From assembly GCF_000264455.2 (NCBI RefSeq), contig NC_017966.1, positions 620,001 through 684,000 on the forward strand: a stretch of 64,000 nt of DNA, read 5' to 3'. Position 1 is the stretch's first letter. The number at the start of each line of letters is the position of its first letter. The position numbers were made by a program, and so were the translations under genes. The notes beneath the pieces were generated by a model that ran no database searches, was not told the origin of the DNA, and saw only the letters and a program-made list of their open reading frames with translations. This stretch comes from Tistrella mobilis KA081020-065 (GTDB taxonomy: Bacteria > Pseudomonadota > Alphaproteobacteria > Tistrellales > Tistrellaceae). Positions 1 to 64,000 of this stretch are shown here, in pieces.

Positions 1-279
1 GCCCTTGCGCAGGAAGGGGCGGATCTGGCGCAGATGATCGGCGATCATCGGCTCGCCGCCCCGGCCGGGCACCAGGGTGAACTGGGTGGAGATGACGAAG
101 CCGCCGGCCGCGCGCAGGGCATCGGCCACCGGCTTCACTCGCGCCGGCAGGGCGGCGATTTCAGGCGCGCCGGCCCCGCCACGAGCATAGGCGCCGTCCG
201 GGTGCAGGAAATCGTTCTGCAGGTCGACGATCAGCAGGGCGGTGCGGGCGGGCTGGAAGTCGGCGAAGAAATCGGCCAT
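1..279 (-). CDS. Cysteine hydrolase (isochorismatase-like), N-terminal part
   Basis: The window opens inside this gene; only the first 93 codons are visible, read leftward from an ATG at 279. The N-terminus contains LLIVDLQNDF, the first catalytic motif of the isochorismatase/nicotinamidase superfamily, with its Asp near residue 19. These enzymes cleave amide or imide bonds by a Cys-Asp-Lys triad; the Lys and Cys regions lie outside the window. The start lies 3 bases after the hyuA stop, so the gene is the last visible member of the gntR-hyuB-hyuA operon. That context fits hydrolysis of an N-carbamoyl or amide intermediate. The substrate is unknown. Confidence 0.85.
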   Translation of the reverse strand, partial: MADFFADFQPARTALLIVDLQNDFLHPDGAYARGGAGAPEIAALPARVKPVADALRAAGGFVISTQFTLVPGRGGEPMIADHLRQIRPFLRKG

Positions 280-282
280 GGG

Positions 283-2363
283 TCAGGCTCCCTCGCGGTC
301 GCTCTTGCGGGCGATGACCAGGTTGCCGAACCGGTCGACCGTGGCATAAAGGTCGGGTTCGACGAAGATCGTGGTGTCGGGCTGCTCCAGGATCGCCGGC
401 CCCTCGACCACGCTGTCGACCGGCAGATCCAGCCGGGCATAGATCCCGGCATCATGCCAGGCGCCGTCGACATAGACCGGACGGGTGCCCGTGCGGGCCT
501 GATCGATCCCGCCGGTGGTGTGGGGGCCAGCACGCCCAGATCGAATTTGGGCCGGGTGCCGATCACGGCGGTGCGCAGGTTCAGCACCCGCATGGTGCCA
601 CCTTCCAGCAGCCGGCCATAGACGCCGCGATAGGCGTCCTCGAAGGCGGCGGCGATGTCGGCGATGCCGAACGGCGCCGGATTGCCCGCCGCATCGACCG
701 CGATCTCGAATGGCACCGGCACGGTGTGGGTCTGGCCCATATAGGCCATGTCGAATTCGAAACGCACGGTCTTGGCGTCCAGCGTCACGCCCGCCGCCGC
801 CAGCAGCTTCAGCCCGCCCGCCGCATGCTCGCGCATCGCCGCCGCCAGCACGGCCGGGTCGACCGCATCCAGCACCGCATTGATGGTCTGGACATAGTCG
901 TGGCGCATGTCGGCGATCACGCAGCCCAGCGCCGAGGTGACCCCCGGATAGCGCGGCACCAGGGCCCGGCCCAGCCCGACATCCTTCATCAGCGCGCCGA
1001 CATGCAGCGAACCGCCGCCGCCGAAAGGCATCAGCGCGAAGCGCTTCGGGTCGTAGCCGCGTTCGATCGACACCAGGCGGATGGCGCCGGCCATGCGCGA
1101 ATTCGCAACCCGGATGATGGCCTCGGCCGCCGCCATCGGCTCCAGCCCCAGCGGCTTCGCCACCTGCGCCTCGATCGCCGCCAGCGCCGCCTCGCGGTCC
1201 AGCCGGGCAAGCTTGCCGCCGATCGGCCGGTCGGCATTGATCCGGCCCAGCACGACATTGGCATCGGTCACCGTCGGCCGGTCGCCGCCATTGCCATAGC
1301 AGACCGGGCCCGGGGTCGACCCGGCGCTTTCGGGGCCGATATTCAGCATGCCGCCCTTGTCGACCCAGGCGATCGAGCCGCCGCCGGCGCCGATGGTGGT
1401 GATCTCGATCATCGGCGTGCGCACGACCATGCCGTAATCGATCGAGGTCTGTGGCGACAGCACGGTGCGGCCGTCGGCGATCAGCGAGACGTCGAAGCTG
1501 GTACCGCCGATATCGCCGGTGATGACGTTGGGGAAGCCGGCCTGGTCGGCGATATAGCCGGCCGCGATCACGCCGGCCGCCGGCCCCGACAGTGCGGTCC
1601 GCACCGGCAGCCGGCGGGCGGTGTCCACCGACATCACCCCGCCATTCGACTGCACGATCAGGAATTCGCCGCCGAAACCGTCGGCGATCAGCGCATCTTC
1701 CAGCCGCTTCAGATAGCCGCCGACCTCGGGTTGGAGATAGGCGTTGAGCGCGGTGGTCGAAAACCGCTCGAATTCGCGGATCTCGGGCAGGATCTCGGTC
1801 GAACAGGTGACATGGTCGTTGGGCCAGAGCGCGCGCACCGCCGCGACCGCCGCGCGCTCATTGGCTGGGTTGGCATAGGCGTTGACGAACAGGATGGCGA
1901 TGGCGGCACAGCCCGCCTCGATCAGCGCGCGGGCCTCGGCCTCCACCGCGGTCAGGTCCACCGTCTCGCGCAGCGTGCCGTCGGCCAGCACGCGCTCGGG
2001 CACCTCGCGGCGCAGATCGCGCGGCACCACCGGCTCGAACGCGCCCCACAGCCCCCAGGTCTTGGGCCGGTCGCGGCGGCGCATTTCCAGCACGTCGCGG
2101 AAGCCGCGGGTGGTGATCACGCCGATCCGCGCCCCCTTGCGCTCCAGCAGCGCATTGGTGCCGGCGGTGGTGCCGTGGACGACGGTGGCGATCCGCGCCT
2201 TGTCGGGCACCCGGGTCGAAATGCCGTCCAGGAAGCCCGCCGACTGGTCGGGACGCGAGGTCGGCACCTTCGAGACCTGGGCGGTGCCCTTGGCCTCGTT
2301 CAGGAAGAAGACGTCGGTGAAGGTGCCGCCGACGTCCACGCCGATGACGAAATCCTTGCTCAT
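283..2363 (-). CDS. hyuA: Hydantoinase/oxoprolinase subunit A, frame broken near the C-terminus
   Basis: ATP-dependent hydantoinase/5-oxoprolinase A subunit, which phosphorylates the cyclic amide or lactam for ring opening with subunit B. The ATG at 2363 gives an N-terminus with the phosphate-binding motif DVGGTFTD at about residues 8-15. The ASKHA-type second motif GDIGGTSFDV and the segment GPAAGV are also present. The frame breaks in the G5 run at 522-526 (C5 on the coding strand). As written it runs on to a stop at 231 with an unrelated tail. With one base restored the protein continues into a normal family C-terminus (HTTGGIDQ, DLPVDSVVEGPAILEQ) and stops at 283, giving 693 aa, the usual length. 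The break is either a sequencing error or a recent mutation. hyuB lies 28 bp upstream. Confidence 0.88.
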
Positions 2364-2391
2364 GGGTCGCAATATCCGTGTCTGGCGTGGG

Positions 2392-4071
2392 TTATTCGGG
2401 CGTGTAGCCGTAATCGCGGGCGGCGGCCTCGGGCGTGAGGTAGCCCAGCCGGATGTCGCGGGCGATGGCCTGGGGGTCGCGCTTCGCCGGGTCGCCATAA
2501 CCGCCACCGCCCGGGGTTTCCAGCCGCACCCGCTGGCCGCGGACCAGCTTCACGCCGATGGTCTTGGAGACCTTCTCCGGCTCGTGCCAGCCGTCATCCT
2601 GCTGGTAGTGGAAGCGGTTGAGCGCCGCCTCGCCGCCGCCGACCACGCCCTTGGGCGCGAACTTGCCGCGCTCGCCGAACAGGAAGACCTGGGCGTCCTG
2701 TTCCAGCAGCTCGATCTCGTAGACGGCACCCACGCCGCCGCGCGCCTGGCCGGGGCCGGCACTGTCGGGGCGCAGCGCCCATTCGGTGAACATCACGGGA
2801 TAGGCCGCCTCCAGGATCTCGACCGGCGGGATGGTGGCAGTCGAAATCGGCGCATTGCCGTGGTTCAGCCCGTCTCCCGCCGGGCTGCCGCCCAGCCCGC
2901 CGCCATAGAAGGAGAACATCACCCAGCGCCGGCCGTCGGCCCGGTGGCCGGCCAGCGACAGGGCATTGATCGTGCCATAGGCATTGCCGTTCACCCGGTC
3001 CGGCGCCGCGTTTGCAAAGGCTGCGAAGATCACGTCGATCATCCGCAAGATCGTCTCGGTATAGCCGCCGACCGGCTTGGGGAATTCGGCCGAGAGCAGG
3101 GACCTGTCCGGGATCACGAAGTCGATCGGCCGCATCACGCCGGCATTGGCCGGCAGGTCCGGGAAGATGTGCTTGATCGCCACATAGCAGCAGGCGATGG
3201 AGGTAGAGCGGCTGATGTTGATCGGCCCCTGCGCCGGCCCGGCCGAGCCGGTGAAGTCCAGTGTCAGCCGGTCGCCCCTGATGGTCAGCGTCAGCCGGAT
3301 CGGCAGTGGCTCGTCCGAGATGCCGTCATTGTCGAGGAAGTCCTCGGCTTGCCAGCTGCCGTCGGGCAGGCCCGAAATGGCGGCGCGCATCAGCGTCTCG
3401 GCCCGGTCGCCCAGCGCATCCAGCGCCGCCTTGACCAGATCGGGCCCGTATTCGTCGAGCAGCGCATCCAGCCGCTTCACGCCCAGATCCAGCGCGTTCA
3501 GCTGGCCGTTCAGGTCGCCGAAGGCCGAATTCGGCTGGCGGGAATTCATCAGCAGGATGTCGACGATGTCGCGGTTGAGCTTCCCCGCGCGCATCACCTT
3601 GACCGGCGGGATGACCATCGCTTCCTGAAAGGCTTCGGTCGCGACCGGGTTGTAATTGCCCGGCACATTGCCGCCGACATCGTGCCAGTGGCCGACCGAG
3701 GCCAGATAGCAGAACACCCGGCCATCGCGGAAATAGGGCCGGACCAGCCGCATATCCGAGAAATGGGTGCCGCCGGCATAGGCCTCGTTGAAGATGTAGA
3801 CGTCGCCGTCTTCCAGGTCACCGTCGCGGGCGGCCTTGTCGATCACCGATTTGACCGCGAAGGCCATCACGCCCACGAAGATCGGCAGTCCCGACTTGCC
3901 CTGAACCAGCGTCGCGCCGCTCAAAGGGTCGTAAAGGCCGTGGGAGGCATCATGCGCCTCGGCGATGATCGGGTTGAAGGCGCTGCGGAACAGGGTCGCG
4001 TCCATTTCGTCGGCGATCTGTTCCATGCGGCCGGCGAGCACCGCCAGCGTCACGGGATCGATGGCACTCAC
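2392..4071 (-). CDS. hyuB: Hydantoinase/oxoprolinase subunit B
   Basis: Catalytic partner of HyuA (HyuB/OplB-B family, about 560 aa). Family segments visible are the N-terminal SAIDPVTLAVLAGRMEQIADEM region, GHWHDVGGNVPGN, TLDFTGSA and the C-terminal RVRLETPGGGGYGDP. I favour the GTG start at 4071 because GGGAG lies about 10 bases upstream and translation then begins at the conserved SAIDP. An in-frame ATG at 4098 would add 9 residues without a recognisable ribosome binding site. The gene lies between gntR (85 bp upstream) and hyuA (28 bp downstream), all on the minus strand, so the three are probably co-transcribed. Confidence 0.9.
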   Translation of the reverse strand: MSAIDPVTLAVLAGRMEQIADEMDATLFRSAFNPIIAEAHDASHGLYDPLSGATLVQGKSGLPIFVGVMAFAVKSVIDKAARDGDLEDGDVYIFNEAYAGGTHFSDMRLVRPYFRDGRVFCYLASVGHWHDVGGNVPGNYNPVATEAFQEAMVIPPVKVMRAGKLNRDIVDILLMNSRQPNSAFGDLNGQLNALDLGVKRLDALLDEYGPDLVKAALDALGDRAETLMRAAISGLPDGSWQAEDFLDNDGISDEPLPIRLTLTIRGDRLTLDFTGSAGPAQGPINISRSTSIACCYVAIKHIFPDLPANAGVMRPIDFVIPDRSLLSAEFPKPVGGYTETILRMIDVIFAAFANAAPDRVNGNAYGTINALSLAGHRADGRRWVMFSFYGGGLGGSPAGDGLNHGNAPISTATIPPVEILEAAYPVMFTEWALRPDSAGPGQARGGVGAVYEIELLEQDAQVFLFGERGKFAPKGVVGGGEAALNRFHYQQDDGWHEPEKVSKTIGVKLVRGQRVRLETPGGGGYGDPAKRDPQAIARDIRLGYLTPEAAARDYGYTPE

Positions 4072-4128
4072 GTCACGTGGTCTCCCAGAGGCATGCATCC
4101 GGCCGGCGGTATCGATGGCCGCCGACGC

Positions 4129-4154
4129 GTTCTGATCTCTTATCCGTTCTGATC
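4129..4154. promoter_or_regulatory. Direct repeat GTTCTGATC x2 upstream of hyuB
   Basis: GTTCTGATC occurs at 4129-4137 and again at 4146-4154, 17 bp apart, in the short gap between gntR and hyuB. It could be a regulator site for the operon, but two 9-mers may also be chance. Confidence 0.25.
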
Positions 4155-4156
4155 CG

Positions 4157-5002
4157 TCATTCGCCGACCGACAGGCGCGCGGGCTTCCAGCCGCCGTCCT
4201 CGTCGTCGCTGCGGGTCAGGTCCATGCGGTATTCGAACCGGCCGGGCACGTAGAGCGAGACCAGATGGTCGAAAGGCCGCATGGCCTGGTCGTACATGGT
4301 TCGGGTCAGCCGGAGCAGCGCCGCCCCGGGCTCGACCTCAAGAAGCACCGCCAGCCGGTCATCGGCCAACTGCGCCGACAGCTTCTGACGCGCGGCCGCA
4401 ACCGCGAAGCCCGCCTCCTCGAACAGGCCCAGGCGCGGACGATGCGCCAGGCTCCGCTCGGTGAAGGCGGCGGCCGCGGCCGGCAGGGTATGGGTTGCAA
4501 GCAGCGCGAAGGGCCGCCCGTCGGCCGACCGCACCCGCTCGGCCGCGACCAGTTCGGTGCCCGGATCGATTTTCAGTTCCTCGGCGATCGCCGCCGGCGC
4601 CGCAACGCGCGCCAGCGACACCAGCCGCACGCCCGACCGCGCGCCGATGTTCTGAATGGTCGCAATCAGCCCGTCCAGCGGCGCCCGGATCGGCGCCGGC
4701 CGGTAGTGATGCGTCACCATGGTGCCGCGGCCGCGCTGGCGCGACACCAGCCCTTCCGCCGCCAGATCGTCCAGCGCCCGCTTGGCGGTGATCCGCGACA
4801 CGCCGTAATCCCGCGCGATATCCAGCTCCGCCGGCAGCACATCGCCGTCGCGCAGCTCCCCACCCAGAATCTTCTCGCGAAAGATGACATAGAGCCGGTG
4901 ATAGAGCGGCGTCGGCCCCTCGCGCCCCAGCGCCGCCCGCCCGCCTTCCCCGACCGCTCCGCCTTCATCCATGTCGTGGATCTCATCATCCGTGTCGCTC
5001 AT
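4157..5002 (-). CDS. GntR-family regulator, HutC subfamily (UTRA domain)
   Basis: A 281-aa transcription factor. An acidic N-terminal tail of about 30 residues precedes a GntR winged helix (residues ~35-100; LYHRLYVIFREKILGGEL, GVSRITAKRALDDLAAEGLV). The C-terminal half has UTRA ligand-binding features (PFALLATHTLP, ALLRLTRTMYD, FDHLVSLYVPGRFEY), as in HutC-type regulators that sense small metabolites. It heads the hyuB-hyuA-cysteine hydrolase run, so it probably controls it and senses the substrate or product. The upstream region is AT-rich and holds a TGATATATTCATATA stretch (around 5035-5060) that could be its operator. Confidence 0.88.
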   Translation of the reverse strand: MSDTDDEIHDMDEGGAVGEGGRAALGREGPTPLYHRLYVIFREKILGGELRDGDVLPAELDIARDYGVSRITAKRALDDLAAEGLVSRQRGRGTMVTHHYRPAPIRAPLDGLIATIQNIGARSGVRLVSLARVAAPAAIAEELKIDPGTELVAAERVRSADGRPFALLATHTLPAAAAAFTERSLAHRPRLGLFEEAGFAVAAARQKLSAQLADDRLAVLLEVEPGAALLRLTRTMYDQAMRPFDHLVSLYVPGRFEYRMDLTRSDDEDGGWKPARLSVGE

Positions 5003-5398
5003 GGAGGGGAGCTTAGCGCGGGTGATGGCATAATGCTATATGAATATATCATTAGGACATGTCGCTAACGCTTTTGCACTGAAGACCCACGGCTGATCTT
5101 CAGCAAGTGTCAATTTCTCATGTTTGCCGTGGCCACCTGGAGACATTCCCTGTCTTTACTGACTAAAATGCACTTGAGGTCGCTGAGATAGAAAGGCACC
5201 TATTCGGCCATTAGCCAATCATACATGCAGCATGTTGCCCATTCGAAATATATATTCCACAATTAAAGTATCCTAAATTTTATTGCACATGTAAATTTTA
5301 TCTATTTATATTGTTGTTTGTTTACGAAGTACTATAATATATTTCACTCATGCGCACCAAATTACATGGTCATTTATATTATCGAATTTTTCCCAGAA
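5003..5398. other. AT-rich intergenic region, left edge of the island
   Basis: About 400 bp without a convincing gene. Base composition drops abruptly from the GC-rich flank to strongly AT-rich (5220-5400 especially). This marks the left boundary of a probably acquired segment and holds the gntR promoter. I see no integrase, tRNA end or clean flanking repeat here. Confidence 0.6.
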
Positions 5399-6922
5399 TT
5401 AAATTTCTGACATTAATATTCCACGTACATGAAATCCTGCATATTTATCAACCTTCACCGGATGAAAATCCCAGAAGTCGCGGAGCACCTCCGGATGCGG
5501 ATGCCGGTATTTTCGATTGTGCGGATCAGACGAGAAAATACTCACCACCGGAGACAGGTCTGCCGCTAAACCAGAATACCAACTACTCTTAGCCCCGTGA
5601 TGCATGACCTGAAGAAAACCAGCACGCGCAAGTCGGCCTTCAGGCTGATAGTAATTCTTGAACTTCTGGAATCTCTTTTTTGTATTAAGTATCCCATCAC
5701 CCGTATAAATTTGCGCGAACCTAGTACGCACATCCGGAGGACACGGCATTCTCTCATTAAAACAAAAAAATCTATAGTCACCAATTGGACCGGAGTATAT
5801 GAAGAGTGATATGATGTTTCTGTTTCTGGAAGATTTTCCAAAATTTTTATCGTATAATTTTTTCAGTTTATCAAGTTGGTGTTTGCATGTATTTGGTTTG
5901 TTTAAAATACTCCGAACCAAATTCATCGCATTAGTTTTGAATTGATCATTAAGCTTCGGTAACATCGAGGCATCGTTATAAGGGAGGAACTCCCAATCAG
6001 AGGCGGCTGATATGACACCACCTCGTTTTAGATAATGCACATTTGCATTTACGAGCTTAGTGAATAACTCATCCTGTGCCTGATCAGGAGGAGAGGCCAC
6101 TTCGAACTTTATCGAAACCTCCTCAGATTCCTCTCCATCTCGCACGCCTCCATCTGGCACGGGCCCGATACGCGGAGATGGCGCTTCGTCATCTGACTCG
6201 GAGGGCAGCACAAAGACGATCTCGCCTATATCGCTGCCGTCCAAGCCCCTGAGGTAACTAACAGGGTCTATATAGAAACCAAACTCAGCATCCCCGGATG
6301 AGACCCCTTGCTGAATTGCCAAAATAAGACGCTGCAGAGGTGTGAGATATGGCAACAATATCATCCTAATCTGAGATTCCTGCACAAGATGCGAAAATCC
6401 GCTGATATGATCATTGTCAAAATGTGAGAGTATAACGAGATCAAATCTTGAAAATCTAAGACATTCTCTTTGTCTATTGCAATCTTTTATAGAATCATAC
6501 AATAAATCTAAACTAGACGACGTTCCACAATCGTAAACCCAATTAAAAAAAGGACGGCCGTTTTTTACTATAGCGCCAGAAGAAAATAGACCTTGGCCCA
6601 CAGGCCACCAGTCCAGAAAAAGACATGGGCTGCTATATTGTGACGAAGTCGGAACGCTATATCTCAACGCAAATGATGTCGCAGCCGGACCATTCTCCAG
6701 TTCGCGAATGAGCATAAAATCTCGCACCATCGCTTCCTGTGCCGGGAAAATCGCGTTGAAGCAGAGGCCTTTTCGTATCTGTCCAATCAGCCGTTGACTC
6801 AGATCGCGATCCGGGCGCGAAAAATAAGCCAGGATCTTCTGATCCGTTAATCGCGGCGTGATGTTAAGCATCCCCTTTATAAGGCTGATTTCATAATTTG
6901 ATAGGAATTTCATGGATTTCAT
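5399..6922 (-). CDS. ComEC-like metallo-beta-lactamase-fold protein
   Basis: About 507 aa. Starting at ATG 6922 is favoured because AGGAGG lies 4 bases upstream; an ATG at 6955 lacks a site. Residues ~95-110 contain a PVGQG motif like the DVGQGDA of ComEC/Rec2-type domains, then VYDCG. The metal-binding motif SHFDNDH follows near residues 167-172 (an HxDxDH variant). Towards the C-terminus MHHGAKSS and a HPHPEVL segment match the later metal and substrate motifs. This suggests a soluble hydrolase, possibly nuclease-like; no membrane segments are obvious. The N-terminus carries a short helix-turn-helix-like stretch (DQKILAYFSRP). Codon use is AT-rich, unlike the flanks. The HEPN gene lies upstream on the same strand. 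Confidence 0.75.
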   Translation of the reverse strand: MKSMKFLSNYEISLIKGMLNITPRLTDQKILAYFSRPDRDLSQRLIGQIRKGLCFNAIFPAQEAMVRDFMLIRELENGPAATSFALRYSVPTSSQYSSPCLFLDWWPVGQGLFSSGAIVKNGRPFFNWVYDCGTSSSLDLLYDSIKDCNRQRECLRFSRFDLVILSHFDNDHISGFSHLVQESQIRMILLPYLTPLQRLILAIQQGVSSGDAEFGFYIDPVSYLRGLDGSDIGEIVFVLPSESDDEAPSPRIGPVPDGGVRDGEESEEVSIKFEVASPPDQAQDELFTKLVNANVHYLKRGGVISAASDWEFLPYNDASMLPKLNDQFKTNAMNLVRSILNKPNTCKHQLDKLKKLYDKNFGKSSRNRNIISLFIYSGPIGDYRFFCFNERMPCPPDVRTRFAQIYTGDGILNTKKRFQKFKNYYQPEGRLARAGFLQVMHHGAKSSWYSGLAADLSPVVSIFSSDPHNRKYRHPHPEVLRDFWDFHPVKVDKYAGFHVRGILMSEI

Positions 6923-7254
6923 TCCCCCTCCTGGGTCCCCGTGGACGACTTTCATTCTTCAAGACATCGTGACAACCTAAAAAGGACACCTCGGCGGCGC
7001 ATGCATTTCAATGCGTGTTCTCAAATACAAAATCTCTCTTCATCCTCCGAATCATAAATCCATATTATTATTTAAATAGGACTGAGATTATTGTATCGTA
7101 CGCAAATTTACATAAATTTTTTAACCCAGCGAACTGAAGCGACTACGTAGGTGAATCTCCCAGGACAATCCATACATGCAGCACTGTCGCTGAAAACGGC
7201 TCCTAGCATAGGATATCACTCGGTAACAATGCACGCGTCTTCACTCAAGCGCAA
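6923..7254. other. AT-rich spacer between the HEPN and MBL genes
   Basis: About 330 bp without a gene. It is AT-rich, includes an AT run around 7050-7130, and probably carries the promoter for the MBL gene. I see no terminator hairpin that would separate the two genes, so partial read-through is possible. Confidence 0.5.
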
Positions 7255-8844
7255 TCAGATTGGGTCCCGTCGCTTCCTGTTTTCTGTGAGTTTGTATAGT
7301 CGCATGGATCCGCCGACTTTTTCAGCGTTCGCTACGCTCTTTTTCAACTCCTCGACACCAATCGCAAGAGAAACAAGGAGCAACGCGGATCGGGCCATCC
7401 GCATGACGCGAATTGCCTTGGCTTCCAATTCGTCACTCCCAATTGATATACCGAAGCCATTACTGTCAGCGGAATCGAGCATGAAGGGCTTGGCCCAGCC
7501 TTCACTGACTCGCAGATACGTGTGTTCCAGAGCGTTGCGGATTACATGTAGTTCGCGTGCATCTGCAGCCGTTGTCTGCTTCAACTGTTCGTCGAAAAGT
7601 TCTTTCGAGAGCCAATACAAGCCGCGAAGCGGTAGATTGTCGAGTTCAGCGAACCGCGGAAGCAGGCGGGATTTCCCCTCCGCCATCCAGACATTTTTAA
7701 AGCTGATTCGCTCGGGTACTTTCTTCAAACTCCAATACCGATTCACGAGAAATGCGACCTTATCAAGGAGAGAATATGCAACACGAAAAGCCGTCCGTAC
7801 GCGCTCGCTGGCTAACGAGTAAAGGGGATAGTCAAGTGTATCGATGAGGGTAACGGCGTGGTCAGAATAATGTACACGGGTGCTGCTCATCCCTTCAAAG
7901 AGCATGAAACGTGCGGAGACGTACTCCTGCTTCATCTGACTGAATAGACCGACAATTGGTGGCGGAAGGTGGCCATCGGGACGGTCATCGAACCGTTCCA
8001 TGAGCGGTGGAAGCATCAGGTCATCAACCGCTGCTGCCGGACGGGCTCCGAGATCGTTTAGCGGACATAGAAACAGGCGGTGCCTGAGACACCAGCGACG
8101 ATAGGCGCGCTCAGCGGTGGACTTACCTTCACCACCGGCATCGAGATCCTGGAGAGCCCTGACTGCTTCGACGTTGACCGCGCCCGCAACATCCTTCGCC
8201 TGCATGTCGAAGAAGGCCCTTGCCGCTTGCGGATCACCAGAATCGTAGAATGCGCCCTCCGCCAGAGCAGATTGAAAGCTGTCGTAAGCGTGCACAGCCA
8301 GGATCTCTCGTTCCCGGTCATTAAACATCAGCCCCGCATAGGCTCTGATGCCGCAGCCTCGGTTGCCAAGCGCGTTCGCAAAGAGGGGAATAATTTCAAG
8401 AGCCGAGTCCCACACAGCGATCGCGTCGGTTGTCCTGCCCATCAAGTTCAAAAGGTTCGCGTGGTTGGTGAGAATCTGGCATCGGCGGACTTTACCAAGC
8501 GCCGGGAATCCTGGGTGACTGGAGGCACGCGAGAGCGCGAGCATTTCTTCCTGCACTTCTGGAGATTCCCATGCCCAGGAGCGTCGGGTGTTTGAGATAT
8601 GCGACATTGCCGCCCAGGCATTGGCTCTGAAATACTCGACGAGGGCTCCGTCGGCGGGGACAAGGTCGCGCTTTGAAAGTTCGTCAAGCAGGAAGAGCCC
8701 ACGCTTAACAGCACGCATAGAAGAAGCGTCGGCTCCGTCATCTATAATATCACCGATGTGATCGAGTGCTCCCCGATCACTCATCTTTGTGATGCTTATT
8801 TGACATCGCTTGTTTAATTCCTCGAAATCAATTGATTGAATCAT
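7255..8844 (-). CDS. LA2681-type HEPN protein with TPR-like N-terminal region
   Basis: 529 aa. The N-terminal two thirds are helical and repeat-like (for example ILTNHANLLNLMGRTTDAI at about 125-143, TPR-like). The C-terminal third reads like the HEPN domain of the LA2681 family: helix LLDKVAFLVNRYW near 360, a LPLRGLYWLSKELFD segment near 405-418, and RNALEH at residues 436-441, the R-x4-H motif that forms the active site in HEPN ribonucleases. HEPN proteins are common RNA-cleaving effectors in toxin-antitoxin and phage-defence systems. No antitoxin-like partner is adjacent; the nearest gene on the same strand is the MBL protein 332 bp downstream. Composition is less GC-rich than the surrounding genes. 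The function is inferred. Confidence 0.72.
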   Translation of the reverse strand: MIQSIDFEELNKRCQISITKMSDRGALDHIGDIIDDGADASSMRAVKRGLFLLDELSKRDLVPADGALVEYFRANAWAAMSHISNTRRSWAWESPEVQEEMLALSRASSHPGFPALGKVRRCQILTNHANLLNLMGRTTDAIAVWDSALEIIPLFANALGNRGCGIRAYAGLMFNDREREILAVHAYDSFQSALAEGAFYDSGDPQAARAFFDMQAKDVAGAVNVEAVRALQDLDAGGEGKSTAERAYRRWCLRHRLFLCPLNDLGARPAAAVDDLMLPPLMERFDDRPDGHLPPPIVGLFSQMKQEYVSARFMLFEGMSSTRVHYSDHAVTLIDTLDYPLYSLASERVRTAFRVAYSLLDKVAFLVNRYWSLKKVPERISFKNVWMAEGKSRLLPRFAELDNLPLRGLYWLSKELFDEQLKQTTAADARELHVIRNALEHTYLRVSEGWAKPFMLDSADSNGFGISIGSDELEAKAIRVMRMARSALLLVSLAIGVEELKKSVANAEKVGGSMRLYKLTENRKRRDPI

Positions 8845-9071
8845 ACTTGAAATACCTGATGGGTGCGGATTGGGGTGAAAAGGAACACGTGATGCAGAGC
8901 TTCGCCTGCTTGGCCCTGCCTAAGCTTTAGAACTAACTACGCGCACAACGCGATGAAGACCGCAAGAATCCACCGCCCGGAGGAGATCGTGCATCCTCAA
9001 TCTCAACACCCCCGAGGCCCCAAAGCGGCAAGGCGCTTTCTCAGGAGAACGGCCCCTCGGAATCCCCCTTG

Positions 9072-9093
9072 ACGATATAATTCACCCTATCGT
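9072..9093. promoter_or_regulatory. Operator-like inverted repeat upstream of the ArsR operon
   Basis: ACGATA-N10-TATCGT, a perfect 6-bp inverted repeat in an AT-rich patch 36 bp before the VOC gene start. It fits an ArsR-type autoregulatory operator; the ArsR gene is the second gene of the operon. A TTGACG (9069-9074) overlaps it as a possible -35 element. Confidence 0.5.
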
Positions 9094-9128
9094 TAAATAT
9101 TTTCAGAAACCGACAGGGAGTGACCGCC

Positions 9129-9605
9129 ATGAACGACCCCTTCCGCCGGCCGACCTTCGGGTCCGCCGTGTTCTATGAAAACCCCTTCGCCGCCCTCGAC
9201 TGGCTGGAGGCCGCGTTCGGCTTCGAGCGCAGCCTGGTCGTCACCGATACCGACGGCAATCTCGCCCATTCCGAGATGAACTTCGGCGACGGCTACATCA
9301 TGGTCGGGCCGATCTGGACCGACAGCGTCGCCAGCCCCCGGCAGACCGGCGGGCGCAATACCCAGACCGTGCATGTTCAGCTGAAGGACGGGATCGAGGC
9401 GCATCACGACCGGGCGGTCAAGGCGGGTGCGGTGATCACCCGGCCGCTGGAGCGGCAGTTCTATGGCGACCTCACCTATTGCGCCCGCGACCCCGAGGGG
9501 CATGTCTGGAGCTTCGGCCAGACCGTGGCCGTGGTCGGCCGCACCGAGGCCGAGGCGGCGAGCGGGCTGAAGATCGAAGGCTGGTTCGAGACCGGGCCCG
9601 AATGA
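9129..9605 (+). CDS. VOC-family (glyoxalase/bleomycin-resistance-like) protein
   Basis: 158 aa. A single vicinal-oxygen-chelate type domain with the pattern GSAVFYENPFAALDWLEAAFGFE, typical of PhnB/glyoxalase-like proteins, followed by GDGYIMVGP and a C-terminal DPEGHVWSFGQ segment that carries metal-ligand-like residues. ATG 9129 is preferred over GTG 9120 because AGGGAG lies 8 bases before it. It is the first gene of a three-gene operon whose members overlap by 4 bp. VOC, ArsR and SRPBCC genes often occur together; the substrate is not known. Confidence 0.85.
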   Translation: MNDPFRRPTFGSAVFYENPFAALDWLEAAFGFERSLVVTDTDGNLAHSEMNFGDGYIMVGPIWTDSVASPRQTGGRNTQTVHVQLKDGIEAHHDRAVKAGAVITRPLERQFYGDLTYCARDPEGHVWSFGQTVAVVGRTEAEAASGLKIEGWFETGPE

Positions 9606-9943
9606 CGGCCGCTCCCGCTCTGGATACCGTGCTCGCCGCACTCGCCGACCCGCATCGCCGCCGGGTGGTGGAGCTGCTGCGCGCCCGCCCGCAGCGGGCG
9701 GGTGAGCTGGCGGACGCCATCGGCCTCAGCCCGCCCGCGGCCAGCCGCCACCTGAAGGCGCTGCGCCAGGCGGGGCTGATCGAGGAAAGCCATCCCGATT
9801 TCGATGCCCGGGTGCGGATCTACCGGCTGCGTCCCGAACCCTTCTCGGCGCTCAAATCCTGGGTCGACGAGACCGAACGGATGTGGTCGCACCAGTTGCT
9901 GGCCCTGAAGGCGCATCTGGAGGCGGAGGCGACGGAAGAATGA
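9602..9943 (+). CDS. ArsR-family transcriptional regulator
   Basis: 113 aa winged-helix protein. ALADPHRRRVVELLRARP and LSPPAASRHLKALRQAGLIEE are the classic ArsR/SmtB helix-turn-helix, and the C-terminus is a dimerisation helix. No metal-binding Cys pair is visible, so it belongs to the metal-independent ArsR group often linked to SRPBCC genes. Its ATG overlaps the stop of the VOC gene (ATGA), and its own stop overlaps the next ATG, so the three are translationally coupled. It probably represses its own operon through the inverted repeat at 9072. Confidence 0.92.
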   Translation: MTAAPALDTVLAALADPHRRRVVELLRARPQRAGELADAIGLSPPAASRHLKALRQAGLIEESHPDFDARVRIYRLRPEPFSALKSWVDETERMWSHQLLALKAHLEAEATEE

Positions 9944-10437
9944 CCGGCTCAAAAATCCTGGTCGCGCTGCGCATCGCGGCCCCCACGCCGCGGGTTTTCC
10001 GCGCCTTCACCGACGAGATCGGCCTCTGGTGGCAGGCGGACGGGCTGTTCGCCTTCACCCCCGGCCCGCCCGGCCGGCTCAGCTTCGATCCCAAGGGGCC
10101 GGAGGGGCGGCTGATCGAGGAAAAACCCGATGGCGCCCGGTTCGAGATCGGCCGCATCCTGACCTGGGAGGCGCCGCCGGCACCAGGCACAGCCGGCCGT
10201 CTGGCCCTGACCTGGCGCCAGGCGAGTTTCGCCGCCGACCAGGAAACCCGCGTATTTGTCGCCTTCGACCCGGTCGAGGACGGCACAAGGGTGACGGTGG
10301 AACATCTGGGCTGGGATGCGATCCCGATCAGCCACGCCGCCCGCCACCATTTCCCCGACGGCATTTTCCTGCACCGCCATGGCAGCTTCTGGCGGCGGCA
10401 GCTGGCGGGGCTGGCGGCGGTCAGCGTTCGACGATGA
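9940..10437 (+). CDS. SRPBCC (AHSA1-like) domain protein
   Basis: 165 aa. START/AHA1-like fold: an N-terminal strand (ILVALRIAAPTPRVFRAFTD), a WWQADG segment, FEIGRILTWEAP and a C-terminal helix after TRVTVEHLGWD. Such proteins form a hydrophobic cavity and are commonly the effector gene of ArsR-SRPBCC operons. It overlaps ArsR by 4 bp at the start. Its last 17 bases overlap the tail of the convergent LuxR-type gene. Confidence 0.88.
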   Translation: MTGSKILVALRIAAPTPRVFRAFTDEIGLWWQADGLFAFTPGPPGRLSFDPKGPEGRLIEEKPDGARFEIGRILTWEAPPAPGTAGRLALTWRQASFAADQETRVFVAFDPVEDGTRVTVEHLGWDAIPISHAARHHFPDGIFLHRHGSFWRRQLAGLAAVSVRR

Positions 10438-10987
10438 CCTTGGCGATCAGCTCGGCGGTGTTCGCGACGCCCAGCTTGCGCATGATCGCGCTGCGATGCA
10501 CCTCCACCGTGCGCGGCGAGATGGCCAGCGCCTGGGCGATCTGTTTGCTGGTCAGGCCGTTGACCACATAGCGGGTCACCTCGCGCTCACGCGGGGTGAG
10601 TGCCGCCGAACCCGGCGCGCGGTCCTCCAGCCGGTCGAAGGTCCAGACGATCAGGCGGAACGGGTCGTCGGGGGTGAGCGTGCGGCCGCGGGCGCGGGTC
10701 CAGATGATTTCGCCACTCTTGCACTGCATGAACCGCTCATCCTCGTAGCGGGGGCCGTTTTCCAGCCAGCGATGCCAGCGCGCACCGGTCTTCTCGTAAT
10801 CGACGCTCGACGGGTAGAGCACGCGCACCGAGCGCCCCTCCAGCTCGGCCCGACGCCAGCCGAAGATCGCCTCGATTTCGGCATTCACCCGCAGGATCCG
10901 GCGGTGGGACAACACCATGATGCCGACCGGTGCGTTCATGAACCCGGCCAGCTCCAACCCGTCGGTCGACAGATCCTCCGGCTGCAT
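10421..10987 (-). CDS. PAS-domain LuxR-type response regulator
   Basis: 188 aa when begun at ATG 10987, which sits 6 bases after GGGAGG; a longer frame to 11095 exists but lacks such a site. Residues ~10-110 form a PAS sensor (APVGIMVLSHRRILRVNAEIEAIFGW, ELEGRSVRVLYPS). The C-terminus is a LuxR helix-turn-helix (LTPREREVTRYVVNGLTSKQIAQALAISPRTVEVHR). There is no receiver domain, so it probably binds a ligand or cofactor directly. It is divergent from the thiolase/ligase pair, with 163 bp between, and may control that pair. Confidence 0.87.
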   Translation of the reverse strand: MQPEDLSTDGLELAGFMNAPVGIMVLSHRRILRVNAEIEAIFGWRRAELEGRSVRVLYPSSVDYEKTGARWHRWLENGPRYEDERFMQCKSGEIIWTRARGRTLTPDDPFRLIVWTFDRLEDRAPGSAALTPREREVTRYVVNGLTSKQIAQALAISPRTVEVHRSAIMRKLGVANTAELIAKVIVER

Positions 10988-11097
10988 CGCCATCCTCCCG
11001 CTTACGTAGCCTTCTACGTATATCCCCTGATTGTCGGGCGCGCTGCAAAGCTTTACCTGTTGGGCCAAGGCAGATCGACGAGGGCTGTCGCACAATG

Positions 11098-11116
11098 ATG
11101 ACGTATGTCATATAAT
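11098..11116 (+). promoter_or_regulatory. Operator overlapping a -10 box upstream of the thiolase gene
   Basis: ATGAC-N4-GTCAT (11098-11111), a perfect 5-bp inverted repeat, abuts TATAAT at 11111-11116, 35 bp before the thiolase start. The overlap suggests a repressor or activator acting at the thiolase promoter. A second half-site-like TGTCAGACA lies at 11123-11131. Confidence 0.5.
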
Positions 11117-11150
11117 AACGCCTGTCAGACAATGAACGCGGAGAGCGCCC

Positions 11151-12326
11151 ATGGACCCGCAGATCTACATCACCGGCAGCGGCCACACCCGTTTCGGCCG
11201 CCTGTCCCAGACCCTGGAAGAGTTGATCGTCGAGGCCGCACGTGAGGCGATCGACGAGGCCGGTGTCGATCCGGCCGAGATCGATGCGATCTATCTGGGC
11301 CATTTCAATTCGGGCCTGGTTTCCGACAGCTTCGCCTCGTCGCTGGTCAAGGGTGCCGATCCTGCCCTGCGCTTCACCCCGGCCTCGCGCTGCGAGAATG
11401 CCTGTGCCTCGGGTGCGGCGGCCTTTCAGGCCGGCATGATGCGCATCGCCGCCGGCAAGGCCCGCAACGTGCTGGTGGTCGGCGCCGAGAAGATGACCCA
11501 CCGGACCACCGAGGACGTCACCCGCGCGCTCGCCGGTGCCGGCTATCAGAATGATCCGGAAGAGGCCGCCCTCAGCTTCCCGCAGGTCTTCGGCATCGCC
11601 GCCCGCGCCTATGCCGATCGCCATGGCGACCCGCTGGACGCCATGGCCCGGATCGCGGCGAAGAACCATGCCAATGCCATGGCCAACCCGCTGGCCCAGA
11701 TGCACAAGCCGCTGCCTTACGAATTCTGCCGCGAGGTCAGCGAGCGCAACCAGCTGATCGCCCCGCCGCTCCGGCTCAGCGACTGCTCGCTGGTCACCGA
11801 CGGCGCCGCTGCGATCGTGCTCAGCAGCGATCAGGGCCATGCCGCTTCGGCCAGCCGCCGGGTGCGCATCGCCGCCGCCGAGCAGGTCTCGGACACCCTG
11901 CCGCTGGCCGGGCGCGACCTGATCGCCTTCGAGGGCCCGGCCCGCGCGATCCGCGCCGCCTATGAGGCCGCCGGCATCGGCCTGGATCAGCTGGATTTCG
12001 CCGAAGTCCATGACTGCTTTACCATCGCCGAACTGCTGATCTACGAAGCCATGGGCCTGGTACCCCAGGGCCAGGGTGCGCGGGCGCTGGAAGACGGCAC
12101 CGTCTTCGCCGACGGCAAACTGCCGGTCAACCTCTCGGGCGGGCTGAAGGCCAAGGGCCATCCGGTCGGCGCCACCGGTGTCTCGATGCTGGCGCTCGGC
12201 TTCCGTCAGCTGACCGGCCAGGCCGGCGAGATGCAGCGTGCCGGCGCCGAATGGGGCCTCACCTTCAACATGGGCGGCGCGGCGGTCGCCAACTACGCCA
12301 CCATCCTGCAGGCCGACCGGGCCTGA
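11151..12326 (+). CDS. Thiolase-family protein (acetyl-CoA acetyltransferase-like)
   Basis: 391 aa, SCP2-thiolase type. The nucleophile region RCENACASGAAAF lies near residues 80-92. The C-terminal half contains EVHDCFTIAE and the active-site stretch LKAKGHPVGATG at about residues 333-344. The protein would cleave or condense beta-ketoacyl-CoA in the cytoplasm. It is followed 9 bp later by an acyl-CoA ligase, so the pair probably activates a carboxylic acid and shortens it. Promoter elements with an operator lie just upstream. Confidence 0.9.
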   Translation: MDPQIYITGSGHTRFGRLSQTLEELIVEAAREAIDEAGVDPAEIDAIYLGHFNSGLVSDSFASSLVKGADPALRFTPASRCENACASGAAAFQAGMMRIAAGKARNVLVVGAEKMTHRTTEDVTRALAGAGYQNDPEEAALSFPQVFGIAARAYADRHGDPLDAMARIAAKNHANAMANPLAQMHKPLPYEFCREVSERNQLIAPPLRLSDCSLVTDGAAAIVLSSDQGHAASASRRVRIAAAEQVSDTLPLAGRDLIAFEGPARAIRAAYEAAGIGLDQLDFAEVHDCFTIAELLIYEAMGLVPQGQGARALEDGTVFADGKLPVNLSGGLKAKGHPVGATGVSMLALGFRQLTGQAGEMQRAGAEWGLTFNMGGAAVANYATILQADRA

Positions 12327-12335
12327 GCGCAGCCG

Positions 12336-13874
12336 ATGAACATCGCAAGCTGGCTCCATCAGACCGCCCTCTGCTGGCCCGACCGGCCGGCGGTGTTCGA
12401 AGGCGATCGCCTGCACCTGAGCTATGACGGCCTGGCGGGCGCGGTATCCGACCGCGCCCGCCACCTGGCGCGGGTGCACGGCATCGTCAAGGGCGACCGC
12501 GTGGCGATCTTCGCCAAGAATGCGGCCGAATATCTCGAAACCCTGCATGCCTGCTGGTGGATCGGCGCCGTCGCGGTGCCGATCAACGGCAAGCTCCACC
12601 CGGCCGAGGCCGCCTGGATCGTGCGGGATTCCGGTGCAAAACTCGCCTTCACCGACACGGGTGACGTGCTGGGCGCCTGCCCGGGCCTCACCGAACTCGC
12701 CCTCGGCGCACCGGTGCCGGCGGGCGGCCAGCGCACGGCACCGGTCGCCTGCGACCGGACCGATCTGGCCTGGCTGTTCTACACCTCAGGCACCACCGGC
12801 CGGCCCAAGGGGGTGATGCTCACCCACGACAATCTCCGCCAGATGACGCTGTGCTACGCGCTCGACGTCGATCAGGCGCGGGCCGGCGACCACATGCTTT
12901 ATGCGGCCCCCATGTCGCATGGGGCCGGGCTCTATATGTTCGCGCAGATCCGTGCGGGTGGCGCACATCTGGTGCCGGCCTCTCACGGGTTCGATCCGGC
13001 GGAGATCATGGCACTGGCGCGCAGCCATGGCGATCTGGTGTTCTTCGCCGCCCCCACCATGGTCAAGCGGCTGGTCACCGCCGCGCGCGCCGCCGGCTAT
13101 GACGGCAGCGGCATCCGCACCATCATCTATGGCGGCGGCCCGATGTATGCGGCCGATATCGACGAGGCGGTGGCGGCCTTCGGGCCGCGCTTCGTGCAGA
13201 TCTACGGCCAGGGCGAATCGCCCATGACCATCTCGGTCCTGCCGCGGGCGCTGGTCGCCGACCGCAGCCATCCGAACTGGCAGGCCAGGCGCGCCTCGGT
13301 CGGCTTCGCCCATGGCGCGGTCGCGGTCAGCATCCGCGATGCCGATGGCCGGGAGCTGGCGCCGGGAGAGACCGGCGAGATCTGCGTCGAGGGCCCCACG
13401 GTCATGCGCGGCTACTGGAACCGCCCCGAGGCGACGGCCGAAACCCTGAAGGATGGCTGGCTGCACACCGGCGATCTGGGCCATCTGGATGCCGAGGGGT
13501 TCCTGCACCTCACCGACCGGTCCAAGGACGTCATCATCTCGGGCGGCACCAATATCTACCCGCGCGAGGTGGAAGAGGCCCTGCTGCTGCACCCCGCGGT
13601 ATTCGAGGTGGCGGTGATCGGCGAGCATGACGACGACTGGGGCGAGCGGGTGGTGGCCTTCGTGGTGACCGCCGGCACCGAGGCCGCAGATGCCGTCACG
13701 CTCGACCTCTGGTGCCGGCAGCAGATCGCCGCCTTCAAGCGGCCGAAGCGCTATGTCTTCGTCGACGCCCTGCCCAAGAACAATTACGGCAAGGTGCTGA
13801 AAACCGACCTGAGGGCGATGGCGGCCGATCAGCCGCCGGCGGTGCCCGGGCTGAACCGGCCGACGAACCGGTAA
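12336..13874 (+). CDS. AMP-dependent acyl-CoA synthetase/ligase
   Basis: 512 aa, ANL superfamily. Motifs visible: P-loop YTSGTTGRPKGV near residues 148-159, GGGPMYAADID, YGQGESPMTISV, the hinge Asp in LHTGDLGHLD, and the catalytic C-terminal Lys in LPKNNYGKVLKTDL. It forms acyl-AMP and then acyl-CoA from a free acid. Spacing to the thiolase gene is 9 bp, indicating an operon. Its last 46 bases overlap the convergent GntR-family gene. Confidence 0.93.
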   Translation: MNIASWLHQTALCWPDRPAVFEGDRLHLSYDGLAGAVSDRARHLARVHGIVKGDRVAIFAKNAAEYLETLHACWWIGAVAVPINGKLHPAEAAWIVRDSGAKLAFTDTGDVLGACPGLTELALGAPVPAGGQRTAPVACDRTDLAWLFYTSGTTGRPKGVMLTHDNLRQMTLCYALDVDQARAGDHMLYAAPMSHGAGLYMFAQIRAGGAHLVPASHGFDPAEIMALARSHGDLVFFAAPTMVKRLVTAARAAGYDGSGIRTIIYGGGPMYAADIDEAVAAFGPRFVQIYGQGESPMTISVLPRALVADRSHPNWQARRASVGFAHGAVAVSIRDADGRELAPGETGEICVEGPTVMRGYWNRPEATAETLKDGWLHTGDLGHLDAEGFLHLTDRSKDVIISGGTNIYPREVEEALLLHPAVFEVAVIGEHDDDWGERVVAFVVTAGTEAADAVTLDLWCRQQIAAFKRPKRYVFVDALPKNNYGKVLKTDLRAMAADQPPAVPGLNRPTNR

Positions 13875-14557
13875 AGCCCGGCGGGGTGGAACAGGCGGAC
13901 CTGGGTGATGGTCCGCGCCCCCTGCCGGGTTTCGCGATCCAGGATCAGCAGCGCATCGCCGCGATCCAGGTTAAGCAAGCGTGCGATCGGGGCATCGGCA
14001 AGGCCGGCGCCGATCACATGGACTGCATCCGACCACGGTACCTGTTGCAGCAACCAACGGCCCGGCGCGGTGGTGGAGAAATCCATCTCCCGCGCCGCCG
14101 GCACGGCCTCCAGCATCACCAGCCGGCGTTCCAGCGCCACCGCTGCCCCGTCGATCCGGTGCAGCCCTTCCATCCGCAGCACCTCGGTGCCGGCCGGCAC
14201 CGGAAATGCGCTGCCCTGGGCCTCGGGCAGGCGCAGAACCTCGCGGGACAGCTGTACATAGGCGTAGCTGCGCCCGGCGCGCGCCGCCTCCACCGCGAAA
14301 TCCTGGATCTCCATCACCGTGCGCTCGATCCGCGGCCGGGTGACGAAGGATCCCGCGCGGCGCCGCCGCTCGATCAGCCCGGCCGCAGCCAACGCGGTCA
14401 GGGCCTTGCTCACGGTCATGCGCGAGCAACCATAGACCTCCATCAGTTCGTGTTCGGACGGGATGCGGTCCCCCGGCTTCAGCCGGCCATCCAGAATGCC
14501 GCCCTCTATGTCGCCATAGATGCGCTGATGGAGCGAGGCGGCGGGCGCGTCTGGCAC
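13829..14557 (-). CDS. HutC-like GntR regulator
   Basis: About 242 aa from a GTG at 14557 (VPDAPAASLHQRIY); an ATG at 14638 would add an implausible Arg/Cys/Gly-rich leader. The GntR winged helix is SLHQRIYGDIEGGILDGRL through YGCSRMTVSKALTALAAAGLIERRRRAGSFV, strikingly similar to histidine-utilisation repressors. A UTRA effector domain follows. No hut genes are visible in this window, so the ligand may differ. It is convergent with, and overlaps, the acyl-CoA ligase, and lies 92 bp from the YciI gene on the same strand. It is a candidate to bind the TGTCCGGACA sites at 15111 and 20602. Confidence 0.82.
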   Translation of the reverse strand: MPDAPAASLHQRIYGDIEGGILDGRLKPGDRIPSEHELMEVYGCSRMTVSKALTALAAAGLIERRRRAGSFVTRPRIERTVMEIQDFAVEAARAGRSYAYVQLSREVLRLPEAQGSAFPVPAGTEVLRMEGLHRIDGAAVALERRLVMLEAVPAAREMDFSTTAPGRWLLQQVPWSDAVHVIGAGLADAPIARLLNLDRGDALLILDRETRQGARTITQVRLFHPAGLYRFVGRFSPGTAGG

Positions 14558-14648
14558 GGCGGGGCATCCCGAAACCGGTGGCCCGCGGCCGGCGCCGCGG
14601 GATCGGAATAAGCATAGACAATTGCCCCGCCGCGGCAAGACGATCGGA

Positions 14649-14942
14649 TCAGTCGGCCGGCAACAGACCCTTCAGCGCATCGGCCGCCTTGGTCGGCGCC
14701 ACCTCGTAGACGTCGTAGACGGCGACCCCCGCGGTCACGAAGGGATCGGCGGCGATGATCCGGTCCAGCGCCTCTCGCGCCAGACCGGTCGCCAGGATGA
14801 AGCCGCCGCTGCGCGGCACCCGCCGGCCGGCCAGCACGAAGGCGCCGGTGGCGAAATGTTCGCCCACCCAGACCTTGTGCGCCTCCAGCTCGGCATCCAC
14901 CGCCTCGAGCGGGGCTGTATAGGTCAACAACAGGATGTACAT
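14649..14942 (-). CDS. YciI-family protein
   Basis: 97 aa, a single YCII-related ferredoxin-like fold: MYILLLTYTAPLEAVD at the N-terminus, the conserved His in EAHKVWVGEHF, SGGFILATG and a C-terminal DPFVTAGVAVYDVYEVAP. Some relatives act as small hydrolases or dehydratases of aromatic intermediates; the exact reaction here is unknown. It is upstream of and co-directional with the HutC-like regulator and divergent from the deacetylase operon. Confidence 0.88.
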   Translation of the reverse strand: MYILLLTYTAPLEAVDAELEAHKVWVGEHFATGAFVLAGRRVPRSGGFILATGLAREALDRIIAADPFVTAGVAVYDVYEVAPTKAADALKGLLPAD

Positions 14943-15110
14943 CGGCGCGCCTCCTGGCCTTTGCGGTTCCCGGTCACCGCCCCTTGCGTGTGGTTGCGCG
15001 GGCTGGCTTCACCCCCGCGCGAGGTGCAGCGGTATCCGGCTGCCGATTGTGGCGGGGCGTGCTGCGGCGTGCAAACAATCGGTTGACATCATGTCGCCAC
15101 GGTCCGAGAG

Positions 15111-15122
15111 TTGTCCGGACAA
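15111..15122. promoter_or_regulatory. Palindromic operator TTGTCCGGACAA
   Basis: A perfect 12-bp palindrome 24 bp before the deacetylase start, just downstream of a TTGACA at 15083-15088. The same core TGTCCGGACA recurs at 20603-20612, before the acyl-CoA dehydrogenase. The TTGT-N4-ACAA layout suits a GntR-family regulator. Confidence 0.6.
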
Positions 15123-15145
15123 ATAACACATGCAGGGGATCTGGG

Positions 15146-16012
15146 ATGAGCTTCCGTTGGCCGAACGGCGCGCGGCTCGCGATGTCGATCGTCGTGAACG
15201 TCGAAGAGGGTGCGGAGATGTCGATCGCGCGCGGCGACAAGGGCCCGGAGCCGGTCGACGAGCTGGGCGTATCGCTGAAGATTCCGATCCGGAATTACGG
15301 CAACGAAAGCAATTACGACTACGGCATCCGCGCCGGTGCGCCGCGGGTGCTGAAGCTGCTGGACCGCTACGGCTTCAAGGTGACCTTCACGGCAGCCGCC
15401 ACCGCGCTGGAACAGGCGCCGGAACTGGCAAAGGCGATCGCAGAGGGCGGCCACGAGGCCTGTTCGCATGGCTGGCGCTGGATCCACCAGTTCAGCTATG
15501 GCGAAGAGCGCGAGCGGGAGTTCGTGAAGAAGGCGGTTGCGAGCATCGAGGCCACCACCGGCACCCGCCCCCATGGCTGGCTGTCGCGCTACATGCACAC
15601 CCCCTTCCTGCGCAAGACGCTGGCCGAGGAAGGCTTCGTCTATCACATGGACGATTACAGCGACGACGTGCCGCGCTGGGATGTGGTGGAAACCGCCCGG
15701 GGTCCGAAGCCGATCGTGATCATGCCCTATGCGCTCGACACCAACGACATGAAGTTCTGGCTGGCGCCGGGCTATACCCCGCAGCAGTGGCTGGACTATG
15801 CGATCGCCACTTTCGAGCAGCTGTACGAGGAAGGTGCGGAGGCGCCGCGGATGATGTCGCTGGGCCTGCATCTGCGCATCATCGGCCGCCCGGGCCGGAT
15901 ATGGGCGCTCGACCGCTTCATGGCCCATGTGGCGAGCCGCCCCGATGTCTGGGTGACCAGCCGGCTCGACATGGCCCGCCACTTCGCCGCCGAGGTTCCG
16001 CCGCCGGTCTGA
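15146..16012 (+). CDS. Polysaccharide-deacetylase-family hydrolase (PuuE allantoinase-like)
   Basis: 288 aa NodB-homology protein without a signal peptide. VVNVEEGAE near the N-terminus supplies the acidic ligand, EACSHGWRW (about residue 110) the metal His, and HTPFLRKTLAEEGF a conserved region. The pattern YGNESNYDYGIRAGAPRVL resembles PuuE-type allantoinases and related amidohydrolysing members rather than cell-wall deacetylases. ATG 15146 was chosen because the protein then starts at the conserved segment; upstream in-frame codons are not protein-like. It is the first gene of the unit continuing into the TRAP transporter. Confidence 0.85.
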   Translation: MSFRWPNGARLAMSIVVNVEEGAEMSIARGDKGPEPVDELGVSLKIPIRNYGNESNYDYGIRAGAPRVLKLLDRYGFKVTFTAAATALEQAPELAKAIAEGGHEACSHGWRWIHQFSYGEEREREFVKKAVASIEATTGTRPHGWLSRYMHTPFLRKTLAEEGFVYHMDDYSDDVPRWDVVETARGPKPIVIMPYALDTNDMKFWLAPGYTPQQWLDYAIATFEQLYEEGAEAPRMMSLGLHLRIIGRPGRIWALDRFMAHVASRPDVWVTSRLDMARHFAAEVPPPV

Positions 16013-16091
16013 GGTCGGCCGCCACGGTCACCCGCTTCGCCCCCGCAGCCATCGGCCGCATGCGCGGCCAAGCCGAAGGAGGCCGGCCCTC

Positions 16092-16685
16092 ATGACCCTC
16101 ATCATCCGTCTGTCGCGCTGGTCCGCCTGGATCGCCGGCATCCTTGTCCTGGCGGCCGGCCTGCTGATCGCCGGCGACGTCATCGCCCGCAACATCTGGT
16201 CGACCAGCCCCTTCTACAGCTTCGAAATCTCGCGCTATCTGTTCGGTGCCACGGTCGCCTTCGGGCTCTCTTTCGCGCTGGTCGAACGCGCCCATATCCG
16301 TATCGACCCGCTGGTCAAGCTGACCCGCGGGCGGCTGCGGTCGCTGATGGACCTCTTCGCCATCCTCGCCACCGTGCCGGTGGCCGGCGCCATCGCCTGG
16401 TATGCCTGGGACCTGACCATCCAGAGCGCGGAGCTGGGGGCTATCTCCAACTCACCGCTCGGTCTTCAGCAATGGATCCCGCAGGCGATCTGGGCGGCCG
16501 GTATGACCTGGTTCGCGCTGATCGCCGCAGGGCTCGCCGTGCTCGCCCTCATCGCCCTCGTCCGCGGCCGAGATGCCGAGGTCGGCCGCATTGCCGGCCT
16601 GCCCGATTTCGGCGGCGAAGGCGCCGAGGTCGCCCATGATCTCGACGCCGCACGCGGCGATCTTCAGATGGAGGCCGCAAGATGA
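16092..16685 (+). CDS. dctQ: TRAP transporter small permease (DctQ)
   Basis: 197 aa with four predicted membrane helices (about residues 13-33, 45-68, 85-108 and 130-158) and DctQ-type features (LLIAGDVIARNIW, SFEISRYLFGATVAFGLSFALVERAH). It couples the binding protein to the large permease in Na+-driven uptake. The last 4 bases overlap the dctM start. The C-terminal tail of about 35 residues is longer and more acidic than usual. Confidence 0.9.
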   Translation: MTLIIRLSRWSAWIAGILVLAAGLLIAGDVIARNIWSTSPFYSFEISRYLFGATVAFGLSFALVERAHIRIDPLVKLTRGRLRSLMDLFAILATVPVAGAIAWYAWDLTIQSAELGAISNSPLGLQQWIPQAIWAAGMTWFALIAAGLAVLALIALVRGRDAEVGRIAGLPDFGGEGAEVAHDLDAARGDLQMEAAR

Positions 16686-17965
16686 TCGGCGTCGCAGGCG
16701 GTTCGCTTTTGATCCTTCTGGCGCTGGGTCTGCCGGTCGGTGTCGCCCTCGGCATCCTGGCGGTGATCCTGGGCGATCTCTACGGCTTCCTGTCGCCGCT
16801 GCCCGCGCTCGGCGACATCATGTGGGGCGCCTCGACCGACTTTCTGCTGACCTCGGTGCCGATGTTCATCCTGATGGGTGAACTGCTGCTGCGCTCGGGC
16901 GTGGCCGCTGAAACCTATGACGGCATCGACCCCTATGTCAGCCGGGTGCCCGGCGGCATCATGCACACCAACATCGCCTCCTGCGCGCTGTTTGCCGCCA
17001 CTTCCGGCTCGTCGGTCGCGACCGCGGCGACGATCAGCACGCTGGCGGTGCCGAACATGAACCGGCTGGGTTACAACCCGCCGCTGTTCCTGGGCTCGCT
17101 CGCAGCCGGCGGCACGCTGGGAATCCTGATCCCGCCATCGATCAACATGATCCTCTATGGCGTGCTGGCGGACGTCTCGGTCGGTGATCTTTACGCCGCG
17201 GGCATGCTGCCCGGGCTGCTGATGGCAGCACTGTTCTCAGGTATCATCGCCGTCTCCTGCCTGATCAACCCCGCCCTCGCCGGCCGGTCGACCGGCAACC
17301 GCCCCACGCTCAAGGGGCTGCTGGGGCTGCTGCCGATCCTGGTGCTGTTCGCGCTGGTCGTGGGCTCGATCTATGCCGGGCTCGCCACCCCCACCGAAGC
17401 CGCGGCGCTGGGCCTGCTCGGCGCCTTCGCAATCGCCGCTGCCCGTCGCAGGCTGGACCGCGCCACCCTGCTCGCCGCCTTCGAAGGCACCGCGCGCACC
17501 ACGGCCATGGTCATGTTCATCGTGCTCGCGGCCTATTTCCTCAACTTCGTCATGGTCAATATCGGGCTGACCACGGCCGTCACCGGCCTGATCGCCGATC
17601 TCGACCTGTCGCCGTTGATGATCCTGGGCGCGATCGTGCTGCTCTATATGATCCTCGGCTGCTTCATGGACACGCTGTCGATGATGATCGCGACCACGCC
17701 GATCATCGTGCCGATCGTGGTTCAGGCCGGCTTCGATCCGCTGTGGTTCGGCGTCGTCTTCGTGATCCTGATCGAAGCGGCCCTGATCACACCCCCCGTC
17801 GGCATGAACCTGTTCATCGTCCAGGCGGTGCGCGGCGGCGGGCCGTTCCGCGACGTGGTCGCAGGCTCCCTGCCCTTCCTCTTCGTCATGATGGCGATGA
17901 TCGTGCTGCTGATCATCTGGCCCGATCTCGCCCTCTGGCTGCCGGCGGCCTTCAAGGGCGGGTGA
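16682..17965 (+). CDS. dctM: TRAP transporter large permease (DctM)
   Basis: 427 aa, about 12 membrane helices. DctM landmarks are SVPMFILMGELLLRSGVA, SGSSVATAATISTLAVP, GGTLGILIPPSINMILYG, YAGLATPTEAAALG, and the C-terminal ITPPVGMNLFIVQ. It forms the translocation channel with DctQ. The start overlaps dctQ by 4 bp, showing translational coupling; the substrate-binding protein follows 65 bp later. Confidence 0.95.
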   Translation: MIGVAGGSLLILLALGLPVGVALGILAVILGDLYGFLSPLPALGDIMWGASTDFLLTSVPMFILMGELLLRSGVAAETYDGIDPYVSRVPGGIMHTNIASCALFAATSGSSVATAATISTLAVPNMNRLGYNPPLFLGSLAAGGTLGILIPPSINMILYGVLADVSVGDLYAAGMLPGLLMAALFSGIIAVSCLINPALAGRSTGNRPTLKGLLGLLPILVLFALVVGSIYAGLATPTEAAALGLLGAFAIAAARRRLDRATLLAAFEGTARTTAMVMFIVLAAYFLNFVMVNIGLTTAVTGLIADLDLSPLMILGAIVLLYMILGCFMDTLSMMIATTPIIVPIVVQAGFDPLWFGVVFVILIEAALITPPVGMNLFIVQAVRGGGPFRDVVAGSLPFLFVMMAMIVLLIIWPDLALWLPAAFKGG

Positions 17966-18030
17966 CCATCCGCCCGGCCGTCGCCTCTCGTCAAGCATCA
18001 GGCCCATCAAGAACAACGGAAACCGACACC

Positions 18031-19077
18031 ATGACAGGGAAAGCCATTGCCGCCGGCGCGGGGGTCTGCCTCGTGCTGGCCGCCGGGACGGCCGTCGCCC
18101 AGGATCTGCCCAAGACCGACATCACCGTGATCGGCAATCTGGGCATCACCACCCAGAGCCGCCAGATCGAGGCGCCGTTCTGGACGAAGGAACTGCCCGA
18201 GGCCTCGGGCGGGGCGATCTCGGTCAACTTCAAGCCCTGGAACGAGCTGGGCCTGAAGGGCCCTGAAGTCTTCCGGATCCTGAGCCGCGGCCAGGCACTG
18301 ATCGCCACCGCCCAGCTCGGCCATCATGCCGGCGATGCGCCGATCAACGACGGCACCGACCTCGCCGGCCTGTCGCCCGACATGGCGACCTTCCGCAAGG
18401 TTTCCGAAGCCTTCCGCCCGGCGCTGAACGATGCCCTGAACAAGAAGTTCGGCATCGAAATCCTGACCATGCAGTCCTTCCAGAGCCAGATCCTCTACTG
18501 CCGGAGCGAGATCAAGGGCCTGGCGGATCTGAAGGGCAAGCGCATCCGCACCTCGGGCGCCTCGCAGGGCGATTTCGTCAGCTATTTCGGCGGCTCGCCG
18601 GTCGACATGGCCTTCGGCGAGGTGCAGCAGGCGCTGGCCCAGGGCACGATCGATTGCGCGATCACCGGCACGCTCGGCGGCTACAGCGCCAAGTGGAACG
18701 AGGGCGCGCGCTATCTCTACACCTTGCCGATCAATTACGGCGCCGGCGTCACCGCCGCCAATATCGGCGACTGGAAGAAGCTGCCCGAAAGCGTCCAGAT
18801 CTTCATCACCACCGAACTCGACAAGGCCAATGAGCGGATGTGGCAGCTGAACATGGACGAAGACGCCATGGGCATCGCCTGCAACACCACCGGCCCCTGC
18901 CCGCTGGGGGAGCCGGCCGGCATGACCCGCGTCGATCCGGGTGCGGAGGACGAAGCCCTGCGCCGCAAGGCGCTGATCGAGGCGGTGCTGCCCAAATGGG
19001 CCGCGCGCTGCGGTGCCGACTGCGTGGCGGACTGGAACGCCACCGTCGGTAAGGTCGTCGACATGCAAATCAAGTAA
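18031..19077 (+). CDS. dctP: TRAP transporter substrate-binding protein (DctP)
   Basis: 348 aa. A cleavable signal peptide (residues 1-24, ending AVAQ) directs it to the periplasm. The body has the DctP fold markers: QSQILYCRSEIKGLADLKGKRIRTSG, the conserved Arg at the end of that segment (which in the family binds a carboxylate), and ALAQGTIDCAITGTLGGYSAKW. It delivers a small acid to DctQM. The ligand is not predictable here, but the downstream MmgE/PrpD, acyl-CoA dehydrogenase and CoA-transferase genes suggest a dicarboxylate or branched acid. Confidence 0.92.
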   Translation: MTGKAIAAGAGVCLVLAAGTAVAQDLPKTDITVIGNLGITTQSRQIEAPFWTKELPEASGGAISVNFKPWNELGLKGPEVFRILSRGQALIATAQLGHHAGDAPINDGTDLAGLSPDMATFRKVSEAFRPALNDALNKKFGIEILTMQSFQSQILYCRSEIKGLADLKGKRIRTSGASQGDFVSYFGGSPVDMAFGEVQQALAQGTIDCAITGTLGGYSAKWNEGARYLYTLPINYGAGVTAANIGDWKKLPESVQIFITTELDKANERMWQLNMDEDAMGIACNTTGPCPLGEPAGMTRVDPGAEDEALRRKALIEAVLPKWAARCGADCVADWNATVGKVVDMQIK

Positions 19078-19093
19078 CCAGCGGAGCCCCCTC

Positions 19094-20503
19094 ATGACCG
19101 TCGCCTCCCCGCCCGCCCTGCCGACCGGTATCGTCGACGCCTTCGCGACACATGTGGCGCGCACCCGTTACGAACATCTGCCGCCGCTTGCCGTGGCCAA
19201 GGCCAAGACCTTCCTGCTCGACACCATCGGCGTCGGGCTGGCCGGCACCTCGGGCCCCCATTTCGCCCGCATCTCCCGGGCGGCAGAGGCCTGGGGCCGG
19301 GGCGAGGAGGCGACGGTCTGGGGCAGCGGGCTGAAACTGCCCGCCCCCTCGGCCGCCATGGTGAATGCCTATCTGATCCATTGCCTGGAATATGACTGCG
19401 TGCATGAACGCGCCGTCGTCCACCCGATGGCAACCATCCTGTCGGCCTTCTTCGCCTGGGCCGAACGGGCCGGCGGCCGCGGCCGGCCGGTGAACGGTCG
19501 CCAGCTTTTGACCTCGCTTGCGGTCGGCGTCGACATGTCGGGGCTGCTGGGATCCGCCACCACGGCGCCGATCCGCTTCTTCCGCCCGGCGGTCGCCGGC
19601 GGCTTCGGCGCGGTCTCGGCCATCGGCAGTGCCGCGGGCTTTACCGCCGCCCAGGTGGCCGATGCCTACGGCATCCAGTACGGGCAATGCGCCGGCACGC
19701 TGCAACCCCATGCCGAAGGCTCGGGCCTGCTGCCGCTGCAGATCGGCTTCAACGCCCGCGCCGCCATCACCTCGGCCGATCTGGTCGAGGCGGGTTTCGA
19801 CGGGCCGCATGACGTGCTCACCGGCCAGTACGGCTATTACAACCTGTTCGAACTCGGCCAGTATTCGCCCGAGGTCATCCCCGACGAGCTGGGTCGGGTC
19901 TGGCAGATCGCCCGGCTGTCGCATAAGCCCTTCCCCAGCGGCCGGCTGACCCATGGCGCGCTCGACGGGCTGCGGCAGGTGATGGCGGAAGGCATCACCG
20001 CCGCCGATATCGCCTCGGTCGAAATCCAGGCGCCGCCGCTGGTGAAGCGGCTGGTCGGCCGGCCCGATCTGGACAATCCGCCGGCCAACTACGCCAAGCT
20101 CTGCCTGTCCTTCGTGGCCGCCACCCTGCTGCTGCGTGGTCGGGTCGACGTGCCCGAATTCGCCGGTGACACCGTGCTGAACGACCCCGAAATCCATGCC
20201 TATGCAAAGCGGATCAGCGTGGTCGACGACGGCAATCCCGATCAGAACGCGCTGGCCCCGCAGCGGGTGATCGTCCGCCTGGCATCGGGCAGCACCAGGG
20301 TGATCGACCTGCCGGAAGTCTATGGCCATCCCGATGCCCCGCTCACCGATGCCGAGAACCGCGCCAAATTCGCCCGCTGCTGCGGCTGGGCGGTGCCGCC
20401 GGTGCCGGATGCCCGCCGCGCCGAGATCGAGCGCATGGTCGACGAGATCGAAGACGTCACCGATGTCGGCCAGATCGCGAAGCTGATGGTTTCGGAAGGC
20501 TGA
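19094..20503 (+). CDS. MmgE/PrpD-family protein
   Basis: 469 aa. Family features: FLLDTIGVGLAGTSG near residue 40, NAYLIHCLEYDCVHE, VAGGFGAVSAIGSAAGF and YGIQYGQCAGTLQP. Members include 2-methylcitrate dehydratase PrpD, cis-aconitate decarboxylase and iminodisuccinate epimerase, so the reaction is probably a dehydration, decarboxylation or epimerisation of a polycarboxylate. It follows dctP by 16 bp in the same operon, which makes the transported acid or its derivative the likely substrate. Confidence 0.9.
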   Translation: MTVASPPALPTGIVDAFATHVARTRYEHLPPLAVAKAKTFLLDTIGVGLAGTSGPHFARISRAAEAWGRGEEATVWGSGLKLPAPSAAMVNAYLIHCLEYDCVHERAVVHPMATILSAFFAWAERAGGRGRPVNGRQLLTSLAVGVDMSGLLGSATTAPIRFFRPAVAGGFGAVSAIGSAAGFTAAQVADAYGIQYGQCAGTLQPHAEGSGLLPLQIGFNARAAITSADLVEAGFDGPHDVLTGQYGYYNLFELGQYSPEVIPDELGRVWQIARLSHKPFPSGRLTHGALDGLRQVMAEGITAADIASVEIQAPPLVKRLVGRPDLDNPPANYAKLCLSFVAATLLLRGRVDVPEFAGDTVLNDPEIHAYAKRISVVDDGNPDQNALAPQRVIVRLASGSTRVIDLPEVYGHPDAPLTDAENRAKFARCCGWAVPPVPDARRAEIERMVDEIEDVTDVGQIAKLMVSEG

Positions 20504-20601
20504 CCCGAACGGGCTGACCACCGCCTCTCCCGCGGCGCCGGCAGGGCTTTGTACCGCATGCTGCGGTCGGGCATTGACGGCGCCGTTTTTCGGACCATAA
20601 T

Positions 20602-20613
20602 TTGTCCGGACAT
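20602..20613. promoter_or_regulatory. Second copy of the TGTCCGGACA operator
   Basis: TTGTCCGGACAT, with core palindrome TGTCCGGACA at 20603-20612, lies 76 bp before the acyl-CoA dehydrogenase start. It matches the site at 15111-15122, implying that both transcription units answer to one regulator. Confidence 0.6.
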
Positions 20614-20688
20614 TTAAAGTTGCACCCTTGGCGCTTCACCCGGCGCCGCCCCCCTGCCGCTTCAGGCGCCCTTCGAAAGACCCGAGAC

Positions 20689-21858
20689 ATGGTTGACCAG
20701 ACCACCGCCGCTGCCGCCGACACCGAGGACGGCGAGATCCTCGCCACGATCGACAAGTGGCTCGCCCGCGATGTGCGGCCCCATGTGCTGAAGCTCGATC
20801 ATGCCGATGAGTACCCGCACGAAATCGTCGCCCAGATGAAGGAGCTTGGCCTGTTCGGCGCCACCATTCCGGTCGAATATGGCGGGCTGGGCCTGAACGC
20901 GACGACCTATGCGAAGATCGTCGAGACCATCGCCGAGACCTGGATGTCGCTGTCGGGGATCATCAACAGCCATCTGATCATGTCGGCCTGCGTCGCCCGC
21001 CAGGGCACGCCCGAACAGAAGGCGTACTACCTCCCGAAGTTTGCCACCGGCGAGCTGCGCGGCGGCCTGGCCCTGACCGAACCCGATGCCGGCACCGATC
21101 TTCAGGGCATCCGCACCCGGGCGAGGCGCGATGGCGACCACTATATCGTCAACGGCACCAAGACCTGGATCACCAACGGCATCGAAGGCTCGTGCTTCGC
21201 GCTGCTGGTCAAGACCGACCCCGAGGCGAACCCGCGCCACAAGGGCATGTCGATGTTCATCGCCGAGAAGGGCCCCGGCTTCACGGTGTCGAAGAAGCTG
21301 GAAAAGCTGGGCTATAAGGGCATCGATTCGGCTGAACTGGTCTTCGAGGACTACCGCATCCCGGCCGACCGGCTGATCGGCGGTGTGGAAGGCCAGGGCA
21401 TGCAGGCGGCGCTGGGCGGGCTGGAGCTTGGCCGGATCAACATCGCCGCGCGCGGCTGCGGCCTGGCCGCCGCCTCGCTGAACGACTCGGTGCGCTATGC
21501 CCAGATCCGCAAGACCTTCGGCAAGCCGATCGCCGAGCATCAGGCGATCCAGCTGAAGCTGGGCGAGATGGCAACCCGTCTGCAGGCGGCACGGCTGCTG
21601 ACCTATGATGCCGCCCGGGCCTATGACCGCGGCGAGCGCTGCGACATGGAAGCCGGCATGGCCAAGTATTTCGCCTCGGAAGCCGCCGTCGCCAACAGCC
21701 TGGAGGCGATGCGCATCCATGGCGGCTATGGCTATTCCAAGGAATACGATGTGGAGCGCTATTTCCGCGACGCGCCGCTGATGTGCATCGGCGAGGGCAC
21801 CAACGAGATCCAGCGCATGATCATCGCCAAGCAGCTGATCGCGCGGAACCCGGCATGA
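20689..21858 (+). CDS. Acyl-CoA dehydrogenase
   Basis: 389 aa, FAD-dependent. Landmarks: GLFGATIPVEYGGLGL near residue 50, GGLALTEPDAGTDLQGIRT at about 125-143, GTKTWITNGIEG, and the C-terminal RIHGGYGYSKEYDVERYFRDA with IGEGTNEIQR. It introduces an alpha,beta double bond into an acyl-CoA and passes electrons to ETF. ATG 20689 starts the conserved protein; the track upstream is the operator region. It is followed by a CoA-transferase whose ATG overlaps the stop (ATGA). Confidence 0.95.
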   Translation: MVDQTTAAAADTEDGEILATIDKWLARDVRPHVLKLDHADEYPHEIVAQMKELGLFGATIPVEYGGLGLNATTYAKIVETIAETWMSLSGIINSHLIMSACVARQGTPEQKAYYLPKFATGELRGGLALTEPDAGTDLQGIRTRARRDGDHYIVNGTKTWITNGIEGSCFALLVKTDPEANPRHKGMSMFIAEKGPGFTVSKKLEKLGYKGIDSAELVFEDYRIPADRLIGGVEGQGMQAALGGLELGRINIAARGCGLAAASLNDSVRYAQIRKTFGKPIAEHQAIQLKLGEMATRLQAARLLTYDAARAYDRGERCDMEAGMAKYFASEAAVANSLEAMRIHGGYGYSKEYDVERYFRDAPLMCIGEGTNEIQRMIIAKQLIARNPA

Positions 21859-23117
21859 CCATCGGCGGCGATATCCCCACCGCCGCCATCCCGACCGGCC
21901 CGGCCGCGGACGACGACCGTCCGCTGGCCGGCATCCGGGTGCTGGCGATCGAGCAGTACGGGGCCGGCCCCTTCGCCAGCCTCTATCTTTCCGACATGGG
22001 CGCCGAGGTCATCAAGATCGAGCCCACGCCCGCCGACGGGCAGAAGGGCGGCGACAGCGCCCGCCAGAGCGGCCCGCATTTCCTGGGCGAGAACGACAGC
22101 CAGTTCTTCCAGACCTTCAATCTGGGCAAGCGCAGCATCGCGCTCGACCTGAAATCTCCCGCCGGCCGCGCGGTGTTCGAAAGACTGGTCAAAACCGCCG
22201 ATGCGGTGATGAACAATCTGCGCGGCGACCAGCCCGACAGGCTCGGCATCACCCATCAGGCGCTGAAGGCGGTCAAGCCGTCGATCGTCTGCGCCCATCT
22301 GTCGGGCTATGGCCGCAGCGGCCCGCGCGCCGCCTGGCCGGCCTATGACTATCTGATGCAGGCCGAAGCCGGGTTCATCGCGCTCACCGGCGATCCCGAA
22401 GGTGGCGGCACCCGCATGGGCCTGTCGGTGGTCGATTATCTGACCGGGCTCACCACCGCCTTCGCGCTGACATCGGCCCTGTTCGGCGCCATGCGCACCG
22501 GCCGTGGCCGCGATGTCGACGTCACCCTCTACGACGTCGCCGTGCACCAGCTCACCTATCCGGCGATCTGGTATCTGAACGAAGGCACCACCACCGGGCG
22601 CCGGCCGCGCGGCGGCCATCCGGCGGTCGTGCCCTGCGAACAGTTTCCGGTGGCGGATGGCGCGATCTACGTGATGTGCATGCTGCCCAAATTCTGGCGC
22701 GCACTCTGCGAGATCACAGGCCTGCCCGATCTTGCCGCCGATCCGCGCTTCGCCGATGTCGCCGCGCGTTTCCGCAACCGCGATGCCCTCGCCGCCATCC
22801 TGGATCCGGTTTTCGCCACCCGGACCATGGCCGACTGGGTGGCCGCCTTCGCCGGCCGGCTGCCGGCGGCACCGGTGCTCTCGCTCGCCCAAGCGCTGGA
22901 CAACCCGTTCCTCGCCGAACGCGGCGGCATCCAGAACGTCGACCATCCGGCAAAGCCCGGCATGCGAGTGCTCTCCAACCCGATCCGGCTGGATGGTGCG
23001 GTGATCAGGGCAAAGCCAGGGCCGGGCCTCGGTGCCGATACCGACGCGCTGCTGGGCGAGCTTGGCTACGATCCGGCCGCCATCGCAGCCCTCAGGGCCG
23101 AGGGGGCCGTGGCATGA
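21855..23117 (+). CDS. CaiB/BaiF CoA-transferase (type III)
   Basis: 420 aa family III CoA-transferase. N-terminal GIRVLAIEQYGAGPFASLYLSDMGAEVIKIE, then NLGKRSIALDLKSPAGR and RPYDYLMQAEAG-like (AYDYLMQAEAG) segments; the catalytic Asp is expected in the QFFQTFNLGKR to DLK region or near the YDYLMQ segment as in the family. It moves CoA between acids. Overlap with the upstream acyl-CoA dehydrogenase is 4 bp, and with the next CoA-transferase 4 bp, so the three genes are coupled. Confidence 0.92.
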   Translation: MTIGGDIPTAAIPTGPAADDDRPLAGIRVLAIEQYGAGPFASLYLSDMGAEVIKIEPTPADGQKGGDSARQSGPHFLGENDSQFFQTFNLGKRSIALDLKSPAGRAVFERLVKTADAVMNNLRGDQPDRLGITHQALKAVKPSIVCAHLSGYGRSGPRAAWPAYDYLMQAEAGFIALTGDPEGGGTRMGLSVVDYLTGLTTAFALTSALFGAMRTGRGRDVDVTLYDVAVHQLTYPAIWYLNEGTTTGRRPRGGHPAVVPCEQFPVADGAIYVMCMLPKFWRALCEITGLPDLAADPRFADVAARFRNRDALAAILDPVFATRTMADWVAAFAGRLPAAPVLSLAQALDNPFLAERGGIQNVDHPAKPGMRVLSNPIRLDGAVIRAKPGPGLGADTDALLGELGYDPAAIAALRAEGAVA

Positions 23118-24209
23118 AGCTCGAAGGTATCAAGGTCGTCGACCTGTCGCTGTTCCTGCCCGGCCCTTATCTCACCATGGTCATGGCCGATCACGGCGCC
23201 GAGGTGATCAAGATTGAGCCGCCTGCGGGGGAGCCGACCCGCGACATCGGCGCCAAGGCCGGTGGCACCAGCGTCTGGTTCCGCAACACCCATCGCGGCA
23301 AGCGATGCGTCACGCTCGACCTCAAGCATCCCGACGACAAGGCGCGGCTGTTCGAAATGCTGGCCGAGGCCGATGTGATCGGTCGAGGCCTTCCGCCCCG
23401 GCGTCGCCACCCGTCTCGGCATCGACTACGAAACGGTGCGGGCGATCAACCCGCGCATCGTCTATTGCGCGATCTCGGCCTTCGGCCAGACCGGCCCCGA
23501 TCGCGACCGCCCGGCCCATGACATCGCGGTCGAGGCGCTGGCCGGCGTGCTCAGCCTCAATCTGGGTCAGGACGGCAAGCCCACCCATCCGCATATCCCC
23601 GTCGCCGATGCCAATGCGGCCCTGCTGGGCCTGGCCGGCGTGCTGATGGCGCTGCTACGGCGGACGACCACCGGGCGCGGCGACTACATCGACATGGCGA
23701 TGCTGGATGCGACCATGGCCTGGCTGCCCAATGCCACCGGCGATCTGTTCGCCACCGGCAGGCCGCCGATGGTGAAGGAACAGCGCCAATGGGGCGGCGG
23801 CTCGTTCTATCAGATCTACGAGACTGCCGACGGCCGCCACATTGTGCTGGGCGGCAGCGAGCATAAATTCGTCGAAACCCTGCTCAAGGCGCTCGGCCGC
23901 GAGGATCTGATCCCCGCCGCCTCCAGCCCGCCCGGCCCCGCCCATGCCGAGACCACGACATTCCTGCGCAGTGTTTTCCGCACCCGCAGCCGGGCCGATT
24001 GGGAGGCCTGGTTCGAAGGCCGCGACGTGTGTTTCGCCCCCCTGCTCGACCTGGCGGAGGCCTTCGCCCGGCCGCAGGTTCAGGCCCGCGAGATGCTGAT
24101 CCGCGATGCGGACGGCAATCTGCATGTCGGCACGCCGATCCGCTTCCTGGACGAACCCGGCCGCATCGATACCAGGGTCCCGGTGCGGGAGCCCCTCCCC
24201 CCGCGCTGA
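23114..24209 (+). CDS. Second CaiB/BaiF CoA-transferase, frameshifted
   Basis: Begins at ATG 23114 overlapping the preceding gene, with GIKVVDLSLFLPGPYLTMVMADHGAEVIKIE. The frame breaks at GG 23381-23382, after ADVI. Removing one G joins it to VEAFRPGVATRLGIDYETV and the rest of a typical family III protein (CAISAFGQTGP, AHDIAVEALAGVLS), ending at 24209 for 364 aa. The segment length (1096 bp) is one base over a multiple of three, which agrees with a single insertion. A second, diverged CoA-transferase next to the first is common when acid and CoA-ester both need exchange. Confidence 0.85.
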
Positions 24210-24222
24210 CCGGCCCCGGTCG

Positions 24223-24251
24223 CACGCAGCCGGTCCGGGTCCGGCTGCGTG
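24223..24251 (+). terminator. Hairpin terminator after the CoA-transferase operon
   Basis: CACGCAGCCGG and CCGGCTGCGTG form an 11-bp perfect stem with a 7-base loop, followed by TTTC. It lies 13 bp after the CoA-transferase stop. The T-tract is short. Confidence 0.6.
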
Positions 24252-24418
24252 TTTCAGCCCGGACGGCGGCGTGTTGAGAGCGTCGCGCCGCCGCCCGGGC
24301 TGCCTTTCCGTCAGGGTTTCATGGCACGACACCATTAACACCCACGTAACCACCTGCTTCCTAAACTCAGCTACGGCCGCAGAAACACAACCAGGCGGCG
24401 CCGGGCGGGGGGTGCGGG

Positions 24419-26494
24419 ATGTTCAAGACATCGATTTCCGGGCTGTTGACCAGCATCCAGCTCGCCATGCTGGCCGGCCTGCTGGCAGCCGCCTCGATCC
24501 TGGCGGCCGATGCCTGGCGGGATCGGGCCGCGGCCGAACGGGTCGTGGATGCCGCCCGCACCGACCGGGCGCTGTTCGCCGGCGTGATCGACACCCGCGC
24601 CCAGATCGCAGCCGTGCAGACCGCGCTGCTCACCGAAGACGCCCCCCAGACCACGATCTCCCGGGTCCGCGACAAGGCCGATGCCGCCGCCGCCGGTGCA
24701 GTGGACTTCGCCGGCCGGATGACGGGCGAGGACGCGCGCAAGGGCACCGAAGCCGTCACCCGCGCCATCGCCGACATGCAGGCGAAACGCACCGCCATGG
24801 ACGCGCTGGCCACCCGCCCGCGCGACCAAAGGCAGCTGGCCGACAGCGCCGCCTGGCGGGAATCCGTCTACGGCGTGGTGAACGCCATGCTGGCCCTGTC
24901 CGATCAGATCGGCGACGAGCTGCGCATGACCGATCCGGCGATTGCGGAACTGGTCCAGATCCGCCGTTTCGCCTGGCAGCTGCGCGACCAGTTCGGTGGC
25001 CAATGCTCCCTGCTGCGCCCGCTGGTCGCCACCAGCACGCCCATCCCGCCCGAAACCCTGACGAAATGGGCATCGGGGACCGGTGGCTGGCAGGCGGCAC
25101 TGGCCGGCATCGACTCCCTGCTCGTCCGTCCGGGCGCGCCGGCGGCGGTGATCGCCCGGGTCAACGCCGCCCGCGCCCAGGTGACCGACACCCAGGCACG
25201 GATGGACGCGCTGGTGGCCCGCTTCGACGGCAGCGGCAAGCCGGCCATGGAGGCGCGTGCCTACACCGCGATGTGCAACGGCCCCTTCGATGCCATCCTC
25301 GCGATCAGCACGGCGGCGCTGAACGAGGCCGTGGCGCTTGCGGAACAACGCCAGTCGACCGCCACCGTCAATCTCGGCCTCACCCTGGCCGGCCTGGCGC
25401 TGGCTCTGGCCCTGTCGGTTCTGGGCCTGGTGGTGATCGCCCGCCGCTTCCGTCGGCCAATGTCGACCCTGATGACCGCGGTTGGCCGGCTGGGCAGGCG
25501 CGATTTCGAAACCCCGGTCCCCGCGCCGCGCCATCCCGATGAAATCGGCCGGCTCGCCATCGCGCTCGAAGATCTACGGGTCAGCGCCCGCGAGGCCGAG
25601 CGGCTGGAAGCCGAAGCCGCCGCTGCCCGCGCCCGCGACATCGCCCGCGCCGAAACCGTCCGCGATCTCAGCCGCAGTTTCGAGGGAGAGGTGACCGCGG
25701 CACTCGCCGGCATCAGCCATGCCGGCCACACGCTCAGGAACACCGCCAGCCATATGCGTGCGCTGGCCGATGCCGCCAGCGAACGTGCCACCACCGGCGC
25801 CGGGGCCACCGCCGAGGCGGCCTCCAGCGTGCAGACCGTGGCGGCGGCCACCGAGGAACTCGCGGCCTCGATCTCGGAAATCAGCGCCCGCGTCCAGGCC
25901 AGCGCCACCGGTGCACGAGAGGCGGTGGATCAGGTGGCGGCCACCGGTCGCAGCTTCGATGCGCTGGTCGAAGCGGCGCGGCGGATCGGCGACGTGGTCG
26001 GACTGATCACCGATATCGCCGCCCAGACCAATCTTCTGGCGCTCAATGCCACGATCGAGGCGGCCCGTGCCGGAGAGGCCGGCAAGGGCTTCGCGGTCGT
26101 CGCCTCGGAGGTCAAGAACCTCGCCAACCAGACGTCGAAGGCGACCGAGGAAATCACGGCACTGGTCGCCGACATCCAGCGCCGCACCGGCGAGGCCGCG
26201 GGGTCGATGGATCAGGTTCAGGCCGCCATCCGCAGGGTCGATCAGGACAGTGCCGCCATCGCCGCCGCGGTCGAGGAACAGGGTGCGGCCACCGGCGAAA
26301 TCTCGGGCTCGGTCCAGCAGGTGGCGACCGCCACCGGCGAGGTTCAGGACATCATCGCCGAGGTCGCCCGGTCGAGCGGCGAGACCGGCCGGGCCGCGAC
26401 CGAGGTCACCGGCTCGGTCGAAGAGGTGGTCCACGAACAGGAGGTGCTGCAACGGGCGGTGGGCGATTTCCTCAGCCGCGTGCAGCAGGCCTGA
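24419..26494 (+). CDS. Methyl-accepting chemotaxis protein
   Basis: 691 aa chemoreceptor. The first membrane helix is near residues 10-30, a periplasmic sensor of about 290 residues follows, and the second helix is near 320-340 ([21 protein letters not shown]). A HAMP linker then leads to a long coiled-coil signalling domain with the hairpin tip [31 protein letters not shown]. The periplasmic part does not match a sensor domain I can name. No che genes lie nearby, so it probably feeds a distant array. The 3' end overlaps the convergent DMT transporter gene by 23 bp. Confidence 0.93.
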
Positions 26495-27362
26495 TCACGA
26501 GCGCGATCCCGCCCAGCACCGCCACCGACACCACGACCAGATGCCAGGTGATCGCCTCGCCCAGCAGCACCGTGCCGCCGAGCGCCGCGATCACCGGCAC
26601 CGACAGCTGGACCGAAGCCGCCTGCGCGGCGCCCAGTGCCGGCAGCACCGCATACCAGACGGCATAGCCGAGGCCCGAGGCCAGGGCGCCCGAGGCGACC
26701 GCGAGTGCCACGCCCTGAGGATCGATCTCCATCCGCAGCAGCGCCGGCACCAGCAGCAGCACCGCCAGCGGCAGGCTGCGCATGAAATTGCCGGCGGTGG
26801 TCGCCAGAGGATCGCGGCTCCGCCGGCCGATCAGCGAATAGACGCCCCAGGCGGCGCCGCTCGCCAGCATCAGCGCCGCCGCAACCGGATCGGGCGCCTG
26901 CGCACCCTGATCTGGTATCTGCGTCTTGGGCGCCAGCAGCGCCACCAGCCCGCCCGCGGCCAGCGCGATCCCCAGCCATTGCAGCGGCCGCAGCCGCTCG
27001 CCGCGGATCAGCCCGGCCGCGATCATCGTCACCTGCACCGCCCCGAACAGCAGCAGCGCCCCTGAGGCGGCGGGCAGGCCGACATAGGCGAAAGAGAAGG
27101 CCGCCGCATAGGCCGACAGCGCCGCGGCCCCTGCCCAGGATCCTGGCCACGGGCCGGGTCGGACGCCCCCGCCCGTCCGCCGGCCCGCCCTGAGGCAGAG
27201 CCACAGCATCACCGCGCCTGCGGCCAGCCGGAGGCCGGTGAAGGCGGCGGGATCGATCGCGGTCCGGTCCAGCGCCCAGCGGCAGAGTACCGAATTGGCC
27301 GCGAAGGCGATCATTGCCACCACCGTCCAGCCGATGATGCGGGGGCGGTCGCCCGCGATCAT
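26472..27362 (-). CDS. DMT-family transporter (EamA)
   Basis: 296 aa with about ten membrane helices in two EamA repeats; N-terminal [24 protein letters not shown] and C-terminal [20 protein letters not shown] are typical. Members export amino acids or other small metabolites, but the substrate here is unknown. It is convergent with the chemoreceptor gene and divergent from the deformylase-like gene. Confidence 0.9.
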
Positions 27363-27566
27363 GGCAGCGCGCCGGGCGTCGGCCGGGATCCTGCCGATAC
27401 ACCTCGATCATGGCAGAGCACGGCATTCAACATCGGCGACCCTCCCATATGGTTGCACCGGGGCCCGAAGCGGGGGCAGGCTGCGGGGATGCCGGCTTGC
27501 GATGCGGCCGCCATCGTGGCACATCCTGGCCACGCCGTCCGCCCTTCCGGTCTCAGGAGCCCCCCG

Positions 27567-28151
27567 ATGCCCGTCCGCCCGATCGTGATGTTTCCCGACC
27601 CGCGCCTCACCTCGCCCGCGGCCGAGGTCACCAGCTTCGACGCCGCCCTCGCCGCGCTGGCCGACGACCTGCTGGACACGATGCGCGACGCCCCCGGCAT
27701 CGGCATCACCGCGCCGCATCTGGGCCTTCTGCATCGCCTGGTGGTGATCGAACTGCCCGATGACGCGGAAGCCGGGGACGCGGAAGCCGGGGACGCGGAA
27801 GCCGGGGACGCGGAAGCCGGGGACGCGGAAGCCGGCGACCCGGAAGGCGTGCGCATCTATGTCAACCCGCGCATCACCTGGTCGTCGGACGACACCGTGA
27901 TCCACGAAGAAGGCAGCATCTCCATGCCCGGCGTCAGCGAAGAGGTGGAACGCCCGGCGCGCATCCGCCTCACCTGGCAGGACCTGACGGGTGCTGCACA
28001 CGAGGCCGAGGCCGACGGCCTGCTCGCCATCTGCCTGCAGCACGAAATCGACCAGCTGGACGGCATCTTCTGGACCCGCCGCCTGTCCAAGCTCCGCCGC
28101 GACCGGCTGCACAAGCGCTATGAAAAGATGAGGAAGGCGGGCAGCCGGTAA
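27567..28151 (+). CDS. Peptide deformylase-like protein with altered active site
   Basis: 194 aa from ATG 27567, with AGGAG 8 bases upstream. The deformylase fold is recognisable, but the three signature motifs are changed. Motif I reads GIGITAPHLG (residues 44-53; the usual Gln is His). Motif II reads EGSIS (115-119) instead of EGCLS, so the Cys metal ligand is Ser. Motif III reads QHEIDQ (158-163) instead of QHExDH, so one His ligand is Gln. Two of three metal ligands are therefore missing and normal deformylation is unlikely. Residues 66-90 are five DAEAG units, an acidic low-complexity insertion coded by a 15-bp tandem repeat. Confidence 0.85.
   Translation: MPVRPIVMFPDPRLTSPAAEVTSFDAALAALADDLLDTMRDAPGIGITAPHLGLLHRLVVIELPDDAEAGDAEAGDAEAGDAEAGDAEAGDPEGVRIYVNPRITWSSDDTVIHEEGSISMPGVSEEVERPARIRLTWQDLTGAAHEAEADGLLAICLQHEIDQLDGIFWTRRLSKLRRDRLHKRYEKMRKAGSR
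27762..27836 (+). repeat. 15-bp tandem repeat x5 within the deformylase-like gene
   Basis: Five near-identical copies of GACGCGGAAGCCGGG encode (DAEAG)5. Units are whole codons, so slippage would change length without breaking the frame. Confidence 0.9.
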
Positions 28152-28182
28152 CGGCGAGGGATCAGGCCGCCGCCGCCACCCG

Positions 28183-29016
28183 TCAGAGATCCGGACGATC
28201 GGCCGACTCCGCCACCTCCTTCTGGGCAGCAAGAGCGGCCAGGCGCGCCGAAAGCGCCGCCGAGACCGAGGCATAGGCCGTGCTGCCCAGGGTCAGCCGC
28301 AGCGGCGGGGCGGCACTTTCGGCCGCAGCGATCATCGCAGCCACGGTTCGGGCCGCATCGCCCTTCACCACGAAACTGCCATCGCCGATCGCGCGCCGCA
28401 CATCGCCGGCGGGTGTCTGCTCATAGACATCCAATGCATCGGCGCGCACGAGGTTCGCCCCGAAATTCGTCGCCGTGGGGCCCGGTTCGGCGATGATGAA
28501 ATCGATCCCGAAGGGCTTCACTTCCTGGGCGACCGATTCGATGAACCCTTCGATCCCCCATTTGGTGGCGTGATAGAGGCTGAAGCAGGGATAGGCGATC
28601 TGCCCGCCTTCAGACGAGACCTGCAGGATGCGCCCGCCGCCCTGGCGACGGAGATGCGGCAGGGCAGCGCGGATCAGATGGATCGATCCGGCGAGGTTGG
28701 TGGCGATCTGCAGGTCGATCTGCGCGGTCGTCAGCTCTTCGGCCGCGCCGAACAGACCATAGGCCGCATTGCTGACGACGACGTCGATCCGCTTGTGCCG
28801 GCGGAACGCATCGTCGATGGCGCCGTAGATTTCCGACACCGCGGTCAGATCGAGCCGAACGACGTCGAGACGGTCCCCGTACTGCCGCTGCAAATCCGAC
28901 AGCAGATCCGCCCGGCGCGTGGAGGCGACGACACTGTCGCCCTTTGCAAGAAGCTGCCGTGCCATGTCGAGGCCGAGCCCTGAGGATGCCCCGGTGATGA
29001 CCCATGTTTTCGTCAT
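28183..29016 (-). CDS. Short-chain dehydrogenase/reductase
   Basis: 277 aa Rossmann protein. Cofactor motif TGASSGLG near residues 8-15, NAAYG, the active-site triad Ser in QVSSEGG and YHATK (Tyr-x3-Lys). The start ATG 29016 puts the motif at the N-terminus as usual; a longer frame to 29277 crosses the promoter region. It is divergent from a LysR gene 97 bp away, which is likely its regulator. The substrate is unknown. Confidence 0.93.
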   Translation of the reverse strand: MTKTWVITGASSGLGLDMARQLLAKGDSVVASTRRADLLSDLQRQYGDRLDVVRLDLTAVSEIYGAIDDAFRRHKRIDVVVSNAAYGLFGAAEELTTAQIDLQIATNLAGSIHLIRAALPHLRRQGGGRILQVSSEGGQIAYPCFSLYHATKWGIEGFIESVAQEVKPFGIDFIIAEPGPTATNFGANLVRADALDVYEQTPAGDVRRAIGDGSFVVKGDAARTVAAMIAAAESAAPPLRLTLGSTAYASVSAALSARLAALAAQKEVAESADRPDL

Positions 29017-29113
29017 GAGGATTACCTTTCTGGTGGTCATCTCCAAGGTAGATCGGGCTGATTGGTGAGATAAGATTCCCAGGATGGGATGACCTGGTGA
29101 GGAAATTTCACAT

Positions 29114-30016
29114 ATGATGCGCCCCAGCCTGAACGACCTCGCCGCCTTCGCCGCTGTGGCCGGCCACCACAGCTTTCGCAAGGCCGCCGATGCCATGGGG
29201 GTGTCGCGCTCGGCGCTCAGCCACACGATCAGCGGGCTGGAGCGGAAGCTGGGCATCCGCCTGCTCAACCGCACCACGCGCAGCGTGTCGCTGACCGCGG
29301 CCGGTGCGCAGCTGCTCGAACGGCTCGATCCGGTTCTTCAGGATCTCGACCAGGCGCTCGACGCCCTCTCGGATGTGCGTGGGGCACCGCGGGGTGTGCT
29401 GCGGATCAATGCCAACAAGAGCGGCGCTGAATTCCTTCTGAACCAGGTCGTCCCGCGTTTCCTCGATCTGCATCCCGAGGTCGAGCTTGATCTGGTCTCC
29501 GAGGGTCGGCTGATCGACATCGTCGAGCACGGGTTCGATGCCGGCGTGCGCCTTCTGGAGGCCGTGCCGCGGGACATGGTCGCGGTGAAATTCGGCGGCG
29601 ACATCCGCTTCATCGCGGTTGCAGCCCCGTCCTATCTCCAGAACTGCGAACCGCCCCAAACCCCGGACGACCTTCAGGCCCATGCCTGCATCCGCCAGCG
29701 CCTGCCGAGCGGAAAGCGCTACCGGTGGGAGTTCTCAAGACACGGAGCCGAAGTCACCATCGACGTCCCGGGCACCCTCACCCTCGACGACAATGATCTC
29801 CTGGTACAGGCCGCGGCGGCCGGACACGGCATAGCCTATGTCCCGGAACCCGTCGCCCGGGCCCGTCTGGCATCGGGACAGCTGGTGACCGTCCTCGATC
29901 CCTGGTGCCCGCCGATACCCGGTCTCGCGCTCTACTACCCCCGCAACCGGCACATGCCGGCAACGCTTCGGGCGTTTATCGATGTGATGAAAACTGCGGG
30001 TAAATCAGGGGGTTGA
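29114..30016 (+). CDS. LysR-family transcriptional regulator
   Basis: 300 aa. N-terminal winged helix LNDLAAFAAVAGHHSFRKAADAMGVSRSALSHTISGLERKLGIRLLNRTTRSVSLT, then a periplasmic-binding-protein-like effector domain. It faces the SDR gene at 28183-29016, the usual LysR arrangement. In the shared 97-bp gap TCCCA-GGA-TGGGA (around 29080) is an inverted repeat that could be part of the binding site. Confidence 0.93.
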   Translation: MMRPSLNDLAAFAAVAGHHSFRKAADAMGVSRSALSHTISGLERKLGIRLLNRTTRSVSLTAAGAQLLERLDPVLQDLDQALDALSDVRGAPRGVLRINANKSGAEFLLNQVVPRFLDLHPEVELDLVSEGRLIDIVEHGFDAGVRLLEAVPRDMVAVKFGGDIRFIAVAAPSYLQNCEPPQTPDDLQAHACIRQRLPSGKRYRWEFSRHGAEVTIDVPGTLTLDDNDLLVQAAAAGHGIAYVPEPVARARLASGQLVTVLDPWCPPIPGLALYYPRNRHMPATLRAFIDVMKTAGKSGG

Positions 30017-30031
30017 GGCCGGGGTGGCGGG

Positions 30032-30709
30032 TCATCTCCCGACCCACTGATCCCACCCCGCCATCGCCACGTCTGCCACCGCCTCCAGCTCCGCCCGGCC
30101 GGCGCCGTCACGGGCCAGGATCGACATGCCGGTCTGGACGGTCTGGATGAAGCGGGCCAGGGCGTGGATGTCGGTAGCGGGTGGGATGTCGCCCATGGTG
30201 ACGGCCGTGGCGAAGCGGGCCTCCAGGCGCTGGAGGGTGGCGGCGCGGGCGTTCTGCAGCAGCTCGACCAGGGCCGTGTGCGCTTCGCTGCCGATGGCGG
30301 AAAGCGCCACCATGCAGCCATGGGGGATGTCGGCGCGGCAGCCGGTCAGGGCGGCGGCTGAATCCGTCAGCAGGGCCTGCACGGCATCGCGGGCCGTGGC
30401 GGCGGCCAGGAAGCCGCCCCAGACCAGGTGTTCATAGGTCTCGCGGTAATGGTCCACCGCCTCGGCATAGAGCGCCTCTTTCGATCCGAAGGCGGCGTAA
30501 AGGCTGGTCGAGCCGATGCCCATGGCCGCGGTCAGGTCGGAAATCGAGGTGGCGTCATAGCCCTTCATCCAGAACAGCCGGGTCGCCTCGGCCAGGGCGG
30601 CCTTGCGATCGAACGCACGAGGCCGCCCACGGCTGCGGGGTCCGGATGCGGGCGCGGGTGCGGCGGTGGTGGCGGCCGCTGGTGAGGCGGGACGATCTGA
30701 TTTCTGCAT
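30032..30709 (-). CDS. TetR-family transcriptional regulator
   Basis: 225 aa. A Pro/Ala-rich N-terminal tail is followed by the TetR helix-turn-helix (AFDRKAALAEATRLFWMKGYDATSISDLTAAMGIGSTSLYAAFGSKEALY, about residues 33-80) and a helical ligand domain. It is divergent from the SDR at 30818; two palindromes in the 108-bp gap are likely its operators. Confidence 0.92.
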   Translation of the reverse strand: MQKSDRPASPAAATTAAPAPASGPRSRGRPRAFDRKAALAEATRLFWMKGYDATSISDLTAAMGIGSTSLYAAFGSKEALYAEAVDHYRETYEHLVWGGFLAAATARDAVQALLTDSAAALTGCRADIPHGCMVALSAIGSEAHTALVELLQNARAATLQRLEARFATAVTMGDIPPATDIHALARFIQTVQTGMSILARDGAGRAELEAVADVAMAGWDQWVGR

Positions 30710-30743
30710 CGATCACTTTATAAACCCGTTGACTCCCCCCGGC

Positions 30744-30781
30744 AATCGGTTTACCGATTTATGCATCGATCGATACATAAA
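30744..30781. promoter_or_regulatory. Paired operators between TetR and SDR
   Basis: AATCGGT-TT-ACCGATT (30744-30759) is a perfect inverted repeat. Directly after it, 30758-30781 is a 24-bp palindrome (TTTATG...CATAAA around ATCGATCGAT) with a single mismatched pair. Both sit before the SDR start, consistent with TetR repression of both divergent genes. Confidence 0.6.
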
Positions 30782-30817
30782 TCTGAACCCGACCTTGCTC
30801 ATCCGAGAGGACAGGAC

Positions 30818-31558
30818 ATGAACTCCCTTGCAGGCAGGCGCGCGCTGGTCACCGGCGCATCGCGCGGCATCGGCGCCGGCATCGCACTGGCGCTGGCGGA
30901 TGCCGGCGCCGATGTGGCGATCACCTATGAACGCTCCGTCGATCGGGCGGCTGCGGTGGTGGGCGCGATCGAGGCCAAGGGCCGGCGCGGCCTCGCCATT
31001 CAGGCCGACAGCGCCGACCCTGCCGCCGTGAAGCGATCGGTCGACGAGGCGGCATTGGGGCTCGGCGGCCTCGACATCCTGGTCAACAATGCCGGCATCG
31101 CCGATTTCGGCCCGCTCGTCGACCTTCCCCTCGAACGGATCGATGCCCTGCTGAACGTGAATGTACGGGCGGTGGTGCTGGCCGCGCAGGCCGCCATCCC
31201 GCATCTGGGCCGTGGCGGCCGCATCATCAGCATCGGATCATCGCTCGGCGTACAGGTGCCCGCCGCGGGGTTGACGATGTACGCGCTGACCAAGTCGGCG
31301 CTGGTGTCGTTCACCCGCGGTCTGGCGCGCGATCTGGGGCCACAGGGGATCACCGTCAATCTGGTCCAGCCGGGCCCGATCGATACCGACATGAACCCCG
31401 CCGATAGCGAGATGGCGCAGATGATCATCCCGCACACGCCGCTCGGCCGCTATGGCCGGCCGGAAGACATCGCTGCCGCGGTCACCTTCCTGGCCGGGCC
31501 GTCCGCCAGCTTCATGACCGGCTCGGCCATGACGGTGGACGGCGGATACAACGCCTGA
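30818..31558 (+). CDS. SDR-family oxidoreductase
   Basis: 246 aa classical SDR: TGASRGIG at residues 11-18, NNAG in ILVNNAGIADFG, catalytic Ser in ISIGSS, YALTKSALVSFTRGLA (Tyr-x3-Lys), and a C-terminal GSAMTVDGGYNA. FabG-like in length and motifs. The TetR gene upstream and the operators suggest inducible expression; the product acted on is not known. Confidence 0.94.
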   Translation: MNSLAGRRALVTGASRGIGAGIALALADAGADVAITYERSVDRAAAVVGAIEAKGRRGLAIQADSADPAAVKRSVDEAALGLGGLDILVNNAGIADFGPLVDLPLERIDALLNVNVRAVVLAAQAAIPHLGRGGRIISIGSSLGVQVPAAGLTMYALTKSALVSFTRGLARDLGPQGITVNLVQPGPIDTDMNPADSEMAQMIIPHTPLGRYGRPEDIAAAVTFLAGPSASFMTGSAMTVDGGYNA

Positions 31559-31948
31559 GCCGGCAAAACATCTCAACCGTTCCGTCCGGCCGGGTGCGCA
31601 GGCAGGCTCACCTTGTAAAGGAGAGCCCGCTCCCGCGATCACATCCTCTGGAATGCCCATGAGCGGAGCTACGATAGAAAAATCGGATAAAACCGGCACA
31701 GTCTAAAAACTGGAATAAGAGGTCCGGTCAGCTAAGCCCAGCTTCGTCTCAACGTGAAAGAGATATATCAGCAAGACGGATGGGCGTATGGAGTAGGCCA
31801 CGTGCAGTAAATTAGCATACGAATGGCTCACTCCGGACATTGAGCACGGCCAATGCTGCTGCAGCGCAGCTTCTGCTAAGCGGACGTTAGGAAAATGTCT
31901 ATCGTCTCTTGACCTCTCAAGTGCTGGTCACCATCTCCGTGGCACCGG
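31559..31948. other. Non-coding stretch before the tRNA-like gene
   Basis: About 390 bp, less GC-rich than the flanks, with no coding frame I trust. A TTGACC at 31909-31914 could be the -35 of the tRNA-like gene. The segment GCGGACGTTAGG near 31880-31892 has a GTTAG core but no partner, so I do not call an integron site. Confidence 0.4.
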
Positions 31949-32022
31949 CCTTTCGTAGCTCAGCTGGAGAGAGCACCGGTGTTGGAAACCGGAGGTCGCA
32001 GGTTCGAGTCCTGCCGGGAGAT
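31949..32022 (+). tRNA. tRNA-like gene, anticodon TGG (Pro) by position, atypical acceptor
   Basis: A near-complete cloverleaf: T8-A9, D stem GCTC/GAGC, anticodon stem CCGGT/ACCGG (31976-31980 with 31988-31992) and loop GTTGGAA, T stem GCAGG/CCTGC with loop TTCGAGT. By position the anticodon is TGG, reading proline codons. The acceptor strands CCTTTCG and CGGGAGA pair with two G-T wobbles and a C-A mismatch at 1-72, and position 73 is T. The body does not resemble usual tRNA-Pro. It may be an accessory or decayed tRNA. Confidence 0.5.
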
Positions 32023-32024
32023 CA

Positions 32025-32047
32025 GAGGGGCGCCCCAGGCGCCCCTC
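32025..32047 (+). terminator. Strong hairpin after the tRNA-like gene
   Basis: GAGGGGCGCC-CCA-GGCGCCCCTC is a perfect 10-bp stem with a 3-base loop, 3 bases after the tRNA-like gene. A T6 run follows about 20 bases later. Confidence 0.65.
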
Positions 32048-32100
32048 GCCATTTCGGCCTTGAGGCGGCTTTTTTACCCCAAAACGATCGTCCCCCGCCC

Positions 32101-32448
32101 CATCACCTGGCCCAGGCTGTTCTGGATGACCACCGGCTTTCTGGGCTTTCTCGTCATCGCCCGGCTGGCCCGTATCGAGGACGGTCTGGCCGGGGACGAC
32201 TGTCTTTCGGGCATCGGCCTCGCCCTCGGCGCAGCCTGCCCCGCATCCGCACCGCGCTGATCGCGATTCTGCAGTTTCTCTACCCGGTCACGGCCCTGGT
32301 CGTCGACTGTGTGGCCTTCGACACGATGCTGGATCTGCATCAGGCACTGGGCGGGGCCGCCATCATGCTCGCGATCCTGGGCACCAGCCTCAACTGGTCG
32401 CCGGCGACGCTTTTTCGCCGGGCAGCCCACCACCAGAAAAAGGCTTAA
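32101..32448 (+). pseudogene. Remnant of a DMT-family transporter
   Basis: The frame ending at 32448 reads RTALIAILQFLYPVTALVVD and then LHQALGGAAIMLAILGTSLN, the last two helices of an EamA-type permease. The upstream part (GLAGDDCLSGIGLALGAA) is in another frame, so the gene is truncated at its 5' end and frameshifted. It sits right after the tRNA-like gene and its terminator. Confidence 0.45.
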
Positions 32449-32662
32449 GCGCCGCATAGATGCACGACTGGACGGGGGTGTCGATGCCGGTCGCAAGACC
32501 GGCGCGATGGATGGAGCCCGCAATCCAGTCCACTTCCAGCCGGCGGCCGCGCTCCAGATCGACCAGCAGCACCGGCTTCAGCGCCGGTGACTTGCCGGCC
32601 AGGACCGCGGCGGTGCGGGCCTCCAGATCATCCGGCACCGCCACCCCCCGTGCGCGTGCCAC
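32390..32662 (-). pseudogene. C-terminal fragment of a ketopantoate reductase
   Basis: Residues such as SPALKPVLLVDLERGRRLEVDWIAGSI and GIDTPVQSCIYAALKPF match the C-terminal helical domain of 2-dehydropantoate 2-reductase (ApbA/PanE). The NADPH-binding N-terminal half is absent and the frame begins only 25 bases before the leuA stop. It is a leftover from a deletion, facing the DMT remnant with overlapping ends. Confidence 0.55.
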
Positions 32663-32686
32663 AGTCCGGCACCTCTGGCGACCCGC

Positions 32687-34237
32687 TCAGCAGACCATGC
32701 GGGCCTTCGCCGCCGCGGCACATTCCGCCCGGGCTTCAGCCTCGTTGCGATCGCGGCCGAAGCCGACACCAATCGCCCTCGCCCCCGCCTCGTCACCGAT
32801 TTCGACATAGGCGGCGAACCCCGCCGCCGTACCGTCGATGCGGCGGGCATGGGCCTCGCCGCGCGTCACCGTCCAGGCGGCACCGGGCCGGTTGGGGGTG
32901 GGCATGGCACCACCGGTATCCGCCATATAGGCATCCGTGAAGGCGGCCCAGATTTCGGCGGCGGCGAGTTCGCGGCCGGTATTGTCGGCCAGTTGCTGCA
33001 GACGGCGGGCGAAATCGATCTGCACGAAGCGCGGCAGGTCCAGCCCCTGAGTGTGCTGCAGCACCCAGCTGGCGCCAGCCTTGCCCGACTGGCCGTTCAC
33101 CCGGATCACCGCCTCGTAGGACCGGCCCAGATCGGCCGGATCGATCGGCAGATAGGGCAGATCCCAGATGCCGGTATTGCGCCGTTCCCAGTCGGCGAAG
33201 CCCTTGCGGATGGCATCCTGATGCGAGCCGGAAAAGGCGGTGAAGACCAGCTCGCCGGCATAGGGGTGGCGCGGATGGACCGGCAGGCCGGTCGCCTCGG
33301 TCGCCGCACGCACGCTGGCATCGATGTCCGAGAAATCCAGCCCCGGCGCGACGCCCTGGGTGTAGAGGTTGAGCGCGAGCGTCACCAGATCGACATTGCC
33401 GGTGCGCTCGCCATTGCCGAACAGGCAGCCCTCCACCCGCTCCGCGCCGGCCATCACTGCCAGTTCGGCCGCGGCAACGCCGGTGCCACGATCATTGTGC
33501 GGGTGCACGCTGATCACCACCGCGTCCCGCCGGGGGATGGTGCGACAGACATGCTCGATCCGGTCGGCATAGACATTGGGTGTCGAGACCTCGACCGTGG
33601 CCGGCAGGTTGATGATCATCTTTGCTTCGGGCGTCGGCCGAACCAGATCGATCACCGCGGCACAGACCTCGATCGCGAAATCGGGCTCGGTGGCGCTGAA
33701 GGTTTCGGGCGAGTACTGATATGTCCACTGCGTGCCCGGCCGGCGCGCCATTTCGGCCAGGATCTGCCGCGTGCCCTCCACCGCCAGGGCCTTCACCTCG
33801 GCCCGGCCGCCATTGAAGACCATCCGCCGGAATTCCGGCGCGATGGCGTTGTAGAGATGCACGCAGGCCCGCGATACGCCGTCCAGCGCTTCGAAGCTGC
33901 GGGCGATCAGATCGGGGCGCGACTGGGTCAGCACCTGAATGGTGACGTCGTCGGGGATCAGCCGCTCGTCGATCAGAGTCCGGACAAAGCGGAAATCGGT
34001 GTCCGAGGCCGCCGGAAACGCCACCTCGATCTCCTTGAAGCCGATCGCGACCAGATGCCGGAACAGCTTCAGCTTGGCCGGCACGTCCATGGGGTTCATC
34101 AGCGCCTGATTGCCGTCGCGGAGGTCGGTGGACAGCCAGCGCGGCGCCGCGGTGATGCTGCGCGAGGGCCATTGCCGGTCGGCCATGTCTGGCATGGTTG
34201 CGGCGGGGCGGTATTTCGTCTGCGGGGTGGTCAACAT
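32687..34237 (-). CDS. leuA: 2-isopropylmalate synthase
   Basis: 516 aa from ATG 34237, which starts [12 protein letters not shown]; an upstream frame to 34336 has no ribosome site. It condenses acetyl-CoA with 2-ketoisovalerate, the first step of leucine synthesis. Features: [16 protein letters not shown] (catalytic Arg-Asp), [57 protein letters not shown] (metal-binding His residues), and the short C-terminal LeuA dimer/regulatory domain of LeuA type 2 proteins. A leucine-rich leader peptide upstream points to attenuation. A core biosynthetic gene on a RepA/ParAB replicon suggests a chromid. Confidence 0.95.
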
Positions 34238-34544
34238 GAAGAAAGCTCTCGTCTCTGCACGACATATGGGTGCGGCGGGCCCTTGGCCGCCGGAGATGGC
34301 CGTCATTCGGATGCGGGCGATCGGCGTCAGCTGCACCGGCCGCCGGCGCTAAGTCGACGTGCGAGATCGAACCGGGCCAGATAATCCCGGGCATTGACAT
34401 GCAGGGAGTGGAGACGAGGTCGCAACGCGCCACCGGCACAGGCTGGCGGCGTGGATATGGCGGTAGACATGGAGGAGATGACTTCAGACGACGGACAGAT
34501 GCTGGATCACTTCGGCCGGCAGACATGCCGGATCACCCGACCTC
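34238..34544 (-). promoter_or_regulatory. leuA 5' leader with hairpins
   Basis: About 300 nt between the leader peptide and leuA. On the minus strand CCGGCCTC-CTGA-GAGGTCGG (34556-34537) overlaps the last leader codons, and CCGGCA-N4-TGCCGG (34531-34516) follows, a layout suited to alternative structures set by ribosome position. I see no clear T-run terminator, so whether control is at termination or otherwise is open. Confidence 0.45.
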
Positions 34545-34613
34545 TCAGGAGGCCGGGCGGCGAAGTCGAAGCAGGTTGGCCGGCAGCAGGGCTGCGAAGG
34601 ATGCGGTCGTCAT
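34545..34613 (-). CDS. leuL: Leucine-rich leader peptide of leuA
   Basis: A 22-codon frame starting MTTASFAALLPANLL and containing five Leu in 22 residues, two as Leu-Leu pairs plus one more, then ends in an Arg/Pro-rich tail. It is followed by an RNA hairpin overlapping its last codons and then leuA on the same strand. This matches leader peptides that sense leucyl-tRNA supply. No Shine-Dalgarno precedes the ATG. A TTGACA / CATGCT promoter places the transcript start about at the A of the ATG, as for leaderless attenuator peptides. Confidence 0.6.
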   Translation of the reverse strand: MTTASFAALLPANLLRLRRPAS

Positions 34614-34619
34614 CTGTGC

Positions 34620-34649
34620 AGCATGGCCGCCGGTGCAACCGCATGTCAA
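34620..34649 (-). promoter_or_regulatory. Candidate leuL-leuA promoter
   Basis: TTGACA (34649-34644), an 18-base spacer, and CATGCT (34625-34620). The -35 is perfect; the -10 is weak. The predicted start falls at about 34613, the leuL ATG. Confidence 0.45.
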
Positions 34650-34686
34650 GTCATCCGTCAACGACCCTGACGAAAGGCGGCAGTGG

Positions 34687-35211
34687 TCATTCCGGGCGTC
34701 GGGCGCGGTCTGAAGGAAAGCGGGCGATTTCCGTGTGATCCGGCGCCACCTCGTGGCCGAGAAACCCCCGGCCGCGATATTCCAGCCAGGCATGGGCGGC
34801 GATCCCGCCGCTTTCGGTATCACGCTTCACGCCATAGACGATCTCGACCGGCACGCCGCGGCGTCTGAGCATGCTCTGCCCGGCAAGCGCCTGAGGCAGG
34901 CAAACCGCCTTGAACGGCACCTTGCGCGCCGCCACTGCCACCAGCCGGCCGATGCGCCAGGACTGGCGCCAGTCCGGATCCGCCCGCAGCACCTCCAGAT
35001 CGGTGGTGTCGGGCGGCATCAGCCGGGCGCCCTCGGGCCGGCGCGATGACCAGGCGGCCAGCCGGCGAAACGGAATCAGCTTCACCGATGTCACCGCCAG
35101 CGCCAGGCAAAAGGCCGCTTCGATCACCAGCAGACGCTGGATCCAGATATCGCCCCGAGGCGGCGGCGGCCGGGTGGCAGGGACGGCGGAAGCGGCAGGC
35201 TCGGTGGTCAT
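34687..35211 (-). CDS. Lasso-peptide biosynthesis B2-type (McjB C-terminal) protease
   Basis: 174 aa. An N-terminal membrane-like helix (LLVIEAAFCLALAVTSVKLIPF) is followed by a Transglut_core3 domain. The nucleophilic Cys is in KAVCLPQALAGQSMLRRRGVPVEIVYGV, the His in AHAWLEYRGRGFLG, and an acidic residue lies downstream. In lasso-peptide clusters this domain removes the leader. No lasso cyclase (asparagine-synthetase-like), B1/RRE protein or precursor is visible nearby, so it may serve another peptide or be an orphan. Confidence 0.7.
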   Translation of the reverse strand: MTTEPAASAVPATRPPPPRGDIWIQRLLVIEAAFCLALAVTSVKLIPFRRLAAWSSRRPEGARLMPPDTTDLEVLRADPDWRQSWRIGRLVAVAARKVPFKAVCLPQALAGQSMLRRRGVPVEIVYGVKRDTESGGIAAHAWLEYRGRGFLGHEVAPDHTEIARFPSDRARRPE

Positions 35212-35400
35212 GCGGAGGGGGTACCGGAAGCAGACATGGAACGGACGCCTTCATCATAGCGGCAGGCAGGGACAGCGCCAAGCCGCGCGCGGACCCGTTC
35301 CGGTTGCGGGATCACAGTCTTGGCCACTTGGTGGAAGACAAGGGGATACTTTCGCGATATTTTGCGCACATGCGCGATTTCTGTCGCAAATCGGCAATTA

Positions 35401-35444
35401 CTAAATACACCTTAAATATATACTGTGTTTCGGGTGTATTTTAG
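35401..35444. promoter_or_regulatory. Inverted repeat before the histidine kinase
   Basis: CTAAATACACC (35401-35411) and GGTGTATTTTAG (35433-35444) form an inverted repeat with one unpaired base, around an AT-rich centre, 22 bp before the kinase start. It could be an operator or an RNA stem. Confidence 0.45.
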
Positions 35445-35465
35445 ATAAATGAATGAAGCAACCAG

Positions 35466-36701
35466 ATGACCACGACCACCAACGACGCTGCCACCGATCA
35501 CAAAAGCCCGGACACGGTCCTGCCGATGGGGAGGCCGATGGCTCATGCCGTCAACGGTCTCTTGCGAAGCCTTGCCGCACTGTCAGGTGCGGAACAGGCG
35601 GTCCTTCTGCTGATGCAGGCCGACGGGTCGGTCCGACGGTTGGGCAAGGCGGTTCCGATCCCGGGCATCCCGGGGCCGATCTTTCAGTTGCCGGACTGGG
35701 TAGCGCCCAACGCGGGCGCGCGGCCGGTGGCGATCGGAACCAATAGCCGCCCGGCAACGCTCGGGCTGCCGGCAGCCATGGTCGACGTGGTCCTGGTGCT
35801 TGATTCCGGTGATCTGCGCGTCGTGCTCGGCTGGTCGGGCATGCCTGATGCCGCCGCCCGCACGCGGGCCCTGACCGCCTGGTCGGATATCGCCCCGGCG
35901 CTGGACGACGTGGTCGGCCAGTATCGCCGCCATGATGCCGAAATGGTCAGGCGCGTGGCCATGGCGCGGGTCGAAGCCGATGTCGACCGCCTGGCAGAGA
36001 CGGTGGCGGCGGCGAGGCGTCTGTTCCTGGCACGGATGAGCCATGAATTACGCACGCCATTGAACGCGATCATCGGCTTCTCGGAACTGATCCGGACGCG
36101 CGCCCTGGGGCCGCAGGCAATGGACCGCTATCTTCGCTATGTCGACGACATTCATGTCAGCGGCCGGGAAATGCTCCGGCTGGTCGACGATCTGCTCGAC
36201 CTCGCCCGGGTCGAAGGCCATGCCCAGCCCATCGCCCCTGCCCTGCAGGACCTGCCCGCCCTGCTCCACGGCCCGCTCGACATCATTCGCCAGCGCGCCG
36301 AACGGGCCGGTCTGTCTTTACAGACGGATATCCCCGCCGGCATGCCGCCCCTGCGCGCCGATGGCGAGATTCTGAAACAGGCCATGCTGCGCCTGCTCGA
36401 CGACGCCCTGCATGCCTGCCGCGCCGGCGGCGGCATCCGGCTGCGGGCGAAAACCCGAGAGGACGGATCAGGGCATATCGACGTGGAAACCGATGGCCGG
36501 CTCACGGTCATGCTCCGCGCCGACACCATGGCGACGGCCGATGCCCATGACGTCGATCCCGCGATCCGCCAGGCCGACAGCACGGGGGTCAATCTGCCGC
36601 TGGTGGCGGAAGCGATCGAGCGGCATGGCGGCCGGATGACCGTCAGTCCCGGCGACATGCTCACCCGGATTCAGATTGCCCTGCCCGGCCTCGAGACCTG
36701 A
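35466..36701 (+). CDS. Sensor histidine kinase with degenerate ATPase domain
   Basis: 411 aa, cytoplasmic. Residues ~25-150 look GAF-like, then a coiled coil, then the dimerisation box ARMSHELRTPLNAIIGFSELI with phospho-acceptor His at 193. The catalytic domain is atypical: the N box reads LLDDALHAC (the usual Asn is Asp), the G1 box is not recognisable, and the G2 region reads STGVNLPLVAEAIERHGG, lacking the normal GxG pattern. Kinase activity is therefore doubtful; it could act as a phosphatase, a phosphotransfer protein or a regulator. No response regulator lies next to it. It is convergent with repA. Confidence 0.8.
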   Translation: MTTTTNDAATDHKSPDTVLPMGRPMAHAVNGLLRSLAALSGAEQAVLLLMQADGSVRRLGKAVPIPGIPGPIFQLPDWVAPNAGARPVAIGTNSRPATLGLPAAMVDVVLVLDSGDLRVVLGWSGMPDAAARTRALTAWSDIAPALDDVVGQYRRHDAEMVRRVAMARVEADVDRLAETVAAARRLFLARMSHELRTPLNAIIGFSELIRTRALGPQAMDRYLRYVDDIHVSGREMLRLVDDLLDLARVEGHAQPIAPALQDLPALLHGPLDIIRQRAERAGLSLQTDIPAGMPPLRADGEILKQAMLRLLDDALHACRAGGGIRLRAKTREDGSGHIDVETDGRLTVMLRADTMATADAHDVDPAIRQADSTGVNLPLVAEAIERHGGRMTVSPGDMLTRIQIALPGLET

Positions 36702-36720
36702 GCAGCCGGGCGGCGATGAT

Positions 36721-36736
36721 GTTCAGATGTCAGAAC
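36721..36736. other. Candidate parS site 1 (near-perfect palindrome)
   Basis: GTTCAGATGTCAGAAC, two bases different from the perfect 16-bp palindrome GTTCTGACGTCAGAAC found at 40532 and 43273. It lies in the gap between the kinase gene and repA. Confidence 0.5.
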
Positions 36737-36800
36737 CGCCGCGGCGTGCGGTAACGCAGGCTGCGGGATCTTTCGCGCCGCATGGATCGCCGGCGCGAGG

Positions 36801-37778
36801 TCAGGCGCGCTTCAGGCGGCTCGGCAGTTTGACCGCGACGCTCGACACCGCCACCGACGGTTTCGAGGGCTTCAGCACCAGGCCGCGGCCGGAAGCCTCG
36901 ACGTTGGCTTCTGGATAGACGGCGAGCACGTCCTTCAGCACTTCCTTCAGGCGGAAGGCCAGAACCCGGTGGCCGCTCTCGCTGCCGAAATGATCCGACA
37001 GCGCATGCCAGGGCACGGTGATCTCGCGCTTCAGCGCATGCAGCCGATAGGTCAGCCAGACATAGAGATCGAGGGCGAGGCTCGAATGCTTCAGCCGGGC
37101 GATCGCCTCTTCCGACAGCGGCACCGAGTGTTCCATCAGATGCTCGAAGAAGGCTTCGGAGAGCTTCACATGCCGCACCCATTCACCGCCGGTGCGGAAC
37201 AGGTCCTCGGCATCGCTGTCATCGCGCCACAGATCCATGCCGTCGACGATCCGCTGATCGGCCAGTCGCGCCTCGGCGCTGCCGCGTTCGAAGCGCATGG
37301 TGAACTCACACCGGGCGATGCGTAGTGCCTGCTCGCGAACCGGCGCATAGGAACCGCGCGGACCGCCCGAGGTCGACAGGCCCATCTTGCGCAGCCAGCT
37401 GGCCATGGTCGGCCCCAGATCGACCACCTGGCTCTGGCTGCGCACCGCCTCGGTCTGGAAATAGATCATGATCAGCCGCGCCTTGGTGCCATAGGGCACG
37501 CCGATGTCGACGATCTTGTCCTTGAGCGGCAGGATGCCGGGGCGGATGATCAGCTGATAGGCGCCGTTGCGGCGGACCCAGGGCTCCAGCGGATTCTTCG
37601 GCTCACGATGCGGCAGCGCTGCCTGGGCGAAACCCGAATGGAGATAATTGATCGTCTCGTTCTCGAGCGACATCATCTCGTGGGCCCAGCGCACCCGCCG
37701 CCGCTCGGCGGCCGAATCCGCCGTCGCCATGACCTGTTCAAGGCCGTGAAGCATGAGCTGCTGATGCACGTCCGCCAT
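36801..37778 (-). CDS. repA: Replication initiator, plasmid RepA family
   Basis: 325 aa. ATG 37778 has GGAGG 5 bases upstream. Matches plasmid-encoded RepA: LIIRPGILPLKDKIVDIGVPYGTKARLIMIYFQTEAV, LGPTMASWLRKMGLSTSGGPRGSYAPVREQALRIARCEF, and a C-terminal winged-helix-like ALDLYVWLTYRLHAL. The initiator is expected to bind the iterons in the region directly upstream (37966-38736) and open the origin. It is transcribed away from parAB, which sits on the other side of the iteron region. Confidence 0.88.
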   Translation of the reverse strand: MADVHQQLMLHGLEQVMATADSAAERRRVRWAHEMMSLENETINYLHSGFAQAALPHREPKNPLEPWVRRNGAYQLIIRPGILPLKDKIVDIGVPYGTKARLIMIYFQTEAVRSQSQVVDLGPTMASWLRKMGLSTSGGPRGSYAPVREQALRIARCEFTMRFERGSAEARLADQRIVDGMDLWRDDSDAEDLFRTGGEWVRHVKLSEAFFEHLMEHSVPLSEEAIARLKHSSLALDLYVWLTYRLHALKREITVPWHALSDHFGSESGHRVLAFRLKEVLKDVLAVYPEANVEASGRGLVLKPSKPSVAVSSVAVKLPSRLKRA

Positions 37779-37965
37779 ATCGACCTCCGGGCTCACGCAC
37801 CGGGCGCCATGCTCCTCACATGGTCGTGCCCCGCGCATGGTTTCGGCCGGCCCCTGCCGAAGGGGCGACCCGTTCATGCCTGATCCGTCACGATCCGACT
37901 TTACACAGGACGGGCCGCCGGACGGAAGTCCGTCAGGCCCCCGCAACGGCGCCGCACCACGAATC

Positions 37966-38736
37966 CGTTACAAGTTCAGCGATGCTGCCGCGCCCCGCCG
38001 TCGGATGATGACGCGAGGATGACCACCGTTTCAAGTTCAGCGTTGTTGCCGCATCGTCGCCTCCACCTGTCGTTCCCGAGCTGTCGTTGCCCCACAGATG
38101 ACGGATATCCTCGGTTTTCCACGCTGAACTCGTAACGTTCGGGGGGGGTCTGTCGGCCGGCTTTCGCTGAAAACGCAACGTATCGGCGCTGATCTCGATA
38201 CGGCGCGGGCCCGGCTTTACGCTGAACTCGAATCACCTGCCCCGGTTATCCACGCTGAACTCGATACCCCTTCCTATAGAGAGTCCCCTATAGATCTTTC
38301 TTACCGATAGGGTGACGCCGCATGGTACATGCCATCAGGGTCCTGACGCCTCCCGCCCCATCTCAACGACCTCGGACAAAGGTCTGTGATGCCAGCCAAA
38401 ACGGGAGACCTGCATCAACCCCTCCCCCCGCATCCCAAGCCATCACCCGGCAGTCGGGTACCGGGTTTCGTCCACAGCCGATCGCCGATTTCGACGCTGA
38501 AGTCGATACGCCGTACCACGTCGTGACGCGGTCGTCTTCACGCTGAATTGGTAACGCCCGGTCCCCTCCCCTCCCCTGCGGCCCGCAGCCGAAGCGTTAC
38601 GAGTTCAGCGTCGGGAAGCACGGGATTCTGCGGGACTCCGGCTCTTGCGGCACAGCTCTCGCTGATTTTGAAACGCCCGCCGCCCGATCTTCAGGCATCG
38701 ACCAGATTGTCGGACTCGGACGCTGAATTGGTAACG
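37966..38736. repeat. Origin iteron array, 12 copies of a 16-bp motif
   Basis: Consensus CGCTGAACTCGTAACG with variants (for example CGCTGAATTGGTAACG, CGCTGAAGTCGATACG). First bases: 37966, 38027, 38122, 38165, 38187, 38220, 38253, 38495, 38541, 38595, 38660, 38721; those at 37966, 38027 and 38595 are inverted. Spacing in the central group is 43, 22, 33 and 33 bp, close to whole helical turns. Together with repA and parA on either side this is the replication origin. The rest of 37779-38948 shows no gene. Confidence 0.85.
38246..38294. other. DnaA-box-like site and AT-rich repeat in the origin
   Basis: TTATCCACG (38246-38254), one base from the DnaA box TTATCCACA, overlaps the iteron at 38253. 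Immediately after lies the most AT-rich part of the origin with direct repeats CCTATAGA at 38273-38280 and 38287-38294. This is a candidate unwinding region. Confidence 0.5.
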
Positions 38737-38948
38737 CCCGGCCTGCGACCGATGGGCGCGGCCACATCAGGAATCAGGTCAACCATCAACTTCGCGATTG
38801 ATGCGTTGATGGCGGCGTGCGATGCTGTCGGCCGAACGGTAACGGGGACCGCGCCCCCTCGAGACCGGCTTCCATCCCGTCACGCTCCAGCCGGCCGCCG
38901 GCTGGCCATCATCCGATCCGGAAAGGCTCCCCTTATGAGGCTGTCCCG

Positions 38949-39989
38949 ATGAACGGCGAACGCATGCGCGAACTTCGCCAGCAGCTGCGCTTCAGCCAGG
39001 CCGACCTGAAGGAAGCCCTGAACCAGATGCTTAGTCGCAGCTATGACAAGCCCAAGATTTCGCGCTGGGAAAACGGCCGCGATCCGATCCCGGCCGATGT
39101 CTCGATGGCGCTGAACCGCCTGGTCGAAGGCAAGGGGCGCGAGGCGCGGACCATTGTTTTCGCCAATCAGAAGGGTGGGGTGGGCAAAACCACCAGTGCG
39201 CTGAACCTGGCCTATGCTCTCAGCCGGGGCGATCACCGGGTGCTGCTGGTCGATATGGACCCTCAGGCCACCGCCACAGTCGCCCTTCTGGCCGACGGCG
39301 CTGTCGAAGCCTATCGCCAGCGCCGGACCATGGCGCAGGTCATCCTGGGCGATGTGCCGATCGCCGAGGTCATCATCAAGGCCGGCGAAGAAATCATACC
39401 CGACCGGGCGCCGCTCTGTGATCTTGCCGCCAGCCATATCGATCTGGCCGAGACCGATGGCCGGCGCGAACCCGGCTTCGACATCACCCTGCGCGAAGCG
39501 CTGGAGCAGGTGCGCGACCGCTATGACTTCATCGTCATCGATGCGCCGCCCAATCTGGGCATGCTGACCTGGATGTCGCTGGCGGCCGCCGACGACGTGA
39601 TGATCCCGGTGCGCACCGAACCCTACGATACCATGGGCGTCGGCCTTATTCTCGGCACCATCAACAAGGTGCAGCGGCGACTGAACCCGGCCCTCCGGCT
39701 GGCCGGCATCCTGCCCACCCAGTACGGGCGGCGGAAATCGGTCGACCGCGAAGTGCTGGCCCATCTGGTCCAGGCGATGGGCGATATCGCCCCGGTGCTG
39801 GAGCCCGTGCCGAACAGCGCCGTCTTTGGCCATGCCGCCCGCAACGGCCGCATCGCCCTCGAAGCGTCGCCATCCAGTGCCGCACCCTCGGTCTATCTGC
39901 GACTGGCCGCCGGCATCATCGGCGACACCCCCCTGCCCCGCGCTGATGTCGATGTCAGCTATGCCGGCATTGATGAGGACGAGGTCTGA
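38949..39989 (+). CDS. parA: ParA partition ATPase with N-terminal HTH
   Basis: 346 aa. Residues 1-60 are an XRE-like helix-turn-helix (MRELRQQLRFSQADL, KPKISRWENGRDPIPADVSMAL), as in type Ia ParA proteins that repress their own promoter. The ATPase has Walker A NQKGGVGKTTSALNL near residue 76, Walker A' VLLVDMDPQAT, and Walker B FIVIDAPPNLG. It moves the replicon using ATP-dependent binding to nucleoid DNA together with ParB. Its stop overlaps the parB start by one base. Confidence 0.95.
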   Translation: MNGERMRELRQQLRFSQADLKEALNQMLSRSYDKPKISRWENGRDPIPADVSMALNRLVEGKGREARTIVFANQKGGVGKTTSALNLAYALSRGDHRVLLVDMDPQATATVALLADGAVEAYRQRRTMAQVILGDVPIAEVIIKAGEEIIPDRAPLCDLAASHIDLAETDGRREPGFDITLREALEQVRDRYDFIVIDAPPNLGMLTWMSLAAADDVMIPVRTEPYDTMGVGLILGTINKVQRRLNPALRLAGILPTQYGRRKSVDREVLAHLVQAMGDIAPVLEPVPNSAVFGHAARNGRIALEASPSSAAPSVYLRLAAGIIGDTPLPRADVDVSYAGIDEDEV

Positions 39990-40891
39990 TGGCTCCGCGA
40001 CGCAAGGCCCCCTCCCCCATTCTCGGCGCCGTGCGCGAGATGATCGCCGATGCCTCCGACACGCTGGTGACCGAGAACAGTCGGTTCAAGCACACTTTCG
40101 AAGTGGCGATCGACAAGATCAGCCCGGACCCGGATCAGCCGCGCAAGCATATCGACGACGAGGCGATCGCCGAGCTGGCCCGCACCATGGAGGAGCACGG
40201 CCAGCTGCAGCCGATCCTGGTGCGGCGCGATCCGGCTGACCGGCGCCATTACGTCATCGTCGCTGGTGAGCGTCGCTACCGCGCCGCCCGGCTGAATGGC
40301 TGGCCCACGCTGCTCGCCATCGAGCATGATGCCGATCCTGAAATCGCGGCGCTGATCGAAAACCTGCAGCGCGTCGACCTGTCGCCGGTGGACGAGGCAC
40401 GGGGGCTTGCCCGCCTGATCGAAGGCCGCGGCTGGAGCCAGGCCGAGGCGGCTGGCGTCCTGGGCAAGGCCAAGAGCGAGATCAGTGGCGTGCTCCGGAT
40501 CCTCACCTTGCCGGATGATCTGCTCGATGCGGTTCTGACGTCAGAACTCACCCTGCCCAAGAATGTACTGGTCGAACTGGCTCGCATCGAGACCCCGGCC
40601 GTCCGTGACCGGCTGGTCGCCCTCGCCTTCGACGGCAAGCTGACGGTCCGCGCCCTCCGCGCCGCCCGGGCCGAGGATGACGGCAAGCCGCCAAGGCTGC
40701 CCGAGCACGACGCTGAAGTTGAAACGGCCGCCCCGCGCACGGCGCCGGGCAAGCTGTCGCTGCGGCAGCTCGATCGTCTGGCCCTTGCCCTTGAAGCCGC
40801 CGCCCATCGCGGCACGCCCCTGAGCGCTGCCGAGCGTGAGCGTCTCGAAATCGTCCAGCATCATATCGAGGCCCTGCTCAGCGGAAGCTGA
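39989..40891 (+). CDS. parB: ParB partition protein
   Basis: 300 aa. The N-terminal ParB/Srx domain (ISPDPDQPRKHIDDEAIAELARTMEEHGQLQPILVRR, then VIVAGERRYRAAR with the CTP-binding GERR motif) is followed by a central helix-turn-helix region (EARGLARLIEGRGWSQAEAAGVLGKAKSEISGVLRI) that should bind parS. The gene carries both an iteron (40711-40726) and a perfect GTTCTGACGTCAGAAC palindrome (40532-40547) inside its coding sequence. It is translationally coupled to parA. Confidence 0.95.
   Translation: MAPRRKAPSPILGAVREMIADASDTLVTENSRFKHTFEVAIDKISPDPDQPRKHIDDEAIAELARTMEEHGQLQPILVRRDPADRRHYVIVAGERRYRAARLNGWPTLLAIEHDADPEIAALIENLQRVDLSPVDEARGLARLIEGRGWSQAEAAGVLGKAKSEISGVLRILTLPDDLLDAVLTSELTLPKNVLVELARIETPAVRDRLVALAFDGKLTVRALRAARAEDDGKPPRLPEHDAEVETAAPRTAPGKLSLRQLDRLALALEAAAHRGTPLSAAERERLEIVQHHIEALLSGS
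40532..40547. other. Candidate parS site 2 (perfect palindrome)
   Basis: GTTCTGACGTCAGAAC, a perfect 16-bp palindrome within parB. The GTT...AAC ends and central CG match the general form of known parS sites. Confidence 0.6.
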
Positions 40892-40920
40892 CGCAGAGCG
40901 GCGACGCTGAAGTTGAAACG
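40711..40920 (+). repeat. Two iterons at the end of parB
   Basis: CGCTGAAGTTGAAACG occurs twice, at 40711-40726 inside parB and at 40905-40920 just after its stop. The two copies are identical. The second overlaps the stem of the parB terminator by 5 bases. Confidence 0.75.
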
Positions 40921-40945
40921 GCAGGGCCTTCGGGCCCTGCCGTTT
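40916..40945 (+). terminator. Terminator of the parAB operon
   Basis: AAACGGCAGGGCC-TTCG-GGCCCTGCCGTTT, a perfect 13-bp stem with a TTCG tetraloop ending in TTT, 24 bp after the parB stop. It could serve in both directions. Confidence 0.85.
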
Positions 40946-41013
40946 GTCGTTGCGGTGTCTCGCTTCCGGATCTCATTCCAGGCTGGACCGGCCGCGTGGA
41001 TGCCTCCCTTGCA

Positions 41014-41556
41014 TCAGCCGATGCGTTTGGTCATAAAGACCCGCGAGAACCCGTTATCGATCCGGCGCCCGGTCTCGACATAGCCGTGGCGCGTATAGAT
41101 CTCGACATTCCGTGCCATCAGCACATGGGTGTAGAGCCGGACCTCCCGAAGCTTCAGCTCCGCCGCCCGGGCTTCTGTGAAGGCGAGCAGCTGACGGCCG
41201 AGACCGGTGCCCTGGGCCGAGGGCGCCACTGCGATGCTGTGCAGGAGGAGATGGTCGGTGTCTGGGATCAGGATGACCAAGCCAACCGGAGCCGGCCCGG
41301 TTCCGACCGCCGGACCGGTATCTTCCGCCAGCCAGACCTCGATATCCGGATCGGCGAGCAGGGCAGGGACATCGTCGCCCATCGGCCCGGGCTCTCGCCC
41401 GATCACCGGGATCCAGGGGGCGTAGGCGGCCGTCGTGATATCGATGATCGCTGCGGCGTCGTGAAGCGTCGCCCGGCGGAACGCCGGCGCTGGTGGCTGG
41501 TGGCACGACACCCGGGGGCCGGCCCCGGTGCCGTCCGGCAGGTCGATGGTCATCAT
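41014..41556 (-). CDS. GNAT-family N-acetyltransferase
   Basis: 180 aa. GNAT fold: N-terminal FRRATLHDAAAIIDIT, the acetyl-CoA loop LLLHSIAVAPSAQGTGLGRQLL (Q-x-x-G-x-G/A), and C-terminal ARNVEIYTRHGYVETGR. It transfers an acetyl group to an amine; the target is unknown. It is convergent with parB across the terminator, inserted between the two iteron clusters. Confidence 0.92.
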   Translation of the reverse strand: MMTIDLPDGTGAGPRVSCHQPPAPAFRRATLHDAAAIIDITTAAYAPWIPVIGREPGPMGDDVPALLADPDIEVWLAEDTGPAVGTGPAPVGLVILIPDTDHLLLHSIAVAPSAQGTGLGRQLLAFTEARAAELKLREVRLYTHVLMARNVEIYTRHGYVETGRRIDNGFSRVFMTKRIG

Positions 41557-41717
41557 GTCCGTCCTCGGCAGCGCCGTCCTGATCTGGAAAGCCGGGCAGG
41601 GGCGGGCGATGCGATCACCCGGCCGCTACGTCATCATAGAACCAATCGGGGCCCGGCTTCCTGCGTCAACCGGCTTCCTGCGTCAAACTGCCCGGGATCT
41701 GCGGTACGGGCGGGCCA

Positions 41718-42078
41718 CGCTGAACTTGTAACGCCGGGCCGATGAAACACCGGGTTTGGCGTATCAGCTTCAGCGACGCATTCCGCATGGCCACCGGCGG
41801 CGCTGAAGACGATACGGCGGCGCTGCGTTCTGATGTCAGAATGGTAACGCTGAACGAACGGCGAGGGCAGGCCATGACCGATGGCATCCGATAAGGCGTT
41901 GCGTTACGAGTTCAGCGTTGGAAAGAAGGCTGTAGGGTCTGAAAGGGTGTTTGCAAACAGAGCTGCTGGGATCCGCCCCGGGCATCTCCGCGCCCTGAAA
42001 CAGGACATCAGGGCCCGATAATGATCAAGGCGACGGTCTGCCGTATCAAACTCAGCGCCTGGCGTTACGAGTTCAGCG
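41718..42078. repeat. Second iteron cluster, six copies
   Basis: The 16-bp motif at 41718, 41760 (inverted), 41801, 41902 (inverted), 42042 (inverted) and 42063 (inverted). The last two are 21 bp apart. The region 41557-42175 holds no gene; besides these motifs it carries the parS candidate at 41827. It lies 3 kb from the main origin array, on the far side of parAB. Confidence 0.8.
41827..41842. other. Candidate parS site 3 (near-perfect palindrome)
   Basis: GTTCTGATGTCAGAAT, two bases from GTTCTGACGTCAGAAC, located among the second iteron cluster. Confidence 0.5.
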
Positions 42079-42175
42079 TTGCCGAAGAGCGCGGTTATGG
42101 GTCGCGGGTCTTGACGTCGACGGCCGGGAGCCGGAGAGTGACGGCGCGTGCTGCCCATCAAAAGCCGAGCCCTTG

Positions 42176-42706
42176 ATGTCCCTGCCCCATGCCCTGCTTA
42201 CCTCGCTGCTGGAGCGGCCCTGTTCCGGGTCGGAACTGGCCGGCCGGTTCGACCGCTCGATCGGCTATTTCTGGCAGGCAAGCCATCAGCAGATCTACCG
42301 GGAACTCTCGCGGCTGGAGGCGGGGGGATTGATCGAGGCGCTGGAACCCGAGGCGAGCCGTGGCCGGCCGCGGGCCTACCGGGTGCTGCCCGCCGGACGC
42401 GCCGAGCTTGCACGCTGGGTGGATGAGGTGTCGGAGCCGAGGCCGCTTAGGGATGAATTGATGGTGCGCCTGCGCGCTGCCGCGGTTCTGGGCACCACCG
42501 GCCTTGCGGAGGACCTCCGGAGCCGGTTGCAGCGGCACCGCGACATGCTGGCCCGCTATCGCGAGATCGAGGCCCGGGACTTCACGCCGCCGCCGGCCAC
42601 GCAGGATGCCCGCCTTCGCCATCTGGTGCTGAAGGCGGGCATCCGGCACGAGAGAAACTGGATTGACCTCTGTGTCGATGCGCTGGAGATTCTGTCGGCG
42701 GAATAA
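42176..42706 (+). CDS. PadR-family transcriptional regulator
   Basis: 176 aa from ATG 42176. PadR winged helix LPHALLTSLLERPCSGSELAGRFDRSIGYFWQASHQQIYRELSRLEAGGLIE, followed by a C-terminal helical dimerisation domain (Vir-type). It lies directly after the second iteron cluster and 86 bp before the end of a convergent SnoaL-like gene. The target is unknown; the dienoyl-CoA reductase promoter with its two palindromes is one possibility. Confidence 0.92.
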   Translation: MSLPHALLTSLLERPCSGSELAGRFDRSIGYFWQASHQQIYRELSRLEAGGLIEALEPEASRGRPRAYRVLPAGRAELARWVDEVSEPRPLRDELMVRLRAAAVLGTTGLAEDLRSRLQRHRDMLARYREIEARDFTPPPATQDARLRHLVLKAGIRHERNWIDLCVDALEILSAE

Positions 42707-42792
42707 CCCGCCGACAGCGCCTGTGCGCGGCGGGGCCCGGGGCGCGGATCAGGGTGCAGAGGGGCCATGGGGCTCCGAAGAAGGGCCGTGGG

Positions 42793-43239
42793 TCAGGTCT
42801 TGGCCTTGAATGCCGGCAGGCTGCCGCCCACGCGCGCCGCCATGCGGGCACCCAGCGCCTGCAGGCCGCTCATCGGCCGGACCATGACCTCGAAATCCCG
42901 GATCAGCCCGTCTTCATCGAAACGGATCATGTCGATGCCCTTCAGGCTGCGGCCGTCGACTGTGGCCGAAAATTCCAGTACCACATCCAGCCCATCATCC
43001 GACACGAAGCTGCGGTGATAGGTGAAATCCTCGAAGACCTCGATGACATTGCTCAGCGCCAGCACCAGCGCCTCGGCAGAGGCATAGGCGTTATGGGCCA
43101 TGGGGGAGCGGAAAACCGCCTCCGGATGGGCAATCTCGCGCAGGCGGCCGAGATCATGAGCCTCCATCATCTGATGCCAGAGCTGAAGCGAGGCTTTGAC
43201 GGCGGGGGCGGCGGCTTCGGGGATGTACAGAGTGGTCAC
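42793..43239 (-). CDS. SnoaL-like (NTF2-fold) protein
   Basis: 148 aa cone-shaped NTF2 fold: LQLWHQMMEAHDLGRLREIAHPEAVFRSP and VVLEFSATVDGRSLKGIDMIRFDEDGLIRDFEVMVRPM are typical of SnoaL-2 members. These act as isomerases, cyclases or ligand-binding proteins. It is downstream of, and on the same strand as, the dienoyl-CoA reductase (43 bp gap containing a parS candidate). Confidence 0.88.
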   Translation of the reverse strand: MTTLYIPEAAAPAVKASLQLWHQMMEAHDLGRLREIAHPEAVFRSPMAHNAYASAEALVLALSNVIEVFEDFTYHRSFVSDDGLDVVLEFSATVDGRSLKGIDMIRFDEDGLIRDFEVMVRPMSGLQALGARMAARVGGSLPAFKAKT

Positions 43240-43272
43240 GGCGCGTTTCCTCGTATCGGTCTTGTTGGGTAA

Positions 43273-43288
43273 GTTCTGACGTCAGAAC
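43273..43288. other. Candidate parS site 4 (perfect palindrome)
   Basis: GTTCTGACGTCAGAAC again, perfect, overlapping the stop codon of the dienoyl-CoA reductase gene. Confidence 0.6.
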
Positions 43289-45393
43289 GTCGCGGCGAGG
43301 CGTGTGCCCTGGTCGATGGCGCGCTTGGCGTCGAGTTCGAGGGCCAGATCGGCACCGCCGATCAGATGAACCGTGCAGCCGGCCGCCTCCAGCGCCGCGG
43401 CCAGGCTGCGCTCCGGCTCCTGTCCGGCGCAGATCACCACGCTGTCGGCAGGGATGACCCGGGTCTCGCCGCCCGATGTCACCACCAGCCCGTCATCGTC
43501 GATCCGCTCATAGGTGACGCCGCCGGTCATGGTCACGCCGCGGGCCTGCAGGGCCGCACGGTGGATCCAGCCGGTGGTCTTGCCGAGCCCGGCGCCCGGC
43601 CGGCCGGCCTTGCGCTGGAGCAGCTGCACCTGGCGTACGGCGGGGCGGGGGGCCGGCTTGCCCAGCCCGCCCGGCGTCGCGGGGTTGGTGTCCACGCCCC
43701 AGTCACGGGCAAAATCTTCGATGCTGTCGGTCCCTGTGCCATCGGGTCCTGTGCCATCGGGTCCGTGGCCTTCGCCATGGGTCAGCAGCTCGGCGACGTC
43801 GAAGCCGATGCCGCCGGCTCCGATGATCGCCACCCGATCCCCCACCGGCTTGCGGTCGCGTAGCACATCCAGATAGCCCAGCACCTTCGGATGGTCGCGC
43901 CCGGCAATCTCGGGCGCGCGCGGCACCACGCCGGTCGCCAGGATCACGGCGTCGAAACCGCCGACGGCCAGCTCCTCCGCCGTCACCCGATGGCCGGACC
44001 GCAGCGCCACTCCCGTCACCTCGATCCGCTTGCGGAAATAGCGCAGCGTCTCGTGGAACTCCTCCTTGCCCGGGATAGTTTTGGCCAAGTTGAACTGGCC
44101 GCCGATCTGGTCGTCGGCTTCGAACAGCGTCACCTGATGGCCGCGTTCCGCGGCGGTGGTGGCGAAGGCGAGTCCGGCCGGGCCGGCGCCGACCACGGCC
44201 AGCCGCTTCGGCGCCGCGGTCGGCGCAATCACCAGCTCGGTCTCGTTGCAGGCCCGCGGATTGACCAGGCAGGAGGTGATCTTGCCACCGAAAGTATGGT
44301 CCAGGCAGGCTTGGTTGCAGCCGATACAGGTGTTGATTTCATCGGCGCGGCCGGTGCGGGCCTTGCGCACGAAATCGGCATCGGCCAGGAAGGGGCGGGC
44401 CATCGACACCATGTCGCAGGCCCCTTCGGCCAGCAGTCGTTCGGCCAGCTCAGGCGTGTTGATCCGGTTGGTCGCCACCAGGGGCAGGCCGACCATGCCC
44501 TTCAGCCGCTGCGTCACCCAGGCGAAGGCGCCGCGCGGCACCCGGGTCGCGATGGTCGGCACCCGCGCCTCGTGCCAGCCGATGCCGGTGTTGATGATGG
44601 TGGCGCCGGCCGCCTCGATGGCACGGGCCAGGATCGCCACCTCCTCGAAGGTCGATCCGCCCTCCACCAGATCCAGCATCGACAGACGGTAGATGATGAT
44701 GAAGTCGGGGCCGAGCTTTTCCCGCACCCGCCTGACGATCTCGACCGGGAAGCGGATACGGTTCTCGTAAGGCCCGCCCCACTCGTCGTCGCGGTGGTTG
44801 GTGCGCGCGGCGATGAACTCGTTGATCAGATAGCCTTCCGATCCCATGATCTCGACGCCGTCATAGCCGGCCTCGCGGGCGAGGGCGGCGCAGCGCACGA
44901 AATCCGCGATCGTCTCCTCCACCTCTGCACCAGTCAGCGCATGGGGGCGGGCAGGGTTGATCGGCGCGCGAACCGCACTCGGCGCCACCAGATCAGGATG
45001 ATAGGCATACCGGCCGAAATGCAGGATCTGCATGGCGATGCGGCCGCCTTCGGCATGCACCGCGTCGGTCACGATCCGGTGGCGGCGGGCCTCGTCGGTG
45101 GTGGTCAGCATCGCCCCGCCGGGCAGCGGCCGGCCCCGTTCATTGGGTGCGATGCCGCCGGTCACGATCAGCCCCACTTCGCCGCGCGCCCGTTCGGCAT
45201 AGAAGGCGGCCATGCGCTCAAAGCCATGCGGCGCCTCTTCCAGGCCCAGATGCATCGAGCCCATCAGCACCCGGTTGGGCAGGGTCACGAAGCCCAGATC
45301 CAGCGGCCGGGTGAGGGCGGGGAAGGCGGATGAGAGGGGAGGGAAGGGTGGGGTAGGGGAGAGTGGGGTGGGATTGGACAGATCGACGGTCAT
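43282..45393 (-). CDS. fadH: 2,4-dienoyl-CoA reductase-like flavoprotein
   Basis: 703 aa, OYE/FadH type. An N-terminal FMN barrel (LPNRVLMGSMHLGLEE, QILHFGRYAYHP, GYDGVEIMGSEGYLINEFI), a 4Fe-4S cluster binding stretch CIGCNQACLDHTFGGKITSC, and a C-terminal FAD/NADPH domain (VVGAGPAGLAFATTAAERGHQVTLFEA, AIIGAGGIGFDVAELL). It reduces conjugated enoyl thioesters. A linker with the repeat GPDGTGPDGTGTD, coded by a 15-bp repeat near 43730-43772, is an unusual insertion. The N-terminus starts with a Pro-rich leader. Two matching operators lie just upstream. Confidence 0.9.
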   Translation of the reverse strand: MTVDLSNPTPLSPTPPFPPLSSAFPALTRPLDLGFVTLPNRVLMGSMHLGLEEAPHGFERMAAFYAERARGEVGLIVTGGIAPNERGRPLPGGAMLTTTDEARRHRIVTDAVHAEGGRIAMQILHFGRYAYHPDLVAPSAVRAPINPARPHALTGAEVEETIADFVRCAALAREAGYDGVEIMGSEGYLINEFIAARTNHRDDEWGGPYENRIRFPVEIVRRVREKLGPDFIIIYRLSMLDLVEGGSTFEEVAILARAIEAAGATIINTGIGWHEARVPTIATRVPRGAFAWVTQRLKGMVGLPLVATNRINTPELAERLLAEGACDMVSMARPFLADADFVRKARTGRADEINTCIGCNQACLDHTFGGKITSCLVNPRACNETELVIAPTAAPKRLAVVGAGPAGLAFATTAAERGHQVTLFEADDQIGGQFNLAKTIPGKEEFHETLRYFRKRIEVTGVALRSGHRVTAEELAVGGFDAVILATGVVPRAPEIAGRDHPKVLGYLDVLRDRKPVGDRVAIIGAGGIGFDVAELLTHGEGHGPDGTGPDGTGTDSIEDFARDWGVDTNPATPGGLGKPAPRPAVRQVQLLQRKAGRPGAGLGKTTGWIHRAALQARGVTMTGGVTYERIDDDGLVVTSGGETRVIPADSVVICAGQEPERSLAAALEAAGCTVHLIGGADLALELDAKRAIDQGTRLAATF

Positions 45394-45414
45394 CCTCAGC
45401 GCGCTCCGGCTTTT

Positions 45415-45471
45415 ATGCAACCAGTTGCATGAACTCTAGCCGGAGCCGGAGGGTGGCGCAACTGGTTGCAT
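45415..45471. promoter_or_regulatory. Two palindromic operators before the dienoyl-CoA reductase
   Basis: ATGCAACCAGTTGCAT (45415-45430) is a perfect inverted repeat. GCGCAACTGGTTGCAT (45456-45471) is the same with two mismatches in one arm. Their centres are 41 bp apart, about four helical turns, which suits cooperative binding. They also lie near the end of the lipase gene. Confidence 0.6.
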
Positions 45472-45484
45472 GGCGCGCTGCCGG

Positions 45485-46816
45485 TCAGCCCTCGTGGAGC
45501 ATGGCCTGGAAGCTGTCCAGATCCGGTGCCTGCGGCTTCCAGTCCGCCGGAACTTCCGGCAGCAGCTGCGACGGCGTCAGGCCGAAATTATGGACATACT
45601 GGTCGATATGGGTGGCGGTGATCAGCTGGCCGATCTGGTCCATCACCGTGGCCTTGCCGGTCTGGGCGGGGTTCTGTGCCGTCACCGGGTTGTTGTCGGT
45701 GAAGGGGGGCCAGTCGCTCCAGGCGGGGTCGGATTTCAGCGTATAGCCCTGGGCATCGGTCGTGACCTTGCCCCAGGTGAAATGCCCCCAATTGGACGAG
45801 AAATCCGCTGCACCGAACATGTTGTGCGTGATGTTGGCATAGGTGATGTCGCGGATCCGGCGCTCCATGTAATGCACCAGCAGGTCGACCGTGTAGCCGA
45901 CGCTGACGGTGCCCGAGCCCAGCATGCCGAAGATGCTGGGATAATTGCCGGCCTTGTCCTTGGGCTGGATCACCGTCGGCAGCATGTTCCAGGCGCGCGG
46001 CACCACGTCGTGCATGTTTACAAGATCGGTGGCGTCGGGATAGCCCGCGGCGAACAGGTCCAACCAGGCCTGGTTGCCCGGGGTGGCACCGGCCGAGGGC
46101 AGGAGGTTGATGGTGCCCCAGCCGCTTTTGGTGGGATCCGGATAGAGATAGAAGGCGAGGGTGGGGGAGAGCGCGCCGGCCAGGCTGTGGCCGGTGAACC
46201 AGAGCGTGGCGCTGCTGTCGGCCTTGGATGCCAGGAAGCTTTGCAGCGAGCCCTGTTTCGGATCGGTCATGCCCAAAAGTGCGCTGATGCCGGTGGCGGT
46301 ACCAGCCGAGATCTGCGGCGTGCTTGCCGGCAGCACCTCGTGTCGCTTTTCGGTGAACGGGATCGCCGGCGGCCAGGTCGAGGTGGTGCGGGCGTAGACG
46401 TCGAAGTCTTCGTCGATCCAGTCCATGACGTTTGCGGCATTGGTCGCCGCGATCGCCACCACATAGGTGTTGAGCGACGGGCTCCAGCCGACATACATCG
46501 AATTCGTGGCGTAGAGCGACAGGATCTTCGAGCCGTGCTTGAGCGGCGCCACCCAGACGCAGGGCCCCCAGACCACCTGCCAGTCACCGCCCGCCAGCTG
46601 GCTGTTCATGGTCGGGAAAAAGCCCGGCCAGGCCGGGCCCTGATAGTTGGCGAAGGCGCCGTCGCTCGACAGATCCTGCAGCGTGCCGCCATTCAGCCCG
46701 GCCGCCATATAGGCGGTCAGCTCGGTGTTGTAGCCCGAGGTCGTCGCCTTGATATCGGCGACGGCATTCGATGCCAGACTGAGTGAGAACACCGTCTGGT
46801 TGAGATCATAGGCCAT
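45485..46816 (-). CDS. Lipase (class 3-like) family protein
   Basis: 443 aa alpha/beta hydrolase. The nucleophile elbow GHSLAGALSP (Ser near residue 211) is the class 3 lipase form G-H-S-x-(A/G)-G. No signal peptide or membrane segment is visible, so it may stay in the cytoplasm or leave by another route. The start at ATG 46816 was chosen over a longer frame to 46870. The GlxA-type regulator is upstream on the same strand, 138 bp away, which makes regulation by it possible. Confidence 0.78.
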   Translation of the reverse strand: MAYDLNQTVFSLSLASNAVADIKATTSGYNTELTAYMAAGLNGGTLQDLSSDGAFANYQGPAWPGFFPTMNSQLAGGDWQVVWGPCVWVAPLKHGSKILSLYATNSMYVGWSPSLNTYVVAIAATNAANVMDWIDEDFDVYARTTSTWPPAIPFTEKRHEVLPASTPQISAGTATGISALLGMTDPKQGSLQSFLASKADSSATLWFTGHSLAGALSPTLAFYLYPDPTKSGWGTINLLPSAGATPGNQAWLDLFAAGYPDATDLVNMHDVVPRAWNMLPTVIQPKDKAGNYPSIFGMLGSGTVSVGYTVDLLVHYMERRIRDITYANITHNMFGAADFSSNWGHFTWGKVTTDAQGYTLKSDPAWSDWPPFTDNNPVTAQNPAQTGKATVMDQIGQLITATHIDQYVHNFGLTPSQLLPEVPADWKPQAPDLDSFQAMLHEG

Positions 46817-46954
46817 GGATGTCTTCCCCCCAAGGCGTCCTCTGCCCTGAAACGGCGGACCATTTTGCAAAGGACATGTGTAGACCGGGTGATTTTATCA
46901 CGCGATCGCACGACGGGAAGTTGCAGGTTGAGGAAATTCAACGATTGTTGAGTG

Positions 46955-47905
46955 TCAGCCGCTGCGTGACGTTCCGAAGCTGCGCCGCCAGTCGCTGGGA
47001 GTCACCCCGGTCACCTGCCGGAAGCGTTGGCGGAAGGTGACGGCACTGTCGAAACCGGCTTCGGTGGCGACCCGTTCGATCGACCACGCGGTGGTTTCCA
47101 GCAGCAGCTGGGCGCGACGGATGCGAGCGGTCAGCAGCCATTGCAGGGGGGTGGTGCCGGTTTCGGCACGAAAGCGACGCGCGAAGGTGCGCGGGCTCAT
47201 CCCCGCGCGGGCCGCAAGGCGCTCCACCTTCAGCCGCTGGTCCAGATTGACGCGCATCCAGTCCAGCAGGGGGGCCAGGCCGGCGGCGGCGGGCGGGTCG
47301 TCCTGGATGAACTGGGCCTGACCGCCGGCACGTTCCAGCGGCACCACCGCCGCCCTGGCGGTGCGGGCGGCGACCCGGGCGCCGAAGTCGCGCCGGATCA
47401 TGTGCAGGCAGAGGTCCAGCCCCGCCGCCGCCCCGGCCGAGGTCAGCACATCGCCTTCGTCGACATAGAGCACGGCCGGATCGACCGCCACCTCGGGGTA
47501 CATCCGGGCCAGCAGCCCCGCCGCCTGCCAATGGGTGGTCGCGCGCCGGCCGTCGAGCAGTCCGGCGGCGGCGAGCACGAAGGCGCCGGTGCAGATCGAC
47601 GCGATCCGCGCGCCGCGGTGCCGAGCCCGGGCCAGCGTCGCCAGAATGGCCGGATCGGCTGGGCTGCGCGGCTCGGCCATGCCCGGCACGATCACGGTGG
47701 CCGCGTCGCCGACGGAGGCCAGAGCCTGCGGCACCCTTAGACCATAGCCCTCTGCCGCCACCTCGGCATGGGGGGCTGCGACCGTGATCCGATAGGGCCG
47801 CGTGCCGTCGTCCAGCCGCGCGCGGGCGAAGGTCTCCACCGCCGTCGCAAGGTCGAAAGGCAGCACGCCGTCGAAGGCGAGCACGGCAAGGTGATGGGGC
47901 GGCAT
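46955..47905 (-). CDS. GlxA-type AraC-family regulator (DJ-1/PfpI domain)
   Basis: 316 aa. Residues 1-190 form a DJ-1/PfpI-like domain (LAVLAFDGVLPFDLATAVETF, ICTGAFVLAAAGLLDGRRATTHW with the conserved Cys). Residues ~215-316 are an AraC helix-turn-helix pair (LAARAGMSPRTFARRFRAETGTTPLQWLLTARIRRAQLLLE, VATEAGFDSAVTFRQRFRQVTGVTPSDWRR). Such regulators respond to amines or related compounds. It is divergent from the DUF3817 gene. Confidence 0.93.
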   Translation of the reverse strand: MPPHHLAVLAFDGVLPFDLATAVETFARARLDDGTRPYRITVAAPHAEVAAEGYGLRVPQALASVGDAATVIVPGMAEPRSPADPAILATLARARHRGARIASICTGAFVLAAAGLLDGRRATTHWQAAGLLARMYPEVAVDPAVLYVDEGDVLTSAGAAAGLDLCLHMIRRDFGARVAARTARAAVVPLERAGGQAQFIQDDPPAAAGLAPLLDWMRVNLDQRLKVERLAARAGMSPRTFARRFRAETGTTPLQWLLTARIRRAQLLLETTAWSIERVATEAGFDSAVTFRQRFRQVTGVTPSDWRRSFGTSRSG

Positions 47906-48033
47906 GGCGGCTCCGGTTGCAGCCTGTCGTCTATGGCGGAAACTCATCGATCTTTGTCATTCCTGCCACTGGCTGCAAGCCTGCAGATGGCGGCACCCTG
48001 CCGCAGTCGATCATTGGGAGGGAAGGGACAGGC

Positions 48034-48333
48034 ATGACCGCCTTGCAGGGATTGAGACGGGCCGCGTTGGCGGAGGGGACGACGCTGGTTCTGCTGGTGC
48101 TGGTTGCGGTGCCGCTGAAGCATCTGGCAGGCTGGCCGCTGGCGGTACAGGTGATGGGCCCGGTTCACGGCCTGGCCTTTCTTACCTGGACCTGGGCGCT
48201 GATCGCTTCGGCGCCGGTGGCAGGCTGGCGGCCGCTGGAACTGGCGCAGCTGCTGGGCGGCGCGGTCGTGCCCTTCGGTGCCCTGATCAACGACCGGCTG
48301 ATCCGGCGCCGGGCGGCGGAGATCGCCGCATGA
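48034..48333 (+). CDS. DUF3817-type small membrane protein
   Basis: 99 aa, three hydrophobic segments. It opens LRRAALAEGTTLVLLVLVAVPLKH and has the PVHGLAFLTWTWAL region typical of DUF3817. Its stop overlaps the next gene start by 4 bp. The function is unknown. Confidence 0.85.
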   Translation: MTALQGLRRAALAEGTTLVLLVLVAVPLKHLAGWPLAVQVMGPVHGLAFLTWTWALIASAPVAGWRPLELAQLLGGAVVPFGALINDRLIRRRAAEIAA

Positions 48334-48737
48334 CCCCGCTGCTGCTGCTGAAGGCCATCCATCTGATGGCGGCGATTCTGTGGACCGGTGGCATGCTGGT
48401 TCTGGCCCTGGGGCTGTGCTGCGGCCGCCCGGCCGAACCGCTGATCACCCGATTGCGCGCCTGGGACCAGGCCATCACCGTGCCGGCGATGGTGGTGGTC
48501 TGGGCGGCGGGTATCGCCATCGCCAGCCTGGGGGGCTGGTTCCCCGATGGCTGGCTGCTGGTCAAGCTGGTGGCGGTGATGGTTCTGTCGGGCCTGCACG
48601 GCCTGCTGGCCGGCACCTTGCGGCGGATGCTGGTCGACCGGGCCCATCTGCCGCCCGGCCTTGCCCGCCATGCCGCCCCGGCCGTCGTGATCTGCATCGC
48701 CGTCATCGTCCTGATGGCCGTGCTTAAGCCTCTTTAG
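48330..48737 (+). CDS. CopD-like small membrane protein
   Basis: 135 aa, four membrane helices, with an N-terminal LLLLKAIHLMAAILWTGGMLVL and histidines in LHGLLAG, resembling CopD/HemJ-related (UPF0093-like) proteins. Haem or copper handling is possible but not shown by the sequence. It is translationally coupled to the DUF3817 gene and its end overlaps the convergent TetR gene by 14 bp. Confidence 0.7.
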   Translation: MTPLLLLKAIHLMAAILWTGGMLVLALGLCCGRPAEPLITRLRAWDQAITVPAMVVVWAAGIAIASLGGWFPDGWLLVKLVAVMVLSGLHGLLAGTLRRMLVDRAHLPPGLARHAAPAVVICIAVIVLMAVLKPL

Positions 48738-49425
48738 CTGCGGATGCGCCGGCAGGGCAGGGGGCCAGGCTGGCGCGCATGATTTCGACCACCGCCGCAT
48801 GGGCGGTGGCATCGTCCACGGCCGGCGGCTGCGGATCACGCAGGCGGTGCATCGCCATCCAGGCCGCCATCTCCACCAGGGCGCGGGCGCGGGCATGGGT
48901 GGCGGGGCCCGGTTCGGCCTCGCCGGCCGCCAGGGCGGCGAAACGGGTGAAGTCGCGGAAATAGCGGCTGCGCAATTCGGTACCGTAGAAGGCGGCCACC
49001 TCGGGGATTTCCGCCGCGCAGCGATCCAGCAGCCAGATCAGCCGACGATGGGTGGCAAGCAGTTCCAGCATCTCGATCGCCACCGCGCGGATCTCGTCCG
49101 GGCCGGCATGGCCGCCGGCAAGGGCGGCGTCCAGAGCCGGCCGATGCACGCGTGCCGGCGCCGCCGCGACCAGGGAGGCGGCGGCCGAAGCCAGGCCCTG
49201 CGCCTCGAACCGGTCGGTGCCCGCTGGCGTCAGGCCCTGCGCCTCGGCCAGTGCCAGTTCGAACAGGGCTTCCTTGCCCGAGACATAGCTGTAGAGCGCC
49301 CCCGCCGATAACCCGGCCTCGCGCGCCACATCGGCCATCTGGGTCAGGCGGTAGCCCTGACGGGTGAAAACGGTCAGCGCCGCCGCGGCGATGTCCTCAA
49401 GACGTCCTGGCTTCTTCAGGCGCAT
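48724..49425 (-). CDS. TetR-family transcriptional regulator
   Basis: 233 aa. Helix-turn-helix IAAAALTVFTRQGYRLTQMADVAREAGLSAGALYSYVSGKEALFE at residues ~12-57, then a helical ligand-binding part. It is divergent from the acyltransferase gene; an inverted repeat at 49467 lies between them. Confidence 0.92.
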   Translation of the reverse strand: MRLKKPGRLEDIAAAALTVFTRQGYRLTQMADVAREAGLSAGALYSYVSGKEALFELALAEAQGLTPAGTDRFEAQGLASAAASLVAAAPARVHRPALDAALAGGHAGPDEIRAVAIEMLELLATHRRLIWLLDRCAAEIPEVAAFYGTELRSRYFRDFTRFAALAAGEAEPGPATHARARALVEMAAWMAMHRLRDPQPPAVDDATAHAAVVEIMRASLAPCPAGASAAKEA

Positions 49426-49466
49426 CGCGTCGCCAGACGGGTCATGGAGGCATACGCCATTTTAAT

Positions 49467-49477
49467 TGAATCGTTCA
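49467..49477. promoter_or_regulatory. Inverted repeat between TetR and acyltransferase
   Basis: TGAA-TCG-TTCA within an AT-rich stretch (AATTGAATCGTTCATTT), about 45 bp from each start. A likely TetR operator. Confidence 0.5.
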
Positions 49478-49522
49478 TTTAAAAATGATACACGCAAAGG
49501 ATCAGCCATACAAGGTGACACC

Positions 49523-50626
49523 ATGGCCGGACCCGCCCTCGGACGTTCGCGCGCGATCGATCACCTGCGCAATCTTGTGATCCTTGGCCTGATCCTGTTT
49601 CACACCGCCCGGCTGTTCGACACCGAGCCATGGCATATAAAGGATGCCGGCCGCTACGCCGCGGCCGATGTGTTGATCGGGGTGTTCAATATCGGGCAGA
49701 TGCCGCTGCTGTTCTTCCTGGCCGGCATCACCGCCATGCACAGTCTGGCGGCGCGCGAGGCCGGGCGTTACGTGCGCGAACGTCTGCAGCGCCTGGGCCT
49801 GCCGCTGGTCGCGGGCATCCTGCTGGTGGTGCCGCCGCAGGTCTATGTCGAGCGTCTGGCCGCCGGGCTCGACGGTCGGGCGAGCCCGATCGACCTTGCC
49901 CCCGGTACCGGCTTTCTCGATTTCTACCCGGGCTTCTTCGACTGCTGCTATCCGGCGGCCAATTTCAGCTGGCACCATCTCTGGTTCCTGGCCTATCTGC
50001 TGGTCTATGCCCTGGTGCTGCTGCCGGTCTTCGTGATCGCCCGCCGGCCCGGGCCGCGGGCGCTGCTGGAGCGGGCCGGCGCGCGGGTCGCGGCGGCAGG
50101 GCCGGCTGCATTGCTTGCCCCCGGCCTGCCGGTCCTGCTGGGCGGCTGGTTCGCGCTGTCGCCGGCGCTGGGGGCAGCAGCCGAACGCCATTGTCGCCTG
50201 CTTCTGATCATAGCCGCGGTTGCGACCGCACTGGCGGTGACGGCCTGGATGACCGGGGCGCTGCCGGTGCCGGTCCTGCGCCGGTCGCTGCGTGTGGCCG
50301 GCGAATGGGCCACCATCCTCGGCCTGCTCGGCTGGGCCGGGCGGCGGCTGGCGGCACCGATCCCCGGCCTCAGCGACGTCACGCGCTTCGCCTTTCCCTT
50401 CTACATCGTCCATCAGACGGTGATCGTGGTGTCGGGCTATCTGCTGCTCGGCTGGTCCGGACAGCCGCTGGTGAAATATCTGGTCATCGTCCTGGTGTCG
50501 GGCCTGGTCTCCTGGGGGCTCGCCCGGGCGCTTGCCGCCACCGCGCTCACCCGTCTGCTGTTCGGGATCAAAAGCGAACGGCCCGGGATGACCCCGGGCC
50601 GCTCGCAGACGTCACGATCGATATAG
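49523..50626 (+). CDS. Acyltransferase 3 / OpgC-like membrane protein
   Basis: 367 aa from ATG 49523, preceded by AAGGTG. It has roughly ten membrane helices. RSRAIDHLRNLVILGLILFHTARLF is the conserved first helix with its catalytic-type His, and NFSWHHLWFLAYLLVYALVLLP the next. Family members transfer acyl or succinyl groups to glucans or cell-surface sugars. It is convergent with the giant autotransporter and could modify an envelope polymer. The last bases contain the shared terminator hairpin. Confidence 0.88.
   Translation: MAGPALGRSRAIDHLRNLVILGLILFHTARLFDTEPWHIKDAGRYAAADVLIGVFNIGQMPLLFFLAGITAMHSLAAREAGRYVRERLQRLGLPLVAGILLVVPPQVYVERLAAGLDGRASPIDLAPGTGFLDFYPGFFDCCYPAANFSWHHLWFLAYLLVYALVLLPVFVIARRPGPRALLERAGARVAAAGPAALLAPGLPVLLGGWFALSPALGAAAERHCRLLLIIAAVATALAVTAWMTGALPVPVLRRSLRVAGEWATILGLLGWAGRRLAAPIPGLSDVTRFAFPFYIVHQTVIVVSGYLLLGWSGQPLVKYLVIVLVSGLVSWGLARALAATALTRLLFGIKSERPGMTPGRSQTSRSI
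50579..50601. terminator. Hairpin between acyltransferase and autotransporter
   Basis: CGGCCCGGG-ATGAC-CCCGGGCCG, a perfect 9-bp stem within the last codons of the acyltransferase. On the minus strand CTTTTG follows, so it may end autotransporter transcription. Confidence 0.45.
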
Positions 50627-50635
50627 GCCCGGCGC

Positions 50636-52928
50636 CTACCAGCGATAGCGCAGCGACAGGGTACCGCCGACCGACTGGCGTTCTTCCGAGAGTTCCGAAT
50701 CGACGCTCAGCTGCAGGTCGAGATCCTCGTCCAGGCGATACTGCACGCCGGCCCTGAGCACAGCGGCATCTTCCGGCACCTCGACATCGCTGCCCTGGAA
50801 GCTGACCCCGGGCAGCTCCGCCAGATGGCGGGTGATGTCGCGCTCGGGCCGGAATTCGTGCTTCCAGCCGGCGCGGAAGAAGGGTTCGATCCGGCTGCCA
50901 TCCTCGAACGTCACCGGTCCGCCGATCTGGAAGCCCAGGGTCATCGGCATCGAGATGGTGTCGGAGGCGTCGTAGACCACACCGCTACCATTGCCGAAGC
51001 TGTCGCGGGCCTCGTCCAGGTGCAGCCGGGTCGGCTCCACCGCCGCGAAGGGGGTGATCTTGAGCCCGGCGGTCAACGGCAGGGCATAGCCGACTTCCAG
51101 CCGCGCGCCCAGCGTGGTGCCGTCGAAGCGGGTCACGGCCGCGCGGGTCAGCCCCAGGAAGCGCAGATCGCGGGTGTAGCGGGTATCGCCCGTGGCGGCA
51201 TAGCCGATGACCGAGGCATAGGTATCGCCGAAGCGGCGCAGACCATAGACGCTCACCCCATACTGCTTGCCGGTGCCGCTGGCCGCGAGACCGTCGAGAT
51301 CGTAGCTGGTCTCCCCATAGGTGAAGGCACCGCCGATCAGGAAGCTGCCGTCATCGGCGCCGCCATCGATGCCGATGGTGGTGCCGAAATAATGCCCGTC
51401 GAAGCCGTCGCCGGTTTCGTAGGCACCTTCCGGCGTCATCCAGGCCCGTCCTCCGGCCATATTGCCACCCTCGGACGCCGTTGCCGTCTGGTCGAGGGCC
51501 GCCTCCCGGCTGCCGGGGGCCGCCGCTGCTGCCCCCATCCGCCAGCTGTCCAGCCGGCCGGTCACCGTCTGCATGGCGCGGGTGCTGGCGGTCAGCATGC
51601 TCTGCGGCACGCTGGCGGCCCCGGTGTCGCCGACGCTGCGATAGCCGCGGTCGAGCGTCGCGGTGTCGCTGATCGAGACCAGACCGGCGGTGATCGCCTT
51701 TGAATATTCCGAGGCCGCCTCGCTCTGGATCCGGCCGAGCAACTCGCCGATCCGACGGCCGAAGCCGCTCAACCCCTCGGGGGTGAAGTCGGCATCGGCC
51801 TGGATGCCCAGCCGGCCGTCGGTATTGGTCAGGCTGTAGCTCAGGATCGCGCTGGTCGGGGCGGAAAGTTCCAGATTGCCGGCGGCCAGCCCGGTATCCG
51901 AGACCAGGACATCGGCGATCGCCAGCCGGCCCGGCTTCACCGAACCGCTGTTGATCGTGGCGAGCGACAGCTTGCCGTCCATGCTGGCAGCGCCGGTGAT
52001 GTGCAGCCCGTCGGCCTTGCCGGTGGCATGGTCGACGCGCAGCTGCACTTCGCCGTCTTCGGACTGGGTGAAGCCGCCATTGATCGTGGTCGTGACCACG
52101 CCCGTGGTCGCCTGCTGCAGCCGGCCGTGATTGACGAAGCTGCCGGTGCCGCCCAGATCGATGCTGGCGCCGGAATTGATCGTGGCCCCGGCCTCGTTGG
52201 TCAGCAGATTGGCGCCGCCGTCGCCCAGCTTGATGCTGCCGGTCAGCGTGCCCTTGTTGGTGACGGTGGTGTCGCCGATCCGGCTGTCGATCACCAGCCC
52301 GTCGCCGCCTGCGAAGGTCTGCAGCGTGCCGGCATTGGTGACCTCGTTGATCGGGCCGTCGAGCAGCAGGGCATGGCCGTCGGCCGCGCCGGTGACCACC
52401 ACGCCTTCGGCGATGTCCACCACCGGGTCGGTGGTAGAATGCGCCACCACCGCGCTGGCACCGGCGCCGCTGACGGTGATCGGGGCATAGACATAGACCG
52501 AGACCGCGTGGCTGCTGCCGCCGCCATTGCCCGACAGGAACAGGGTGGTGGTGCCGTTGGTGACGATGCCGCCGCCGCCGGCGGCGGACTGAGCGACCAC
52601 GCCATGGGCACCCGCCCCGGTGGTGGTGATGGGCGCGTTGACGCCCACCGTCACACTGCCGGCGCTGGCCTTGCTCGACGCATTGGCGGCCGCCGAGACC
52701 GTGCCACCGGTGGTGAGCACCGTGCCGCCGCCGGAGCCCACGCTCTGCGCCAGAATGCCGAAGGAGTTCACGCCGGTGGTGTAGATCTGGCCGTTGCTGG
52801 TGATGGTGACGTTGTTGCCGTCGGCGCCGCTCGCCTTGTTGCCGACCCGGACGGTGGCGCCGGTCGCCGCCAGCGCCAGACCGCCGCCGCCGCCGATCGA
52901 CTGGGCGACGAGACCGGGAGAGGCGGCA
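50636..52928 (-). CDS. Giant autotransporter, C-terminal segment with beta-barrel
   Basis: About 764 codons, in a third frame. It starts in AQSIGGGGG-type repeats, passes through a beta-helix end region (about 52500-51800), and finishes with a roughly 280-residue outer-membrane beta-barrel (from about 51470): AWMTPEGAYETGDGFDGHYFG, IGGAFTYGETSYDL, YALPLTAGLKITPFAAVEP, RIEPFFRAGWKHEF, ending SLRYRW, with a terminal aromatic typical of barrel insertion signals. It is the export domain of the protein encoded further upstream. The frame joins the middle segment if one base of CCC 52929-52931 is removed. Confidence 0.88.
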
Positions 52929-52931
52929 CCC

Positions 52932-54777
52932 GGTGGTGGTGATGGCCGCGCCATTGGTCACCGTCAGCGTGTTCGACTTGCTGGCGACCGTCCCGCCCAG
53001 ATTGACCGAGGTGGCATTGATGGCCGAGAGGCCGCCGCCGCCCGAAATCACCTGGGCGACCAGGCCCGGCGCGAAGCTGCCGCCGGTCTGGATGCTGCCG
53101 CCGCTGAGGGTCATGGAGACCGCGGCATTGCCGCTGGTGCCGCCGCCGGTGCCGCCCAGATAGACGCTGCCCGAGAAGACCGCACCGCTGGTGCCGGACA
53201 CCGCCATCACGCCGCCGCCGCCGGTGATCGCCTGGGCGACCACGCCGGCCGCATTGACGCCCTGGGTCAGCACCTTGGGGGCGCCGGTGATGGTGATGTC
53301 CTGGGCGGACCCCGCGCCGCCCTGCTGGCCGAGCCGGGCATTGATGCTGCCGCCCGAGGCCTGGGTGGCGATCGAGGCGAAGCCGCCGCCGCCACCCACC
53401 GACTGCACCAGCACGCCCAGCGAATTGGCGCCCGAGGTCTGGATGACCGCATTGCCCAGATAGCCCGCCACCGCATCGTTCTGCGACGGGCCGCCATTGC
53501 CCGAGCCGCGCACGGCGCCGAGCTGCAGGTTGACCGAGGCCGAGGACTGGGCGGCGGTGTTGGTCTGGGTGAAGAAGATGCCGTTGTCGCCCACCGACTG
53601 CGCGACCACGGCCGTTGCATTGGCCGCCGTGGTGGCGATGGTCTGGTTCTGGGTGGTGATCGAGACGGCGCCGCCGTTCAGATTGCTGCCGCCGCCGCCC
53701 ATATTCCCGAGGCCATAATTGGTGACGCCGGCATCGGTGAAGACCGAGGCGACCACGCCGCCGCCGCCGCCCACCGACTGGGCCAGGATGGCGGTGGAGC
53801 CCACGCCGTTTGTAATGACACTGGTCGGCACGTTCAGCGTAACGGCGCTGCCATAGGCGATGGCCGAGCCGAAATTGGCGGAAAGCTGCCGGTATTCCGA
53901 GAACACCGCACCGCCGGCGCCGCCGATCGACTGGGCGAGGATGCCATAGGACACGCTGCCCACGGTCTGCACCGTGCCGCCGGTGCCGGTGGTCAGCCAG
54001 ACATTGCCGGCATTGGAGCCGCTGACGGCCGAGTTGAAATAGACCTGGCCGGCGCCATGGGCGAGACCGCCGCCGCCGCCGATTGACTGGGCGACGATGC
54101 CGGGAGAGGCGCCGCTATAGGTGGTGATCAGCGCCGAGCTTGTCGCCGAGACCGTGCCGCCATTGCCGTTGAGCGGCCCGCCCAGGCGGACGGCATCGGT
54201 ATGAATGCCCGCGATGCCGCCGCCGCCTGCGATCGACTGCACCACCAGGCCGGGGGCGAAGGCGCCGCTGGTGGTGACGCTGCCGGCCGCCAGATAGCCA
54301 TAGGCGGTGTTGGCATTGGCGCCGCTGCCGCCGGTGGCGCCGAGCGTCACCATCCCCGAGAACCAGGAACCCGCTTGCGAGGACAGGCTGGCGATGCCGC
54401 CGCCACCCGAGATCGACTGAACGATCACGCCGGCGGCATTGGTGCCGCGGGTGAGGATGTTCGCGGTGCCGCTGACGCTGGTCGGCATGGCCGATCCGGC
54501 GCCGCCGCGCTGGCCGATGATGCCGGCATCGATCCAGCCGCCGCTCGACAGGGTGGCGATGGAGACGATGCCGCCGCCGCCGCCGATCGACTGGCCCACC
54601 ACGCCGTAGGCATTGGCGCCCGAGGTATCGATGGTGGTGACGCCGCCGGCGCCCAGGGTGACGTTGGTGGAATAGGTGATGTTCTGGCCGCCGTCGCCCT
54701 TGCCGACCGAGGTGCCGAGATTGATCGCGGTGTGCACCGCCCCCTGCGACGCGGCATTGGCCTGGGTGAAATAGGTG
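52932..54777 (-). CDS. Giant autotransporter, middle segment (second frame)
   Basis: About 615 codons of passenger repeats, the same kind as the upstream segment (VVGQSIGGGGGIVSIATL, GVIVQSISGGGGIASL, VLVQSVGGGGGFASIATQ). It is out of frame with the upstream part because of a 164-bp tandem duplication, and out of frame with the downstream part by one base. Removing one duplicate copy and one base gives a single open frame of 4,400 codons from the window end to 50636. The middle segment has no start codon or ribosome site of its own that I would trust. Confidence 0.8.
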
Positions 54778-57700
54778 TGGCGCCCGAGGTATCGATGGTG
54801 GTGACGCCGCCGGCGCCCAGGGTGACGTTGGTGGAATAGGTGATGTTCTGGCCGCCGTCGCCCTTGCCGACCGAGGTGCCGAGATTGATCGCGGTGTGCA
54901 CCGCCCCCTGCGACGCGGCATTGGCCTGGGTGAAATAGGTGCCGCCGGCGCCCAGCGACTGGGCGATGACGCCCGCGCCATTGGCGCCGGCGGTCGCAAT
55001 GGTCTGGGTGCGGGTGGTGACGGCGACGGTGTTGCCGTTCAGCCCGCTGGCGTTGGCGGCGTTCAGGGTAACGCCATAGCTGGTGATGTTGGCGTTCGAG
55101 AAGGCCGAGGCGATCACGCCGCCGCCACCGCCGATCGACTGGCCGACGATGCCGGCCGAGCCGGCGCCCGAAGTGACGACATTCGCCGCCGTATCGATGA
55201 CGATGCTGCCGCCATAGGCGATGCCGGTGCCGAAGCTGGCGGTCGCCTGGTTGACGGGGCTGAACACCGCGCCGCCGGCACCGCCGATCGACTGCGCCAG
55301 AATGCCGAAGGCGGTGGCCCCTTGAGTCTGGACCGATCCGCTGCCGGTGGTGGTGACCTTCACCTGCGAGGCGTTGGAGCCGCTGGGTGCGTTCAGGATG
55401 ACGGCATTGCCGCCATTGGCGAGGGCGAGACCGCCGCCGCCGCCGATCGACTGGGCGACGATGCCGGCCGAGGCATTGCCGATCGTGCCGATGGCGGCAG
55501 CACTGCTGACGGTAACCGTGTTGCCGTTGCCGGCAACATAGCCGCCCAGATAGACCCCGCTGCTGTGAACGCCCGAAATGCCGCCGCCACCGGCGATCGA
55601 CTGCGCCACCAGACCCGGGGCGAAGACGCCGCCGGTGGTGATGCTGCCACCGGTGAGGTTGACATTGACCACCCCGCCATTGCCGCCGCCGCCAGTATAG
55701 GTGCCGAGCGTCACCGGCCCCGAATAGCCCGTGCTGCCCGACTGGCCGGCGACCACGGCGATGCCGCCGCCGCCGCTGATCGACTGCGCGACCACGCCCA
55801 GCGCATTGGTGCCACGGGTGGTGATGTTCGCCGCCCCGCTGACGGTGGTGGCGAGGCCGACACCGCCGCCGCCACGGGCGCCGAGCCGGCTGCTGTCGAT
55901 CGACCCGCCGGTCGACTGGGTGGCGATGGCATAGATGCCGCCGCCGGCCCCCACCGACTGCGCGACCACGCCGAAAGCATTGGCGCCCGAGGTATCGATG
56001 GTGGTGGCGCCGCCGCTGCCCAGCGTCACCTTCACCGAATCGCTCTGACTGACGCCGCCATTGCCGCTGCCCTGGCCGGCACCCAGGTTGAAGGTGGCAT
56101 GGATGCTGCCCTGGGCGGCGGTGTTGGTCTGGGCGTAATACACGCCGCTGGCGCCGACCGACTGGGCGATCACCGCTGCGCCATTGGCGCCCGAGGTCGC
56201 AATCGTCTGGCCATGGGTGGTGACCGCGACATTGCTGCCGTAATCGCTGCTGCCGCTGCTGCCGTAGAGATTGGCGACATAGCTGGTATAGGCGGCATCG
56301 GCGAAGCTGGAGGCGATGACGCCGCCGCCGCCGCCCACCGACTGGGCGAGAATGGCCGTGGAGCCCTGGCCGGTGGTCACCACATTCGCCCCGGCATCGA
56401 CATAGACCCCGCCCGCATAGGCAGCCGAGGCGCCGAAGCTGGCGATGACGCCGTGATTGGGGGCGATGAAGGCACCGCCGCCGCCGCCGATCGACTGGGC
56501 CAGGATGCCGAAGCCCAGATTGCCGGTGGTCTGCAGCCAGCCATTGCCGCTGGTGGTGACCCCCACCGTGCTGGCATCGCTGCCGCCGGTCGTGCTGATG
56601 AACTGGGCATTGTAGCTGGTGAGCGCCAGGCCACCGCCGCCGCCGATCGACTGGGCGACGATGGCGCTGGCGCCGATGCCGGACGTCGCAACCGGTGCCA
56701 GCGCCGTGACGCTGGCGACCCCGGCGATGCCGGCCGTGCCGCCGCCCATCTGCACCGTATCGGTGTTCAGCGCCGAGATGCCGCCGCCGCCCGCGATCGA
56801 CTGGGCGACGATGCCATGGGCAAACATGCCGGTGGTGGTGATGCCGCCGCCGCCCGAGAGGTTGACGGTGGCATTGCCGGCATTGTTGCCGCTGCCGCCC
56901 CGGGCGCCGAGTACTGCCGTGCCGGTGAAGAACTCCAGCCCGGGGGTCGCGACGGCCAGGATGCCGCCGCCATTGCTGACCGACTGCGCGACGATGCCGA
57001 AGGCGTTGTTGCCGCGGGTGACGATGCTGGCGGCGCCCGTCACCGTGGTCGCCATGCCCATGCCGTTGCCGCCGCGCTGGCCGAGCTGCACGCCCTTGGC
57101 GTTGCCATAATTGGCGCGGGTGGAGATGGCGACGATACCGCCGCCGCCGCCCACCGACTGTGCGACCGCGCCGAAGGCGTTGGCGCCCGAGGTGTCGATG
57201 GTGGTCACACCACCTGCACCCAGCGTCACCTTGATCGCGTCGGCGACGTTGGCGCCGCCATTGCCGCCGGCACTGACCGTGCCCAGATAGCCGGTGACGT
57301 TGATCGTGCCCTGGCTGACGGTATTGGCCTGGGTGAAGTACACGCCGCCGGCGCCTACCGACTGGCCGACCACGGCTGCGGCGTTCACGCCCGAGGTCGC
57401 GATGGTCTGGTTGTGGGTGGTGACGGCGACGGTGCCGGCATAGAGATTGCCGTTGCCGGCGCTGTTCAGGCCCGTCCCGTAATTGACGAAGCCGTCATTC
57501 GCGGTGGTGGAGGCGATCACGCCGCCGCCGCCGCCGATCGACTGACCCAGGATCGCGACCGAGCCCGCGCCCGAGGTGACGACGTTCGCGCCCGCATCGA
57601 CGGCGATATTGCCGGCATAGCCGATGCCGGTGCCGAGATTGGTGCTGAGAGGGGCAGTCGGCCCGAAGATCGCGCCGCCGGCGCCGCCGATCGACTGCGC

Positions 57701-60700
57701 CAGAATGCCGAAAGAGGTGGTGCCCTGGGTTTGAACCGCGCCGCCGCCGGAAGTGGTGACGGTCACCTGGCTGGCATTCGATCCGCTGGGCGTATTGGCG
57801 AAGGTGACGGCGCCGGTGCCGATGGCCAGCCCGCCGCCGCCGCCGATCGACTGCGCGACGATGCCCGCGGCGGCCGTGCCGTAGGTAGTGATCGCCGACG
57901 AGCTGGCAACGCTGACGGCGCCGCCATTGCCGGCGAGCACGCCGCCCAGCGTCACGTCATTGGTGAGCACGCCGGAAATGCCGCCGCCGCCGGCGATGGA
58001 CTGGGCCACCAGACCATGGGCATAGGCACCGCCGGTGGCGATGCTGCCATTGGTCAGGTTGACATTCACCGCACGGGTATCGCTGCCATTGCCGCCGGTG
58101 GCACCCAGCCGGACATTGCCGGTGAAGGCCGCCCCCGACTGGCCCGACACCACGAAGATGCCGCCGCCGGTGCTGATCGACTGGGCGACCGCGCCCAGCG
58201 CATTGGTGCCGCGGGTCACGATATTCGCGGTGCCGGTCAGCGTAGTGGCAAGGCCCGTGCCGCTGCCGCCGCGCTGGCCCAGAATGGCGCCCTTGACCGT
58301 GCCGCCGGTCGCCTGGGTGGCAATCGCGACGATGCCGCCACCGCCGCCCACCGACTGGGCGATCGCGCCGAAGGCATTGGCGCCCGAGGTGTCGATGGTG
58401 GTGAGACCACCGGCACCGAGCGTGACCTTGATCGCGTCGGCGACGTCCGCGCCGCCATTGCCGCCGGCACTGACGGTGCCGAGATAGCCGGTGACATTGA
58501 CCGCGCCCTGGCTGGCGCTGTTCGCCTGGGTGAAGAACACGCCGCTGGCACCCACCGCCTGGCCCACCACGGCTGCGGCGTTCACGCCCGAGGTCGCGAT
58601 GGTCTGGTTGTGGGTGGTGACGGCGACGGTGCCGGCGTTCAGATTGCCGTTACCGGCGCTGTTCAGCCCCGTCCCGTAATTGACGAAGCCGGCATTCGCG
58701 GTAGTGGAGGCGATCACGCCGCCGCCGCCGCCGATCGACTGCCCCAGGATCGTGACCGAACCCGCGCCCGAGGTGACGACGTTCGCCCCCGCATCGATGC
58801 CGATATTGCCGGCATAGCCGATGCCCGTGCCGAGATTGGTGCTGAGGAGAGACGTCGGCCCGAAGATCGCGCCGCCGCCGCCGCCCACCGACTGCGCCAG
58901 AATGCCGAAAGAGGTGGTGCCCTGGGTTTGAACCGCGCCGCCGCCGGAAGTGGTGACGGTCACCTGGCTGGCATTCGACCCGCTGGGGGTATTGGCGAAG
59001 GTGACGGCGCCGGTGCCGATGGCAAGCCCGCCGCCGCCGCCGATCGACTGGGCGACGATGCCGGCCGCCGCCGTGCCGTAGGTGGTGATCGCCGACGAGC
59101 TGGCAACGCTGACGGTGCCGCCATTGCCGGCGACCACGCCGCCCAGCGTCACGTCGTTGGTCAGCACGCCGGAAATGCCGCCGCCGCCGGCGATGGACTG
59201 GGCCACCAGACCATGGGCATAGGCACCGCCGGTGGCGATGCTGCCATTGGTCAGGTTAACGGTCACCGTTCGGCCGTTGCTGCCGCTGCCGCCGATGGCG
59301 CCCAGCCGGACATTACCGGTGAAGGCCGCCCCCGTCTGGCCCGAGACCACGACGATGCCGCCGCCATTGCTGACCGACTGGGCAACCGCACCCAGCGCAT
59401 TGGTGCCGCGGGTCACGATGTTGGCGGTCCCCGTCAGCGTGGTGGCCATGCCGCTGCCGCTGCCGCCGCGCTGGCCCAGAATGGCGGTGCCGACGGTGCC
59501 GCCGGTCGCCTGGTTGGAGATCGCGATGATGCCGCCGCCGCCACCCACCGCCTGGGCGACCGCGCCGAAGGCATTGGCGCCCGAGGTATCGATGGTGGTG
59601 ACACCGCCTGTGCCGAGCGCGATCCTGATCGCATCGGCCTGGTCCACGCCGCCATTGCCGCTGCCGTAGGCGGTGCCCAGATAGGCCGTGACGCTGACCG
59701 CGCCCTGGCTGGCGGTATTGGCCTGGCTGAAGAAGGTCCCGCCCGCGCCGATCGACTGGCCGACCACGGCGGCGGCATTGGCGCCGGCGGTGGCGATGGT
59801 CTGATTGCGGGTGGTGATGGACATGGTGCCGGCATTCAGTCCGCTGGCATTGGCGCCGTTCAGCCCGACCGCATAAGAGGTGAAACCGGCATCCGATGCG
59901 GTGGAGGCGACCACGCCGCCGCCGCCGGCGATCGACTGGCCGAGCACGGCGACAGAGGCCATACCCGTCGTGATGACATTCGCGCCCGCATCGATCCCGA
60001 CATTGTCGGCATAGGCGATCGAGGCGCCGAAATTGGCGCCGAGCAGCCGGTTAGGCCCGAAGACCGCACCGCCACCGCCGCCGATCGACTGCGCCAGGAT
60101 GCCGAAAGAAGTGGCCCCTTGAGTCTGCACCGCGCCGGCCCCGGTGGTGGTGACAAGGACCTGGCGCGAATTCGATGCGCTGGGCGCGCTGGCGAAGTTG
60201 ACCTGGCCGTCGCTGGTCGCGATGCCGCCGCCGCCACCGATCGACTGGGCGATGATGCCCGAGGCGGAGGTACCATAGGTGGTGATGGCCGACGAGCTGG
60301 CGACCGTGACCGTGTTGCCATAGCCGGCCACCACGCCGCCGAGCGTGAGGCTGGTGGTGCGGATGCCGGAAATCCCGCCGCCGCCCGCGATCGACTGGAC
60401 GACCAGACCATGGGCGTTGAAGCCGTTGGTGACGATCCGCCCGCCGGTGAGGTTGACGTTCACCGTGCCGCCGTCACCCGTGCCGCCACCGGTGGCGCCG
60501 AGCCGCGTGCTGCCCGAGAAGATGGCGCCGGAGCCGGCGGCGGCGAGGGCGACACCGCCACCGCCGGTCACCGACTGCACCACCGCGCCGATCGCATTGT
60601 CGGCATGGGTGATGATGCTGGCCGTTCCCGACAGCGTAACCGCGCGGCCGTTGCCGCCGCCGCCCGACTGGCCGAGCTGGGCCGTGGCCGTGGTGCTGCC

Positions 60701-60780
60701 GGCCGAGGTGGTCGCGAAGCCGGCGATGCCGCCGCCGCTGCCGATCGACTGGACGGCGACGCCCATCGAATTGCGGCCCC
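53434..60780 (-). repeat. 1.2-kb super-repeat array in the autotransporter passenger
   Basis: A landmark encoding TIDTSGA(N)AFG (plus-strand gaggtatcg or gaggtgtcg) occurs at 53434 (diverged), 54622, 55989, 57189, 58386, 59583, and diverged at 60780. Intervals are 1188, 1203 (after subtracting the 164-bp duplication), 1200, 1197, 1197 and 1197 bp, all whole codons (396-401). The two copies spanning 57189-59583 are nearly identical in DNA, indicating recent duplication or gene conversion. Confidence 0.85.
54614..54941. repeat. 164-bp perfect tandem duplication that shifts the frame
   Basis: 54614-54777 and 54778-54941 appear identical by eye. Because 164 is not a multiple of three, the duplication throws the upstream frame off. 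The frames on either side are exactly those expected if one copy is removed. Real recombination event or assembly artefact cannot be decided here. Confidence 0.85.
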
Positions 60781-63700
60781 AGGTTTCGATCGAGGTGGTG
60801 CCGCCGTTATCGCCCAGGGTCAGCATCACCGCATCGGCCGCACTGGTGCCGCCGCTGCCGCCGCCCCGGCTGGCGCCGAGGGTGAAGGTGGGCGAAACCG
60901 CGCCCGAAATCTTGCCGGCGCTGAAGGTTGCGATACCGCCGCCGCCGCCGATCGACTGCACCACCAGGGCGCTGGCATTGTCGCCGCCGGTCTGGATCAG
61001 CGCCGAGGTGCCGCCGCCCGTGCTGACCAGGATCTTGCCGCCGTCGCCGGCATTGCTCGACGACGAACCGAGGGTGAGGCTGGCCGAGGCCGAGGCGCGG
61101 GTGGCGCTGGTAATGTCGATGATGTCGGAAATGCCGCCGCCGCCGCCGATCGATTGGGCGATGACCGCACTGCTGCCGATGCCCGAGGCGGTGATGTCGC
61201 GGGTGATGTAAACGCTGACGGTTCCGCCCGAGCCCGAAATGCCGCCGCCGCCGCCGAGGGTGACCGGCGCCGAAATCTTGCCCCCCGAGGCGCTGGACTG
61301 GGCCGAGCCGCCGAGGCCGCCGCCGCCGCCAACAGACTGGGCGACGATCGCATGCGCGGCGCCGGCTGCGGTGGTGATCACGCCGCGGCTGGTGACCGTG
61401 ACGCCCTGGCCGTTCTGGCCGCCGCCGCCCGATCCGCCGAGGGCCATGGCGAGCGAGGCTTCACCACCCTGGGCCGAGGTCGACGACGCGCCGCCGGCAT
61501 CGCCGCCGCCACCACCCACCGACTGGGCAAAGATGCCGTGCGAGAGGAAGCCGTAGGTGGCGAGCGTGCCGTCATTCACGACATAGACGGCGCCGCCGGC
61601 CCCGCCATTGCCGCCCGATCCGCCGAGCGCAAAGCTGGTGGCATAGGCGCCGCTATTGGCATTGGTGGTGGCCGAGGCGCCGGTGCCGCCGCCGCCGCCC
61701 ACCGACTGGGCGTAGATCGCGGTCGCATGGGCGCCCGCGGTCCGGATGGTCGTGGCGCTGTTCACCGAAACCGTGCCGCCGGACCCGCCGCCGCCGCCCG
61801 ATCCGCCGAGGCCGGCGGACATCGCCACACCCTTGGAGGTGGAGGCAGAGGTACCGGTGGAGCCGCTGGAGACGCTGGCGCCGGGTTCGCTGTCATCCGC
61901 CTGGCCGGCGGTGGCCGAGGTGGTGACCGCGCCGCCATTGCCGCCGCCACCACCCACCGACTGGACATAGATGCCGTAGGAGAGATCGCCCCAGGTGGTG
62001 ATGGAGGTGGGGCGTGCCTGATCGTTGTTGCAGATGTTGTTCGAAATGCTGCCGCAGACATTCACGCTGCCGCCGGCGCCGCCCCCGGCGCCCGATCCGC
62101 CGAGGCCGAGCGCCACCGAGGCCGAGCCGCCCGAGCCGGTGGTGGAGCTGGACGAGCCGCCATTGCCGCCGCCGCCACCCACCGACTGGGCATAGACCGC
62201 CGCCGCATTGGCGCCATAGGTGGTGAGCGTGCCGCCGCCGAGGCCGACATTCACGGCACCGCCCGCGCCGGCGCCGCCGCCGGTACCCCCCATCGAGAGC
62301 GCGACGCTGGCCTTGCCGGCATCGGCATTGGAACTGGCCGAGCCGCCATTGCCGCCACCGCCGCCCACCGACTGAGCGAAGATCGCCTGGGAGTTGAGGC
62401 CGCCCTTGCCGTCGGAGGTGCCGGTGGTGATGCTGGCCGAGTTGGTGACCACGATGCTGCCGCCGGCCGCACCGCCGCCGCCCGAGCCGCCGATCGCGAG
62501 GCCGGCGGCATAGCCGCCATCGGCGCCCGCCTGGCTGCCCTGAGAGGTGGAGCCGGTCTTGCCGGCAGAGGCCGAATTGTGGCTGCTGTTCGACTGGCCG
62601 GAACCCGAGGTCGGCACGGTGCCGGTGGAGGCGCTGGTGGACCCGTCTTCTTCGTCTTCATCCGAGGCCGGCGCCGCGGTCGCCGCCGTGGTCGCCCCGC
62701 CGCCATTGCCGCCGCCGCCGCCCACCGACTGGGCGAAAATGCCGGCCGAATTGATGCCCGTGGTCCTGAGCGTGCCGAAATTCAGCACGGTGACCAGATT
62801 GGCAGCCCCGCCACCGCCGCCCGAGCCGCCGAGCCCGAAAGAGAGGGCGCCCGAGCCGCCGCTTTCGACGGTGCTGGAGGCGGCACCGCCATTGCCGCCG
62901 CCGCCACCCACCGACTGGGCGAAGATCGCCGCCGATTGCAGGCCGCTGGTGGTGATGCTGCCGGTGTTCACGACCGTCGCGGTCGATCCGGCGCCGCCGC
63001 CACCACCGGTGCCGCCCAGGCTGATGGAACCCGCATAATTGCCGCCGGCCGCATTGGTGGTGGCAGAGCCGCCATTGCCGCCGCCGCCGCCCACCGACTG
63101 GGCGGTGATGCCGTTCGACAGCATGCCCGAGGTGGTGATGGTGGCAACGCTGCTGACCAGCACGGCGCCGCCATTGCCGGCCTTGCCGCCGGCGCCGCCG
63201 ATGGCGAGCGAGGCGCCGACGCCGTTATCGGCTTCCTCGTCGGTCGAGGCAGCCGGGCCGCTCTGCGAGAACTGGGCGGCGGTCGCGACCGCCGCACCGG
63301 TATTGGTCTGCTGGGCGAAGCCGGTGCCGGTATAGGCCGCGACACCGCCATCCAGCGCGCCGCCCTGCTGGCCGGTGGCCGAAGCGGTGGCCGTGCCGCC
63401 ATCGCCGCCGCCACCTCCGACCGACTGGGCGAAGATCGCCGTCGACCCGGCACCGGTGGTGGCGAGCGTGCCGCCGGCGACCACCGTCACCGCATCGGCA
63501 TTGCCGCCGCCGCCGCCAAAGCCGCCCACCGCCAGAGATGCGGCATATTTGTTGCTGGAGGCGCTGCTTTCCGAATAGCCGCCGCGGCCGCCGCCGCCGC
63601 CCACCGACTGGGCATAGATGGCGCTTGCGTGGTTGCCATAGGTCAGGATGCTGCCGCCGGTGGCGGTGACGCCACCCCAGGGATTGCTGCAGCTGCCCGA

Positions 63701-64000
63701 GCTGACATTGCCGCAGACGGTGACCCTGCCGCCGGTCCCGCCGGTGCCGCCGCCGCCGCCGACTGCGACCGAAATGGCGCCCGTGCCCGAAATCGCATTG
63801 GCATAGGCCGAGCCGCCATTGCCGCCGCTGCCGCCCACCGACTGCGCCAGGATGGCGACCGAGCGGTCGCCGGCGCCCGGATTGCCCGGCACGACGCCGG
63901 CCATGCCGGTCTGGATGCTGCCGGTCAGCGTGACGGCGACCGCGCCGGCATTGCCGCCGGCCGCACCCGACCCGCCGATCGCGACCGATGCCGAACCGCT
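54778..64000 (-). CDS. Giant autotransporter, N-terminal passenger (continues past the window)
   Basis: About 3,070 codons, still open at 64000, so the start and signal peptide lie outside. It consists of Gly/Ala/Ser/Thr-rich repeats with the motif AQS(V/I)GGGGG every 40-60 residues, typical of very large autotransporter adhesins. Two zones are visible: 61100-64000 with short repeats (AQSVGGGGGNGG) and long acidic/Ser linkers, and 54778-60800 built from the 1.2-kb super-repeat. The gene has strongly biased GC-rich codons (GGC, GCC). As written it reads into a duplicated block and stops at 54425. Confidence 0.85.

Follow-up and report, generated by a model that had tools for sequence, protein, structure and literature searches.

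A candidate parS palindrome on a 690-kb replicon of Tistrella mobilis, with one copy at a fixed codon of parB

Introduction

What does a 16-bp palindrome repeated around the replication and partition genes of a secondary replicon do, and why is one of its copies written inside parB? These questions are raised by GTTCTGACGTCAGAAC, found in a window of 64 kb (the whole stretch of DNA analysed, C3:620001-684000) from Tistrella mobilis KA081020-065. Contig C3 has 690,188 bases in a five-contig genome of 6,506,598 bases. An earlier note on this DNA had proposed the palindrome as a candidate parS. We tested four expectations of a parS: that it tracks its ParB, is confined to that ParB's replicon, is kept while its flanks change, and co-varies with the recognition helix. 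All four largely hold, with exceptions in some off-contig places and in the breakers of a residue-base rule described below.

Results

The rep/par locus

The parA gene (38949..39989, plus strand, ATG start chosen by homologues) encodes an AAA_31/ParA ATPase with an N-terminal XRE-type HTH, and parB (39989..40891, plus strand) a 300-residue protein with ParB_N and HTH_ParB domains. The Pfam matches are PF13614 (5.8e-47), PF02195 (8.5e-23) and PF17762 (4.5e-13), and the window ParB aligns with solved Spo0J/ParB/Noc chains with a best E of 1.5e-30. Its translation contains VAGERRYRAA and LIENLQR, within which we take GERR and ENLQR to be the ParB CTP-site motifs. GERR is given as a CTP-binding motif in the abstract of PMC12207404. 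The locus thus has the ParA-type Walker ATPase and the adjacent parB with ParB_N and HTH of a type I ParABS system, together with palindromic sites near par that are confined to the replicon.

The repA-like initiator gene (Pfam RepA_C; 36801..37778, minus strand) was given an ATG start of our choice; a longer ORF, 36801-37946, is listed. Eighteen copies of an iteron-like repeat, ACGCTGAACTCGTAACGC, lie around rep/par at 37965..42079 (at most five mismatches). These repeats are probably initiator sites, distinct from the palindrome. One repeat copy is in the 3' part of parB and one directly after it, and four more weak matches occur elsewhere in the window. A PadR-like gene (42173-42706) and a SnoaL-like gene are also nearby.

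Copies of the palindrome

Two perfect and two two-mismatch copies are present, at the positions that the earlier note had given. One perfect copy, a candidate intragenic parS, lies inside parB at 40532..40547, where it covers codons 182-186 and the first base of codon 187 and encodes V-L-T-S-E-L. The other, also a parS candidate, lies at 43273..43288 and overlaps the TGA stop (43282-43284) of the minus-strand ORF 43282-45420. The two-mismatch copies are GTTCAGATGTCAGAAC at 36721..36736 (plus strand), between the histidine kinase gene and repA, and GTTCTGATGTCAGAAT at 41827..41842 (plus strand), between the GNAT and PadR genes; both are intergenic with respect to the accepted genes. The note's statements that there are no more copies, that both perfect copies touch coding sequence and that the classical parS is absent likewise stood: the 64 kb hold no additional match at up to three mismatches, and none to the classical TGTTTCACGTGAAACA at that threshold. 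In 100 dinucleotide shuffles of the window the mean number of matches was 0.11 and the largest 2, versus 4 observed.

A search of the whole genome, as the note had advised, found five places at up to two mismatches, all on C3, and none with a reversed-pattern control. Equal density on all replicons, which the note had named as grounds for giving up the reading, was not seen. The fifth place, C3:340523-340538, has one mismatch and lies outside the window, 320 kb from the parB copy; on a circular C3 this would be 46% of the way round. It is intergenic, flanked by two minus-strand ORFs (putative aldehyde-dehydrogenase-like and putative DUF1338-like). The sole genome match to the classical parS at up to two mismatches is on the chromosome, C1, near the chromosomal parAB. 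No ParB_N match was found on C2 (692,456), C4 (1,126,962) or C5 (77,500) of this genome (G000). Among the loci taken from these contigs (L208-L211), C4 has a ParA-like ORF next to an ORF (4848-5795) that matches no Pfam family, and C2 has two VirC1-type ParAs.

Conservation in close relatives

The palindrome was found at up to one mismatch in all three genomes of the family comparison (own, same species and same genus). These genomes share it at five matching positions, the site 320 kb away among them. The copy between the histidine kinase gene and repA has 16 identical bases at the same position in each genome; the copy between the GNAT and PadR genes has two mismatches in G001 and three in G002. 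At the far site the 16 bases of G002 are unchanged relative to the other two, while most of the ~25 preceding bases and the following sequence differ. In parB, 126 of 300 codons differ among the three genomes, with no difference in the 16 bases. Given V-L-T-S-E-L and the codon usage of 11 window genes, the probability of exactly these bases is 1.2e-4, because GTT and TCA are rare (14 of 274 Val and 6 of 178 Ser codons). These figures uphold the earlier view that the copies are conserved despite coding constraints.

The palindrome tracks parAB

Across 61 parB loci from plasmids and genomes, not dereplicated, the palindrome was scanned for at up to two mismatches. Of the 28 loci with a ParB identical to that of the window at 44% or more, 25 have it (exceptions L178, L180 and L186); of the 33 below that value, one does (L026, a variant). 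Counted from the start of parB, it is often found at ~+543, in parB itself, or at about -1075, directly upstream of parA; the Roseomonas position is about +907, directly after parB.

A whole-genome search of 22 genomes at up to one mismatch found the palindrome in 16. Of its 61 places in these genomes, 50 share a contig with the matching parB. The other 11 fall on different contigs of draft assemblies, including one in G454, which is without this ParB type among the ParBs examined there. In the five palindrome-bearing assemblies of at most five contigs, all 19 places are on the parB contig. TGTGCAACGTTGCACA is present in 6 of the 22 genomes, all of one genus, and 12 of its 13 places are beside a parB, ten of these beside examined parBs.

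Other ParBs have other palindromes

A search for recurring palindromes at more distant parB loci gave other site types in the same places: TGTGCAAC, TGTGTGAC, TATCCGAC, TATGCAAC, TGTCTGAC, CATACGAC, TATTCGAC, TGTAAAAC, GTTCTGAA and GTTCCGAC. Sites of the CTTTCGAA type occur in L178 and several Azospirillum loci; at several other distant loci this search yielded nothing convincing. The L178 ParB (G455:C318) is 54% identical to the window ParB in the best segment and has a different recognition helix, with E162. Its palindrome, CTTTCGAATTCGAAAG, occupies the same codon slot and is also found upstream of parA with one mismatch. The L178-type palindrome recurs after parB in distant Azospirillum ParBs, likewise with E162.

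One ParB residue predicts one base

R173 of Caulobacter ParB bonds guanine 1 of parS and Q173 prefers adenine 1, and the R-G and Q-A pairs are published ParB/Noc contacts, according to portions of PMC7383237. In our alignment the equivalent of R173 is K162 of the window ParB (codon 40472-40474). A scan of genome contigs for ParBs gave at least 80 loci, mostly distant, chromosomal-type ParBs, from which L033-L037 and L090 joined the main set. This set of 61 loci was reduced to 41 representatives at 90% identity, two of which had no assignable palindrome; L032, L183, L196 and L198 were assigned from one copy only.

A rule pairing residue 162 with the second base of the palindrome (R with G, Q with A, any other residue with T) fits 36 of the 39 assigned representatives, in a set whose palindrome list was compiled after the recurring-palindrome searches and from which the 'other-T' part was itself learned. 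The pairs are R-G in 11, Q-A in 6, other-T in 19 and R-T in 3 (L024, L025 and L034, the rule breakers). At the level of palindrome classes the rule holds for 13 of 14 (p 2e-5 by permutation, indicative only given shared ancestry); one of the 14 is the known chromosomal parS (L090).

A held-out set of 50 new loci, 36 after dereplication, was searched by a fixed discovery procedure blind to the residue. The procedure returned a recurring palindrome for 18 of the 36 loci and none for the other 18. All 18 palindromes fit the rule, L213 and L251 with weak support. With these two rows excluded there are 12 classes, seven of them new, and all 12 fit (p 4.5e-5, again indicative only given shared ancestry).

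A site at a fixed codon of parB

In 22 of the 41 representatives a palindrome with at least seven of eight pairs lies in parB codons 178-190, versus a mean of 2.6 and a largest value of 7 in 500 synonymous-codon draws. Only 32 of 925 other windows of the same parB genes hold such a palindrome. Of the 22 palindromes, 20 are found again outside parB with no more than two mismatches, and all 20 are in frame 0; those of L179 and L206 do not recur and were left out. The held-out set adds seven, for a total of 27 dereplicated ParBs with a site inside parB. In 26 of these the site starts, in frame, at the codon aligned with V182, although neither its sequence nor the residues it encodes are constant. 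Eight types of half-site occur, and the encoded residues vary with them: VLTSEL, VLNSEH, LSNSKV, CVTSHT, CATLHL, YPTSDK, YATSHR and SRTSDS. The exception, L259 of the gammaproteobacterium Nitrosococcus, aligns two residues later. On this plasmid (pNWAT01 of Nitrosococcus watsonii), AGTCGGACGTCCGACT is in parB near the same slot and occurs again after parB.

The slot sits between the recognition-helix codons and the codon aligned with Caulobacter 201. In the window parB, the segment from the recognition-helix codons (159 on) through the palindrome to codon 190 spans 40463..40558 (plus strand) in our alignment. About half of the representatives are without an in-gene site, and some of these have the same palindrome elsewhere (for example L022, L025, L032, L034 and L035). 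As a control for classical parS inside parB we used 75 chromosomal-type loci (L038-L112, including L090) among the matches listed; classical parS is in the locus of 55 and inside parB in one, L045, near codon 232 and in another frame. A ParB tree built without the DNA-binding columns, poorly resolved at depth, calls for 13 or more changes of palindrome class and eight or more of the in-gene trait.

Discussion

Clustering, replicon confinement, linkage to parAB across families, conservation against changing flanks and co-variation with the recognition helix support the candidate-parS reading of the earlier note. On this sequence evidence, GTTCTGACGTCAGAAC very probably serves as parS for a type I ParABS system of the 690-kb secondary replicon. 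The copies, in all likelihood a parS set, are ordinary in kind, and unusual in that one of them occupies a codon slot common to several specificity classes.

Could another protein read the palindrome? An operator for ParA's own N-terminal XRE-type HTH, autoregulating the par operon, is very unlikely. ParA does have this domain and many relatives carry a copy just upstream of parA, but there is none at the window parA promoter. The HTH cores of the window (RSYDKPKISRWENG) and L178 (RSYDKPKLSRWENG) are similar, with 1 of 14 residues different, although their palindromes are not the same, L188 and L190 have several palindrome copies yet a ParA, with starts as called, that is without the HTH domain, and the rule that predicts the base rests on a residue of ParB. 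A replication element read by RepA would fit the clustering of the palindrome around rep/par among iteron-like repeats. It is most improbable as an explanation, as the iteron-like repeat is a different sequence and the palindrome follows the ParB helix. An operator for a neighbouring regulator such as the PadR-like protein would fit the two copies on either side of the PadR and SnoaL-like genes. We find this scarcely credible: L021-L023 have the palindrome next to parAB, yet their gene tables, which are incomplete, show no PadR gene there, and the in-parB and 320-kb-distant copies do not fit a local operator. Chance or coding constraint is no more believable: short palindromes do arise in GC-rich DNA, as in the 32 other parB windows, but the shuffles and synonymous draws fall below the observed counts and 20 of the 22 in-gene palindromes recur outside parB.

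As a parS, the palindrome can be compared with known systems. Chromosomal ParB-parS (TGTTTCACGTGAAACA) and Noc-NBS, both treated in PMC7383237, share with it a 16-bp palindrome, a ParB fold with HTH, and a residue aligned with Caulobacter 173 that predicts base 1 (R-G, Q-A). The window differs in having T at base 1 of the site and K in its ParB. Identity with the chromosomal parS was considered and rejected on the searches above. The parS of repABC plasmids of alphaproteobacteria is given as GTTNNNNGCNNNNAAC, and in Rhizobiales parS is placed at the 5' end of repB, in passages of PMC9040568. These sites resemble ours in their GTT...AAC ends and in their multiple copies, of which some lie a long way from par and some in genes. 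The centre, in contrast, is CG in both perfect copies of the window and GC in repABC; the window initiator is of the RepA_C family on the strand opposite parAB, and a GNAT gene, not repC, follows parAB. Membership of the repABC group was rejected on the CG centre and on the RepA_C assignment of the initiator near parAB.

If the palindrome is a parS, ParB dimers would use their HTH to recognise the 16 bp, where they would load as CTP-dependent clamps before spreading, and ParA would move the ParB-coated DNA so that each daughter cell receives one copy. Four of the replicon's copies lie within 6.6 kb around rep/par, and the fifth is 320 kb distant. With one of them embedded in parB, at a fixed codon that closely follows the recognition helix, the reader and its site would be inherited as one piece.

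A parS within the parB reading frame has precedents in B. subtilis parS-359 (excerpt of PMC4442127) and SCP1 parB1 (excerpt of PMC13245405). These are single cases, whereas here one codon and frame are common to palindromes of differing sequence. In open-licence PubMed Central literature we found neither these palindromes nor a parS at a fixed codon that is rewritten with specificity. A further proposal, for which we see the case as evenly balanced, is that a large family of plasmid ParBs reserves the codon just past the recognition helix as a centromere slot. The cognate parS would be rewritten there whenever ParB specificity changes, and the protein stretch (VLTSEL, CATLHL, YPTSDK, CVTSHT, LSNSKV and others) would be dictated by the DNA site and not by protein function. 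If so, a tract of ~100 bp would hold the specificity residues together with their target, one short exchange could switch reader and site at once, and ParB clamps would be placed on their own gene, possibly as feedback on parAB.

Our analysis offers a testable parS for a secondary replicon. The relatives form a natural series of putative ParB-parS pairs, with one base predictable from one residue, and the seven new palindrome types of the held-out set belong to this series. Diversification of ParB specificity, and avoidance of cross-talk among several replicons in a cell, thereby become open to direct test. A site fixed within the gene suggests how a reader and its DNA target could stay linked while both change.

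In Tistrella and Azospirillaceae, lone copies also occur on the parB contig at distances of tens to hundreds of kb from the gene (L020 9924, L018 9971, L019 9953; G452:C4, G453:C4, G447:C11 and G448:C17). In G001, as an exception, the lone distant copy sits on a different contig from parB.
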